Positions 1 to 64,000 of a stretch of DNA of 64,000 bases are shown in pieces. The stretch is taken from assembly GCF_037392515.1 (NCBI RefSeq), contig NC_090291.1:33608501-33672500 (forward strand). The letters run 5' to 3'. The notes under the pieces were generated by a model. That model did not search any database, was not told the DNA's origin, and saw only the letters and a list, made by a program, of their open reading frames with translations. How positions within the stretch are numbered: position 1 is the first letter of the stretch; every line of letters begins with the position of its first letter. Made by a program: the position numbers and the translations under genes. The DNA comes from Haliotis asinina (Eukaryota; Mollusca; Gastropoda; Lepetellida; Haliotidae).

Positions 1-617
1 TCACAAAGTTCACAAGCATAGATTCTGTCAGTATTGTGGGTATCCTTGAGATGTTTTTCAAAAGCTTCTTGATCAGCCAGATACACTGAACACAAACTAC
101 ACTTAATCAATTTCTGTGTTGTGTGGAGTTTGATATGATTCGTGAGATGCCCTTTTTTCCTGAAAGATGCATTGCAATGCTCACATTCATACGGTCTCTC
201 ATTGGTATGGACAACTAAATGCTCACGCAAGGAGTGACTGCGTTTCCCAGCATAATCGCAAAATGGACACTTGTATGGACGTTCAGGATTATGAACCAGG
301 TCAATGTGCTGCTTCAGGTAGTGCTTATTGTGGCTGGAGTAATCACATTCATCACACTTATGGACAGCATCAGATAAATGAGTCTGTCCTGGACTTGATG
401 ACGGTGGAACTGTCCCAACATGTTCAATGATCACACAGGGTATAGCATCCTTATCAAAGTTATCTGTGTTTAAGGGAGATGATGCTACAATAGTTATAAC
501 AGGAGCAGATCTAGATGGTGCTGTGTTGTCCTTGACAACAAGGCTTTCAGATCCATGGGTGGCAACGGTTTCCATTCTGGTCACAGGTACAAGAGACACT
601 GGACATCCTTCGGACAT
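1..617 (-). CDS. C2H2 zinc-finger protein, N-terminal part (runs off left edge)
   Basis: The minus strand reads 205 residues from an ATG at 617 down to base 1 without a stop. The first ~85 residues are Ser/Thr/Val-rich and low in recognisable structure. They are followed by four complete C2H2 fingers, with first cysteines near residues 88, 117, 145 and 173, and the start of a fifth at residue 202. Linkers such as NPERPYKC and TNERPYEC resemble the classical TGEKP linker. This points to a sequence-specific DNA-binding nuclear protein, probably a transcription regulator. The start is chosen because an in-frame TAG lies only four codons upstream; a second Met at residue 15 is the alternative. 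The coding part sits in one exon with its 5' leader. I cannot assign an orthologue, since the C-terminal fingers lie outside the window. Confidence 0.88.
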   Translation of the reverse strand, partial: MSEGCPVSLVPVTRMETVATHGSESLVVKDNTAPSRSAPVITIVASSPLNTDNFDKDAIPCVIIEHVGTVPPSSSPGQTHLSDAVHKCDECDYSSHNKHYLKQHIDLVHNPERPYKCPFCDYAGKRSHSLREHLVVHTNERPYECEHCNASFRKKGHLTNHIKLHTTQKLIKCSLCSVYLADQEAFEKHLKDTHNTDRIYACELC

Positions 618-785
618 GATGGATTCCTAAAGATGTGTGTCAACATGAGATCACATCAAGAAGATTCTAGATTCAGATCTAAGTCTATTGGTTCACTCAG
701 AGAGGAGTTACATCATGGATCCTGCACTGCCCATGGACAAGAACGAACAATCATGTTCCAGGAGATCTAACCATAACTGGAAAAT
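618..785 (-). other. 5' UTR part of the zinc-finger exon, with splice acceptor
   Basis: On the minus strand a good acceptor (pyrimidine-rich ...TTTGTTTCAG) ends at 786, so the exon begins at 785 and carries about 168 nt of leader before the ATG at 617. At least one more non-coding exon must therefore lie upstream, at higher coordinates. Confidence 0.65.
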
Positions 786-957
786 CTGAAACAAAGAAAA
801 TAATCAGCTTTGTAATCATCTTCTGAAAGAAACACACAACCACAGCAAAACATTTACAGCAAAAACTATGCTACTTCAAATATTGGCCTGTTTTAACTTT
901 CACATTCCATGTTAGTAGTACTACATTGTTATATGGTTGGTTGGCTTTTAAAGGAAC

Positions 958-1165
958 ACTCATCAATATTCCAGCCATATGGAAATGGTCTCTAAATAAT
1001 TGAACCTGGACCAGGCAATCCAGTGATCAGCAATTAATCTATACTACTGGGATATCATGACATTTGACAATCAAGTCAGCCAGTCTGACCACCCAAACTT
1101 GTTAGTCACCCCTTACTACACGCATGGGTTACTGAACACCCAATTCTAATCTGGATCTTCTTGGG
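958..1165 (-). mobile_element. SINE family 1, old diverged copy
   Basis: This matches the family 1 consensus seen at 8573-8858 in reverse orientation: the 'aatattccag' block, 'tggaccaggcaatccagtg', the 'tcagccagtctgaccaccc' block and the 'catgggttactga' end. Many substitutions indicate an old insertion. Confidence 0.75.
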
Positions 1166-1225
1166 TGTTATTGTTACAAGGAAAACAAAAATTCAATGAA
1201 GGTAAACTGGTAGTCCTCAAATGCC

Positions 1226-1465
1226 AAAGTGAGTGAGCAAGTTCAGTTTTCTGCCGCGCTCAGTAATGGCGGTGACCAGTAAATAATCAAGTCTGAACCA
1301 ATCCAGTGGTCAAAAGCATCAGCATCAATCTGTGCAACAGGGAACTGATGACGTGTGTCAACCAAGTCAGCGAGCATCACCACCTGATCCCGTTAGACGT
1401 CTCTTATGACAAGCATGGGTTACTGAAGGCCCATATTATAACCTTGACCTTCACAGGTCTAAAAG
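1226..1465 (-). mobile_element. SINE family 1 copy
   Basis: Begins with the reverse complement of the ACTC tail (gtgagtgagc) and runs through the conserved blocks 'caatccagtgg', 'gtgtcaaccaagtcagcgag' and 'gatcccgttaga' to 'catgggttactgaaggcc'. It lies head-to-tail next to the older copy at 958-1165. Confidence 0.85.
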
Positions 1466-1469
1466 ACCA

Positions 1470-2360
1470 GACACAACTGAGGGCTCTCAACCTGATCCAG
1501 TTTAACTACAAAACAATCTAATAAGGATCAGCCAACAATCCATCAATTAATTTTTCTACATTCCATGATTTATCACATTAACTGGCAAAACACTGTGACA
1601 AATTAAACCATTTCGAAACATAAAGAGCCAACACAGGATATGTCTTTAGAAATGCTCATTGATCAAACTGAAATCAAGGTACAGTCAAGGTACCAACTAT
1701 GGCTGAACCTATCCTCTAACCACATATACAAAATGAAGTTAAAATGTATAATATGCATGAAATGAACACTAATTACGAGTGGAATAATACATGGGGTTTG
1801 GTGTTACAAAGTAAATACATCAGCTTAGCGTTTGCCCTTAACCTGAAAAGCTGCAAGCCCAAGGAGAGGTCCCAGACTGATAAAAAATTGTGGGTCCTCA
1901 TCAAAATGTGTAGGCACTACATTAATTCTGAAACACTGCATCAGCAACATTTGGACCCACTAAAATGATGTCATACACTGAAACATAATCAGAGTCTGGG
2001 GTGGAAATAACCCACTGCCCGATGTCCCAGTCTATTGTTTTTTTATCAAGCAAGCAAATTTGTACCTTACGCTGTAATGGTGTCCAGTTTACTTTCTAAT
2101 ACTACTTACGTTGTTTCTTTAAGAATTAACACGAAAACCAGACTGTATGGTGGAAAAATTATCAGGGCGAGTGTTTTGACATGTGCTACTGTACAGGAGT
2201 ACACTAACAATTTTACAGTTATTACCCACCTTCAGAGCACACTTTGAGAGAGATATGTCTTCAGTAAACTTTAAATCTTATCAGCAATTCTGACCAGCAT
2301 ATTCCCTACATATTTTGGGAGGCATAGTTTAAACAGACTTCATAAGATTAAGAATAATTC
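1470..2360. other. Intergenic, nothing recognised
   Basis: AT-rich sequence with only short chance reading frames (under 75 codons) and no repeat that I recognise. Confidence 0.6.
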
Positions 2361-2365
2361 AGTTA

Positions 2366-2511
2366 CATCAGAGACTATATAATAGAGGGACGGAACTCAA
2401 GCCAGTGTGCGAAACCATCAGCGCTGAGGTTTGTACTAAGCAGCCTATTCGGAAGCTGACTGAAACGCGTGTTCAGTTCAGTCGTAGATTTCACGTATTT
2501 TCATTACAAAG
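2366..2511 (+). promoter_or_regulatory. TATA promoter and non-coding first exon with splice donor
   Basis: A strong TATA-like box (actatataatagaggg) near 2374-2388 is followed by about 120 nt of GC-richer, stop-containing sequence. This ends in a consensus donor, AAAG|GTAAGA, with the junction at about 2511/2512. The layout fits a core promoter plus untranslated first exon transcribed rightward. A related box lies in inverted orientation near 6875-6895. The gene it serves is unknown; the short exon at 3566 is the only downstream candidate seen. Confidence 0.45.
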
Positions 2512-3147
2512 GTAAGATTTAATTTTTCTCATTTATTCTCAGGTACATACTTATATTTGCACCAGTGCGTCTGACGTTTGGGGTGCTAAAGCATGTACAT
2601 GTCTTTGTATTTGATGAATGCTGTCATGAGTGATCGTTGTTCTGTGAGGACAACAGCGGCGGCGTAAAATTGTCAAGATTTTGATTTTCAATAATGGCTA
2701 CTAAGTCTCAATACCAATTCTTAGTTACCGCAATGTAGTAAAAGCAGATTAGCTAAAGTTTGGTTTAGTGGTATCCATAAGTCTGTGGGGGTCTCGAAAT
2801 TCCTTATTTTGACTCATGCAATACGATGAAAAATGAACGTTTTCTGAAATATTACCTGACTTTCACACGCTTTCACAATAACAGCTTACTAGTAGTATTT
2901 TTAAAATAAGTTTGTGAACATTCACGGCAATTGAATCTTTTGCTTGGTACCAAATTTATATGGCCATAATCGGTATTTTATTTTTTATGGCTTTTTGACG
3001 TAAACCCATGTTTGCATCATGTACTGCGTGTTTCAATTACTGTGTAGCCGACGACACAACATTCATTTTCTTTGTTAATATGACACGAACATATATTTAA
3101 TTCATTCTACAAAAGTCTCATGCACTAAAAATAGTTTCAATGAACAG

Positions 3148-3170
3148 TTCTTGTTGATTGCAGGTAAGTA
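3148..3170 (+). other. Candidate recursive (zero-length exon) splice site
   Basis: A pyrimidine-rich acceptor ending ...TTGATTGCAG at 3163 abuts a consensus donor GTAAGT at 3164-3169. Juxtaposed AG|GTAAGT is the signature of recursive splice points. It lies between the putative first exon (donor ~2512) and the acceptor at 3565. Confidence 0.3.
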
Positions 3171-3565
3171 ATAATGGAAATAATATGTTCAAAATGATGT
3201 CCCTGTTAACTAAGGATGCACACCAAAGAAATCATTTTATTGAATGAAAAATCATTAATACAAAGTTGATAATTTGTAGTTACTGGTAGTTATTATTCTA
3301 TTGGTATTTGTATTATCTGTTACCTGCAGAAATAAGTTTAAAATATCAAAGCGTTTGTATAATCAAGAATTTATATTGCTTCTTTTCTTATGTCAGCAAA
3401 GATAGTGTCAGTTAAGTGTAATATTCCCATCTTGAGAGTAAGTAAACAGATGTTGTTTGAAAGAACATTGACAATCAGCTATTGTATAATTTCAACAAGT
3501 ATTTCTGGCACCCAATTCTTATTATTTTGTCTTCAATATAAAAATTGTGCATCTCCTCTTTTCAG

Positions 3566-3775
3566 TTCAATAGATGCACTGTGTGACAGAGCATGGAAGT
3601 CATTCTTCATTGACCTCACTGATGAACGCACAGATACCCCATGCCGGCAAGAGGAGACAGATTATGATGGTTGTCCTGCCATCAATTCTGCGGTTTAGCG
3701 TGAAGATGTCAATACGTCTATGATGGCTGCTGACTTCTATACATGTATGCATACTCTAAATAAAATCTCCCTGAT
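3566..3775 (+). other. Possible terminal exon, product not recognised
   Basis: A good acceptor (tctcctcttttcag) ends at 3565. Two frames stay open into the exon. One starts at ATG 3574 and gives 49 residues, with a basic GKRR and stop at 3721-3723. The other is open from before the acceptor and stops at 3696-3698. An AATAAA signal follows at about 3756. Base composition is more coding-like than the flanks. I do not recognise either peptide; a non-coding RNA exon is equally possible. Confidence 0.3.
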
Positions 3776-4161
3776 GCACATCTGATGATATATGATCCAA
3801 AGTACCTCTCTCTAATGAGCTTCAGTGGCCAAACCCATTGAACACATGGTGTAACTTTATTGTCATAATAACTATGGAATAAATAAAGAAACTGACTATC
3901 CATATAACTTTGCTTTTCTTCAGCTATAAAATGGTTTATTATATCGGAATCTCTACTGAGGGCTTTTGCAATTTGAATTTGATCATGACCAAGTATTGAA
4001 CCTGACTGTGATGCATCCATCACTGGGTCGCAAGTATACATCTTTCCTGCATCCATCATTTGAACTTCACTTGCAGGAGGCAAGACCTTTGAACTGTGTT
4101 TTTCATTAGGTTTGAAACTGTGTGGTTTGGTGGTTGTTCTCTTTAAGATATCCGTGGACAA
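3718..4161 (-). other. Unrecognised open frame, no family assigned
   Basis: The minus strand is open for about 147 codons with a fairly protein-like composition, including an aromatic-rich C-terminal stretch. The frame has no ATG until well inside it and no convincing splice acceptor at its 5' side. It also overlaps the candidate plus-strand terminal exon. It could be an exon remnant, part of an unidentified repeat or chance. Confidence 0.2.
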
Positions 4162-4199
4162 AGTTGTGCACAGATTTGATGTTTTTCATTTACAATATC

Positions 4200-5250
4200 A
4201 TGTGTTAATATTGTAAAAAAGTAGTATATTCTTTAGTGTTAGTCTCAATTTCAAACAATTGACATTCATATTTCTTTTTAATGAAAGAATATTATCTAAA
4301 TGGTTGCATTTAGCAATACATATACATACATACACATTTATTTATCTTTTTTATAAAATAAATAACATAACATCAGAATCACACACTGCACAGTTCCTGT
4401 CAGTTGCAATTCCGGTATATTTGGATAGGTATGTGATAATAAATTCTTCATGGTAGCTAACAAGATAAAATTAGAGTTATGAACCCTATGAAATTGAAAA
4501 TGATTAATTTCATGATGTGGCGGAGGGCGGGGATGCCCCATGACCTTTATGTCATGACAAGTTCAAGTTCTCAAGTCATTGTTTCATTCTATCTCAATCT
4601 ACTGTGAAGGAAACGGTCAAATGGTCACAAAATCTGCTATACCCGGTTACTGTATGTAATGTTGTACATTGACGTTTGTGGAAATTGTCCTTCTGGCTTC
4701 CCTTTGCGTTTGTGAATAATGTTAAATCATGTTTCATTGGGACTATCAATTCATAAAATTATGCGAATTTATATGAAATTAAAATCAGAGAGCAATAGCA
4801 TCATTTAGTGAACCACCTACCAGTGGCAACGGGTACTTAAAAGAAATCTAGAGATTATACATTCAGCGAATATCTGGGATACTAAAAACAGTACTGTTAC
4901 ATGACTGACTAAAACGACTCGGATTTCGCGAACGATACACATTTTCAGCAATGTTGTCAGCTGACATGTGCATATGAGAGAAAAGATAAAGATTATGATT
5001 ATTGTAATAAGTTTATTGGAGCTGTTCATGTAATCTTTGACTCTCAATCGCAGCCGGTGAAATCCAGCTACGAATTAACTCCGGTCTGGATATTGCGCAG
5101 TATTGTTTACTTCGATACCAGAATGCTCATTTGTGAATGTCTGCGCATCTGTTGTGCATGTGTAACGGCAGGGATACTCTACAACAGGGATAGGTCACTC
5201 GCTTGCTTTCTTTACCATTTGTACTAATTAACGTGTGCCTCGTCATGCTC
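4200..5250. other. Intergenic, nothing recognised
   Basis: AT-rich, with scattered frames under 80 codons, no splice-bounded exon and no known repeat. Confidence 0.55.
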
Positions 5251-5301
5251 CAACGCACACAGTGACTTGGTTCGTTCCCAGTGCAACCTCAGTTGTGTAT
5301 A

Positions 5302-5361
5302 AACCAGGGAGACGATATAGAGTAAATGTTGTGTAGATTATGTAGATTATCCCTGGTTTAA
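5302..5361. repeat. Short inverted repeat, possible hairpin
   Basis: TAAACCAGGGA near 5303 is matched by its complement TCCCTGGTTTA near 5350, with a ~38-nt loop containing a direct duplication of 'gtagattat'. It may be the remains of a small fold-back element. Confidence 0.45.
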
Positions 5362-5869
5362 CAGAACTTCAGCCAGTTTATTGTATCAGTCGGAATTTGA
5401 CAATGAATTAATGAATTATAGTAAGAATTAAAAGCAAGAATTATGTGAATGAATGAACAAAATAAAGAAAAAAGAATAAAACAAAGTACATATGTGAATG
5501 AATGAAAGAGTAAATGATAAACTGCGACCTTCCCTCCCAAAACATGTTAAAGAACGCTAAAGTATTGCGAGAACATGCGTTAACATCAGCTGTCCTTTTA
5601 AAGAATCTACTTTGAAACATTTTGGTTTACATTAATAATTAATTCAGATATCTAATTGCATGTGGGGAATGAACATTAACAAAATGTCAACTGACACTGT
5701 CACACTGCCCTAAAAAATAAAGTGTAAAACTTCCACAAAGTGTTCTAAAACACCTTTCCAGTTTTGTTGAATAGTAAGATCAACAAGAAAGAAAGAAGTT
5801 ATGGAACTTTAACCCTCAAGCATCAATGGCCAATCAGATCAGATCGGCAATATGTCATATTTTTCTCAC

Positions 5870-6430
5870 ACCTCAAATACACCCTAACATTTTGTTTTAG
5901 ATTATGGAACTATCTACACCCTAACATTTTGTTTTAGATTATGGAACTATCACTATTACTTGCAAACACATCTCACATGAAAGTATATTCCTCTCATAAG
6001 TATTAAAGGTGTATGTGAAAGATGTTTTTGAAGTAATAACTAAAAACACTCAAACAACGGTGTATACTATTTCAATGGCGGATCAGAGCAGATCGGCGAT
6101 ATGTCACATCTTTCACACACCTCAATTACACCCTAACATTCTTTTTCAGATTATGAAACTATCACTATTACTTGCAAACACATTTCATCCGATAGTATAT
6201 TCCCCTCATATGAATTAAAGGTGTATGTGAAAGATGTTTTTGAGGAAGTAACTAGGAATACTCAAACAACGGCGTATAGCATTTCAATGGCAAAATGTCA
6301 TATCTTTCACACACCTTAGTTACACCCTAACAATTTTTAAAGTCATGAAACTGTCACTATTACCTGCAAATACCTTTCAACTAAAGGTATGTTCTCCTTC
6401 TAAAACTGAAACGAATGTGTGAAAGAAGTT
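5870..6430. repeat. Tandem array of a ~200-bp unit, about 2.5-3 copies
   Basis: The landmark 'actatcactattacttgcaa' recurs near 5945 and 6158, with a diverged copy near 6350. Each unit also carries 'ggtgtatgtgaaagatgttt', 'actcaaacaacgg' and 'catctttcacacacct'. The first unit has an extra direct duplication of ~36 bp (acaccctaacattttg...) at about 5880-5950. Spacing is roughly 195-215 bp. Confidence 0.8.
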
Positions 6431-6827
6431 TTTATCGGCACAATTTAGTCTATCTTCGCGGTGATTCCAGAATAGAAGCCAGTGAGCTATAACATACCGA
6501 CTTGAAACTTTACTACAAATCTACTGTCCTAATACAGACACTAATACCAGTTATTTGACTTAAACTGAAGTGACAAAATACTTTACCTATCTTCTACATG
6601 TTGGATTTCAGTTGTTACAACAACTTAATCAGCTGTTGAAAATAAACCGGGCTCAATCTTAAATACTACGCTGCCACCGTATTGGCTACACTGGTTATGG
6701 AACGACCCGAGACATACGTTCAGCGGCTTTTCGAGGAGTTTCTTCTCCCTCTCTATATAGGCTCCCTGGTACCGGTAACCGAAGTTAGCAGCAGGGTGTC
6801 AATGAGTATCAGTTACATGCCAGACCG

Positions 6828-6895
6828 TAGCGCTGATGTTTAATGATAAACTCTTTACGGGGGCGTCCTTCTATTATACGGTCTCTGGTTACATC
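6828..6895 (-). promoter_or_regulatory. TATA promoter-like segment, related to the one at 2366
   Basis: Read on the minus strand, a 'gagaccgtataatagaagg' box is followed ~47 nt later by 'catcagcgct'. The plus-strand segment at 2366-2425 has the same order: gagac, TATA, (a/g)ggacg, then 'catcagcgct' after ~45 nt. The two therefore look like related core promoters facing each other. No gene downstream on the minus strand was identified. Confidence 0.35.
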
Positions 6896-7615
6896 TTAAT
6901 CATATCATGATTCTGAAATACACATTCCCTACAGAATCGGTGATGGGCTTTAAGTATTTGTCCTTTTGAGGGCAGTGCTGCAGGAGTTGGATGAAAGTAG
7001 AACTAAATGTTGAGAACTTGGAGTAGTTGGAGCCACTCTTCAAATTGTCATACACTGGCATTAGTGGCAAGATCTGAATCTATGTCCTTATACTGACACC
7101 GCCTTGGGCATTTATAGCCTAGCAACAAAGGCAGATGCAAATACGCACACAGCATCAAGCACGCCACTTCATTGGAAATATATAAAAACCAACGCGACAT
7201 CTACTAATAAGGTTGTAACTGACTACCCTTCTCAAATTTTCCAACTGAAAATTATTGCAGATTACAAAATTATTGTATCTTTAAGTTCAGTCGGTAAGTG
7301 TTTGCCCATCAGACTTAGAACACAAACGCTTCGAGTTGTGAGACAAAAATATTGGACATAGCATGGACATGCTCACGTCAATAGTTGCAATTTTACGACA
7401 GCACAAAATGCACGTCCATCTGTGGAAGATGAGCACATGGCATCTATTTGTCAAGAACCGCGCGTTTTCGAGTGTGTGAACTTGACAGTTCTTGGGCTCC
7501 CGTCAAAACATGCATAATCATGACAAAACAAGTTTCAGTTGATCAAAAACTGAGCAAACCGAAATTGTATGTGGAATGGATGTTTCAGAAGCTAACAGAA
7601 ACAAACAGTACTCAC

Positions 7616-7720
7616 CATCTTTGACATTTTCTGAAATTTTCGGATTTGCTCCATTCGGTCAAGATGGCGATAAAGAATGTCACGTGATCAACTTTGTACG
7701 CCAGAGAAAGTCACGTGGTT
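7616..7720 (-). promoter_or_regulatory. Probable first exon (leader) with paired CACGTG boxes
   Basis: The minus strand has a consensus donor, GATG|GTGAGT, with exon end at 7616. An ATG at 7654-7652 opens a 13-codon frame into the donor. Two perfect CACGTG E-boxes lie just upstream at 7681-7686 and 7712-7717. The zinc-finger exon at 1-785 needs an upstream leader exon, and this is the best minus-strand candidate. If they are joined, the frame becomes a short upstream ORF that ends before the zinc-finger start. The link is inference. Confidence 0.4.
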
Positions 7721-8384
7721 AGAAATATGATCGATTTAAAAGAAACATAAAAACTATGACTCGATGTCATATCTATATTTATCTGTCTACTACTTATCAG
7801 CAAATGCCACAACAAGAATATCATTCTTTCTCAAGTAAAGATAATTGGTTTGTCGGCAGCGTTTCAAATAATTGTTTCCCAACAACATATATTGTATCGA
7901 GTATTTTTACCTAGGTCTTGAGATGACCAAAGGTATTATTCATTAGAACAAAATAAGTTCGAGTTCAAACATGACAGCCTGTCTAAACTCGGAGAGAAAC
8001 TAATGTCTGAAACCTGATTTCTTCATTTAGAGCGTTTGTATTGAAGACAGTGCTGGGTTGAAACAAGGCCAATATAATGGTCTGTGGCTGAGGAGACTAA
8101 TATATGGTGCAGCTGCCATGAAACGACATATCCAGTTTTAGCCTGTCCCGCAGTCCCTGAACCCGAGTATTTTTCCTCCACCCAGCTCCAGCTGCATGCT
8201 GTAGCCTATAATGAAGCAAGTCTAAAGTTTCTGCAGTATCACTTTTGCCCTCCTTCTCAAATTAAAATTTTTGAGCTTCGGTTTGTTCTATCCAACACAC
8301 ATAATTTACATTGCTACAAGGTGTAATCTAATCCAGATATCAGTGACTTCATTTTCACTCTAGTTGAAGTAAAGTGAAATGGTG

Positions 8385-8494
8385 TGCGTTCGTGCCCATA
8401 TCTACCCCGCCGTGATATTGCTGGAATGTTGCTAAAAGCGGCGTAAAAACTCACCCACTCACCCACTCACTCACTCACTCACTCACTCACTCAT
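8385..8494 (+). mobile_element. SINE family 2 tail with ACTC microsatellite
   Basis: 'gtgatattgctggaatgttg' and 'agcggcgtaaaa' are the shared SINE tail, followed by about 11 ACTC/ACCC units at 8450-8494. The tRNA-like head is missing, so this is a 5'-truncated copy. Confidence 0.8.
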
Positions 8495-8572
8495 CTTTTG
8501 AGACGATCTGCAAAGTACCGACCCCCATAAAATCACAAGTTCGGATAATTCCGACATACTTAACCCCTTGTG

Positions 8573-8858
8573 GGTTCGCGTACGGGGACCCGTGAAGGTC
8601 CCGGGGTAGAATAGCCCTTCAGCAACCCATGCTTGCCATAAAAGGCGACTATGCTTGTCGTAAGAGGCGACTAACGGGATCGGGTGGTCAGACTAGCCGA
8701 CTTGGTTGACACATGTCATCGGTTCCCAATTGTGCAGGTCGATGCTCATGTTGTTGATCACTGGATTGTCTGGTCCAGACTCGATTATTCACAGACCGTC
8801 GCCATATAGCTGGAATATTGCTAAGTGTGACGTAAAACTAAACTCACTCACTCACTCG
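8573..8858 (+). mobile_element. SINE family 1, well-preserved full copy
   Basis: The copy starts with GC-rich 'ggggacccgtgaaggtcccg'. Next come 'cagcaacccatgcttgcc', a tRNA-like segment ('ggtggtcagactagccgac' as box A-like, 'catcggttcccaattg' as box B-like), 'cactggattgtctggtccag', and the tail 'atagctggaatattgctaag'. It ends in ACTC repeats. This copy serves as the reference for the others in the window. Confidence 0.88.
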
Positions 8859-9137
8859 CGTACGGGATGAATGTGACCAGAGATCAAATGGTCTCTGATG
8901 TAACCAGACTCGTGCGTCTTCATACTCGTTGATCAATCTATTACATATCAAATACTTGACATGTGTCCAAAGAAACAAGCCAGTTTGGAAGTTAAAAACA
9001 TTTGAGAACAACAGAGGTCTCGGTTCTAGTTACAGTTTAGGAAGTCGTCATGAAAATGGTATGTTGTTGCTGAGGACGGAAGAGCACTTGCCACGTTTCG
9101 GGGACACTGGTACGATTTGCCGGGTGGACACGTCAAA

Positions 9138-11385
9138 ATGCCGGAGAAATTAACGTCTGTCGTTGCAAAGTTTTATGACGAATATATCCAGTCAACTCCG
9201 AAAAGACTTAAAATTGTAGATGCTTACCTAGTTTACGTGTTCTTGACGGGAGTATTCCAGTTTGGATACTGTTGTTTAGTGGGAACCTTCCCATTCAACT
9301 CATTTCTCTCTGGATTTATTTCAACTGTTGGTTCATTTGTTTTGGGAGGTAAGTATTCATTACATTTTTGCACAAAGATGCCATTGATGCAATCTTTATA
9401 TTACTGAGTCATAATCCTGTTGTCTTATGATTCGTATAAGCTGACAATATAACTTGGCCTCTTTGCCGGTTATGCTTTTGGGCACACTGGTGACTCAAAA
9501 AGCACTAGATATAGTAATCGTGTTTTGTGGAGACGTAATCCTGTGAAAATTGGTTTTATTGTGTTATGACCGATAATTTGCACAATTTAGTTTTTGCATA
9601 CTCCAATCAAAGGTCTTGGTACATTTGATAATTGGACATAGAAAAACACATAGAGTCGCCCCTATTACTAGTGGCAAAGGGAAGAACCAATCAGAGCTGT
9701 CCACTTAGGAGGTATGTAAAATGTGTGGTGTGTAAAACGTTGCAATTTGATGTCTTATTTAGTCAACTTGACCTGTCTTTAGCCATATTAACATTTTCTT
9801 CTGAATTCATCAATGTTGCATCTAAAACTCTAAACTCTGTTTCTGTCACATTAATAAATAATAAATAATAAATTTAAGGGAGAAGACAAATGATTTGATT
9901 CGACTTAATCAACCAAATAGCATAGCTTTTAGGTCTGAAACATTCCCTGGTCTTTAATCCTTTTACATAATTGAGAAAGTTAAAGAAATAAGCACTTCCA
10001 TATTAGTGACTGATTGCCAATCTGGGTCCACATGAATAATTTATTGTCATGTTTCTAAACTTTGTTTTGAACAAGCAAAATGTAATTTGTATGCCTTGAT
10101 GATCATAAATTGTGAAACATTCATAACAGTCCATGTTGCCAGATGGCGATCATGCTATGAAGTCTAGTTGCATCATCCCATGCAATCTTATGAGGCAACT
10201 ATGAGGATCGAGTGAGTGGTCATGCTCGCTGACTCAGCTGATATGTCATCATATCATAATTGTGGATATCAATGCTCGTGCTGTTGATCACTGGATTGTC
10301 TGGTCCAGACTCGATTATTTACAGGCTGCCTTATAAAGTCATAGCTGGAATATATCTGATTGCTGCATTAAACAACAAACTCACAAAACAAAACTGTTTT
10401 GTCGCCAGTGTCCTGCTTGTGTAATAGCTCTTTACCATGCAGTCTTGTTACCATGTGCATATATTTACAATTCTGTGAAAGATTTTTGTTTGATTGCAGT
10501 GTGTCTAAGGCTTCAAGTGAATCCCCAGAATAAAAACGACTTTGTCGGAATCAGCCCTGAACGAGCCTTTGCTGACTTTGTTTTTGCTCACGTCATTCTA
10601 CACTTAGTTGTTATAAACTTTCTGGGGTAAGTGTTACATTTGCTTTACTCATATTGGTTGGGCGAAATAAACCAATCTTGTGGTTCCAAAGACATCTCTT
10701 TAAATTTTTATGGTAGATAGGTATGTTTTTTTGGGGTTTTTTTTCGTTTTGTTATCACTATTCATGACTGCCAACGATAGTATTCTGCTATTTCAGATCA
10801 CCCTTTGCAAATTTTATTTGGGTTTGATGCATCAATCTTAAACAGTTTGAAAAATTTATGTTGTTTATGTGGTCCCTGGCTAGTAAACATTCATTAGGAC
10901 CACAAAGTTTGTAATGGTCCTGGTGACTATTGAATTTCGTATTGATAGTTGAGTAAATCTATGAATGTGATTTTGGACCAGTGAAGGTACAGACCACTAG
11001 TTGTCCATTCATTGGTCCTGTGGTCTAGTGTGAAAACTGGAAAGGTTTCTTTCCCAGATCTTTTCTATCCAATAAATGATACTACTTAAGCAAGTGGTCC
11101 CCCCTTGTAAAAAGTAGCCATAAGTGACAACTACATAATGATAATTTGTGAAACACATTTTTATTAAGACAGCCAAAATTATGAAACAAATCATAAGAGT
11201 TGATCTGACGATATCATGTTACTGTGCAACATTTTGTTGTAATGAAATTATTAGATCATCTGTTACTGAGCAATTTGTCTGTCTCAAATGAAATCAATCA
11301 GACCATAGTCTTTATGATATGTTGTGAATGGTGATTTGTTTTCATGCGTAATATTAAGTGATATGTTATCTTAAATTTCAGTTGA
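9138..11385 (+). CDS. DAD1: DAD1, oligosaccharyltransferase subunit
   Basis: Coding exons are 9138-9348, 10500-10626 and 11382-11385, with introns GTAAGT...GCAG and GTAAGT...TCAG. The product is 113 aa, the usual DAD1 length. It starts [17 protein letters not shown] and ends in the family-typical [11 protein letters not shown], with three hydrophobic segments near residues 30-52, 55-75 and 93-112. DAD1 is a small integral ER-membrane subunit of the oligosaccharyltransferase complex, which moves the glycan precursor to Asn residues of nascent proteins; its loss triggers apoptosis in mammals. The last exon adds one base of the final Gly codon plus TGA. Reading straight through the second donor (GGG TAA) gives the same C terminus. 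The gene converges with AMFR. Confidence 0.96.
10150..10385 (+). mobile_element. SINE family 1, diverged copy in DAD1 intron 2-proximal region of intron 1
   Basis: Blocks 'gctcgctgactcagctga', 'gatcactggattgtctggtc' and 'cagactcgattatttacag' are clear. The tail is degenerate (agctggaatatatctgattg). It lies in intron 1 of DAD1, ~115 bp upstream of exon 2. Confidence 0.8.
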
Positions 11386-11476
11386 TGGACAGCAGACACT
11401 TGTGGCAAGATTGAGGCCATCACAAGGGGAAGGGTGGGAATAGGGGGGATATTCATGCATATACAACACAATCATC

Positions 11477-11482
11477 AATAAA
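11477..11482 (+). terminator. DAD1 poly(A) signal
   Basis: An AATAAA lies ~92 bp after the DAD1 stop in a 3' UTR without other signals. Confidence 0.65.
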
Positions 11483-11499
11483 TGTTAATTTAGCAGTAC

Positions 11500-12960
11500 A
11501 AATTCGTATCTTATGTTTCTGGCAACATTGTTCCTGAAGCAGAAATTGGTGGAATGTGATTGACACAAGATAGTGAACTCAGGCCAAGGATAGACCGAAG
11601 TCAAGGACACTCCAAGGTCAAGGATACAATGACAAAGTCGTAGACAATGATATGCTAAAGTCATGAACAGACCAAGGTCAAGGATACACAATAGAATGAT
11701 TTCAAGTGTAGTTGTTTTAAGTCAGTTAGATCAGTTTGTGAAACAATATGTATTGCTCCAAGTTTTGAAGAAGTGTTGTTGACCTTTGCAATGTTATGGT
11801 GGTTTGGCCATGTGAATCTCAGATAAAATCGGTGTCAGGGACCTGAAGCAACTTGATGACATGCCTGATCATGTAACATTCTGTAACAACTGCATATGTC
11901 TGTGCTGTCTTTAAGTCAATGGTGACTGTGCCAGAAGGTAACAACAATTGAATGTCATCACCCAATGGGGTATCTGCTGTGATGGTGTTAATCCAGGTAG
12001 GATTTGCCCTCTTTTACCCATGTTGATCCAACTTACATGGTGATCAGTTCATTACATAAGTGTATGTGGTAACCATGGCAATATTTTTGAATGTTTGGGG
12101 GGCATTCTTCATCCAATATAATGTTTTCTGATGAACTAAACATCATAGTTGATGAATGTATCCCTAAGACCTCTGCTGTTCTTCACATATGACAAGCATG
12201 GGTCCAGGGTTATTTTACAGTGTTAGATAGATGGATTAGAACACACATCTTGAGGAAGTGAAGGGTCTCGGGTATTTCTTAGCATGTCATACTATACCAT
12301 GTAAATCTTGACTTCTGTTTCTTACATAACCACACATGCCAGTAAGTAGACTATTGGTTTCTTGGTGCCAAACTAATCAATTACTGATCATGTATTCCAT
12401 AGTTTTGCAAATGTAGCTTGTTAGTGAAATTTGTTGACAATTTGAAGGATCAGTAAGGTCACATCCAGGTTAAGGAATTGGAACAAAGATGGCATCACAC
12501 CATTAAGAAGGAAATTCCACGGACGTCCAACTACTATCAAAAATATTTAAAAGGGTTTCTACACATGATTCTGTGAGTGCTTTTGGAGTTGATACTAAAT
12601 AGTATCTGCTCCTGCAGCAGTATCTTGAGCATGTTTCAGAGCTTTTTGAAGCTCATGAAGGGAAAATATTTCCTTATAATCTTGCCCCGCAGAGGACTTT
12701 GGGATACATTCATCAACTATGATGTTTTAGTTCATCAGAAAACATTTTCTGGGATCAGTTACGTGAATGGTTCAACCATTCAACAATTTACGTACTTTCA
12801 CTCATGTCTAGACTGCAAGTTTGTATCTTCAGCAATATGAGAGAAATGCTTTTTTTGAAGTACCCATCACTCAAATGGAGCAGTATGCATAAATGGGTTA
12901 AACGTAAATCATCACAAGGATCCTTAACACAGAAACCTGCTGATTAAAGCATAAAAACAT
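11500..12960. other. Gap between convergent DAD1 and AMFR, nothing recognised
   Basis: AT-rich sequence. A short imperfect repeat of 'ccaaggtcaaggatac' occurs at about 11585-11690. Chance frames are under 90 codons. Confidence 0.5.
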
Positions 12961-12990
12961 AAGTCTGATTCGTTAGTGACACAAAAATAA

Positions 12991-12996
12991 TTTATT
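12991..12996 (-). terminator. Candidate distal poly(A) signal of AMFR
   Basis: TTTATT on the plus strand is AATAAA for the leftward AMFR transcript. Another lies near 14797 (ctttattacat). If the distal one is used, the 3' UTR is ~3.3 kb and contains the element at 13487-13986. Confidence 0.3.
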
Positions 12997-13486
12997 GAAT
13001 ACCTCTAACGGTATGTTTAAACTTCATCTGAGTACATAAAATAACAACACAACTTTGATTATAAGCCACTCCAATTAGTCCCTGTGTTCAAAGATACTTA
13101 GAAACCATTGTCACAAAAGCCTCACATTGGTTAGAGTTAATCAAATGGCTGTCGGAGACATGCAAGACAAATGCATCTTCCAGAGTGCACAAATCTTTGT
13201 CTGATAAACAAACTGGCAAAAGGACATCAAGGACGTAACATGTTTTCTTCATTTTAACTATTTAATACAAATTATATTCATACCAGCAAAAACAAGTTTC
13301 AAATATAAAGACACTTTCAGAGAAAACATGATAAATGAGATATTTTCATTAAACAAGAAAAAATCATAAATCTAAATCACATTGATTAATTCAGGACAAG
13401 TTAGAAACATAATTACAAGGTATTAAAAAGGTCTTACACATACTTTTTGCATTATTTTTTATATTTATTAGAAAAGCAGATATTTG

Positions 13487-13986
13487 CATCCTCGATATCT
13501 CCAGGGTCTACGTTCCGAAAAGTCTCCACTATACCCTGGATGCATCTACGGCTCAGCCCGATAAATTTATTACCTCCCTTGGCTGGCTTTTTATCCAATC
13601 AGGTGTCTACGCTGGGAAGTTGAGCGAACCAATCACAACTCACTTTCGCTTTTTAAATTCTCTAACCGATTAAACTTGGCAAACAAACCATGCGTAGGTT
13701 CTCTGAAAGTATTAGATGGATTTCTTGCATATGTTTTAAAAAAGGTTTCGGACCTATAAAGTTGCATGTATGATTTCCCCAAATTGTGAGTCGTACGGCG
13801 AGCAAACCTTCGCAGTTGCAACTGCTACCTTTGTTGATACTGGCAAGTTCGGTTATAACGGCGACCACTCTGATTGGCTACTAGAGTCAGCAAAGGGACG
13901 TAATAAAATTATCGGGCCGACCCAGAGATGCGTCCAGGGTATAGTGGAGACTTTTCGGAACGTATACCCTGGAGATATCGAGGATG
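13487..13986. mobile_element. 500-bp non-autonomous DNA transposon, copy 1
   Basis: The ends are inverted repeats of about 100 bp: left CATCCTCGATATCTCCAGGG, with the right end its complement, and the arms stay ~85-90% alike inward. Flanking ATATTTG at 13480-13486 and 13987-13993 is a 7-bp target duplication (8 bp if a shared G is counted). There is no transposase; the frames inside are short. A second copy is at 37616. The superfamily is not assigned. Confidence 0.85.
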
Positions 13987-14412
13987 ATATTTGAAGCGAC
14001 AAGCAAATCTCATAGATCTCTTATATTGACAGTTAGCATTAGGAAAACAAAAATAAAACAGACAAAATGTAAACAATCACTGGTATTCCTTTACAGATCT
14101 GCACATATTACGTATCCTTCATAACAGCTACAACAAATATACAACTCAAAAGAAGTTAAGGAACACCTGGGGAATGTCTCCTGGCAAACTATAGTCTTCA
14201 GGAAAACATAGGTGTTGTCTGACTTAAGTAATATACATCTAGAAGTCCTTCACAGAGGCATCTAACGACAACATAACTGGGAACAAAACTACATGCTCCA
14301 CATGTACACACCAGGTTAATAATAATATAGGTAATACTAATTACATTTATAGACATCTGACTCCATTACCTACATGAATGTGCATGTGGTGTACTATTAC
14401 CCTGGACAATAG

Positions 14413-14462
14413 ATTCATCCATCCATCCATCCATCATCCATCCATCCATTCATTCTTTCATT
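14413..14462. repeat. ATCC/ATTC microsatellite
   Basis: Eight or so ATCC units with a one-base slip, grading into CATT units. Confidence 0.9.
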
Positions 14463-14987
14463 CTGCAGTTTCAGTATCCCTCTCAAAAGTTGAGTAATAA
14501 AATTATTGTAATGAGAAATGCAGCAAGCAAACATTTACTTTATCAGATGAATGTGAAATAGCTTTCAGTGTTGGATTAGTGTGCAAGTTTTAATTATGGG
14601 TCTGGCTATTTCTCAAAGCAAACAGTGAATTACAAATGCTGGCATTTAGTGTTTTCGAAAGAAGAGGTGCATCTGGTAATCTATAGTCAACATTGAAGAG
14701 CATTATGATCGAAATAATTCTTAAAGCAATTGTAGTCATGATAATTTGGTAAATAACAGGTTGGTTGTACAATAATTCAAAGTTTTTTAAACAAAACTTT
14801 ATTACATACACATTTTTGGGACATTGCCATTGGGGTGGGTGAAGGTCATCTGTGTATGATCACAATAACTGACAAAACTAATCCAAGAAATTAATTTATC
14901 AGGTTTTGAAAAATTATTGAGTTCAATGAGCAAGCTTTGTACAGCTTATCAAATCTTGAAAATGTCTGCAAGTGAAAGAGTGTGACA

Positions 14988-15105
14988 TTGAGTGAGTATG
15001 GTTTTACACCACTCTAAGCAATATTACAGCGATATCATGGCTGGGGACAACAAATGGGATTCACACATTGTACTCATCTGGAGAATTTAACCCCTTGGCT
15101 ACCCT
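14988..15105 (-). mobile_element. SINE family 2 copy
   Basis: 'gtgagtatggttttacacca', then 'agcaatattacagcgatatc', 'ttcacacattgtactcatct' and a degraded tRNA-like head near 15090. It lies in the probable AMFR 3' UTR. Confidence 0.75.
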
Positions 15106-15779
15106 TTAACTTCATCTGACACCCAACATCTGTGAGATCACTTACATTTGGATAAGGAAAACAGCAACTGTGAGATCACATTGTTCTATGGCAAAATAAC
15201 CCAGGTTGACTTATTTTAAACATCACTTCAGCGCTCTGTAGTACAGTCAAACAATCTATTCAAATATTTACTTGAACACCATATAAATCTGACTATTTGT
15301 TCTTCAACAGTCTGAAATCTCGACAAAGATTGTCAACAACATCTAAAGCAATGTACAGACATCAATCCCTTCATCTCATGAGACAAGCAGTAGGATGACT
15401 ACTGATGAGATTATTTATACGAATATATTACATGAACATATCCTTATCACACAGTTGTACATTAGATTGAGCTACACAAGATACACAAGCCATGAAAACA
15501 CTTGAGCCGTACCTCATATTTAATCCTGCATCAACTAACTTCTTGTGATGCTAAGGCATCCTCTCACCTTCATAGAAGACTTGAAAACAATGGGACCCAG
15601 TGGACAAAATTCACGATGGAAAACTAGTGACCACTTGAATTCTTGAGAAAACTAACCAGAGAGGACTACGAACACACTTCCCTGTTTCATAATTCAATAA
15701 AACTAAGTTTTGATGACACTTACAAATACATAGGACTGACAGACCAAGGATAAGAATCAGGTTGAATCAAGACTTGACC

Positions 15780-15920
15780 GAGTTTGGGTTTATGCCGTTA
15801 AAGTAATATTCCAGCAACACCAGAAATGGGCTACAAACATTGTACCCATGTGGGGATTTGAACCTGAGTCTTCAGTGTGGCAAGCCAACGCTTTAACCAC
15901 TAGGCTACTCCACCACCCCA
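15780..15920 (-). mobile_element. SINE family 2 copy with clear tRNA-like head
   Basis: Read on the minus strand from 15920, it has box A-like TAGCCTAGTGGTTAAAGCG and box B-like GGTTCAAATCC, followed by the 'acccatgtggg' junction and the shared tail. This identifies family 2 as tRNA-derived. Confidence 0.85.
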
Positions 15921-16245
15921 GGCTGAATCTCGAACTTGAACCGTTAATTGGTGAGTCCTTGCTGCAAGGGACAAGTCTGAACAGTGTGCCCAGTGTTACA
16001 GTCAACTCATGATCCAAAGGGTCCTTATTACATATTCTAAGAAAGGAGACAGAAAATCTGGAATAAAGGTAAGCTTGATGCCTAATAAATCTTACGATGA
16101 AATCCAATGCATAATTCAAGGCATGTCTAAATACAGACAGCACCAACAAAAAGGAAATATCACAAATGCTGTAAAATCCAGGCCAGAAATAATTCCGAAG
16201 AAGTAGTTTGTACAGAAAGTATATACATATTATGGAGCTCATTTA

Positions 16246-19200
16246 TCAGCTGTACTGAGAGTTGTTAAAGGAGTTCAGTCTGCGCTGAGCTGCCTGAAAT
16301 ATCACCTCTCGTTGTGACCTTGGGTCATCCGACTGATCAGACACTGAGGAATGATCCCCTGCTTCTGCACTGTGTCTGTTCTTGTGGAGGTATTTCCTAC
16401 AATACAAGAAAAGAAAAACATACAACAGACTAGGTGAGTTTGGTTTTATGCCACCTTTGGCAATATTCCAGCAATATCATGACAGGAACACTAGAAATGG
16501 GCTTCACACTTTACCCATGTCCAGGTCTTCGTCTTGATCCAGGTCATGGATCCAGGTCTTCGTCTTGATGAGCAAATGCTTTAACAAGTGGGCTAACCCA
16601 CTGCCCCACAACAGACTGAAAGGGATTTCAGGTATTCCACAACCTTCGCCAGGGAAGAGGAGATAAGCAATTAAGCATGAGTCAGTCAGGACAAGGAAAA
16701 ATTTAGATATTTCTAGCATCATTTACCCAAATCTGTCCCCCTGTCATATCTTCACATCTGAAAAGGGTTTCTCACATACTATCATAGGGAATCAGACACA
16801 GGTCTTCGGTGTGAAGAGCAAACAGCTTAACCACTGCCCCAAAACAGACTGGAAGTTCTACATCTTTTTGGTATCATTTACCCAAATATACCCATTAATC
16901 TTACTTTTCATATGGAAAAATACTGATGTCCTAAACAGACATACTGGTCTTTTTAATGATGTGTTAGTAAATCATCATTCAACGTGAGTAGACTTACCTT
17001 CTGGCTTGATCAACCATGGATGTTTTTCTGTGTTCTAACATGGACATTCTCTCTGATGCAGATTTGGAAAATCTTCCTCCTAAGGGTGATGGAACATCCT
17101 CACTGAAACATGCCATACAACATCCAGCATGAAGTACCTGGTATAACATTACACTTACACAGAAACATGTCATACAACATCCAGCATGAAGTATTTGGCA
17201 TAACATCCTCACTGAAACATGTCATACAACATCCAGCATGAAGTACTTGGCATAACATCCTCACTGAAACATGTCATACAACATTCAGCATGAAGTACCT
17301 GGTATAACATTATCCTTACACTGAAACATGTCATACAACATCCAACATGAAGTACCTGGTATAACATTACACTGTCATACAACATCCAGCATGAAATACT
17401 TGGCATAACCTACTCACTGAAACATGTCATACAACATCCAGCATGAAGTACCTGGTATAACATTACACTGTCATACAACATCCAGCATGAAGTACTTGGC
17501 ATAACCTACTCACTGAAACATGTCATACAACATCCAGAATGAAGTACCTGGTATAACATTACACTTACACTGAAACATGTCATACAACATCCAGCATGAA
17601 GTACTTGGCATAACATCCTCACTGAAACATGCCATACAACATCCAGCATGAAGTGCCTGGTATAACATTGCACTGAAACATGTCATACAACATCCAGCAT
17701 GAAGTACTTGGCAATACATCCTCAGCTTTGAAGACAGCTTTGAAAATCTAGGCCCTGGTCCTCAGACACTTAAACCATTAGGTCCCAGCACACAAAGATG
17801 GGTGCTGGATTAATAGCCTGGTGCCTTAGACGTCTCTCCCCCACGTCTTCACTGAAACACACATCACATAAAGTCTCCTCCTTCAAACACACATCACACA
17901 CCATGTCTGCTCAATGAAGCACACATCAGACAATACTAGTATGTCTCCTCTCTGATTACACACAGGTGCATGTGATACACCTGGATAATCCCAGCTGCAG
18001 TGGTGACCATGTATCTGTATGGGTTCAACCTCTACATGCTATCTATCACCTACCTGTGTCTAAAGTCCCCAGAGTTATTAACTATGGCCTTGACCTGAGC
18101 CAACAGAGGATCTGCCTGAGTGTCCAAGTTATCCTCCACTAACTGATGGGTATCAGCCAATGCAGCCCTCAATCCCATCAGCCCTGTCCGAGACACGGTG
18201 GATGGTACAGCTATCTGCTGAAAGACATGGCATAGCTACACATAGTCAACTGTGGAAAGCAAACAATAATTAACACAAAGCCCAAAGCCCTTTTCATTCA
18301 CATAAAAAAAATCTCTGAGAAGACATAACACAAGAAACAACTATATTTATGCTCACAAAATGCCCAATATTGGCATTAATGTTTCCTAAAAGAAATCCTT
18401 TGTCTTAGAATACTGAAGTTTTTATTTTACAGTAATGGTACTTGTGAATTAGAGCAGAGACCATATATATTATATCGTCTCTAATCAGAGGAATTAAAAT
18501 GACATGAAAGCAATGATGTCTGCAAACACCAAACAAGGCTGTCAAGTCATAACCATTTTGCTCATACCTGCATATTCTGTTCATCATCAGCGTCGTTGTC
18601 AACACTGGGTCTGTTGGCAAGTACTGGTGTCTGAAAAACACAATTGTACATGAATAATGCTACTGAGTAAACCACATGACTATATTAGTGGGCTCTGTTC
18701 AACAACCATGGTGATCTACAACATATCTAGTTTATTGCAAGAGTGGCTCATGGATCCTACAGAAATAAACATGTTCAATTTTACTAGTATTTGCACAATT
18801 ATCAATATATATGTATTTGTCACAACAATATGAAACATGTCAATGGTAGTTTAAGAGAGGGGCTGTTCAATAATAGAGCCTAAGAGCTCGATCACAGTAT
18901 CACTTTGAACAGTGTTTGAGTTATATCAACAAATGTCATAGATATCCGATGTAAGAAATCTGATGAACATTTACAACTACAGGGAAACCAAGAAACATGA
19001 ATATGGTGCCTTCATGGCTGTGATATGGTCATTACAAATAACGTGAGAAAAAGCAGAGGTATAGTGCTGACAACCCAAGGATCATAATCTGGGAGATTCA
19101 AACTAATATTACTGGGAGGTATGATCACCTTAGCGCTAAGATCACTTTGTACAACAGCCTCCTACAGAAAACACCCAGTTTCCTGGTCTGCAGTTCCTTC

Positions 19201-22200
19201 ACTTGGCTAATATCATTTTTCAATGGATATAATGTGTCAGTTCAAATCATAAATAAACAGCAACACGACAACGTTCGCAATGTTTACACTCTCAAAATTC
19301 AAAAGTTGTAGAATGAATGAATTCACATGTTTGTTATGAATGGAAAAGTTTCATCACAACTTGACCTTATTATCCAATGAAATCGTTAGAATCTCAGATC
19401 AAGTCGTCCTGACACATGTCAATGCAAGACAATGTACGACTCGTGTGATATATGAGATTAATATGTAACTACCCATACGTTCACCACGTGGGTAATAAAA
19501 TGCCTTACTCCACTGGGTCAACTGGGTGCTCACGGCAAGAAGTGAAATGGCAATACTCACTGGTGGAGCTACAAGTCTTCCCTCCAGAATGTTGTCTATG
19601 GTCAGGTTCACAGATCGAGTAGCTCCTAAATCATCCACAATGGTAGCCAGAGGCATGTTAGGAAATACTGCTTGCACCTGTCTAGCCTGAAACAAGGATA
19701 GTGAGTGTTAGTTTTACCCCGTTTTTAATAATATTACAGCAATATCACAGCGAGAGACACCAGAAATGGGCTTCACATACTGTACCCATGTGGGGAATTG
19801 AACCTGGGTCTATCGATACATTCCCAAGACATGACTGAAATACTGCCGATGTGACTTTATACTGTAACTCACTCATTCTTGTTCATTGCTGTCAGCAATA
19901 TTTCAGCTAATTCATGGCAGTCTGTATATTACAACGTCTGGACCAGACAAGTGATTGACAACATGAGCAACACAACCCAATTACTGATCAGCCAAGTCAG
20001 GAAATCTGACACAGACTATTTGGTCTGTGTTGACAATGTCTATCAAAAACAGATTACCTTAGATCTGTTACTCACCATGTTATCTAACTGGGAAGTAGGT
20101 GACACCCGTGCTTGCTGTTGTCCTGGCAACAGATTGGTGTGAGTCACCTCCACCGAGAAACTCGGCAACCAGCTCACATAGCGAGATGCTGAAACAACAA
20201 AAACGTTCATAGCAGAGAAATGCTTCCTTGCAAATTATTTTTGAGCATTAAATGGTGATGAGAAAAAAACACAAGTTTCGAGAAAAAAATTGGTGGCCTA
20301 TTTTCTCGCCTTTAGTTACCTTGGGTACGTTAGTTTTATGCGATTCTTAGTAACATTCCAGCAACAAAACGATGGGGGGAACCACAAATGGTCTACACAT
20401 ATTGTACCTATGTCAGGAATCAAACCTGGGTCTTCAACATGATGAGTGAACGCTTTAACCACTATGCTAGACTTGAAGCTACATTTCACCATGTTAAGGA
20501 ACGTAACAGCTCCATCACTCCTTCATTCAGGCTTACTTACCATCAAAATGAAAGAAGTGATTCGTGGTTGCCTGGTTGGCAGGTGGCGCTGGTGGTGCCC
20601 CAGCATTCCCTGTTTCGGGTGGCACTCCTTGTGGCACGTTTTGTCTCTCACGTGGACCGTCACTCAGTGGCATGCGACAGGTTGGACAAGACGTGTCTTG
20701 TTCCAGCCAGGATCGTAAACAGGAACTGCAGACAGAACAGTGCATAACCATGACATCCCTATATCTCAGTTGCATCATGTATATCTTGATCATAGATTAT
20801 TGATATCTCAATTGTTTCAGGGATAGCTTGATCATAGATTATTGATATCTCAGCTGTATCATGGATATCTTGATCATAGATTATTGATATCTCAGTTGTT
20901 TCAGGGATATCTTGATCATAGATTATTAATATCTCAGCTGTATCATGGATATCTTGATCATAGATTATTGATATCTCAGTTGTTTCAGGGATATCTTGAT
21001 CATAGATTATTGATATCTCAGTTGTTTCAGGGATATCTTGATCATAGATTATTGATATCTCAATTGTTTCAGGGATATCTTGATCATAGATTATTGATAT
21101 CTCAGTTGTTTCAGGGATACACTTCACGGATATTATTATGGCTATTTCCCTGATATACCATTGTTATATCAATGCTCTGTGACAGATATCTGTCAACTGT
21201 TTAGCAGATACCTGTCTGCTTTATGATGGATGTCTGTCATGTATATTGCATTGAATACACAATGCCATTTAGAAAGTGGTCAGATATAACCAATTGTATT
21301 TGGGATTATCTGGGATTCGAAATCACTAGCCTAGAGTCAGACGCCTAATTGCCAGCACACAAAAGTCAGTCGCCCAACTTTATTGGTACATATCTGTTTC
21401 TGCCCAAATGACTCTATCTTATGTTTCAGAATATGTTCATAAATCAGAAAATATGCTGAATTCCCTCCATAAATTCCCGAACTACCTCTGCTGAACATCA
21501 AACATGGTGAACAAATCACATTCTTACTTCACACTGCTACACTGGTAGGTGAAAGAACTTTATACTATTGCAACATAATTGGAAAAAGTTTCACACAAGT
21601 GTATTAGTATGAGAGGCATGGGAGACATTTCAGAGTGAGTGAGTGAGTGAGCGAGTGAGTGAGCGAGTGTAGTTTTACGCCACACTCAGCAATATTCCAG
21701 CTATATGGCGGCAGTCTGTAAATAATCTAGTCTGGACCAGACAATCCAGTGACCAACAACATGAGTATCGATCTGCGCAATGGGGAACCGATGACATGTG
21801 TCAACCAAGTCAGTGATCCTGACCATCCGATCCCGTTAGTCGCCTCTTACAACTAGCATAGTCACGAGACATTTCAGAAGTTATGCAGTACAAATAGAAT
21901 GTCTCCACTAATTAGCCCTCATCACATCTGGTCCGGACTTACTTGTGGAAAAGATGGCTGCAGGGGAGCTTCCTGGCTGACTCCATCCTCTCCCAGCAGA
22001 TAGCACAGTCATCATTGTTCTGCTCCAGGTCTTCCTGTGTTGCCATGGGGAACCTAACAGAACAGTTCCCATGATACATTCAGCCCTCGTGTCACTCACA
22101 ATAATCAAGGATAATCCTACTGATCATTTTAAATTTAGCAGAGCAAATACCACTTATTAAGCTGAAATCCTCTTCAAATCTTTCTGAACTTTTTACGTTT

Positions 22201-25200
22201 TTTTGTAAGTACATTTAACTTTGCACAAATCAAAACCTTACACACTATATCTGTTTAAGGAATGTCTGCACCATTCACTCCTTTTACTCACTTGGCCTCC
22301 ATGTTCTTGACAACACGCAGGTAGTTCTTGTGTCTTTTGACCCGTCTCTGGAACTCGTAGAACAGGTAGCGAAGCTGCATGCAGATCACCAGACTGGCCA
22401 TGCTCAGGAAGATGTTGCCCCAAAGCTGCAGACAGAATCACACACCACAATCACACAAGGTTATCGGACTTCAGTGCTTATTTCCCCACTACTGTGGTCA
22501 GCATGATTCCAGTTATATTATGTAGATCTGTCTCTCATATTCACGGATTGGAAAGGCAAACCAATGAATAATTTCGTCAAAAATGTCTGATACAGAGATC
22601 TGGCTAAAGACAATGCGCAGGACATTTTATGATGTTTAGCAAAGTTTGTATTTTCTGTACTACCAGACTTATTTGAAACCTTGATGATCAGGCCATTACC
22701 CTGTGACCTGGCTGTCTATACATAAGGGTGTTCAAATCGAGTTATACGTTGCTCATGCTATCATCCACTAGCTTTGTACTATGAATATGGACGGCTGGGG
22801 CATAAATCAACATTCAGCCTCATTGTGCGAATATCAACATTCCCCAACCAGACTTTGTACTGTGACATCTCAAACTGTTGTTGATGCATTTGCCCACTGG
22901 TTCTCCTCTAGATTGAGTATTTACAGGCTGCAGTGATGCAGTAAAACATCATTCAATCACTTCCTTGACTGACAATCAGGGTAGTTTCCCACTGACACAG
23001 TCACAGCTGATAGTTTCACTTTCCTGCTTGTCAGCTTTGTTAAATCTAATCACAGTGAACACCAAACTAAGCTGGACAAGCTTGGAAGTTTTACTGCCAG
23101 TTAAAGAGGAGTGATGGGCTTTGTTTAAATGCTGCCTTGAACAATATTTCAGTTACAATGTTACAGAATACCTAATGTTGAAATTCTCAGATCCAACAGC
23201 TCCACCATTGTAAAAACAGGATGAATCTTGGGTTTGTACCCACAGTAGGTCTGAACATTTGACCACAAGTAACCTTGTAAACAGACAGACCACAGACAAC
23301 AAAAATATAAAATGGCACACTCACCAGCATGTGTAAATGATGACAGAAGTCGATGGAGAGGGCAGCCAGTTCGAAGATGAGCTCTGCATAGTACACATAC
23401 ATGGATCTGTTCTCCCATACACCCTCCTTGCTCATGTCCCACAGGTGGATGACGTACCTAACACACAATCACATGGCATTATTGCACATTCCCTACCCGG
23501 TCAACCATAAATATCTCTTCTTTCAGCAGTAAATGCGAGGTAAGACAGCCGGGCTAACAGAACATTTATTGTTCAAAAACAAATTTTGAAACTTTCCCAA
23601 ATGTGCATTTTTCTATATTAACAGAGAATTCCTCACTTTTTCCTGGGATGACTTGCACAAAACAACAATGTTAATTGTAACTTACTTAAGAAAATCTCAG
23701 TGCTAAGATCGTCCTGTGTAAACGACCACTGATATAATTCCATAATGAAATTGCTCTCTTGGGAAAAAGGACAAAGGTGCTTGGCAAGATTCTTATAAGA
23801 TAACATTTTGAACAACTTCATGGTTTATAAATATTGTTTCACAAAGACGAGGGCACACCAGGCCCAACATGCCTGACCTGGTACGTCTTAGAGCCACCAT
23901 TGGCGAAAATGTCAATGCAAGGAATGATAGCTGTGACGTGCTACTCACCTCACAACAACATACAGAGCCCGGATTCCCAGCAACAGACACTATGAAGGAA
24001 CAAGACAAGAAATAATGCAGGAAAAATCTATTCAAACTACATACATTATGTCACATTCTTTTTCTTAAAAGGGACGTTGGAGTAGACTTGTGGTTAAAAG
24101 TGTTAATTAGTCTATTCCCCACATGGGTACAATGCATGAAGCATGTCCCCCGCCATGATACTGCTGGCATATTGCTAAAAGTAGCATGAAACTATACCCA
24201 TTCTCTAAACTTTAAACCTCTCACATTATGTGGCGTACCATAGCACATCAGCTCCCTCAGTCAAGACAGTTTTATTTTTTATCCATGATCCAGATCAGTG
24301 ATAATACGGAAGTCAGGAAATCATGACGTGGAAGACCAAGAACATGATACATGAATTGTACAGTTTGGTGAATTATACCTAGGTCTCTAGCATAATACAC
24401 AAAGCTACCATGAGACTCGACCATCTGATTTCTGGGGATGCTGAGTCTCCCAACTCACCTCAGCCGCCATGAAAGCCAGTATAGTCAGTCCAACTTGCAG
24501 TCCGACGTAGACACACACGAGGAGCAGACCTCCACATGACACCAGGATCACCCATAACAGACTGAGGAGCTTCACGTGGGAGTACCGGGCTGTGGTTGGG
24601 GAGAACGACAACTGTAAACACAAACAATAGTCAAATGAACATTTATACAGGACATGAGTGAACTAAAAATCAAAAGGACTTATAAATGTTGTGGCTGCTA
24701 GCAGCACAACCATGCCCTTTTTGTCTCTCAGATGACTAGAAATGAACGTGATTCCATTCACAGTTTGCATGAATATCTGAGACACAACTTCTTGCCAAGT
24801 TAAGTGTGCGAGTGAGTTCAGATTCATCCTGCAATCAGCACTATTCCAGCTATATGGTGGCAGTCTGTAAATAATCAAGTCTGGACCTGAGTATCAGTTT
24901 GCACAATTAGGAACTGATGACACGTCTCCACCAAACCAAGTTCAAAATTGGCCATCTGATCTCTAACAACAAACATGGGTTACTGAAGATAAATTCTCAC
25001 CCAGATCTTATGGGTACTTATCCAGGAAAGCCATAACAATCCAAGCATGTATAAAGTATACTCACGTATTCGAACCTGTCCTTGCAGAGCTGTGTGAGGA
25101 GGTGGAAGAAGCCAAGGATGGAGAACCAAGCCACCCACAGCACAACCTCCTCCATCGTCTGAACATTCATCACACCAAAGATGAAGATGAACTTGTAGAA

Positions 25201-28200
25201 CACAAAGTTCCAGAATTTGTCCTTAAGGTGCTGAGCAAAATGTAAAGGCAAATAATAAGCAATCAACCAGAGACAACAAATCATAAATGTCTTTCTAACT
25301 TGATGATACTACTTGCTTGACCACCAAAGCTTATTTACTTATTTACTATTACATAGGTCCTTCACATTAATTGTACAAAAGAAAATATATGAACTAGCTT
25401 CTGGCAGTGGTACAGAGCTGAGCAGACGGAAAGTCATTTAGCTTCTGTCAAATGTACAGAGCTGAGCAGACATAAAGTCAATAAGCTTCTGTCAATGGTA
25501 CAGAGTTGAGCAAATAGAAAGTCAGTAAGTTTCTGTAAATTGAACAAAGTTGAGCAGACAGACAGGCCACCAACATAACACTCACTATTGATTTCTAAAA
25601 ACATTTACACCTCTACAATCATCTCTCGACTAGGACTCCGTGAATTAACTGATTACCTGTTGTTCACTGACTCGGAGTTCCCCAAACACCATGCGCTGAA
25701 TGAGCTTGCCCAAAAGGATCAGGCAGCAATAGGCTGTATTTACCAGGGTCTGAAACACACATACAAGTTGGAATATCACTACTGGATGTCACCAAACTTA
25801 CACCAGGGAACAACCTTGACATTCAACTTTTATGTTTCATGCTGCTGGAAAGAAGTAGTGGTCAGTGTATTTTATTTGAATTTTGGAATCCGACCTTTCT
25901 AAGATGGAATACTTCAACTGAAGCATGTAATTTTCTGAATAAAATTGATATTTTATACTTATCCTGACTCATGCTTATTTGCATATCTCTTTCCTCTATG
26001 CAAAGATAGTGGAACACTTGAAATCACTTGAAGTTCCCTTCTTTTGAAATGGCCATACAATCACACTCACCCACTGGAAGCCTCCCCGTTTCCCACCTCA
26101 TTGGTCACATGACCAGTCCTGTCTGACATTCTCTCCATAATTCAATAAGCCCAATACAAAAATTGCAGAGAACCCAATGTGTCTGAGTGGGGCGGTAGGG
26201 AGGGCTTGACATCATGTGTCAGGATAAGTGTAAAATACAAATTTTATTTAGAAAAGAACACATTTTTCCTTATCCTGACTCATGCTTATTCTGCCTACAG
26301 AATCCAATGGAATCAACAGTGAGTCAGACCACAGTGGATTCTGTTGGATGCCATGTAAGTACATCCAGTACTCCCCGCTCCTTCAGGAACTGTAAAGGTG
26401 GTAATTTGGTCCTGTTCTTCCAAGAGTCATCTGTAAAACTAGGGAATCACATCCAGTCAAAGTTCTCTTCTTGTGAAGCGATTGCTGACTGGAACATAAT
26501 GACATGCAGATCATCTCGCATCCTGCTAATGTCTCAGGCAACTGTATGTCAAGATTCGTATCACAACAAGTTGCAACCCTTCACATGTACAGGTATCTCC
26601 ATTACGAGTATCGGATCAAAATCACTCATGATTCTAGATTCTCTTGCAACTTTTCCTTTATGATGTCCTCATCATCGAGTTGCGACTCTTTTTCATGAAC
26701 AAGTAACTCCTTTACAAGTACAGGGTTATCATCACTCTGGATAAAAAGGGGTGAGCGAAACTGAGCATCTTTGTGGAACCGTTTGTTGTTGTAGTACAAG
26801 TGGCCCAAACTGGTGAATGCCAGCGACCTTCTCAGTGGCAATGTTCCATAGGTAGTGGTTGGGAAACACTGTATTTGATTTCCAAGAGCAGCCGTCCATT
26901 ATAGATGTTAGCAAACATTTTCCATGTAGAGCAAGTGTCGACGCCAAGGTGCTCACTTCGCGAAGGTTTGAGTCATGTTGTGTTGTAGTCTGATCCATAC
27001 TGAGATACTTCTGTAAGTGTCTCAGTAGATAATTGCATGAATAGTTGCTTGAACTTTTGTCTCCTTCACTTAGTTCACTGAAGATGTATTTTCAATGCTC
27101 TGAATTGGGCAAAATGATAAATCCTGTGTATCATGTAGCCCAAGGACTGTCAATAATGCCAGAATTGTCATACCAGATCTCCAGGCAATTGAGTTTGGGC
27201 AATAACATCCCATCACAGTCCTTGGAGCGCAAACGCACAATGATTGGTGACAAATAGCGTACGATTGTTGAAGTCCAGTGCATGTATTTCTGACATCTGT
27301 GTTGCCGTAGCTATGGCGAATAGAAACAGTGTTGTCTGTGTCAACAGATAGAAAGATTTCCGATCTGGTGTTTTGTAAGTGTCACAAGTGAGATGCTGAA
27401 GTACAACATTCATGTTCCAAGCTGCTGCCTTAAATCTGCGTTGTTTTTTGCAGCTTGAACCAGTATAGTGGGGTGAGTAAGACCGGCACTTTCGTCAGCT
27501 TGACCCCAGTTCTCCTGGTCCTGCTAAGTAGGTCAAAAGTGTAGAACTTTTAAGTCCTCTAGAATGCCATGGGTGACATAGACAGTCCTCTACTGGAGGA
27601 TGTGTGGTTTTCAGTTCAGTGAAGCCCTTCCACTTGGTGCATGTCTCAAATCGCATCCATTTATCGTCGTTGACCTTGCTTATTTATGTATAACGGTACT
27701 GTGGAGTTTTTGATGTGGACCATCAGTAGTCTGTCCCTCAAAGCAGTCGACCAGTCATACTGCGCTGATTACAACTTTCATCTCAGGTGGGCTGACATGC
27801 AGAGTGTGGTTGTTGCTTGCCTGAATTCCTGCTGCAACCTCATCAAATCTTCCAGTAATGCGATACTGTTCTGTGTACACCATGCTCTTTGTTGCAGGAA
27901 CATTTCAATCTGCTGAATATTCATGAAGACAAATGGCCATGATCAGCTAGAGTGTACCTTGGTAACGTGTTTCGTACAGCATGTACTTATCAGACAAACA
28001 TACAGTGGATGTGTGTGGATTTATATACAGAAGAATCTTGGTGGTAGTGTTATTGGTGAGATCACAGTAAGAGAATGTCCTTGTGATGTCATGACTGCAG
28101 AGCTTGCTGGTGGGGGATTCCCAGTGGGTGTGTGGCAGCGTTGTTTAGCCGTGTGTTTGGAAACATAGTTTGATAATCCAATTAATCACTCTGGTGTTTT

Positions 28201-30393
28201 AGAGTGTATTGATTCCGGGTAGGGATTGTTATGAGAACTGTTATCATTTTGCGACACTGTTGTTAGAGTGGATTGTCTAACAACAGTAAGTGTAGAAACT
28301 TTGTGTTTATACATAGAGTGTTATACAAATAAAGAGTGAGTAAAACACAGTGTTTGTGTTTTTACTAGATGGGGGAAGGCTCTCTGAAATGATAACTACG
28401 GAAATACAACATTACTAAAGATGAAGGTACTATATACAATTTATGGTTACTGGATGAATGATAGCATACAAAAACCTTTGGTACTGAGGCGCCATGGCTC
28501 ACTAGATAGTGGTCACACTTTCTAACTGCCAATTTGGTTATTGTCGGTAGCATTGAAGTCCTAAGGATATCATTGTGTGTTGTTCCAGGTTATGCTTGCT
28601 GGTACTCTTGGAGGATAGATAGATATAGAATATTTATATAGCACACATATCCACGCACTAGTGAATGCTCAAGACGCTGCTATTTTTCCCTCGATCACTG
28701 GGTGTCATATCTCAACAGCACATCGTATTTCAGTCTCAACTCCCTTGGGAGTATACAACTTGCTGCCACTTGGCGCACTGAGTTTATTGAGGCTCTCTCA
28801 TCCTAACGAGGTACCCATTCACAGCTGGATGGACTGGGACACATAGTCACAGTACTTTGTCCAAGGTCACTGCATGTTGCTGTACCCGCAACTAGGTGTC
28901 TGCACGTATTCTTGCGGCCACCATCTGGTCATATACCAACGGATTCGTGGGGTCTTTTAAGTGCACAGGGTTGTGAACTGTACACTAGGGGTTGTGACAA
29001 CACTGAAAGAGTCTGCACACAAAGTTGACTCCAAGGTTTTTACACCCAGTCACAGGTGGGCCCAATCCCGACACCTCGCTGGATCACTAGCCCAGCGCCT
29101 TAGCCAGCTTGCCCACCATGCCCACCATTAGGATCAAGTCTAATCTGACCCATCCTTGAAAATTACCACAAAGTAGCGGACAAATTGTCAACAAAACAAA
29201 ATTCTTATAAAGTGAACACTGGAAGAACAAATAACCGTGCGAGTAGGACATAATACTACGGAACAGACGCAGACAGCCATAACCTACATCATAAGCACAA
29301 TTTCATCAGTGTAAATGTAATCTAACATGATGAAATACATGTTCAACAAATTAAAAATCTGTAAATTTATCCACACAAAATTTGATATTGTAGTGCCAAT
29401 CAGAGCTGGTCAGATGACAAATGTGGCGGGAAGCAGAGAGGCTTCCTGTGGGTGAGTGTGATTGTACATTTACTTCAATTGGAAGGGAACTTCAAGGCAT
29501 TCCAAGAGTTCCACTATCTTCACACAGGAGGAGGAGATAAGCAAATAAGCATGAGTCAGGATAAGGAAAAATAATAATTTCCCCTCCAGTCAGAACGTTA
29601 ATTACTTGACAGCAAACAGCAACCTCAAAAGGTTACATGGAGAACTGAAGGCATTGAGTACATGGGTTACGGCTGTATTCTTTCAAAATCATTGTTTATC
29701 ATTTGCTTTGAATGGATTTAAGAGGCAAAATGGAAGATACTTTCAAAAGGCTGTTGCAAATCCTGCCAATACAACATTTGAACATTTCTGTTGTTCTTTT
29801 TCCAAATTTTGAATTAAGAAGTTAATCAAAATATTCTCAAAGTGTTGTGTGAAGTACAGGTTGCAATAATGTTACTGACTAATGTTCACCATTTCATAGG
29901 CCAAGCAAAGTGTGCAAATGGTTGTTCTGATGTCACCCACAATGGGATGTTCCTTCTCCTGTAATATATACAATAAATTCTCCAAAAACTTCTTACATAG
30001 TCTCTAAGCATGACCTTAAACAAATAAGCACTTTGACTTCATAATGAAGTCTGCTACATAGGTCAAAATCTATCTGGTGTTTTCTCAACTCACCCAAACA
30101 CACCATGCCTGAGTTGTCATAACAAACAGGAAGTTCCACTCGTAGGAATCATAGGGTAGTGTGGTGTTCCATGGGTCAGTGATCATGATCTCGGGGTCAT
30201 CATCACTCAGGTTCTCCGTTAAAGGGATCTCAGTTTTGACTGGAGCAGATTCTTCATGTTCCAGGCTTTCGAATGGAGTGGAGGTGACCGTCTGATGCGT
30301 GTAGAAGAGTGCACATGCCAGGAGAATTGTACTGAAGGCTGTGTACGTCTGCAGGCTGGGCAAAGGAATCCTCTCTAATAGGATGGCTGGCAT
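16246..30393 (-). CDS. AMFR: AMFR/gp78, ER-membrane RING ubiquitin ligase
   Basis: Coding exons, 5' to 3' on the minus strand: 30393-30094, 25749-25657, 25230-25066, 24611-24459, 23989-23949, 23457-23325, 22425-22292, 22053-21943, 20725-20541, 20188-20076, 19686-19561, 18630-18568, 18217-18054, 17102-16998 and 16396-16246. All phases join to a 678-aa protein (human ~643). It has a multispanning N-terminal half with the family blocks HLKDKFWNFVFYKFIFIFG and MASLVICMQLRYLF. The C3H2C3 RING is C356, C359, C371, H373, H376, C379, C390 and C393. A CUE ubiquitin-binding domain lies near 477-515 and a p97-binding RFSK...ARRKYL helix near 604-633. Gp78 ubiquitinates misfolded ER proteins and sterol-regulated HMG-CoA reductase for degradation. 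The start has an acceptor just before it (GTGTAG|GAAAATG), so a leader exon exists upstream. The exon 13 acceptor is a tandem CAGCAG. Confidence 0.96.
16434..16610 (-). mobile_element. SINE family 2 copy with internal duplication
   Basis: The usual 'gtgagtttggttttatgcca' to 'ctaacccactgcccca' span is present. The segment 'tccaggtcttcgtcttgat' occurs twice, an internal ~36-bp duplication. It sits in AMFR intron 14. Confidence 0.82.
16652..16703. mobile_element. Terminal fragment of the element family found at 25958-29565
   Basis: 'gagataagcaattaagcatg' through 'caaggaaaaat' matches the right terminus at 29533-29572 with a few changes. Only the end is present. Confidence 0.65.
17093..17715. 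repeat. 52-bp tandem array spanning the AMFR exon 14 acceptor
   Basis: About 12 copies, counted by the core 'atacaacatccagcatgaag', spaced ~45-58 bp from ~17110 to 17705. Two variants alternate: one with 'ggcataacatcctcactg', one with 'ggtataacattacact'. The first unit contains the exon 14 splice junction: the exon's first ten bases (17093-17102) and the adjoining acceptor recur exactly in units near 17203, 17255 and 17622. Confidence 0.92.
17739..17756. mobile_element. Half copy of the 'tttgaaaatctaggccc' fold-back family
   Basis: 'agctttgaaaatctaggccc' equals one arm of the elements at 49272 and 50277. Confidence 0.5.
19700..19825 (-). mobile_element. SINE family 2 copy
   Basis: 'gtgagtgttagttttacccc' to 'gtggggaattgaacctgggt'. 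It starts 14 bp upstream of AMFR exon 11, so it supplies part of that exon's acceptor region. Confidence 0.8.
19866..20030 (-). mobile_element. SINE family 1, diverged copy
   Basis: 'cagcaatatttcagctaatt', 'gtctggaccagacaagtgat' and 'aacatgagcaac' are recognisable. It lies in AMFR intron 10, shortly after exon 10 in transcript order. Confidence 0.65.
20325..20472 (-). mobile_element. SINE family 2 copy
   Basis: 'gttagttttatgcgattctt' through 'aaacctgggtcttcaacatg' to 'gctttaaccactatgctag'. AMFR intron 9. Confidence 0.8.
20780..21121. repeat. 42-bp tandem array, 8 copies
   Basis: The unit 'gatatcttgatcatagatt' + 'attgatatctcagttgtttcagg' repeats with very few changes. Some units carry 'cagctgtatcatgg' in place of 'cagttgtttcagg', at first in alternation. 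Because 42 is a multiple of three and the unit lacks stops in one frame per strand, both strands show repetitive open frames. It sits 55 bp upstream of AMFR exon 9, in intron 8. Confidence 0.93.
21245..21395 (-). mobile_element. SINE family 3 (tRNA Leu/Ser-like head), single copy
   Basis: 'atgccatttagaaagtggtc', 'gggattcgaaatcac' (box B-like) and 'cctaattgccagcacacaaa' match one arm of the palindrome at 50794-51111. It lacks the central part of the body. Confidence 0.7.
21633..21867 (-). mobile_element. SINE family 1, well-preserved copy
   Basis: A GTGA repeat start and all conserved blocks are present up to 'gttagtcgcctcttacaact', close to the 8573 copy. AMFR intron 8. Confidence 0.88.
24073..24207 (+). 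mobile_element. SINE family 2 copy, plus orientation
   Basis: Degraded head 'gtagacttgtggttaaaagt', then 'cacatgggtacaatgc', 'gccatgatactgctggcata' and the tail 'gctaaaagtagcatgaaac'. AMFR intron 4. Confidence 0.78.
24806..25015 (-). mobile_element. SINE family 1 copy
   Basis: 'cactattccagctatatggt', 'aaataatcaagtctggacc' and 'catgggttactgaaga'. It ends ~50 bp from AMFR exon 3. Confidence 0.8.
25389..25562. repeat. ~51-bp tandem array, 3-4 copies
   Basis: 'acagagctgagcagac' followed by 'aaagtca' and 'agcttctgtcaa' recurs about every 51-58 bp. It lies ~95 bp beyond AMFR exon 2, in intron 2. Confidence 0.85.
25958..29565 (-). mobile_element. Eroded tyrosine-recombinase element with long inverted termini (broken)
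   Basis: Terminal inverted repeats of ~200 bp (25958-26165 and ~29390-29565) start CTTATCCTGACTCATGCTTA; a third, internal terminus lies near 26270. Between them, on the minus strand, pieces at 26.6-27.5 kb resemble the tyrosine-recombinase (phage-integrase fold) proteins of DIRS-like or Crypton-like elements; the clearest piece is 27213-27413. No reverse transcriptase was recognised. The element is broken, with several breaks, and is nested with later insertions including the SINE at 28614. It fills most of AMFR intron 1. The class, DIRS-like retroelement or Crypton-like, is left open. Arm divergence of roughly 20-25% suggests considerable age. Confidence 0.6.
28614..29130 (-). mobile_element. 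SINE family 4, long tRNA-derived element
   Basis: Read from 29130 on the minus strand: a tRNA-like head with box A-like TGGCTAAGGCGCTGGG and box B-like GGTGTCGGGATTG. A ~400-bp body follows ('gtgtctgcacgtattcttgc', 'ggtacccattcacagctgga' on the plus strand), then 'tatatagcacacatatccac' and a short TATC tail at the left. It is nested within the recombinase element. Confidence 0.7.
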
Positions 30394-30888
30394 TTTCCTA
30401 CACAGAAATATACATATTTGATGAAGCAAAACCTATAGCTTCAACAACACATTAACCTCTGACAGTAGAAATAAGCCTTACAGACTACTGATCATGCTGA
30501 TATTATCATTATTAGATCCTAGTGTTTGATCAAGTTGAGGGTTCCTGTCCTCATGCTTAAATGTAAAAGATTATGGGATCCCAAAACTTGAATTCTACAA
30601 AGGCAAACATTAAGGACCCCTCTTCATTCAAAATACTGGACTTAAAATCTGAAATATATATAGGTTCAATATGTTGACTCTCATCTTCTCCAACCCACTG
30701 AGAGTGCATGTGCTCCATTGTGGAGCCTACATACTGGGATATGGATCATTAGCACACGGAAGAGCTGGCAGCAAATGCAGTAAAATGTCAGTTTGTCCAC
30801 TGGATCTCATTCCTAACTACTCACCTCTTTTCATGATCTACAACTTGTACAAGAACACTTCTACCTGTATATTACACTATTACTGCCA

Positions 30889-30945
30889 AGCATCGTGCCA
30901 AGCATCGTGCCAAGCATCGTGCCAAGCATCATGCCAAACAGTGGC
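30889..30945. repeat. 12-bp tandem repeat, ~4 copies
   Basis: 'gccaagcatcgt' repeats four times with one change. It lies in the AMFR leader intron. Confidence 0.9.
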
Positions 30946-32663
30946 ACCGTCAACTTTGACACTTTGTTAAACTATCCAAAGCAGAATTTAAGCATGAAGT
31001 TTGAGCTAAAGGATCCGCAACTTTCAAAACATCTTTGTGAAGAGAATGACTGTAGAGCTGTTTTGCCCAGAGGATATGGGATATTCTCCTAAAAATTGTT
31101 TTTGAAATTCAGAGTTGTCTTTCCTTGGTAATAGTACTATTTTCATCTCTGTGCTTCCACAGGGTCAAGTCGTGAACATGGCTACGAGAGGGGTACATGA
31201 CACCATCCAACATGGTGGAATGACACAAGAACTTACAAATGCACTGGAGCTGTGCAATTTATAACTTTGTTATTTTGAGAAACATGAGACTTTTCATTTA
31301 TTATTCTCATCCTAATAAATTACTTCCCGGAGCACCAAGGAATGTCTTGGAGTATCTTGGAAACATCGCAGGGGGGTGTGGGGTGGGAGTGCACAGGGTA
31401 TAAGTATAAAGGGGGCCATGTATGTGGGAACAATTTGGCAAATTCTACTAAGTAATCATGTTTTAGATATAATTTTGTTCATGGCATTATTACCTGTGCA
31501 TTTAAAACACTGAAGACTGTAAGACAAGTTTGGCATACACTCTTTGATATTGACAGTCTATTAGTATCTGTATGAAGAAAAAACAACAAAACGAAAATAA
31601 GAAAATACTAAATAAAAAAAATCTCTCTCGCCAAACAAAACAGCTGAATGAAGTTGTGTGGTTAATGAAGTTCTCTGAATATATTTCTTTTACAACAGAA
31701 ATATTTGACATATTCTTCGGGTAAATAATTAGTTGTAGGTTTGTTAGGTTTTACCAGTAAGCACTGAGTTCACTTCTGTGCCACTCTCTAATTGCTGTGA
31801 AGCTCAATAGGCTGATTGGCCAAGCTAACCCCTGTTGTTAAACTGCATGTTTGTTCACTACCTATCAGTTCATGACAGAACTGCTCTGGTCAGCAAAGGA
31901 ATGAGCTTTCACAGCAAAAAAAGGAAAGTAAGTTATATGATTATTTTCAATACATTATTCTGTACTGGAATAATACAGCATGCATGCATTGTCTCTTTGA
32001 GTAAACTAAATGTGAGTAATATGTTATACAAATAGACATGACTGATTACTAGTAACTAAACATTTACGGGGATCACTAAATATTCTGTGTAGTGAATGAA
32101 TGGATGTGTACAAGCATTATTACATTTCCAGAATGCTTGATAGGGTTTTGTTGATAGTTTGTCTCATACAAATTTATATATAATGCATGTGAATCCGTAT
32201 GAAAAGGATATGTATATGTGTATTATTCTATTATATTTAATCTACATGGTTTATGTGTATCATCCTTCAAGTCCATTATTACAGTCCTCCCAAAGTGTGG
32301 CAGTTGAGATCAACCCTTGTATTACCAGATTACAGACAGGTAAGCTTAAGCACATGATAAGGGTTCTGCCTGTATTATTCCAATGGAGAAGGCCTCCTCT
32401 GGAGCAAACTTAATATGTGAAAAGAGGGGTGTATGGGCAGAACTCTTTCCCAGGTTAGGCAATATTTCATTTTCATTTGTCCAAGATCTGTGACATATCT
32501 CCATCTTGTAACCTTGTTCAGGGAAAGACTTCTTCCTGTATCCCCTCTTAAATTTCATTCTAGTTTATGGAACATGTACAGCACATCAAAAGGTTTGCAT
32601 TAGTCCCATCTATTATAATTTCCTAGTGTGTTTACAAACAAGAAGAAATGAGGTAGTAATCCA

Positions 32664-32813
32664 GGGGCCCATTTCACAAAACTCTTGTAAGCCTAAGGTA
32701 TCGTAACTTTTCTCGTAGCATTTGTACCTGGCATACTATAACATAGGAGGTGGAAATGCTACGAGAAACGTTACGAGACCTTAGGCTTACGAGAGTTTTC
32801 TGAAACGGGGCCC
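32664..32813. mobile_element. 150-bp fold-back element (MITE)
   Basis: GGGGCCC at both ends opens ~60-bp inverted arms ('aaaactcttgtaagcctaag' against 'cttaggcttacgagagtttt', then 'tctcgtagcattt'), around a ~30-bp loop. It can form one long hairpin. No coding capacity. Confidence 0.88.
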
Positions 32814-33725
32814 AGAAAAGTAAAACAACATTGATTTCCAATTGTTTTTTCTATTGTTGTAAGTGGTGCATTTAAAAAATGCAAGAACAAACATTTCAGT
32901 GTAACAATCATAAAATGATGAATCGACACCAAAAGGAGATATTTGTATCACATTATGGCTTCATACTCCAAATAAATATTGATGTGAAATTGAAGCAGAG
33001 CGAGGTGTGAAACATATCTTATGATTAACAGTATAACACATTTATTAACAAACGTTTTGGGTTAAACCTCAGTGTGGAGGGAATGCATGCTGGTTATAGA
33101 TGCTGATTAAAATTTTAACCCTCGTGTATGAAGAGTTCCTTCGATTCCGGCATATTCTTTCTTATGCAGACTAACATTAACAATAGTCACACTGAGTGGC
33201 TCAACCCTATTGTACTTAATTTTCGGACTTTTTTTCAGTCCTCTAGTAATTGTTGTGTTAGGTTTTGTGAATAATTCTGGTATGTGTCAAGATATAAATA
33301 TTATTTGGGATGTGGAAACGGGAGGAACTCTTACCGTATAATCTACTTGTTAAACAACATCGGTTTACGAGTATGTTCTAGAATACAACCGTGGCCGTGG
33401 GGTACAGAACTAGAACTGCTTAAAAATACTTTAGGGCGACAGACTGACCAATAAAACTGATAATTACCAGTCTGAATGCGGTAGATACGTGGATATTCTT
33501 CTCGAACTACAAAAATATTGCCGAGACAGTACCGGTCGGTAATGTGCTTGACCCGTCTAGACGGAACAGAAAAACATACGGAACAACTCCGTTAATGTCA
33601 TAGTACGTCAACGACATCAGAACACATCTCACAGTGATATTATTTCTTGCACTTCTAGTGGAAAGAGATATGATATAAACACTGAACAAGCATGACGATT
33701 ACGATAACAAATATAACAGACTTAC

Positions 33726-34095
33726 ATAAAACAAAACACAAATGTCGATCTCAAAATGTCGTCCAAGTCTAAACCGGAAGTTTTCGTACTTGCGTGGGAT
33801 TAATACAACTAGCTTTTATTTCATTGAAGTCTAAACAATACACGGCAATACATTTTCATTTTCTTGCTAGATTTTATAATTAATATAAAGATACCTGGCT
33901 TTTAAAACGTGAAAAAGAAAATAATGACCATAAAATGATTTTATATGGGGAATTTCTGACATTAGGGTTGTTTGTAATACTAGTAGTTTTTAGGTTTATC
34001 CTTTTCCTTGCGTCCCGGAAGCCCTGATACTTCAAGGCCGGTCATGCAGACGATGGAAATGTGCGCTTGCATAAGGTGATACTTGGTGTATAGAA
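33726..34095. promoter_or_regulatory. Bidirectional AMFR / SDR39U1 promoter
   Basis: On the minus strand, ~65-75 nt of leader ends in TTTAT|GTAAGT (exon end ~33726), a fitting non-coding first exon for AMFR, whose coding exon begins with an acceptor. On the plus strand the SDR39U1 ATG is at 34096. ETS-type motifs CCGGAAGT at 33774-33781 and CCGGAAG at 34015-34021 flank the gap. No TATA box is evident. The compact divergent layout with ETS motifs fits a housekeeping promoter; the leader exon is inferred. Confidence 0.55.
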
Positions 34096-37000
34096 ATGAG
34101 TGTCCTAATTGGTAAGTAGACATTGTTTATTAATGGTATCAAACAACAAGAGACTGCAGTTCAAGAATGCCCCTAGATATTAGTGCATAAAAAGCCCCAA
34201 ACTGGAAATTTTATATCCAATTCCTGTTAGGTAGACAGTGTTGGCTCAAGAGAAGGTTTTGGAGTGTTTTGACTCATCAAATTCAGTGAGGACCCCCTCT
34301 ATTTTACATCTGCCCATCTATTTAACATTGGAGGGGGTCCAGAAACATTATTTTCATCAATTTGGACCCACTCAAAATTTCACCCAAATCTAACAGTGGG
34401 TAGATCTCATAGGGTTTACGACAACTATATTTTTGCAAGCATTTTAAAATTGTGCTGCATGTGGCATATGCTGTTCATCATAAGTGACAATTTATCATTG
34501 ACATTAAACACGAATAGAGAACCATAGTGTATGCACACCAGCCTTACCAGGTGCTTGGGAAACAGATGTAGGCAGCTGAAATATTCAGTCCTGTGATAAA
34601 CCAATCGAATGTACGAGTCAGTTATTTTGCATATCAGAAAAGCATAAATAAAATATTACAATTAGCGTTTCAAAATCAGAATTATATATTTCTTATGATC
34701 ATGAAAGTAAGTTAAATCCAATATTATCTGATACATTCTCTGTTTAAATCAGAAACATAATATCCCTTCAGTCTGTGTAATCAGCAAAACAATAATGACC
34801 TTGGGTGCCATTCCTGACAGTAGAATGCTATAGTCTGTTGCACATGAAGTTCCTCAACAAGCAAAATGTGCTATTTTTTATTTAGGGATCAAAAGATGAT
34901 GTTAAGTTATAATATGTTTGCTCTATCCAAATACAAGATCTGAATTTATTTGATATTTACTGTACACTGGAATAAATCACTGGAGACAAGTGTTATATGC
35001 ATAACTTATGCATAACCATACTAATTGTGCTAGACATTATTATGGTTGACCTTTCCTGGTTGATGTCAGTATAGTGCAAGATTTCAAAGGTATTAGACAA
35101 GTATTAGATGAGCCACGACCTGACAAATGACCCCAATTTGCATATATGGGAGTGCCCACTGGAACATTCCATTTGAAACAATATGGAAACAGGTTGTCAT
35201 CTAAATATTGAAAAGTCTATTTTCTTGTGCAAATCATATTTTGATTGTTATATCATACTACTGGACAAATGCTAAACAGAAGTTGCCAGTCAGCGTGCAT
35301 TGCACATGCTTAATCCCTCCTTAATCTACCTCATGTGCATGTATTCGTCTACAATCCCTGACCCGTCTGCTTGTCACAAACATGTTCACTGCACAAGTTC
35401 ATCTAATACATGCCGAGCAGTAGTCCATTGCATACAGTTCATTACACTTTGCCCAATTCATTGGTTCCATTTGTCCATTGCGCTGTCAGGGTACAAAGTC
35501 AACACACAAATAATAGTGATAACTTACTGCAAATGTTTTTATGTCTGTAAGCCTTTTATGTCTGTGTATGTCCATTTAACATCTAAATCAAAATAATATA
35601 CTTCTGTTTTTCCAGTTTATGTTTAACATGTTTCTATGTTACTGTTGCCAACTATTTGGAGATAGCAGATGCCTCTTGTCCCTCTGCTGTATACTCACTA
35701 TGATGTAATAGAGGTATGATCTTTGAGGAATTTTCAGCAGTAGGTATCCTTGTGTCTTCTAGTCCATGAGGAGTCTCATCCAAATCATCAGTGTAACTAC
35801 ATCTAGTTGATGAGGGTTGAAATAAATGACATTTTACTGCCCCACACATGTACAGGTGCATTTTCTACAGAAGATAGGGTTTTCCTCGTAACTTTGATAT
35901 GTTGGTATATGAAGTGGACATCTGTTGAAAATCTAGATTCAGTTTTATACTATTCCTGACAACCAAGTTTTGGTTAGTTATTTAATCTCAAATCAGTAGT
36001 AAAATATGTTGATAACTGATGTATTTATCATTATTTTACCTCTGGCATCATGGCTCTGTGACTTAATTAACCTTTACAATGAGAGTGAGCGAGTGAGTTT
36101 AGTTTTACGCTGCACTCAACAATATTCCAGCTATATGGCGGCAGTCTGTAAATAATCGAGTTTGGACCAGACAATCCAATGATCAACAACACGGGCATCA
36201 ATCTGCGCAATTGGGAACCAATGACGTGTCAACCAAGTGAGTGAGCCTGACCAACCGATCCCGTTAGTCACCTCTTATGACAAACATAGTCACCTTTTCT
36301 TTGCAATGCGAAAATGAATTGGCCAGTACAATCATAAAAGGGAGGTTGTTGTTGGATTGGACCCGTGTGTAAAGTTAACCACTTCTCCATGCAGGTGGCG
36401 GAAGTGGTTTCATTGGACGACATTTAAGCAGGCTTCTCGTTGAAAATGGCTTCAAAGTCACTGTTGTGTCAAGACAGACTGGCCCAGATAAAATCACCTG
36501 GGTAAGTTACAGTAACTGCCAAACTTACATCTACTTAAATGTTAACCTGTTTGAAATGACATTTACCAACTTTGATTGGTGTAAAACTTTGTCTTCTTTG
36601 CAGATAGGAGTGCCCTGTTTTGCACACATGAATGTTTTCATCCCTGCAAGTTCATGTTTTTATTCATTTAACTTATTTGCAATTCAGCTTCAGGTGCATA
36701 GGATTGTAAGGTTGTGTTGAATATTCAGATCGTTCCTCTGGTCTGTTTATGCAAATCAGTAAGCACAGATTCAGTTGGCATTGTCATAGTGTGTTTGTGA
36801 CAATTTGTCCATGGAATATGAGAATCTTAGTCAAAGATTGTTACCATTGGGTCAGATTTGTTAAACAAAGGTTGTGAGGAGATGTAACATATTGACACAA
36901 CATTTCACAATACTCACACTCCTCTTTAACACTGCACAGGTACCGAAGGAGGTCTGTAAATAATTGGATCTTGACGAGGCAGTCAAAGGATTGACACAGA

Positions 37001-40000
37001 TCTGCTCAGTTGGGTTGCAATGATATGCAAGCAACCAAATCGCTGACGCTGGTCACCTGATCTATTTTTGCCCATTATGCCAATCATAGGTTCCTTGTGA
37101 CTTGTATGTTGCTGGTGATCCCACCAGACTGGGCTAGCAAAGTGTTGAAAGTTGTTGGACGTCAGTTTTGTTCAGTGTACAGACCTGTCTAATCAGCTTA
37201 CAATGGATTTGAAGACTAAAGGTCAAATGACCCTGTAACTAGTGCGAATGTTCAACCAGGATTAAGAAACAGGATTTAGGCCTCAGGTCCATGAGATTAG
37301 TATAACAATATATTCATCATAATTTGGCATAAGCATTTTCTATCTGACATTATTCATATATTTGTTCCAGAAGGTATTGATGTTTATGTTTACAATGTTA
37401 TTCAGAATGACTTGAGTCGCAATGGCCTGCCGGAAGGATGCACAGCCGTTGTCAGCATGGCTGGGGAAAATATTCTCAACCCAAAGAGACGGTACTGTTC
37501 TTGGGGTGTCTGTTGTTGTCAAACTTCACCTTGCTGTAGTGTAGCAGATTGTTCAGTAACTAAAACCATTCCTGTCAGTTATGTTTGGTTGGTACAACTC
37601 TAACCTATGTAACTGCATCCTCGATATCTACAGGGTGTATGTTCTGATCTCCACTATACCCTGGATGCATGTGTGACTCCAATAATTATTTACCTTCCTT
37701 GGCTGGCTTTTTATCTAATCAGGGTTCTATGCTGGCAAGATCACAAATACCAATCACAACTCACTTTCGCCTTTTAAATTATCTAACCTATTAATCTTGG
37801 AAACACAAATCATACAGAGGAACTCTGAAAGAGCACAATCAGTTCTTACATAAAGTTTCGGACCTGACAATTTGTCTGAATGATTTCCCCCAAAATCTTG
37901 AGTCTCACTGCAAACAAACTTTTGCAGCCGCAACTGCTGTCTTTGACAGTGACATGCTCAGTTGTAATGACAGCTTAGTTGATTAGCCAATGTGAGAATG
38001 CGGAGTCAGCCAAGGGAGGTAATAAAATTACCATAGATGCATCCACAATATACTGTAGATTTATTGGAATGTATACCCTGGAGATTACGAGGATGGTTTA
38101 AATGAAGACATATAGGATATCGAGATGATGGAACGTTCATTGACTGAGTGAGGGAGTTTAGTTTTACACTGCACTCAGCAATATTCCAGCTATATGGCTG
38201 CAGATGGAACGTTCAGTCTGATTATAGTTTTCACATGCTTTTGTTGCATTCATACTTATTATGTTAGCAGAGGTTGGTGAGAACCCGTGAAGATCCGCAT
38301 TAGAATTGTTCTTCAGTAACCCATGCTTGTTGTAAGAGATAAGTAACAGATATGGTGGTCAGGCTCGCTGACTTGGTTGACATATCATTGTATCCAAACT
38401 GCATAGATATTGATATCGTCTGGTCCAAACTCAATTATTTACGAACTGCTGCTATATAACTGGAATATTGCTGAGTGTGGCATGACACTATACTTGTTCA
38501 CTGGAAAATACTGTAAAAAATTCTGCTAAGTTGAAATATTACTTGGGCAATCCTGTCACAGTTTTTGTCAGCTACTAATATACTGCCTCAGAACAAATCA
38601 CTCACTGTTAAACCCGCCTGCAAATATATTTATTGATATCAGATTCATGTTTGTAGATGGACACCAGAATTCAAGGAGGAGGTTTATAACAGTCGCATCT
38701 CCACCACCAAAGCACTCACATCAGCTATCTTGGCTGCGAGCAAGGTTCCAGAGGTATTTGTATCCATGTCAGGAGTGGGTGAGTATAGAGATAAACCTTG
38801 GTTAGAATTGGTTTCTAATTTTACTAATCCTGCACTACTTGCTTCCTGCTCTTATTGTTTACGGCTTCAAAAACAATGTAAAAAGATGTAGACTGTAATA
38901 ATTTTAAATTTTACTAATTTCAACCCACATCATCTTGATTGTCTGGTCTGTATGAATTGTTTACAAACCACTGGCATATAACATTGTTGAATGCAGAGTT
39001 AAACAACAAACAATTGTACACAGTTGATATCAATCTGATCATATCCAGGTGAACTATCGAGGGCATCAAGTGAAGGCTTTTAACTATGGTGATACTATTG
39101 TTATAAAGGTTAAGTTATCCAGTAGTACAAGTGGATTTGGATGAGATTACATCATGATAAATCCTGACCAATCAAATCTCCTGCAGATGACTAGAAGTTA
39201 GAGTTCCTTAGATCATTGTCTATACTACTCAACATAATCTTAAGTATCACCCAGTTTCATAGTTCATCTGCAGCAAGGTGGTTCATGTCTGGCAATCCTG
39301 ACGTGTTATGTAGATATTTAATGAATGCTGCTTCAAATCACCATATTGGTTTATTTTCCTTATTAAAAATCTTGCATAGAGTCAGCTATTAAAATGAGTA
39401 TTACAAAGACTGTTTTTAAGCTTATTAAAGTTTAAAAAGACTGTAAAAGATACTCTTTAGTTATAAATGTTCTTCTGAAAAGATATACAGCATTCTCTCA
39501 ATATTTATGGGTCCAGGAAAAACTGTTGACTTATCCGAATAACATCACATCCGAGTTCGGCATATCACATGAAAGAAATGGAAGAAAACAGTAGATTGCA
39601 TGTCTACTATTTATTTGTTATCACAGAGATTGCAAATACACATGGTAATCTTGTCATAGTGTCCTTTTCGAAATATAGAAAAGTTGGATTTACTCCACAA
39701 ATGAAGTAAAGAAATGAGAAAGTTTTAACTGACGGGCGTTTGGTGCACACAACCCATCAATGAATTGCTTGTCACATGATGACGTAAGTCCCTGATCAGA
39801 TTCTCACTCTTATTTCATTCGATACTATAATCCGTTATCAGGTGTGTCAAGTTGAAATTGGGAGTACATCCTAATTAGATAAACAAACAAGTGACGTCTA
39901 CAACTCAATTAGCCTGTTAAGGTCAAGGTAGAATAGGCCTTCAGCAACCCATGCTTGCCATAAAAGGTGACTATGCTTGTCGTAAGAGGCAACTAATGGG

Positions 40001-41584
40001 ATCGGATGGTCAAGCTCGCTGACTTGGTTGACACGTCATCGGTTCCCAATTGCGCAGATCAATGCTCATGCTGTTGATCACTGGATTGTCTGGTCCAGAC
40101 CCAGTTATCTACAGACCGCCACCATATAGCTGGAATATTGCTGAGCGTTACATAAAACTAAACTCTCTCAGAATGTTATAATTTAAAAACAATCACATTT
40201 TAAAAAAAAAACATTTCACTTTTGTCCAGCCTACATGTCTGTCAGTCCTATGTTTATACTTGACTACTCTGTTTACTATCTGTACTTACTGTGATTGCAG
40301 CCTATTACCCACCAAGTCCCACTGCGGAGTACACAGAAGACAGTTCAGGAGGTGACTACGACTTCCTGTCTCGACTGACAACAGACTGGGAGGCAGCTGC
40401 CCGACTACCTGACTCAATCAATGTCCGACAAGTTATTGTTAGATCAGGTCAGGGAGTGGTTGTAGTCCCAAACTGCTGTTGTAATACTCTACTTAACCAG
40501 TATAGTTCTGACATCATTTGGGCACACCACATTATTCTGTATGAATATATCCTTTTCAGATTTGCATGACATACTGAATTCAGATTTATGTGGTAATGAG
40601 TGTTATGACCTATTATATTTGAAAAGGATGAATGTCAGAAATCAAGTGAGTGAGTTGGGTTTTACGCAGAAATATTCCAGCAATATCATGGCAGAGGACA
40701 CCAGAAATGAGCTTTAGGCATTGTACTCAAATGGGAAATTGAACCTGGTCTTCGGCATGACGAGCAAATGTTTTAAACACCAGGGTACTCCACCACCCAA
40801 TCAGAAACCAAGTACCATGAAAATCCTGACACTCAGAAGCATGGTCTCACAAAAATAAAGAAGTGTTGTATTCAGAATGTAAAATCTTAGGAAAATAGTT
40901 GTCTGCTCAAAACTTGATTATTTTCAGAAGAGCCTTATGTAAATGGGGTATTGCTGAATATCATTTGAGTGAGCAGGGGAGTTGGGTTTTGTGCAGCTTT
41001 TAGCAATCTTCCAGCAATATCATGGTGGGGACAGCAGAAATGGGCTTCACACATTGTGCCCAAGTGGGGAATCAAACCTGAGTCTTCGCTGTGAATAAAC
41101 CATATGAAGACATGGCTCTTGATCGTGTTGATCTATAGTCAACATTTTCATTTTCATTCCAGGTGTGGTCCTTGGTCGTGACGGTGGAATGGTTCAGCAG
41201 ATGTTCATTCCATTTTTCCTAGGAGTGGGAGGAAGAGTAGGATCAGGATCCCAGTGGTTGCCATGGATACATGTTGCTGATATTGCTGGGCTGTTTACAC
41301 ATGCAATAATGAATCCCAGTGTTGCTGGAGTATTGAATGGAGTGGCACCAGAAGCTGCCACCAACAGTGACTTTACCAATGCCTTTGCCAGGGCCATGTG
41401 GAGGCCAGCCTTATTCCCAGTGCCTGCTTTCGCCATGAATTTCATATTTGGGGAAGAAAGAGGGAGGATCGTTTTGGAGGGGCAAAAAGTCTTGCCCAAA
41501 AAGACTTTAGAAAGTGGTTATAAATTTGTGTATCCTGACCTAAAGTCTGCTTGCACAAGCTGTGCACAACTGGTTTATGTGTAA
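34096..41584 (+). CDS. SDR39U1: SDR39U1, epimerase-type short-chain dehydrogenase
   Basis: Coding exons are 34096-34111, 36395-36501, 37406-37491, 38657-38778, 40301-40447 and 41163-41584. They join in phase to 299 aa (human ~293-319). The first exon holds only 16 coding bases. The Rossmann glycine motif GGGSGFIG is at residues 6-13. Also seen are the family blocks MAGENILNP (~70), MSGVAYYPPSPTAEY (~106) and VVRSGVVLGR, with WIHVADIAG and VLNGVAPEAATN in the C-terminal half. The family binds NADP(H) and belongs to the extended SDRs; the substrate is not established. The donor of exon 5 is GTCAGG, a weak site. The gene shares its promoter with AMFR and converges with AP1G1. Confidence 0.95.
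36082..36297 (-). mobile_element. SINE family 1, well-preserved copy
   Basis: Starts 'gagtgagcgagtgagtttag' and carries all conserved blocks to 'gttagtcacctcttatgaca'. It ends ~100 bp before SDR39U1 exon 2. Confidence 0.87.
36925..37065 (-). mobile_element. SINE family 1, old fragment
   Basis: 'ggtctgtaaataattggat', 'gacacagatctgctcagttg' and 'gctgacgctggtcacctgat' are recognisable. Confidence 0.55.
37616..38095. mobile_element. 480-bp non-autonomous DNA transposon, copy 2
   Basis: Same ends (CATCCTCGATATCT... and ...TTACGAGGATG) and interior blocks ('ttggctggctttttatc', 'caatcacaactcactttcgc', 'gatttcccc') as 13487-13986, but more diverged. No clean target duplication is visible, so it is the older copy. 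SDR39U1 intron 3. Confidence 0.82.
38145..38212 (-). mobile_element. SINE family 1 tail fragment
   Basis: 'gagtttagttttacactgca' to 'ccagctatatggctgcag', abruptly ended. Confidence 0.75.
38285..38492 (+). mobile_element. SINE family 1 copy, plus orientation
   Basis: 'gaacccgtgaagatccgc', 'agtaacccatgcttgttgta', 'ggctcgctgacttggttgac' and the tail 'ctggaatattgctgagtgtg'. It faces the fragment at 38145. Confidence 0.8.
39912..40170 (+). mobile_element. SINE family 1, well-preserved copy
   Basis: 'ggtagaataggccttcagca' through 'catcggttcccaattgcgca' to 'agctggaatattgctgagcg' and a short ACTC-like end. Confidence 0.87.
40646..40800 (-). mobile_element. SINE family 2 copy
   Basis: 'gtgagtgagttgggttttac', 'attccagcaatatcatggca', 'cctggtcttcggcatgacga' and 'gtactccaccaccc'. 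Confidence 0.85.
40968..41100 (-). mobile_element. SINE family 2 copy
   Basis: 'gagtgagcaggggagttggg' to 'gtggggaatcaaacctgagt'. The head is truncated near 41100, ~60 bp before SDR39U1 exon 6. Confidence 0.83.
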
Positions 41585-41646
41585 ATGTAGATGATCATGA
41601 GAGTGTCAGTTATCTAGGATGTCTAAAGTATTAGCACTGATCATTA

Positions 41647-41652
41647 AATAAA
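41647..41652 (+). terminator. SDR39U1 poly(A) signal (proximal)
   Basis: An AATAAA lies 63 bp after the stop. A second is at 41804-41809. Confidence 0.6.
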
Positions 41653-42874
41653 GCATACAAATACAGGGTCCCTGTTGTAAGCCTTGAAGGTTAAGTGTTC
41701 ATGGGATCCTGGATTTAACATTTTAGATGCAAGATGCCTGTCATAAATACCATTGTAGCTTGTTGGTAAAAGCTATATTAGTTTCTGTGTGAATTAAGCT
41801 GTGAATAAAGAGTATTTTGTACAAAGTATTTATGATTATGTGTCACATTGTGCATGGGGGTCAACCCGTGAACCAGGTGTTTGGCAACAAAACTGAAGGC
41901 ATGCACATCATGAAAACCACAGACTGGTCATGCTCCTGAAATGTTTCTGCGGATTAAATAAGCTATTATAGGGAGGCAAAATTTAGATTTCTGCCCTACG
42001 TCAATACCAACAGTAACGTCTCTTCAGAAGTAACACTATCACCATCACAATGATGGCATCATGCTGAGTACCAGCTGTGTAATCATGTCACATCAGGGAG
42101 TACAACAATACCTCTCTGATGTTTCACATGAAATCATTCATGACATGTAACAAGAAGATAGTCAATGAAACACACAGGCAGATGCTCCATATCAAAGAGC
42201 TTTTTCTCAGTGAAGAGGTCAGCCTCATGAATGCGAAAGCTCAATCATGAAGTCATGTATAGTTTCAAACAAAACCCATCTGGTGAATTTTCTGTAAATG
42301 AGTATATTCGATTTCTGATCTCAAAAGCATCAAAATAAGAGTAGCAAGTATATCTGTGCCATGAGGTCGTGTATAGTTTTAAAAAAAACGTGGTTTACCT
42401 TTCTGTTTAGCGGCAAAGCTGATTAGAAATGAGCATAATTGATTTCTGATCTCAAAACAACAAATAAGAGCAGGAAGTATGTCTGTGTTATTACACAATT
42501 GTTGATCAATAATGCAGTTTCTGGGACATCTATACAAATAGTGAGTAGCACTGTGTTCTTTCATTCCTACAAACGAAAATTCTGAGGTGAAATGATGATG
42601 TGATAACTGAGATGAAAACCCCAACATGAGGATTCTTGAAAAATACTATGGTCAACATTTGAACAGGTGATTATCAAGTGTATCATTCCAAGCTATTTGC
42701 ATAGTTAATGAGATGATTCCATACCACCTCCAAGCTATATTTCTCAGATTTTTACAACAAAACCCATCAGAGGCACATCGAGTCAAACTTGAACCACTGT
42801 TATCCCACTTACCATCTCGCTTCCTGAAAGAATTTTCACTATAACACAGAACAGCAATGTATTTGGACATGAAT

Positions 42875-42880
42875 TTTATT
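42875..42880 (-). terminator. Candidate AP1G1 poly(A) signal
   Basis: TTTATT on the plus strand reads AATAAA leftward, ~2.4 kb past the AP1G1 stop. The span 42880-45256 would then be 3' UTR; it has no recognised gene. Confidence 0.3.
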
Positions 42881-45256
42881 TGGCAGGATAATAATGAACC
42901 ATAGCTCTTCATCACGGTGGTGATCAACCACTTTGCACAGAAAAACATTATTTTACACAGACAGGCTTAGTTCATATATACAGTCTTGTCAATACTTCAT
43001 CCGGTATCTACAAAGCACGGCTGAATTTTACAAATAGCAATTATTTCTGAATATGTACACCATCTTCCTGGTCTAGAACATGCATTCTGTGACAACAATA
43101 GCACAAAAAAATCACAACAAAATCAATAGTCATTTTACAGTCAGGTCTTGTTGGAAAGCAGGCCTGGAAGAATATAATGTGAACTTTAAAAAAAGATTAT
43201 GACAATATTCAAGGTTCCAAGACCATTAGTTTGAAAGTTTCACAATCAATCTGCACAAATAATACTTGTGATAAAAATAGTATTACCTTGGTAAGAAGAC
43301 ATTTTCTACCTTGAAAATAAATAGTGACAATATATGAAAACATGAACTGCTGACTGTTTTACGGCACTGACTTGAAGATGAAGAATGTGAAGACAAGGGT
43401 TGGAATGAAGTTATGAGATGATCTGATAAAATGCACACATTCAGATCACCACACAGCCCCCTCAGAAGTCCATCAGTGACAAAACGGGGATTTACTGGCA
43501 TAAAACTTTGGATAGGATATTCTCAATTTCAAGCTGTTCAAAATCATGCAGGAAAGTCAGCAAAAGCAGGTCAATTCAGACATAGTCACTAAATTTCTGT
43601 TTCCAAATTCAGTGGTCATAGAGGTACTGGTCTTTGGCACTGAACAAGTGACATGATCTAAGTCAACAAATGTGTGGTTCATCCTTCATCTCTGTACTAA
43701 GATTGTATATACCTGCAACTATCCACAATGAATTAAACCAATTCAATCTAACCAAGTCCTGTGGCCTATTGATGTCCTCTTGTCAAAAAGCAACTTACTG
43801 CAAAACATACTTTCACACTAACATTCTTCAAGGCCACTACTATCTTCTTACCATGATTCATGAGGTATCGATGCATATGTTCAATCGTGCCCCCAATCAT
43901 TGGTTTACTTGCATACCTTGACTAAAAGCTTCAACGTACTAATAAAGATAAAGCTGATTCTAAACTCACGAAAACACTTTGGTTCTCATTGAACTTCATA
44001 AATCTGTGGTTTTGTTTGCCTTTGTGACCTTCAGATAGAGTGAAGTCTTTCAAATTCAAGCCTAACCTGCAGGAAAACGTCCTCTCTTTTTAGTGTGGTG
44101 CTCCTTTCCAATCTTATGTAATAAGAGCCAAGTGCCAAACTGAGATGGTAATTCATTTTGAGATTGATACACACTAGTATGTAAGACTGCGATTGTTTCA
44201 TGTAATTAAATGAAACTTGATGGGACTGCCAATTATGCCTTTAGAACAGATTAAAGCTATATAACTCAACATGCTCTATGTGTCGTCAAAGGAAACTTAA
44301 TTTCAGATTTAACACGCAAATCAACAATTAGCTATAGAAACAACTCACATATATCCCCTTTATTGTCTCTTCCATCCAATATATATTGCCTCGGAAACCC
44401 AACTATTATCGATCATAAATATGATGTATATAGGAATATGGTACAGTCAGTATTAGATCTTATGTACATCTTTTCCAGGTTGATTACATAAATTAAAGAA
44501 TATACAAGTATTTAACAATTACAGTTTCGGTCATGCATATTTTGATCTACTGTTTGTTCTACTCAATGCCTTCGATAATCCTACTATGATGGTGAATGAT
44601 GGTGTTGCGTCAAGGTGATGGCAAGGTGGGTGATGATTATATATCAAGAGTTCACCAACAGACTTGCATGCACTGTTCCACTATAAACAATAGTATATAC
44701 AAAATAATCACAAACTATGTGACAGAAAATACAAACTTTGCATTTTACCGTTCTGTGCCCATCTTGAAAAAAAAAAGACAAACAAAACAAAACAAGTATG
44801 TGATAGTTCTGTTCAATGTGCATTTACGCTGTCCAAATTTCTTATAAATAAACATGTTCACAACAAGGCCAACATCCGTAGCATGGAGCGAAGCATACAG
44901 GCTACAAATACTAAGATTAGATTTCAAACATACCTATAGTGACATAGGTACCTGATTCAGGATTAACCGCTGTAGTCAGTGAATATCCATCAGTCGATTA
45001 GGAGTGGTTGACAGACAAAATTTAGCACTGCGAGATCTGATTAACACCAAATTATAGCACACAGTTCAGCTTGGCAGGACCACAACATCAGATCTGCCTA
45101 GGAATTCAGTCAGTGGTCTGTCAGTCCATCATGGAGAAACTGTCCTGGACTTGATTTACAGCTCCCAAGAACTCACTATACAAAACTCTGCATCCATGAA
45201 AGACTTGAAGCCATGACTGGGCAAACGTGTCATTTCTACAGAAACTGTCAACTATG

Positions 45257-48200
45257 CTATTGCCACAGGCCTTGGGGAAAATTGGAAACTTCACCCATCT
45301 CTGTTACCGCATTTCCATTTTGGGTGTATGTCATTCGTATCCTCATTCGAATGGCTTGCTGTAAAACAAGATGTAGAAAATTTAGTGTTTCAGTGCTTTT
45401 TAGTGCTTTAGTGTTTCAGTGCTTTTAGCAATATTCACGCGATAACATTGTGGTGGAGCACATTGTAACCATGTGCTCATCGAACCAAGGTCTTCGGCAG
45501 GATGAGCATACACTTAAACAACAAGTCTACCTCAGTGTCCTGTAGTTAACGGGACTGAGGGAGTCAAACCAGCTTCATGCCAGCCATACTGGTGTAGAAG
45601 TCAACACTATATGACTGAAATCTGTACCTATTTGACTCAGTGACGCATGGGCAGTGGGGTAGCCTCGTGGCCAAAACATTTGCTCTTACTGATAAAACAA
45701 CCAAGGTTGATAACTCAATCCACTAAGTCACCTATTAAGACCTGTATGGGCTCAAGCTACATGACACAGCTTGGTCCAACTAGATGCTTCTAACAACAAG
45801 CATGGTTCTAGATGCTTCTAACAAATATGGTTAACCAAATCTCCAGTCAGGGATTGAGACTGAGCAGATAAAACAACACTACCAGGGATATTCCTGCCAT
45901 ATCAAGCAGCAGTGAGTGGGAGTTTTACACCACTTTCAGCAATATTTTAGCAATATCATAGCAGGGACACCTAAAATGGGCTTTAACTGCTTTACAATCA
46001 GGCCCCATCCACTGCAGCATGAGGAAGTTTGGTGTGAGGAGTGAGTTACCTCTGGCACTGCTTCAACAGTATTGCAGTTATATCACGGCTTAACTCAAAT
46101 TGGGCAGATGCCAGGCTATGAAAGGTACCACTGACTGCGCTATGAGGAAGACAAACCCAGAATGACACATTTACCACTTTAAATCCTAGAAGTATGGGTA
46201 TGGTACAGACAAACCAGTATACTAGGTTTCACACCAACAAGAACAGGTGATGCAAATCAGCACAGCGGATAAAGGAAAGCTGCGAGGCCAACCATGAAAC
46301 GAAAGTATGAGGTAGTGTCATTGCCCTGACCTTGGAGGGGTTCTGGATACAGATGACTTGTTCCACAAACCCATCATTCATTGGTGGCAGATTGTTACCG
46401 GAGGGGGACTGAAGCTGCAGCTGGAATGACTGTGAATAGAAAGCACTGACTAGTATTTCACAGTTATCAACATTCTCAATCTATAAACAGTAAACTATGG
46501 TAATAGTAAGTCAAAGGTGAGGTAAAATGGGGTTTAACATTGTGTTTAAGAATATATGACTTCCGTGTGCGTATGTGTGTGTGTGTGTGTGTGTGTGTAC
46601 GAACCCTGACCTGTGCTGGTTTTAACTGCCAACTCACACAGAATACCATGTCACAGTAAAAAAACTTAAGACACATTGTACTGACTCTGAGCCATCCAGT
46701 CCTTGTTGTACCCAATAATCCTGAACGCCAAGCAAGGACCAACAAGAACCCTGTTTTAGTGTCTTTTGTTAAGATATGGCTGAGGATCGAACTTGAGACC
46801 CTTCAGCAGGCACTCTAACCTATACACCACACAGACAGTTCAAGTTCCAAAGGAACCGCATATTTTAATGTGTTATTACCATAGTTTGTGATGTGCATTT
46901 CACCTTTTTACAGTGAGACAAAAAAAATAAAAATGACCAGTTCATTATATGCATAACGTGTCCTATTATCTATTGTATCTGATTTGGGGACAGTGCCCTA
47001 AAGCACCTGTACTCAGACAATGATGTATCTTGCAAGTTTTTCTTAGGAAACAGGAAGTTTCTTTTAAAAATAGGGAGAGATTTCAATTAGTGAGTCCAGA
47101 TATATTTCAGTTAAGGTAAACTGGGAGGAACTTCAAGCAACTCCGTACAATACAAAGACAATGTGCTCAGCAAGTCCATTTTAAGCACCTTTGGAACGGC
47201 TGCCTGGAAAACAAAATCTGAGATTGAAGACGCTGAGGAGTTGGTGGCCTTCATGTTGATGATGGTGGCTTCAGCCTGACCTCCTTGACGCTCACATCTG
47301 AACTCCAGGAGCAGCCCATTTTTGTTGAAAGCCACAATTGGCAGGAAGCCTGTAGTGACAAAAGTTGAAACCAATGGTACATGATCATGTTTCAATTAGC
47401 TTCCGGTCTTTTCAGATCTATCTTTAACTAACATATAAACTTGTCTGAGTGAATAGAAAACAAATCTAAAATGTCTTCTAATTTCTTTCAGTTTTCTCCA
47501 GGGCCTAGATTTTCAAAGTTCTCTTAGCGCAAAGATAGCGCTGATGTAAAATACTGACAATAAAGGGGTAAACCTGTTTCAGTAATTCAAATTGTCAGCT
47601 GTTGATTTTTTCAAGACCCATTTTGTAGCTTTGGACCCCCCCTTCTTTCCCATTCTTACCCATAACACAAGAGAAATCCCTTCAAGTGTCAGTAAATGTG
47701 AGTTTACCTGTGCCTCCATTCATCTGGTTGCTGAGGGGCTGCTGTGATGGCTGCATGAAACCCTCCATGAGGTTGCTCTGAGGCACCGGCACTGCAAAAT
47801 AACAAGTACATATCAATAAATCCCCAAAAAGGAAGTCTGAAGAGACATATCATAAACTGTGAGCACAAACTTGACAGTCCTCCACACAAAGAGGTGATGT
47901 AATAGACTGTTCACTAATATCTGCTGAGTTTGCCACCCCAGTGGGTGATCATGTGACACACTAAAGAATTAAATACCGACTGTAAACCTCGTCATCACAT
48001 GACCAAGATGCTAAGAGTGAGTTAGTTTGGTCTTATGTTGCTTCTAGCAATATTCCAGCAATATCACAGCAAGGGACATCAGAAAAGGAAAGAAAAAAAA
48101 TACCCACAGTCCTGCAACAGGAGAGTGACATTAGCATTGAAAGATTTTATTCAAATATCACCAAACTGTTTCTAAGCAATGGAGGTCAATTTGAAAGACT

Positions 48201-51200
48201 TCATTCCAATATCACAAGCTGTCTCTAAACAAAGAAGGTCAGTTTGAAAGGAAATCCTCAATCACATGATTGTTAGCACTTAGAATTGAATAAGAAGTTA
48301 TACACTGTAATGTGCTACAGTATAAGTTGTTCACTGGTCAAGAGGGGACCATGGGTGGAGGTACCTTTGATGTTTGCTTGTGTTCCCTTTGTTTTGAAGG
48401 AGCAGTGAACAACATATTTATCTTACCAAACACCTCAATGTTTATATGGAACTGTTTGAAGCATAGGTATCAGATCATACACTTCAGCCAACCTGTGTGA
48501 ATCAAACGATTGGAATCTTGCTGTTTCTCCCCTCGCAGGTATTGTCTTTGTAAAGTCGCCACAATATAATTCCCCTGCTTGATATTCAGAGGGACTACAT
48601 TTGAATGTTTTGTCGCAATATATTTATTGGAAATAGAGTCAAATGTTTTCGTAGCCATCGCTAGATTTTGCGGACAACACAAGAAAATCAGATTTAGAGT
48701 TATCTCCATTCTAACGATTTCCATTCCCAAAACATTGGTAATTTCCATGTACCGTGCATCATTTACTGTTTACTGTTCAAGACGAAAAAGTAACTACCAC
48801 AAAGAACCGAATGAGTTGTTATTAGCAGCAGGGGGTATTGCAATCTTTGGCATGACGAGCAGACAGTTCAACCATTTGGTTACCTCACCACCATTCTCCT
48901 GAATATGTCCTCACCTGAGTTTGTAGGAGAGCTGATTGGGCCAAGGTCACCCAGAAGGTCAAGGAGGTCATCAACACCACTGCCCTTTGCTGTCTCACTT
49001 GTGTTGTTGCCAGGACTCGAGATGCCATTACCCAGAATATCAAGGATATTTGCTGACTGCAATGTTGGAACATAGACGGATAGAACTACACTTTGTGGCA
49101 TTTCTGTGCTAGAAACAACATGCACAGTCAAAAATATATACATTAAGTATCCATATTCAGTGGCCAACTGAAACTAGCTTTAAAAGCACTACATATTTAG
49201 AAAAGTATTAAATAACTTCTTACAGAATAGAAAACAAATCTGAAATGTCTTAATTTCTTTCTATTTTCCCCAGAGCCTAGATTTTCAAAATTCTCTTAGC
49301 GCAAAGATGGCACTAATCTTAATACAAGGCACTTACGACTATCTTGGTGCTAAGACAGCTTTGAAAATCAGGCCCTGCATTCTAATAAACATGTCACATT
49401 AAAACATTTGCCAAACAAAAAAAAAAAAATATTTTCTTCAGCATAATCCATGCCTACACTAGACTAAACTGTCCTACCTCTGTCTGCTGATTGTTCTGCA
49501 GGTTCATGGCATTTGTCCTTTCCACCATGTTGGTGTTGAGCAAATCATCCTCCTCTGAGGCGTTGGTCACCTCACCGTTCTCCATCATGTTGCGGCACTT
49601 GGAGTGTTCCAGAAGAGGCATCCGCTCCAACAGAGCAGATCTGTCAGGCACAGATAAATAGAGGGCAGGGTTAGCTGTTGTGAAGTTCTCAATAACAGAT
49701 GAGCCATATAGCAGCCTACTAATCATCTGGTATAGTCTAGTCATCATATTGGGAGCAAAAATTCATGCAACTGGGGAGAAAGAACATGAAATGAACCTTC
49801 TCTCCTAGCCTTGATCAGATGAACTTCTTTGAGTGGCATCTTAGAAGATGGGATGTACAATAATTAACAAACTTTATGTATCACAACTTTCATAGTTTGA
49901 GAATGTGATGTTTCAATATGGATTCTCGGCTTGACAACTTTAAAAGAATCTGTATCAAAACCTCACAATCATGAAATAAAAGAAGTTGTTAGTCATAAAG
50001 TTTGTTAAATATTGATCAGCTCATCCATTCCATCACCTATCAGAACCAACGATAGAATAGGCTGTATCACAGAGTAGAAACAAACCATGACTGGTGCTGT
50101 GATAATACCCACTGTCAAGATATGTTTCCTAACAGGATGGGTGTTAGGTGATGCATGCTTTCATACAGTCCCAACTCCCAACACATCCACTGTGAAGGAG
50201 ACAACCTCCATCACCCAAGGACGAACAACCTTCTCCTAAAATATTGAACACACAGGCAGACATAAGGCAGCTCTCGGCCTAGATTTTCAAAGTTCACTTA
50301 CGCAAAGACAGTGGTACATGCCATACATTAACATTAACTTATGACTATTTTAGAGCTGAGAAAGCTTAAAAGATCTAGGCCCTGATATTATCACAAGAAC
50401 AATATCTAAAATTGCAACCACACCATCCTTAGTGAACTCACGAGTGGGTATGAGGTCTTACTCTAGCCAAGTATATTCAGAGGAGGCTGATATACAGCCT
50501 TGATGTCCTTTACAGTGTATACTACATAACCTCATCCTGAACTATTCACACCTCACTAGGGATCAAATCATGGATTCAACAGGAAACTTATGTAGGGTCA
50601 AATTTGGTTTAAATACCTCAGCTTATAGAAGGTAGTGGATCATAGGTTTCTGTAGGTCATTGCATTTTGTGGATCCCACACCTGCTATTGACATGTGTTG
50701 TATATTTGTCAGTGACTCCTTCCATGATTTGTTAAATGGTTGATTGGTGCCACGAAAACCATTAATATGGTTACTCATGTATCAAATACATCAGCAACAT
50801 ATGTCATATTTGGGATTTCACTTTCTTAGTAAAGTACAAATTCTAGTACTTTTTTCGGTTGAGTCCCATCCGGGATTCGAACCCGCACCCTCAGAGTCAG
50901 GCACCTAATCGCCATCACACAAAGTCAGCCGCCTAGCCCGCTCATGGAAGTCGCGGTGGCTGAGCGGGCTAGGCGGCTGACTTTGTGTGCTGGCGATTAG
51001 GTGCCTGACTCTGAGGGTGCGGGTTCGAATCCCGGATGGGACTCAACCGAAAAAAGTACTAGAATTTGTACTTTACTAAGAAAGTGAAATCCCAAATATG
51101 ACATATGTTGCATTTGACCACTTTCTAAATGGCATCGTGCAAATACATCAGGTTAGAAGAAACTGTTTTTTTTGCCCAAATATGGGTTACCGTATCATTA

Positions 51201-54200
51201 TGTAACCAATTTTAAATGGAAACAATACTTTAAATCATAAATCTACATTTCTTGCAATCCTTATCAAAATGTGATAAGACTATCTGAACACCCATGAATA
51301 ACATGACATCACTTCTCACTTGGCTGTAAGAAAATTGTGAACATAATGCTCTTCCTTCACAAATATATCTTGGTAGTGAATGGTTCCAGAAAACTTCTCA
51401 TAATAGCTAGGGCCAGATAATCCAATGATGAGCATCCATTTACAAACACATGTGAAGTCAGCAAGTCTGACCACCTAATCCTGTTAGTGGCCTCTCACAA
51501 TTGTCACTGAAGATCAATTGTAACCCAGATCTTCACAAGCTGGCAGGTGCAAAGCCTACACCAGTATTACCTCATGTGGTCATGCTTATTAAAGAGGCTG
51601 GTAAACTCCACAGATCTCTGCTGCAGCTCTACATCAGTATGGCACCCATACACCTCTAACACTCGCTGGATGTTCCTGCAACATAGTCAAACTTGAGTAG
51701 TCTTCATACTAAACTGGGCTGACTGAATTAGGTCTTTATATTCAAAGATCACAATTCAAAGCCTGTGATCAAACGTTTCGTAGACAAAGGACAATATCAC
51801 ATGAAGAGTGAGTGAATGAGTTAGTGAGTTTGGTTTAATGTCACTTTAAGCAATATTCCAGCAACACAGCATGGGAATACCAGAAACAAGCTTCAATCCA
51901 ACATAAATATGAAATGATCATTGTATACATGTGGGGTTTTTTTAATAATGAGTTAGTTTCACTCCACTTTAACAATATTCCAGCAATATTGCAGCAGGGA
52001 CACAAGAAATGGGCTTCACACTGCTTTCTTAAGGCAATTGATCAGGGAACGTGGACCCCTAGCACCCTTAAAACATGTAACAGTTAATCAGGGGTACGGA
52101 CAAATCTAGTGTGTTTGCTCACTGAATAGCCAGGTCCAATTCAATACATGGGTACAATGTTTGAACCCCTTTTCTGATCTCCACTGTCAGAAATTTAACA
52201 TAATGTAAACAGACATGCAGCCAGTGGAATGACTTACGGCACGGCACGTGGGAATCTTGAGCTGAGCTTCATAATGGCGGTGATGGCATACTCCTTGGTT
52301 ATGATGGAGGAGTTGCTGCCAGCCAGGACTTTCTCCAAGATCTGTACCACATCCTCTTCCGTGGCCTGTCAACACATATTACACAAACACAATATTACAC
52401 AAATCATTTTGATTATCCAATTTAATATTTGAGCAAAATGGACAGAATAGTAAATATCTGGGCTCACCCTTGAAATGAACTCACTTCATTTGATTTGTTG
52501 TTTCACGCCACACTAACAAATATTTCAGTTGTATGAGGTCAGTCTTTAACTAAACGTGTCTGTACCAGACAATCCAGTGATCAACATTTAATATTTGAGC
52601 AAAAAGGGCAGAACAATCATGCCAAAAATGGTTTTCACTTAAAATGAGTCAATAATAAAACCAATTCAACTCACATTCAAAGGAGGCTCATCTTCAATGG
52701 TCTCAGAGAAGAGTTGTTCACCGTATTCTCCGATACACCAGGCAGCAACCTGCACTAAAGGCTGCTGGGACTGGTCATCTCGAATGGCTTTGAAAAGCTG
52801 GACAGTTGTGTATCCATGTAAAGACGTCGCCTCTGCAATCAGTTGGATCAGCGTGGACACAATTTCTGATCTCATACTATTACCAGCCTGAAAGTAGAGT
52901 TGGGTCCTAAGAGTTAGTCTTATGTACCACCATTTCTATGAATTTCTTCAATCAGAAGTTGATGTACTATACAAGATAAATCTTGTGGACAACTTCTTTA
53001 ATTGCTTACCACGATGATTCTGTGCTTGCTCTTGCCGTTGTTCATCAACCTTAAGAAGACGCAAGAACTAGTCCAGGAACATCACAGTAAACAAATAAAG
53101 AAGTTGTCATCCATATTTCTATGTTCAGTGGTATGTCTTTCTTGGATTTTTAAGTAAACCAAGAAAGACAGAAATACCTAAACCCATTTATATCCCAGAT
53201 GATTGATATTACAATGAATAAAGCATTGCAATACCATACCTGTATGTGATACAATGACGACTCCACTATGACTGACAAACCAAGACCATGCAACATCAGT
53301 AGAGTAAATACACCAAGTATGTGAACACTTACTGTTGTCAGCACTTTCATAACTGTGTCTATGTGCCATCTCTTGTTGGGTGCATATCTACAGGAAAAGG
53401 AATCAAAATGTCATACCCCTATTACCTCATGCTCAACATTTGAATCAGATAAATTATATACAAACATACTGAGTGTGACTGACCAACTATTCCTGCAGAC
53501 ATTAATCATGGCAAAGAAATGAATGAAATGAATGGGCAAGAGAAAGCAATTTGGTATGTACTTACTTTGATATGAATGTTTTTCATCTTTCTTAGACACA
53601 AAATGGCTCAAGTATGTGTATATTATTGAACACATGACAAGTAATTATTCCTATCAAAAGTGGAGAGAGTACTATAAATATTCACACTGTGTAATGTTCA
53701 GATGGGACTGAAGAGCAGTCAGCAATATTGTAGCTCCAAGACTTGAGGGTTTCGAATCATATTTATGTTTAAGAAACACAAAATTCAACTTCAAATAGAA
53801 CAGCTTTCACACATGGTGACAAGGGCCAAGTTTGCTCAAGTTACAGAAACAGATACTTTGATGCCACAAAAACATTACACTTACTTGGTGGCTGCCATGA
53901 TGATGTTTGAGCAGCAGTCAGGCTTGAACTCCAAATCACAGCTCTCCAGGAAATGTAGTAGTTCCTTCATCATGCCACGCACATTGTTGGAGTTGATCAA
54001 AGCAAATGACAACTCAACTGCACGTCTACAACACAACCATTGTGTCATTACATCAAAGCTCAAACTTTGACAATTTGTTTACAATACGCAAATGGAAAAT
54101 TCTGCCACAGGAAAATATTGTTCAGTGTTAAGATTCAAACATCACTTACTAATAAACATAAAAAATAAGAACATATAACATGAAGGAAAAGACTCCACAC

Positions 54201-57200
54201 ACCAATATGGGGAAGACAAATAATTTCTTCGGTGAGTTAACATTTTTATCACGCTGTTAACACTGCTGTCGTATCATCATGAAAACAAGATACCATAAAT
54301 AGATATGTCAACAAAGAAGTGAGTGCGTTTAGTTTTACGCTACTTCAAGCTACAATCCAGAAATATCACAGCAGGGGCCACTAAAAATGGGCTTCACACA
54401 CTGTGCCCATATTGTGAATTGGACCTGCATCTTTAGAATGACAAGTAAACACCAAACCACTACACTATACCACCACCCCTGTCGACAAAGGAAGTCAAAC
54501 AGTATATGGTGGTTCTAGAATTAGACTGATCTTAAGTAATGCCACACTAACAACATAACCAATGGGATACTACATTCCTAAGAAGTACAATATAGTGTGC
54601 ATGACAATTATTAGCCAGTGAGGTTATAAGTGAAAACAGCCAACATGACAGCATTCATTATATCCTGTCACTCTTACTCAAATCTAAAACTTCAAACACT
54701 AATTCTCCAGTATACCCCATTTCCAAATCACAACTACGCATCCCATGTGTGCTGTAAAGTGTAAATGTTTTGATAATGTAAGACTTACCTTCTAATGGAG
54801 ATATCTGGGTCTTTGAGGCAATCAACAATAGTTGTTCGATGTCTCTGTACTGCATTGTAATCAGCCTGCACGACTCTCAACAACGTATTGAGGGCAACAT
54901 ACCTACAAAACAAAACTGCATCATTTTAAGGATTGTCGACTGTCTATACAACATTTTAAAGATGAAGGAATAAAATGTATGGCTCCAAATAAACTGAATA
55001 CATGACTACATAGTTATCGATCATAACAGTGGGTAACCTTTCTTTCATGGCATATATGCTGCATATGTTGACTAAATGTAAACTCACCTAATATTTTTAT
55101 CATTATTTAGAAGGAACCTCCCCAGGATATTTACAGCAAGTACCTGCAACAAAGTAAAGATGGATACAACATAGATAAAGTCAACATAGACAAAAGTACA
55201 AACATGTTACATAAGAGAAATCAGCAAGCAAGACAGCTGACTTCAATAGAAAATACAGGTTTATTAGTTGAGGCAGGATACAAGTGAGACTGTCTTTTAA
55301 GTGTAAGAACAGATTCTCTGAAAGAATATTACTCAATCAACTACTCTAACGAACTGGTAAAATCTCATAATCGACGGTTGGTTCCTGACAACTGATAAAT
55401 CATTGAAAATAATTGGTTAGCTAAATTCCCCTCATTTTTCAACTTAAGGCTGTTAATGCACAAAAATAAAGAAAAACATGAGTGTAATTTTTTCGTGGTT
55501 TGGGTTTTTTTCGTAAAAGTGAACAAAATGCACTTGCAAATTTCATATCCTCTGAGTTAGCAACATGATTTGCTGGAGTTTTGAAGATAAATTCAATCAG
55601 GACATGGAACGAGCTTGTAGTGCTTATGAAATGTAACTGGCAAAAACCAACCCTGTGAAAAATTTTAATGGAAAAAAATGTTCCAAACTTGCATGTGTTC
55701 AAAAACATGACTGATTGCTTGGTCGCTTAGTCATTGTGACCAATCTTTGATTATTACAATTCATTGAACTACTAATAGTAGCAACACAGGCTGGTTGTAA
55801 GAAGTGGGTAACTGAACGGACTGGATTGCCAGATAGAATTGTAAGCCATGGTGACATTATGCATGTTATAAAATGGGAACTGTGCTGATTGATGCTCAAG
55901 AAGATGATCACTGGATTTTAAGGAGTTTATTATTTTCAGACTGCTGTAATAAAGCAGGAATATTTTTGTTAGCAATGGTCAAGTAAATGAATGATGGAAC
56001 AAACAAACACATGTACACAAAACCACTGAACAAATTTATTTTAAAAAACACACATAGAAAGGTTAACTGTTCTATGAGGAAATAACAATAACGAGCAAAT
56101 GAACAATCAATGCAGTGTAATTACTTATCTTTGTACTGGCAACACTACTGCATTATATGGAATCTATATGGTACTGAGTTAGTACCTGATAACTCTGATG
56201 GACTTTATGCAAATTTTTTTTATAAAACACCAGGCAGAGATCCGGAACTTACCCTCAGTCCAGCTTCTGACTGGATGCCCATAATCGTCAGTACAATCTC
56301 GTACAGAATCGCGTGTCCCACATTCTTACTTGTATCTGTGTTTGTGGCAACCTTCAAGAAAATATTTAAATGTGTTAGCAATCAAAATATGAGCACATAC
56401 ACATACTGTATTGAAATGTTGTGGAATCTCAAAAAGGCATAAAAAAACATGAAATCTGTAAGCGTAAAGAGAACAATTGTTCTTGTTAACTTCTTACCTG
56501 TGCCAGAATATCATTCATTGTTTCACTGGCCTCTGTATCGTTTTTACCCAGAATTCTCAGCAAGCGCAATATTTTCACCTGCAACATAAGCAGAAAATGC
56601 ATTAATAACTCATATTTTACAAAACACAAAGATTTGTGTAAAGGATGTATGATGATGGAACATGACAATTCTGAATTTGTGAATGGTGTGATGAAAAGAT
56701 ATTCAAAGTCTTCAACAATTAAAGTGACACACTGTACCATCACAGAGGTTGTGAACACCAAGAATCGCCTTTGCAGACCATTTACACATACTGAACCAGG
56801 TTAATGTAAAAACGAAATACGAACTTTTCATTAGTTCCTAAATATATACAGGGAGGTAAACATTTGGAAACATATTCTGGGCTAGCTTCCCTTTGATGAT
56901 AAAAGCACAGGATTCAGGACCAATTTTATCCCATAATCTCAGAGGATGCTGGATTGGCTTGGATGTTGTACAACACAGCATTCAGCAATACTCCAACCAT
57001 ATGGCGGCAGTTTGAAAATTGTTTGGACCAGACAAACTAATGATCAACAGCATAAGCATTGATATATGCAGTTGGGATACGATGACAGGTGTAAATCAAG
57101 TCAGCGAGCCTGACCAACCAATCCTGTTAGTCGCCTCTAACAAAAGCATGGGTTGCTGAAGATAATTCTAACCAGGATCTTCATGTATCGTTCCCCCTAG

Positions 57201-58900
57201 GCACATTTAGGAGGGCGCAGCGCCCTGCCCTTTGATTTTTGCGCCCTGCCCTTTTTATTTTGCGCCCTGCCCTTTTCGCCTCAATCGCAGTCGTTTGCTA
57301 CGACGCGTGTGTATTTTCCGGATTTTACCCAGGACGGAGTTCTCTCCCTTTCTTGAGGAGTCGCGATATTGTTTTTATAATGAATAAGAAATTGACATAT
57401 AAACCATGGCAAAGTCAAAGGAGTTTAATTCGCCTTATGAATCACAATGCCTACCAAGGAAAGAATCAAGAGGAAAAGAGAAGAAGCGGTGAATGCTGAT
57501 GCAAGGAAGTGTCGCCGACTGTTAGATTTCTTCGCTCCGAACCGGTATGTGCCTCTAAGTTCGTAATTTTTAAGCTGTTGATTTCCGATTCTTTTTCACA
57601 TGCCTTTCATATAATACCTTTATTTGCTACAGACAATAATCTGTGGATTACACGGAATGTATTTTTGTGCGTTTAGGGACAGATATTCATACGACTGTGC
57701 CGTTTAGTTAAAATCTGTAACTCGAAAATGTCCGCCATTTTGAACCCATCGGCAATTTGAAACTGAACTTGTTTTATTTCGTTATTTGTCCTGGTAAATG
57801 AAATAGTTGAAACAGCTTACACACTGTTAAACCAGTTCTTTTAGTTTTGTGTTTAGTAGCGATTTCATTAAGAAGTATGTCTTGAAGGAATAAATCTTTT
57901 TCGATTTCAAACAATGGGAAGCCATACGCCATGTTGAAGCAGACAGAACTTACAGTAGATACTTACGTCCAGGCGAATGCTTGTTGGATATTGTAGTAAA
58001 AGTAGTCATGATATCAAATTTCACTATCTTAAAATATTTTTAACATGGTATTTTAACTTTGTATACTATTTTTCAGGCCGGAATTAGACGAGTCAGAGGT
58101 AGTTTCCTATGTCAACTCAAGGACACAGGAGTCAGAGGCAGTTATTCAAACAAAGAAGAAAGATGGTGGTCACAAAAGTGCATTTGACACAAATTGGCAG
58201 CAAAACCGGCCCTGGCTGAGGTACTCAGAAAATGACAAAATGAAGGGAAAGATGTTTTGTTCATTATGCTCCAAGTGGAATACCAAGGGCAGAAATGGAT
58301 CTCAGGTTTGGACAGAGGTTGGATGCGAGACTGTCCGACTTGATAAGGTTTCCCTCCATGAGAATTCTCAAATGCATCGAGATGCTGTCCTTATGGAAAA
58401 GGATGACAAAGTGTCCATTGAAAACATTTTCTCAAGATACACAGAAAAGGAAAGTGCCGCACTGGAAGATGCACAGAAAGTACTGTTGTTTGTGTGTTTT
58501 GTGAAATTGTGAACAAATGTGGTAACAGATTAATGTCTTGAAATGCTTTTTTTCAAATTCTAATCTTAACGTACAAACTGAGGAGAGTAAAAACGAACTT
58601 TAGAATTCAACTTCATACACATTTTGTTATTTTTTCCAACATGCCCTTTTATGTCATGAAGTGCCCTTTTCCATGAATTTACCCTGCCCTTTTTGAACCC
58701 TAGGGGGAACACTATCATGGATTAGTCAGGAGAACACAAGGATGGAATATCTGGGACCTACTCTTTCCCACACCCAATACAGTCATTTGATGACAGCAAC
58801 ACACCTGCAGGTAGGGATCGCTGACTCCAGACACGTCGTGTTCTGGTGAGTAGCCTGCCATGATGAGGTTCTTCAGTATTCTGACTAGCTGTGGCACAAG
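45257..58900 (-). CDS. AP1G1: AP1G1, AP-1 complex gamma-adaptin (C-terminal ~3/4)
   Basis: Sixteen coding exons on the minus strand: 58900-58805, 56578-56498, 56351-56253, 55143-55088, 54902-54789, 54025-53885, 53387-53333, 52887-52675, 52365-52238, 51675-51571, 49640-49478, 49056-48915, 47791-47708, 47349-47189, 46429-46331 and 45358-45257. They join in phase to 612 aa, starting [20 protein letters not shown] and ending SNFPQGLWQ. About 220 N-terminal residues lie beyond the window. Order: alpha-solenoid trunk ([15 protein letters not shown] is diagnostic), a hinge with the clathrin-box-like LLDLLGDL, and the gamma-ear from [11 protein letters not shown] through [12 protein letters not shown]-1 sorts clathrin cargo at the trans-Golgi network and endosomes. 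The donor at 47188 is GTGCTT, unusual; the family alignment supports it, since the next exon continues [10 protein letters not shown]. Confidence 0.96.
45383..45428. repeat. Short minisatellite
   Basis: 'agtgtttcagtgctttt' and 'agtgcttt' alternate, ~25 bp upstream (in transcript order) of the last AP1G1 exon. Confidence 0.75.
45428..45530 (-). mobile_element. SINE family 2, diverged copy
   Basis: 'agcaatattcacgcgataac', 'catgtgctcatcgaacca' and 'ggtcttcggcaggatgagca'. AP1G1 last intron. Confidence 0.65.
45908..46015 (-). mobile_element. SINE family 2 fragment
   Basis: 'gtgagtgggagttttacacc', 'agcaatattttagcaatatc' and 'aaaatgggctttaactg'. Confidence 0.7.
46573..46598. repeat. GT microsatellite
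   Basis: Thirteen GT units. Confidence 0.95.
47507..47560. mobile_element. Half copy of fold-back family
   Basis: 'gcctagattttcaaagttct' and 'cttagcgcaaagatagcgct' match the left arm of 49272-49378. Confidence 0.6.
48014..48085 (-). mobile_element. SINE family 2 tail fragment
   Basis: 'gtgagttagtttggtcttat', 'agcaatattccagcaatatc' and 'gggacatcagaaa'. Confidence 0.72.
48828..48895 (-). mobile_element. SINE family 2 head fragment beside an exon
   Basis: 'tctttggcatgacgagcag' and 'caaccatttggttacctcac' match the tRNA-like head. It lies just inside the intron, ~20 bp from AP1G1 exon 49056-48915. Confidence 0.65.
49272..49378. mobile_element. Fold-back MITE, full copy
   Basis: Inverted arms: 'gcctagattttcaaaattct' + 'cttagcgcaaagat' at the left; 'atcttggtgctaagacagct' + 'ttgaaaatcaggccct' at the right. 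The middle is 35-40 bp. Confidence 0.8.
50277..50392. mobile_element. Fold-back MITE, second copy
   Basis: 'gcctagattttcaaagttca' at the left and 'agcttaaaagatctaggccc' at the right, more diverged than the copy at 49272. Confidence 0.72.
50794..51111. repeat. Near-perfect palindrome: 2 x 151 bp arms, 16-bp spacer, from SINE family 3
   Basis: Left arm 50794-50944 and right arm 50961-51111 are reverse complements with about one mismatch (cgccatcaca against cgccagcaca). The right arm is a tRNA-derived SINE, starting in the spacer at ~50949: 'gtcgcggtggctgagcgggc', box B 'gcgggttcgaatcccgg', and a body continuing past the arm to 'cactttctaaatggc'. The left arm is a second copy, head to head, missing its first bases. 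It lies in the AP1G1 intron between exons 51675-51571 and 49640-49478. Confidence 0.93.
51395..51540 (-). mobile_element. SINE family 1 fragment
   Basis: 'ccagataatccaatgatgag', 'agtcagcaagtctgaccacc' and 'atcctgttagtggcctctca'. It ends close to AP1G1 exon 51675-51571. Confidence 0.68.
51806..51900 (-). mobile_element. SINE family 2 fragment
   Basis: 'gtgagtttggtttaatgtca', 'agcaatattccagcaacaca' and 'gaataccagaaacaagctt'. Confidence 0.72.
51948..52170 (-). mobile_element. SINE family 2 copy split by an insertion
   Basis: 'gagttagtttcactccactt' to 'aaatgggcttcacactgc' (52018-52024 region) resumes at 'catgggtacaatgtttgaac' near 52148. The ~120 bp between is foreign to the family. Confidence 0.55.
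52485..52590 (-). mobile_element. SINE family 1 fragment
   Basis: 'tttcacgccacactaacaaa', 'ttcagttgtatgaggtcagt' and 'accagacaatccagtgatca'. Confidence 0.7.
54316..54479 (-). mobile_element. SINE family 2 copy
   Basis: 'gtgagtgcgtttagttttac', 'aaatatcacagcaggggcca', 'tgggcttcacacactgtgcc' and 'actataccaccacccc'. Confidence 0.82.
56962..57184 (-). mobile_element. SINE family 1 copy
   Basis: 'cagcaatactccaaccatat', 'gcagttgggatacgatgaca', 'agtcagcgagcctgaccaac' and 'catgggttgctgaaga'. It abuts the hAT-like element that starts at 57190. Confidence 0.82.
57190..58710 (+). mobile_element. hAT-like TIR element carrying a short zinc-finger gene
   Basis: Perfect 12-bp terminal inverted repeats GTTCCCCCTAGG (57190-57201) and CCTAGGGGGAAC (58699-58710). 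Subterminal repeats 'gcgccctgcccttt' occur three times at the left (57210-57275), and related 'tgcccttttccatg'/'ccctgcccttttt' lie at the right (58640-58692). The interior encodes only the two-exon gene at 57447-58512; no transposase core or dimerisation domain is seen. A clear 8-bp target duplication is not visible, so hAT is inferred from the encoded finger type. It is inserted in the AP1G1 intron upstream of exon 56578, opposite in strand. Confidence 0.7.
57447..58512 (+). CDS. Two-exon TTF/BED-like zinc-finger protein of the TIR element
   Basis: Exons 57447-57544 (donor CG|GTATGT) and 58077-58512 (acceptor TTTTCAG) join in phase to an uninterrupted 177-aa frame. The N terminus is basic ([15 protein letters not shown]) with a [13 protein letters not shown] motif. 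The C-terminal half has a finger-like segment: WLRY, then CSLC about 13 residues on, and HENSQMH ~35 residues later. This spacing is typical of the TTF-type/ZNF862-like fingers that precede hAT transposases. The transposase body is absent: the frame ends [10 protein letters not shown]. The intended protein may instead splice at CAGAAA|GTACTG near 58481 into exons that this element lacks. A nuclear DNA-binding role is inferred. A host gene of the same family would be the main alternative. Confidence 0.6.
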
Positions 58901-61430
58901 CTGGAAGAAAATCAACACACGATAAACAACACAATCTACAACATCTGTACACTCATACCTAGGATTGCCATCTTCAAAACAGGATGTAGCTTTGTCTTAA
59001 GAACATTAAATCTTTGTGCAAAAAATACAAATCATACACAAACATAACTTTAATTAATGTCCAGAAATGCATGTAAAACTCTACAGCTGTCTAGAAGTAG
59101 AAATTAGCTCCCTGTATTTTCCTGGTTATTCACAATTTTGTGGGTGTGTCAAACAATTTTACTCAATTGTGCCCGCCTTAAAACTGAACACCATCATAGT
59201 GCCATGCATCAACATTTTTAATGACATCCAATTATAAAACGAGTGATCAATTTTCTAAATCTCCAAATATACTAAAAAGTCTTGAAAACAACTTATCATT
59301 TACAACATTTCACTAATCTGTTGGTGTGATCAGTTTGAGGTATTTACTTGAAGACCTGTCTGATTACTAACAATAACGTATATCTTGGGTATATAAGTGT
59401 GAACTCAGGATTTCAGCATCAAGAGCAGAAGCTCCAACCAACCACCTGAAGGGATAAGGAAGGTTCTCATATTTACAACTGAAGGTACAGTTCTCACAGG
59501 CATAATCAGAGCAAACACTGATTCGAACCAATGATCACTGCCTCTTCGACACAACCATATGCAATAAAATGTGATTCTTTTGTCCACTGGGTGACCTGTG
59601 CCCAAGAGTGTGTTGAAATAATCGTTGCTCTTGACATTATTTTTTGGCAGAAGATATAAAAAATGGACATTGTACCCTTGGAGCAAATTCAGACCATCTT
59701 GGGTGTGACAACCCCTAAGCTATCTCATATGTACAGAGAAACCTGCACCCCTAATACAGGGACTTGTCTGCAAGTACTACTAACAAACCTCTGCAAAAAC
59801 CAGGTCTAATAACTACTCTGGCTGGTATGACTCTACCAGAGGAAAAAGAAAAACTAATCCCATCAAATCAATCTGGTTTTACAGTCATTCAAACTGAAAT
59901 CAAAATGACTGCCAACAAGAACCTCCCCAACTTGAACAAAACAATACAGTAATGGTGTAAAATGTATGGTGTGGCGCATTTGGCATTGTGATTCAAACAG
60001 TAGCATTGTTGGGAAAAATTCTCAAACCAAAGCATCAGAACACATATTATTGCTACATGCATTATCTTGCAGAGCAATTACATGTGGAATCAATTTTAGC
60101 TCATATCCTTCCATACTGAATAACAGGCAACAGACTTCAACCATTTGCTGAAGACCTTTTAAATGAGTGGGTTGGTAAGTGAATGATGTTTTAGAAACAT
60201 TCATTATCTTGACAGCTTACAGACATAATGTGGTAAGAGTCTTTGTACTGTTTTGTATATAATATATCATGGTAATGTCAACCTTTCCTGTCATTTTCAT
60301 TATGTTGAATTTCTGGATGTGAAAAGGTTACACGTTATTTCTCTGAAGATAAAGATGAAATCTTATACGAGATAACCATTATATCAGAGCCATCTCTGAT
60401 CTTGATGCCTAAACAGCTCGTGAAATATTCCAGTTTGAAACATTCATTTCTTAACAACTACATACTTATATGCACCACTACACCATAACTGCCATGGACT
60501 CCTATCATCAATAGTGTCATGTAACAAAGCCTGTTGTCCAATGTTAAGGCTGTGTGCAAGATGAAGCCCTTTCACCACATTATGCCTCATGCATAGCATA
60601 CTACGAAAACAAAATTCATAAACATGCAAAAATAACTACAAAATGACCAAGTTTTATATTTTCCAAAACAAAGGAGTGATTCCTGAGTTAATTTGTACAG
60701 ATGTATCTCGACTGTAATATCAGCTGTGGTGTGTTTAATGCTTAATTCTTCTAGTCTTGCATTCAATCATTGTAGTCATTGAAAGTTTGAATCTCTAAAA
60801 AACCAGAGTAAGCCTATCAAAAACATTCAGTAAGTGTAAGCATGAAAAAGGAGATAAAAGACCTTGCAATAATACTCAATGGTATATAATCACAATTAGG
60901 GTTAAGAATGAGTTCATAAATGCTTAAAATATTGATAATTATACAAAGATTTTACACTTCAGTTATATAGCATAATCAATGATTTTCTTGAAGCAACAGT
61001 TAATGTTGGAACCAACAAATACTGTCAGGAAAGTACACTGAACATGTTGACATTTTATTATGTTGGCATGGTGATAATGATGCAAACAAAGCATATCCCC
61101 TGCAACAGATGGCTCTGTATTGTATTGACCTCCAAGCACCATATTTTCAGCTTTGCACAATACCTTACATGTAATCTACATTTATTATGAACAAGCTTAC
61201 TATAATGAACCATATTTTTTTTTTATCCTGTCACTCACTATATTTTAGGAAAAATGCCCAACAAATGAAAGTAGCAGTCCCTTCAATGTATTTCTCACAT
61301 AAAAATCTACCGAAGTCAGATCACCCAACATTAACCAACTTTACTAAGTCTTTCCGACCAGTTCTATTGATCAACGCTTCTCACACACACCAGTTGCTGA
61401 ACACTAGTTGCTGAATGACAAATGTTTGTC
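58901..61430 (-). other. AP1G1 intron, no further exon recognised
   Basis: I searched for the upstream gamma-adaptin exon (the segment before LVPQLVR) and did not find it. Only chance frames under 95 codons occur. Confidence 0.6.
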
Positions 61431-61437
61431 TGCTTGA

Positions 61438-61562
61438 TTTTAGTTTACTCAGCAATATTCCAGCTACGTGGCAGTGGTCTGTTAATAATCAAGATTGGAC
61501 CAGACAGTCCAGAGATCAACAGCAAGAGCATCAATCAACACTATTGGGATATGATGACATGT
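61438..61562 (-). mobile_element. SINE family 1, truncated copy
   Basis: 'tttagtttactcagcaatat', 'ccagctacgtggcagtggtc' and 'ggaccagacagtccagagat', broken off after 'gatgacatgtc'. Confidence 0.78.
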
Positions 61563-61567
61563 CAAAC

Positions 61568-61752
61568 ATGAGTGAGTCAATTTAGCTTTACACAGCTCTC
61601 AGCAATATTCCAGCTATATGGCAGTGGTCTGTAGATAGCTGAATCTGGACAAGAGCATCCACCTCCACATTTGAGAACCGATGACACGTGTCAACCAAGT
61701 CGGCAAGCCTGATCACCCAATCCTGTTGATCGCCTCATACGATAAAATCCCT
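61568..61752 (-). mobile_element. SINE family 1 copy in tandem with the previous
   Basis: 'gagtgagtcaatttagcttt' to 'ccaatcctgttgatcgcctc'. Same orientation, starting within 10 bp of the end of the copy at 61438. Confidence 0.8.
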
Positions 61753-61759
61753 GAGTAAT

Positions 61760-63400
61760 TATTGTTACACAAAATTGATAAAAACTCTGGCTACATGAGG
61801 ATATACCAACCAATGTATATGTTCTTAGACAGTACTTATCCACTGTTTTGATGTTATCTTGTTGACATCACCACCAAACAAAATACTCAGTAGGAATGAC
61901 AATGTAAATTTAATTAGCACAGTTAAATAATATAACATAATTCATGAAATGTTAGTGTAAACAAAATAGCTAACAAGCCTTGAAGAAACTGGTATGTGAA
62001 GTGCATCTGGCTTTAGCTGTGGTAATGAAGCAGGTGACAGAGCAGGTGGGCATAAGCATTTCCTAGTGACACACATTTCTGCCATCATGGAACTTCCTCA
62101 AATCAGTTTTTCTTAGACTCACTTTTTTGGTAAATAAAACTACAACTCAAGAACTCCGATATGGTCTGACGGCCATTTTGGCATCATCTTACAAACAAAG
62201 TAGAACTCTTTTAGAGACAAAAACTCAGTCTTAGACAAAATGACACTCATGTCTGGCACAAACACATACACGCATTTTGTTCAACAAACACTGACAACAT
62301 CTTGTGCAATAGTTCAGTGTACAAAGCAATTGTTTGCATTCCATATATGGCAAGTATTCACCATGAAGGTACAATTATCAATTTCAGGCAAGCCATATAG
62401 GGAAAATTAGTCTTTTACTGCAATTATTAGTTAACATGAATGCATATGTCCCAATATATATGATATAGTGAAAAATATTGTCAAAAATTTGTAAAATTAT
62501 GTCTTTAGGAGACAACATGAGGATACTTAGTACTTCTGTAAAAGAAGACAATTTCAAATTGATATACTGCTCAACATTTGCTAAGGATCAAATAGGCATC
62601 TTTAGTGGTGTATCCCTTGGGGAATGTTGAGTAGTACATATACAGAAGACTGTCATTATGCCCATGAAACAGTGCAGAGGTGTTCATGTGAATCATGCTA
62701 AGTTCCACTGGGACATGTCAATGTCTGCCATCTTTCTCAAGGCGATGAATGGTTTCTTGGAAATTTTCTTGTTAAACCACTACCATAACTAATCAAAATA
62801 GCACAACATTTACACTACACAGAACCAAAACCCCAAAATAATCTATTAACTGCTGTATTAATGTTATTGTTAGTTTCCATAGCAACCCCTCTAAACTGCA
62901 GTGCTCCAGATAATGCTGTATCATGTGTATTTCTCTGGATTTCAAACATACAAAGAAATACTACACCCTTTTATGACAAACTTCTGCCACACTATGTATC
63001 TACTCTCAACTACTCTATATTTTATTACGCATTACATTTACTTTATTACTTTAAAACATGTCATTTGCATTAGTTGTACTGAAACGATTTTCTCCCTATC
63101 TTCCAATGTGATTGGTTAGTATCAAATAATAAACATGAAATTCTATGTCTTGGTTTTGTTCATTATTACTAGTAAAATCCAAAAATGCAATATATCATCT
63201 TTAATTACCTGATTTATAGTTAACAGATTTTTCCTAGCCAATTTGACATGCAAGTTAGATATTTTCAAGAAATAGTTACATAAATGACCAATCACAAGAT
63301 CAATGATGTAGATCTGCAGGACAGTGTCCAGACATCTTTACTTGATTAAAATTAAATCTGCACAAAATATATTTTTCCATCACACAAATTGGTGTACATG
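61760..63400. other. AP1G1 intron or upstream, nothing recognised
   Basis: AT-rich with no repeat or exon that I recognise. Confidence 0.5.
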
Positions 63401-63412
63401 TCAAATCTAAAA

Positions 63413-63645
63413 CTGAGTGAGTGAGTGAGTTGTCTTTTACGCCGCACTCAGAAATATTCCAGTTATATGGCAGGGGTCAGTAAATAATCGAGTCTGGACC
63501 AGACAATCCAGTGACCAACAACATGAGCACTGACCTGCGCAGTTGGGAACTGATGACATGTGTCAATGAAGTCAGCGAGCCTGACCACCTGATCCCGTTA
63601 GTTGCCTCTTCCGACAAGCATAGTCGTCCTTTATGGCAAGCATCA
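63413..63645 (-). mobile_element. SINE family 1, well-preserved copy
   Basis: Starts with GTGA repeats and has 'tacgccgcactcagaaatat', 'gtctggaccagacaatccag', 'gtcagcgagcctgaccacct' and 'catagtcgtcctttatggca'. Confidence 0.87.
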
Positions 63646-64000
63646 ATACACATAGCCATATAAAAAGTGGAAGCCTTGGGGGCATTTAAACATCAGAGTT
63701 AGTGCTGGTAATAAGGTTCCTCGACTATGAAAGTGTTGGTTTAAATCCAGGATGAGCAGTAAAGTACATTCTAATATGAAAACATATGTCTGATACATGT
63801 TTTGGAATGACCAGTCATGTATTTTGGTGGTTGAGAATTATCTGAAGCACTGTCGGCTGACAACACAAGTGCAATGTCAACATACAACATCAGCCACAAA
63901 TTTTCATGTAAGGTTTATGAAATTAAACTTAAACATACAGACTAATAATCAATTCCATCTTTTGATTTATTTTCAAAAAATAAATCAATAAAAATCAAAT

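Follow-up and report, generated by a model that had tools for sequence, protein, structure and literature searches.

At the 3′ end of intron 13 of the Haliotis asinina AMFR/gp78 gene, a minisatellite with a 52-bp period takes in the splice acceptor of exon 14 and the first ten bases of that exon, and it presents ten further acceptors upstream of the real one. This is probably an ordinary minisatellite, in which the exon-proximal acceptor is mostly used and leakage through the decoys is removed by decay.

AMFR/gp78 is modelled on the minus strand of the window, that is, the whole stretch of 64,000 nucleotides that was analysed. The model covers exons 3–15, and these 13 exons join as a single 547-aa frame with a terminal stop; exon 14 keeps the number given to it in a preliminary description of this DNA. 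When six stretches of AMFR were scanned with Pfam, CUE (E 4e-9) and G2BR (E 3.8e-7) exceeded the Pfam cut-offs, one exon matched five RING families, each below cut-off, and the remaining three stretches gave no match over the cut-off. A retrocopy or second AMFR was rejected, the four matches found being exons 12–15 of the same locus. The exons at the 3′ end of the model are as follows (slashes mark splice junctions here and below).

18054..18217, minus strand: exon 13 in the gene model, with donor ACAG/GTAGGT, phase 2
16998..17102, minus strand: exon 14 of AMFR/gp78, 105 nt, phase 2 to phase 2
16246..16396, minus strand: exon 15 (last), coding part with the stop codon; completes G2BR and is the expected site of the p97 motif

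The start of exon 14 at 17102, as first proposed in the preliminary description, is backed by this model, in which exons 3–15 lie in one frame: exon 13 ends in phase 2 (..AG) and exon 14 supplies the T, giving AGT GAG GAT. The introns flanking exon 14 are 951 nt (intron 13) and 601 nt long. As a separate observation, the acceptor of exon 13, TTTCAG/CAG (18215–18223, minus strand), is a tandem NAGNAG site that could add or drop one glutamine.

The TRF coordinates of the array agree with the earlier account of a 52-bp repeat that spans the acceptor and the first ten bases of exon 14.

17093..17724, minus strand: 52-bp minisatellite of 12.2 units (TRF score 807), reaching 10 nt into exon 14
17716..17724, minus strand: upstream edge of the array, starting with TGAGGATGT
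17353..17544, minus strand: two adjacent 96-bp higher-order copies, 94/96 identical

TRF also reported the same array at periods of 96, 109 and 205. Cutting it at a CTTCAT anchor yielded 12 units, eleven of 44–57 nt and a last one that runs into the exon, and these units mostly alternate between two types: a B type with CAGTGAGGATGTTATGCCAAG, or a variant of it with GAGTAGG, and an A type running from CAGTGTAA to TATACCAGG. Exon 14 opens with the nine-base word TGAGGATGT. The 64 kb contain it five times, always in the array: once where the array starts (17724), three times in decoys and once at the true start of the exon. Because the array both begins and ends with this exon 14 start, a full 3′ splice module is present in most units. 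An identical short word at both ends is what would be expected if short direct repeats had slipped or exchanged unequally. With two mismatches in 96 positions between the two 96-bp copies, at least one expansion seems to be recent, and their near-identity suggests that the length of the array may vary. The 12.2-unit array lies at a single place in one assembly (1.14 Gb, 159 contigs), and copies of its unit were absent from 20 sampled 10-kb stretches of the genome and from the rest of the window. A dispersed element as the source of the unit was rejected: a genome search returned six matches, all at this locus, these counts being lower bounds, with very common words skipped.

Arrays of this kind are common in the genome. 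TRF, run on twenty 10-kb stretches of two contigs, gave 22 arrays that have a period of at least 20 and at least three copies and cover 23,708 of 200,000 bp (11.85%), with one satellite stretch accounting for 10,000 bp of that total; the window holds three such arrays (1.81%). With minisatellites this frequent, some will overlap splice sites by chance. AMFR exon 9 (start 20725) has a 42-bp array (20761–21119; 8.5 copies with 92% matches) that ends 36 nt before it, on the upstream side and within possible branch-point range; listed open frames on both strands cross most or all of this array. Exon 3 (start 25230) has one of 44 bp (25396–25562, 3.8 copies) at a distance of 166 nt, again upstream. 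Counting the one at exon 14, three minisatellites thus lie upstream of acceptors in the modelled part of AMFR. Two further features were noted in passing. A dispersed element of about 100 bp has at least the copies 8605–8708, 39927–40012, 63572–63643, 36230–36298 and 21802–21865 in the window and matches 12 of the 20 sampled 10-kb genome stretches. Egg_lysin, a sperm protein family of abalones and other vetigastropod snails, has six clustered matches in the genome (contig C14, about 26.67–26.92 Mb; best E 2.9e-12) and none in 14 control genomes; the longest open frame among those listed for these matches is 121 aa.

The exon 14 junction itself is copied within the array. On the minus strand, CATGTTTCAG occurs nine times in the region, the real site (last G at 17103) included, and the array decoys comprise eight with CATGTTTCAG, three of them inside exact junctions, and two shortened forms. 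The 20-nt junction CATGTTTCAGTGAGGATGTT is present four times exactly, counting the real one, and twice more with two mismatches, which confirms the multiplied acceptor of the preliminary description. Only 0.01 junction copies with up to three mismatches are expected by chance in the 64-kb window, and none of 100 shuffles reached six matches. Two of the three copies located earlier were placed correctly; the third, put at 17622–17640, was about ten bases off and lies at 17612–17631. The real acceptor and its copies are listed below.

17103..17112, minus strand: real acceptor CATGTTTCAG of the gene model; junction 17093–17112
17202..17221, minus strand: exact junction copy, decoy exon start 17211
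17254..17273, minus strand: exact junction copy, decoy exon start 17263
17612..17631, minus strand: exact junction copy, decoy exon start 17621
17407..17426, minus strand: junction copy differing at two positions, decoy exon start 17416; overlaps donor-like TCA/GTGAGT (last exon base 17418)
17503..17522, minus strand: junction copy differing at two positions, decoy exon start 17512; overlaps donor-like TCA/GTGAGT (last exon base 17514)
17321..17330, minus strand: decoy CATGTTTCAG in an A-type unit, exon start 17320
17570..17579, minus strand: decoy CATGTTTCAG in an A-type unit, exon start 17569
17673..17682, minus strand: decoy CATGTTTCAG in an A-type unit, exon start 17672
17372..17376, minus strand: shortened decoy GACAG, exon start 17371
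17468..17472, minus strand: shortened decoy GACAG, exon start 17467

TTTCAG is missing from three of the 11 decoy units. The unit nearest the exon (starting at 17191) reads TTTCTG and has lost the AG, and in the units at 17492 and 17396 a deletion removed part of the acceptor and left GACAG. As these last two sit in the duplicated 96-bp blocks, they may represent one event. Selection against decoys was considered and set aside, three of 11 units being too few for a test.

We scored acceptors with a matrix built from the 12 other AMFR acceptors, whose own leave-one-out scores range from −4.58 to 9.51. The real acceptor scores 5.64, and all ten array decoys reach at least that value. In intron 13, 12 of the 63 other AGs do so, namely the ten in the array together with 17851 and 17880; in the 11 other AMFR introns the same matrix gives 19 of 344. 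Since the matrix is small and its scores are scattered, near-identity of sequence is the stronger argument for equivalence of decoy and real sites. Of 60 positions compared (−50 to +10), two, −49 and −34, distinguish decoy 17621 from the real site, and the other seven CATGTTTCAG decoys differ from it at 3–15. The distance from TTCAT to the exon is 28 nt at the real site and in eight decoys and 21 nt in the two shortened ones; the AG-free stretch is 33 nt at the real site, 32–33 nt in eight decoys and 25 nt in the shortened two. Pyrimidines fill nine of the 16 positions from −20 to −5 at the real site and in eight decoys, and eight of 16 in the shortened pair. The branch motif is a rough guide, given that five of the 12 other AMFR acceptors have none in range. 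The preliminary description had allowed that poorer branch points or pyrimidine tracts might disable the decoys; instead, all ten have TTCAT and an AG-free stretch and score no lower than the real site. With 17621 nearly identical to the real acceptor, any discrimination against this decoy must come from further off, that is, from the exon body, the donor or the order of the sites.

Intron 13 also contains a degenerate 32-bp array (17849–17933), in which lies 17851 (9.52), the cryptic acceptor with the highest score in intron 13. That this site, TTTCAG/TGAAGACGT, is an earlier copy of the start of exon 14 was rejected, its local alignment score being reached by 637 of 2000 dinucleotide shuffles; from its sequence it would be a strong-scoring cryptic acceptor.

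Use of a decoy was earlier expected to shift the frame often. Eight of the ten decoys do shift it, and 17621 and 17672 are in frame, yet all ten run into stops, located 102–512 nt before the last exon junction. These stops are the TGA or TAG that begins a B-type junction or exon 14 (17512, 17508, 17412, 17211, 17102). The two cryptic acceptors upstream of the array (17851 and 17880) lead to stops as well, 17851 after a 27-residue tail. Among 13 sites read, the sole open one is a weak AG at 17153 (score 3.15) that would add 17 residues. The decoys lie 109 to 570 nt from the real site and would extend the exon to 214–675 nt. On the donor side, the array has two donor-like TCA/GTGAGT words that overlap acceptors and score 7.84, within a range of 4.2–12.13 for the modelled AMFR donors; at 17902, outside the array on its upstream side, a GT reaches 8.38. 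The exon 14 donor, AAG/GTAAGT, scores 10.67 against 7.84 for the best array donors.

Exon 14 encodes most of an E2-binding region. In the joined peptide of exons 14 and 15, residues 14–40 match Pfam G2BR (PF18442) over the full model (1–27) at E 3.8e-7, with 30 bits against a gathering cut-off of 25.6, and G2BR was the only Pfam family returned for this peptide. Exon 14 supplies residues 14–34 and part of 35, or 21 of 27 complete. The gp78 G2BR chains of PDB 3fsh, 3h8k, 2lxp and 4lad also align with exons 14–15, at weak E values of 0.046–0.22. According to PMC8699718, human G2BR comprises gp78 residues 574–600 and binds the backside of UBE2G2. The label "p97-binding exon" that exon 14 had carried is not supported; the exon matches this UBE2G2-binding region instead. 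A review (PMC5575403) places the p97 motif at the C-terminus of gp78, as its final domain, and the motif should therefore sit in exon 15. Among PDB chains of at least 20 residues, exons 14 and 15 together matched no p97-binding peptide up to E 10, and the exon 15 tail alone gave no match of any kind. The G2BR match and the order of the domains suggest that exon 14 is E2-binding rather than p97-binding.

How would such an exon be spliced? We propose that the minisatellite grew at the 3′ end of intron 13, most units carrying a putative 3′ splice module of branch-like TTCAT, AG-free stretch and TTTCAG, with ten exon-like bases in some units. Only the exon-proximal copy would define the normal 105-nt exon, with its purine-rich tracts and strong donor. 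Occasional transcripts from decoys would contain premature stops and be cleared by nonsense-mediated decay, and the array would for the most part be tolerated as a side effect of minisatellite turnover, at the price of some message. Purine runs of at least six number three in exon 14 (AGGAGGAAGA, AGAGAGAA and AGAAAAA) and are absent from the 632-nt array. Because three such runs also occur in the 329 nt of unrepeated intron 13 and none in exons 4, 5, 10 and 12, they are insufficient as an exon mark.

Human data bear on the choice between the copies. According to PMC9225289, intron and exon definition switch near 250 nt, so that exon definition would be expected for introns of 951 and 601 nt, and exon definition is said there to favour the sites nearest across the exon. 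The same study reports that competing human acceptors at least 20 nt apart lean upstream, a lean that two long introns weaken but do not abolish, and exon definition is thus support and not proof. In human CBS, where a 68-bp duplication copies an intron/exon junction, the distal copy is strongly favoured (PMC2630376); the passage uses the word "donor", although an intron's 3′ end carries an acceptor.

We think it unlikely that the decoys are used often, a reading in which sites that are transcribed first and equally strong would, with more units, yield more frame-broken message and less AMFR protein. The equality of decoy and real sites in sequence and the early stop behind every array decoy are consistent with this idea, as are the recent-looking 96-bp duplication, which suggests length change, and the upstream lean of human 3′ sites at least 20 nt apart (PMC9225289). 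It is opposed by the preference for the distal copy in the CBS precedent (PMC2630376) and by the array-derived portion of the extended exons, which has none of the purine runs seen in exon 14; in addition, selection would be expected to act against a heavy loss of AMFR message.

Concerning origin, it is possible, though we doubt it, that the array came first and that the gene recruited its last unit as an acceptor, the first codons of exon 14 then being repeat-derived and an older acceptor lost. The shared word at the two array ends fits this order of events as well as it fits seeding from the exon, and an older acceptor could have lain at any of four in-frame AGs in exon 14 (starts 17072, 17048, 17027 and 17000). 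The frame across exons 13 and 14 is clean with the present site, which is compatible with both origins.

Competition among the many acceptors and donor-like sites might also cause exon 14 sometimes to be skipped. With 105 nt and equal phases, its skipping would keep the frame, joining exon 13 to 15 and leaving an AMFR with an intact C-terminus that lacks most of the UBE2G2-binding region, since exon 14 holds residues 14–34 and part of 35 of the match at 14–40. Its strong donor and mid-range acceptor weigh against this outcome, which we consider quite improbable. Very improbable, in our judgement, is that array length acts as a heritable dial, with length alleles setting the share of transcripts that reaches the UBE2G2-binding exon and hence the capacity for ER-associated degradation.

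A repeat-derived cassette exon seems highly unlikely. From 17621 to 17514, for example, an exon of 108 nt would insert 36 in-frame residues before G2BR, and the two TCA/GTGAGT donors do score within the range of modelled AMFR donors. Among the 41 acceptor-donor pairs counted (exon of 30–300 nt, at least 60 nt of intron left), five are open and in frame, two of them with a 7.84 donor, but the other 36 break the frame or hit a stop, and the array is without purine runs. Tandem arrays are prone to assembly error, but an array of 632 bp with distinguishable units, at a single place in an assembly of 1.14 Gb and 159 contigs, is scarcely credible as an artefact.

Lievers et al., in 2001, are said to have found that the 31-bp VNTR of human CBS yields alternative splicing. 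That VNTR, c.1444_1467+7(16_21), has a unit that by its name spans an exon-intron boundary, as does the AMFR unit, and its copy number is variable, according to PMC2630376. It lies on the donor side, with 24 exon and 7 intron bases by name, whereas the AMFR unit is on the acceptor side, with about 42 intron and 10 exon bases. The CBS 68-bp duplication resembles the AMFR array in copying a splice junction with exon bases and in creating competing sites (PMC2630376); it consists of one extra copy with a studied splicing outcome, whereas the AMFR locus is an array of about ten known from sequence. Junction-spanning repeats are thus known from CBS on both intron sides (PMC2630376), and the AMFR units likewise include the exon-intron boundary and keep the core splice signals. 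In human TERT, the copy number of an intronic 38-bp VNTR in intron 6 controls a splicing outcome (PMC3948165); that VNTR lies more than 1 kb from splice sites and acts by RNA pairing, whereas the AMFR array contains the site. A fold of the AMFR array with its exon, covering self-pairing, gave a z of −0.82, about like shuffles (6 of 20 at least as good), and lends no support to RNA structure as a means of hiding the decoys. Among the matches listed from open-licence papers we found no acceptor-spanning minisatellite, which does not imply absence from print; as far as those listed matches show, one of about ten copies is new.

In this natural gene the spliceosome meets about ten acceptors that almost match the real one in sequence and lie at increasing distances from it. 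The strength of a site can here be told apart from its position and its exon context with no engineering, and junction counts from RNA-seq would suffice as a readout. If the decoys are silent, AMFR would show how far the context of an exon prevails over near-identical sites; were they used, a minisatellite would set the level of an E3 ligase.
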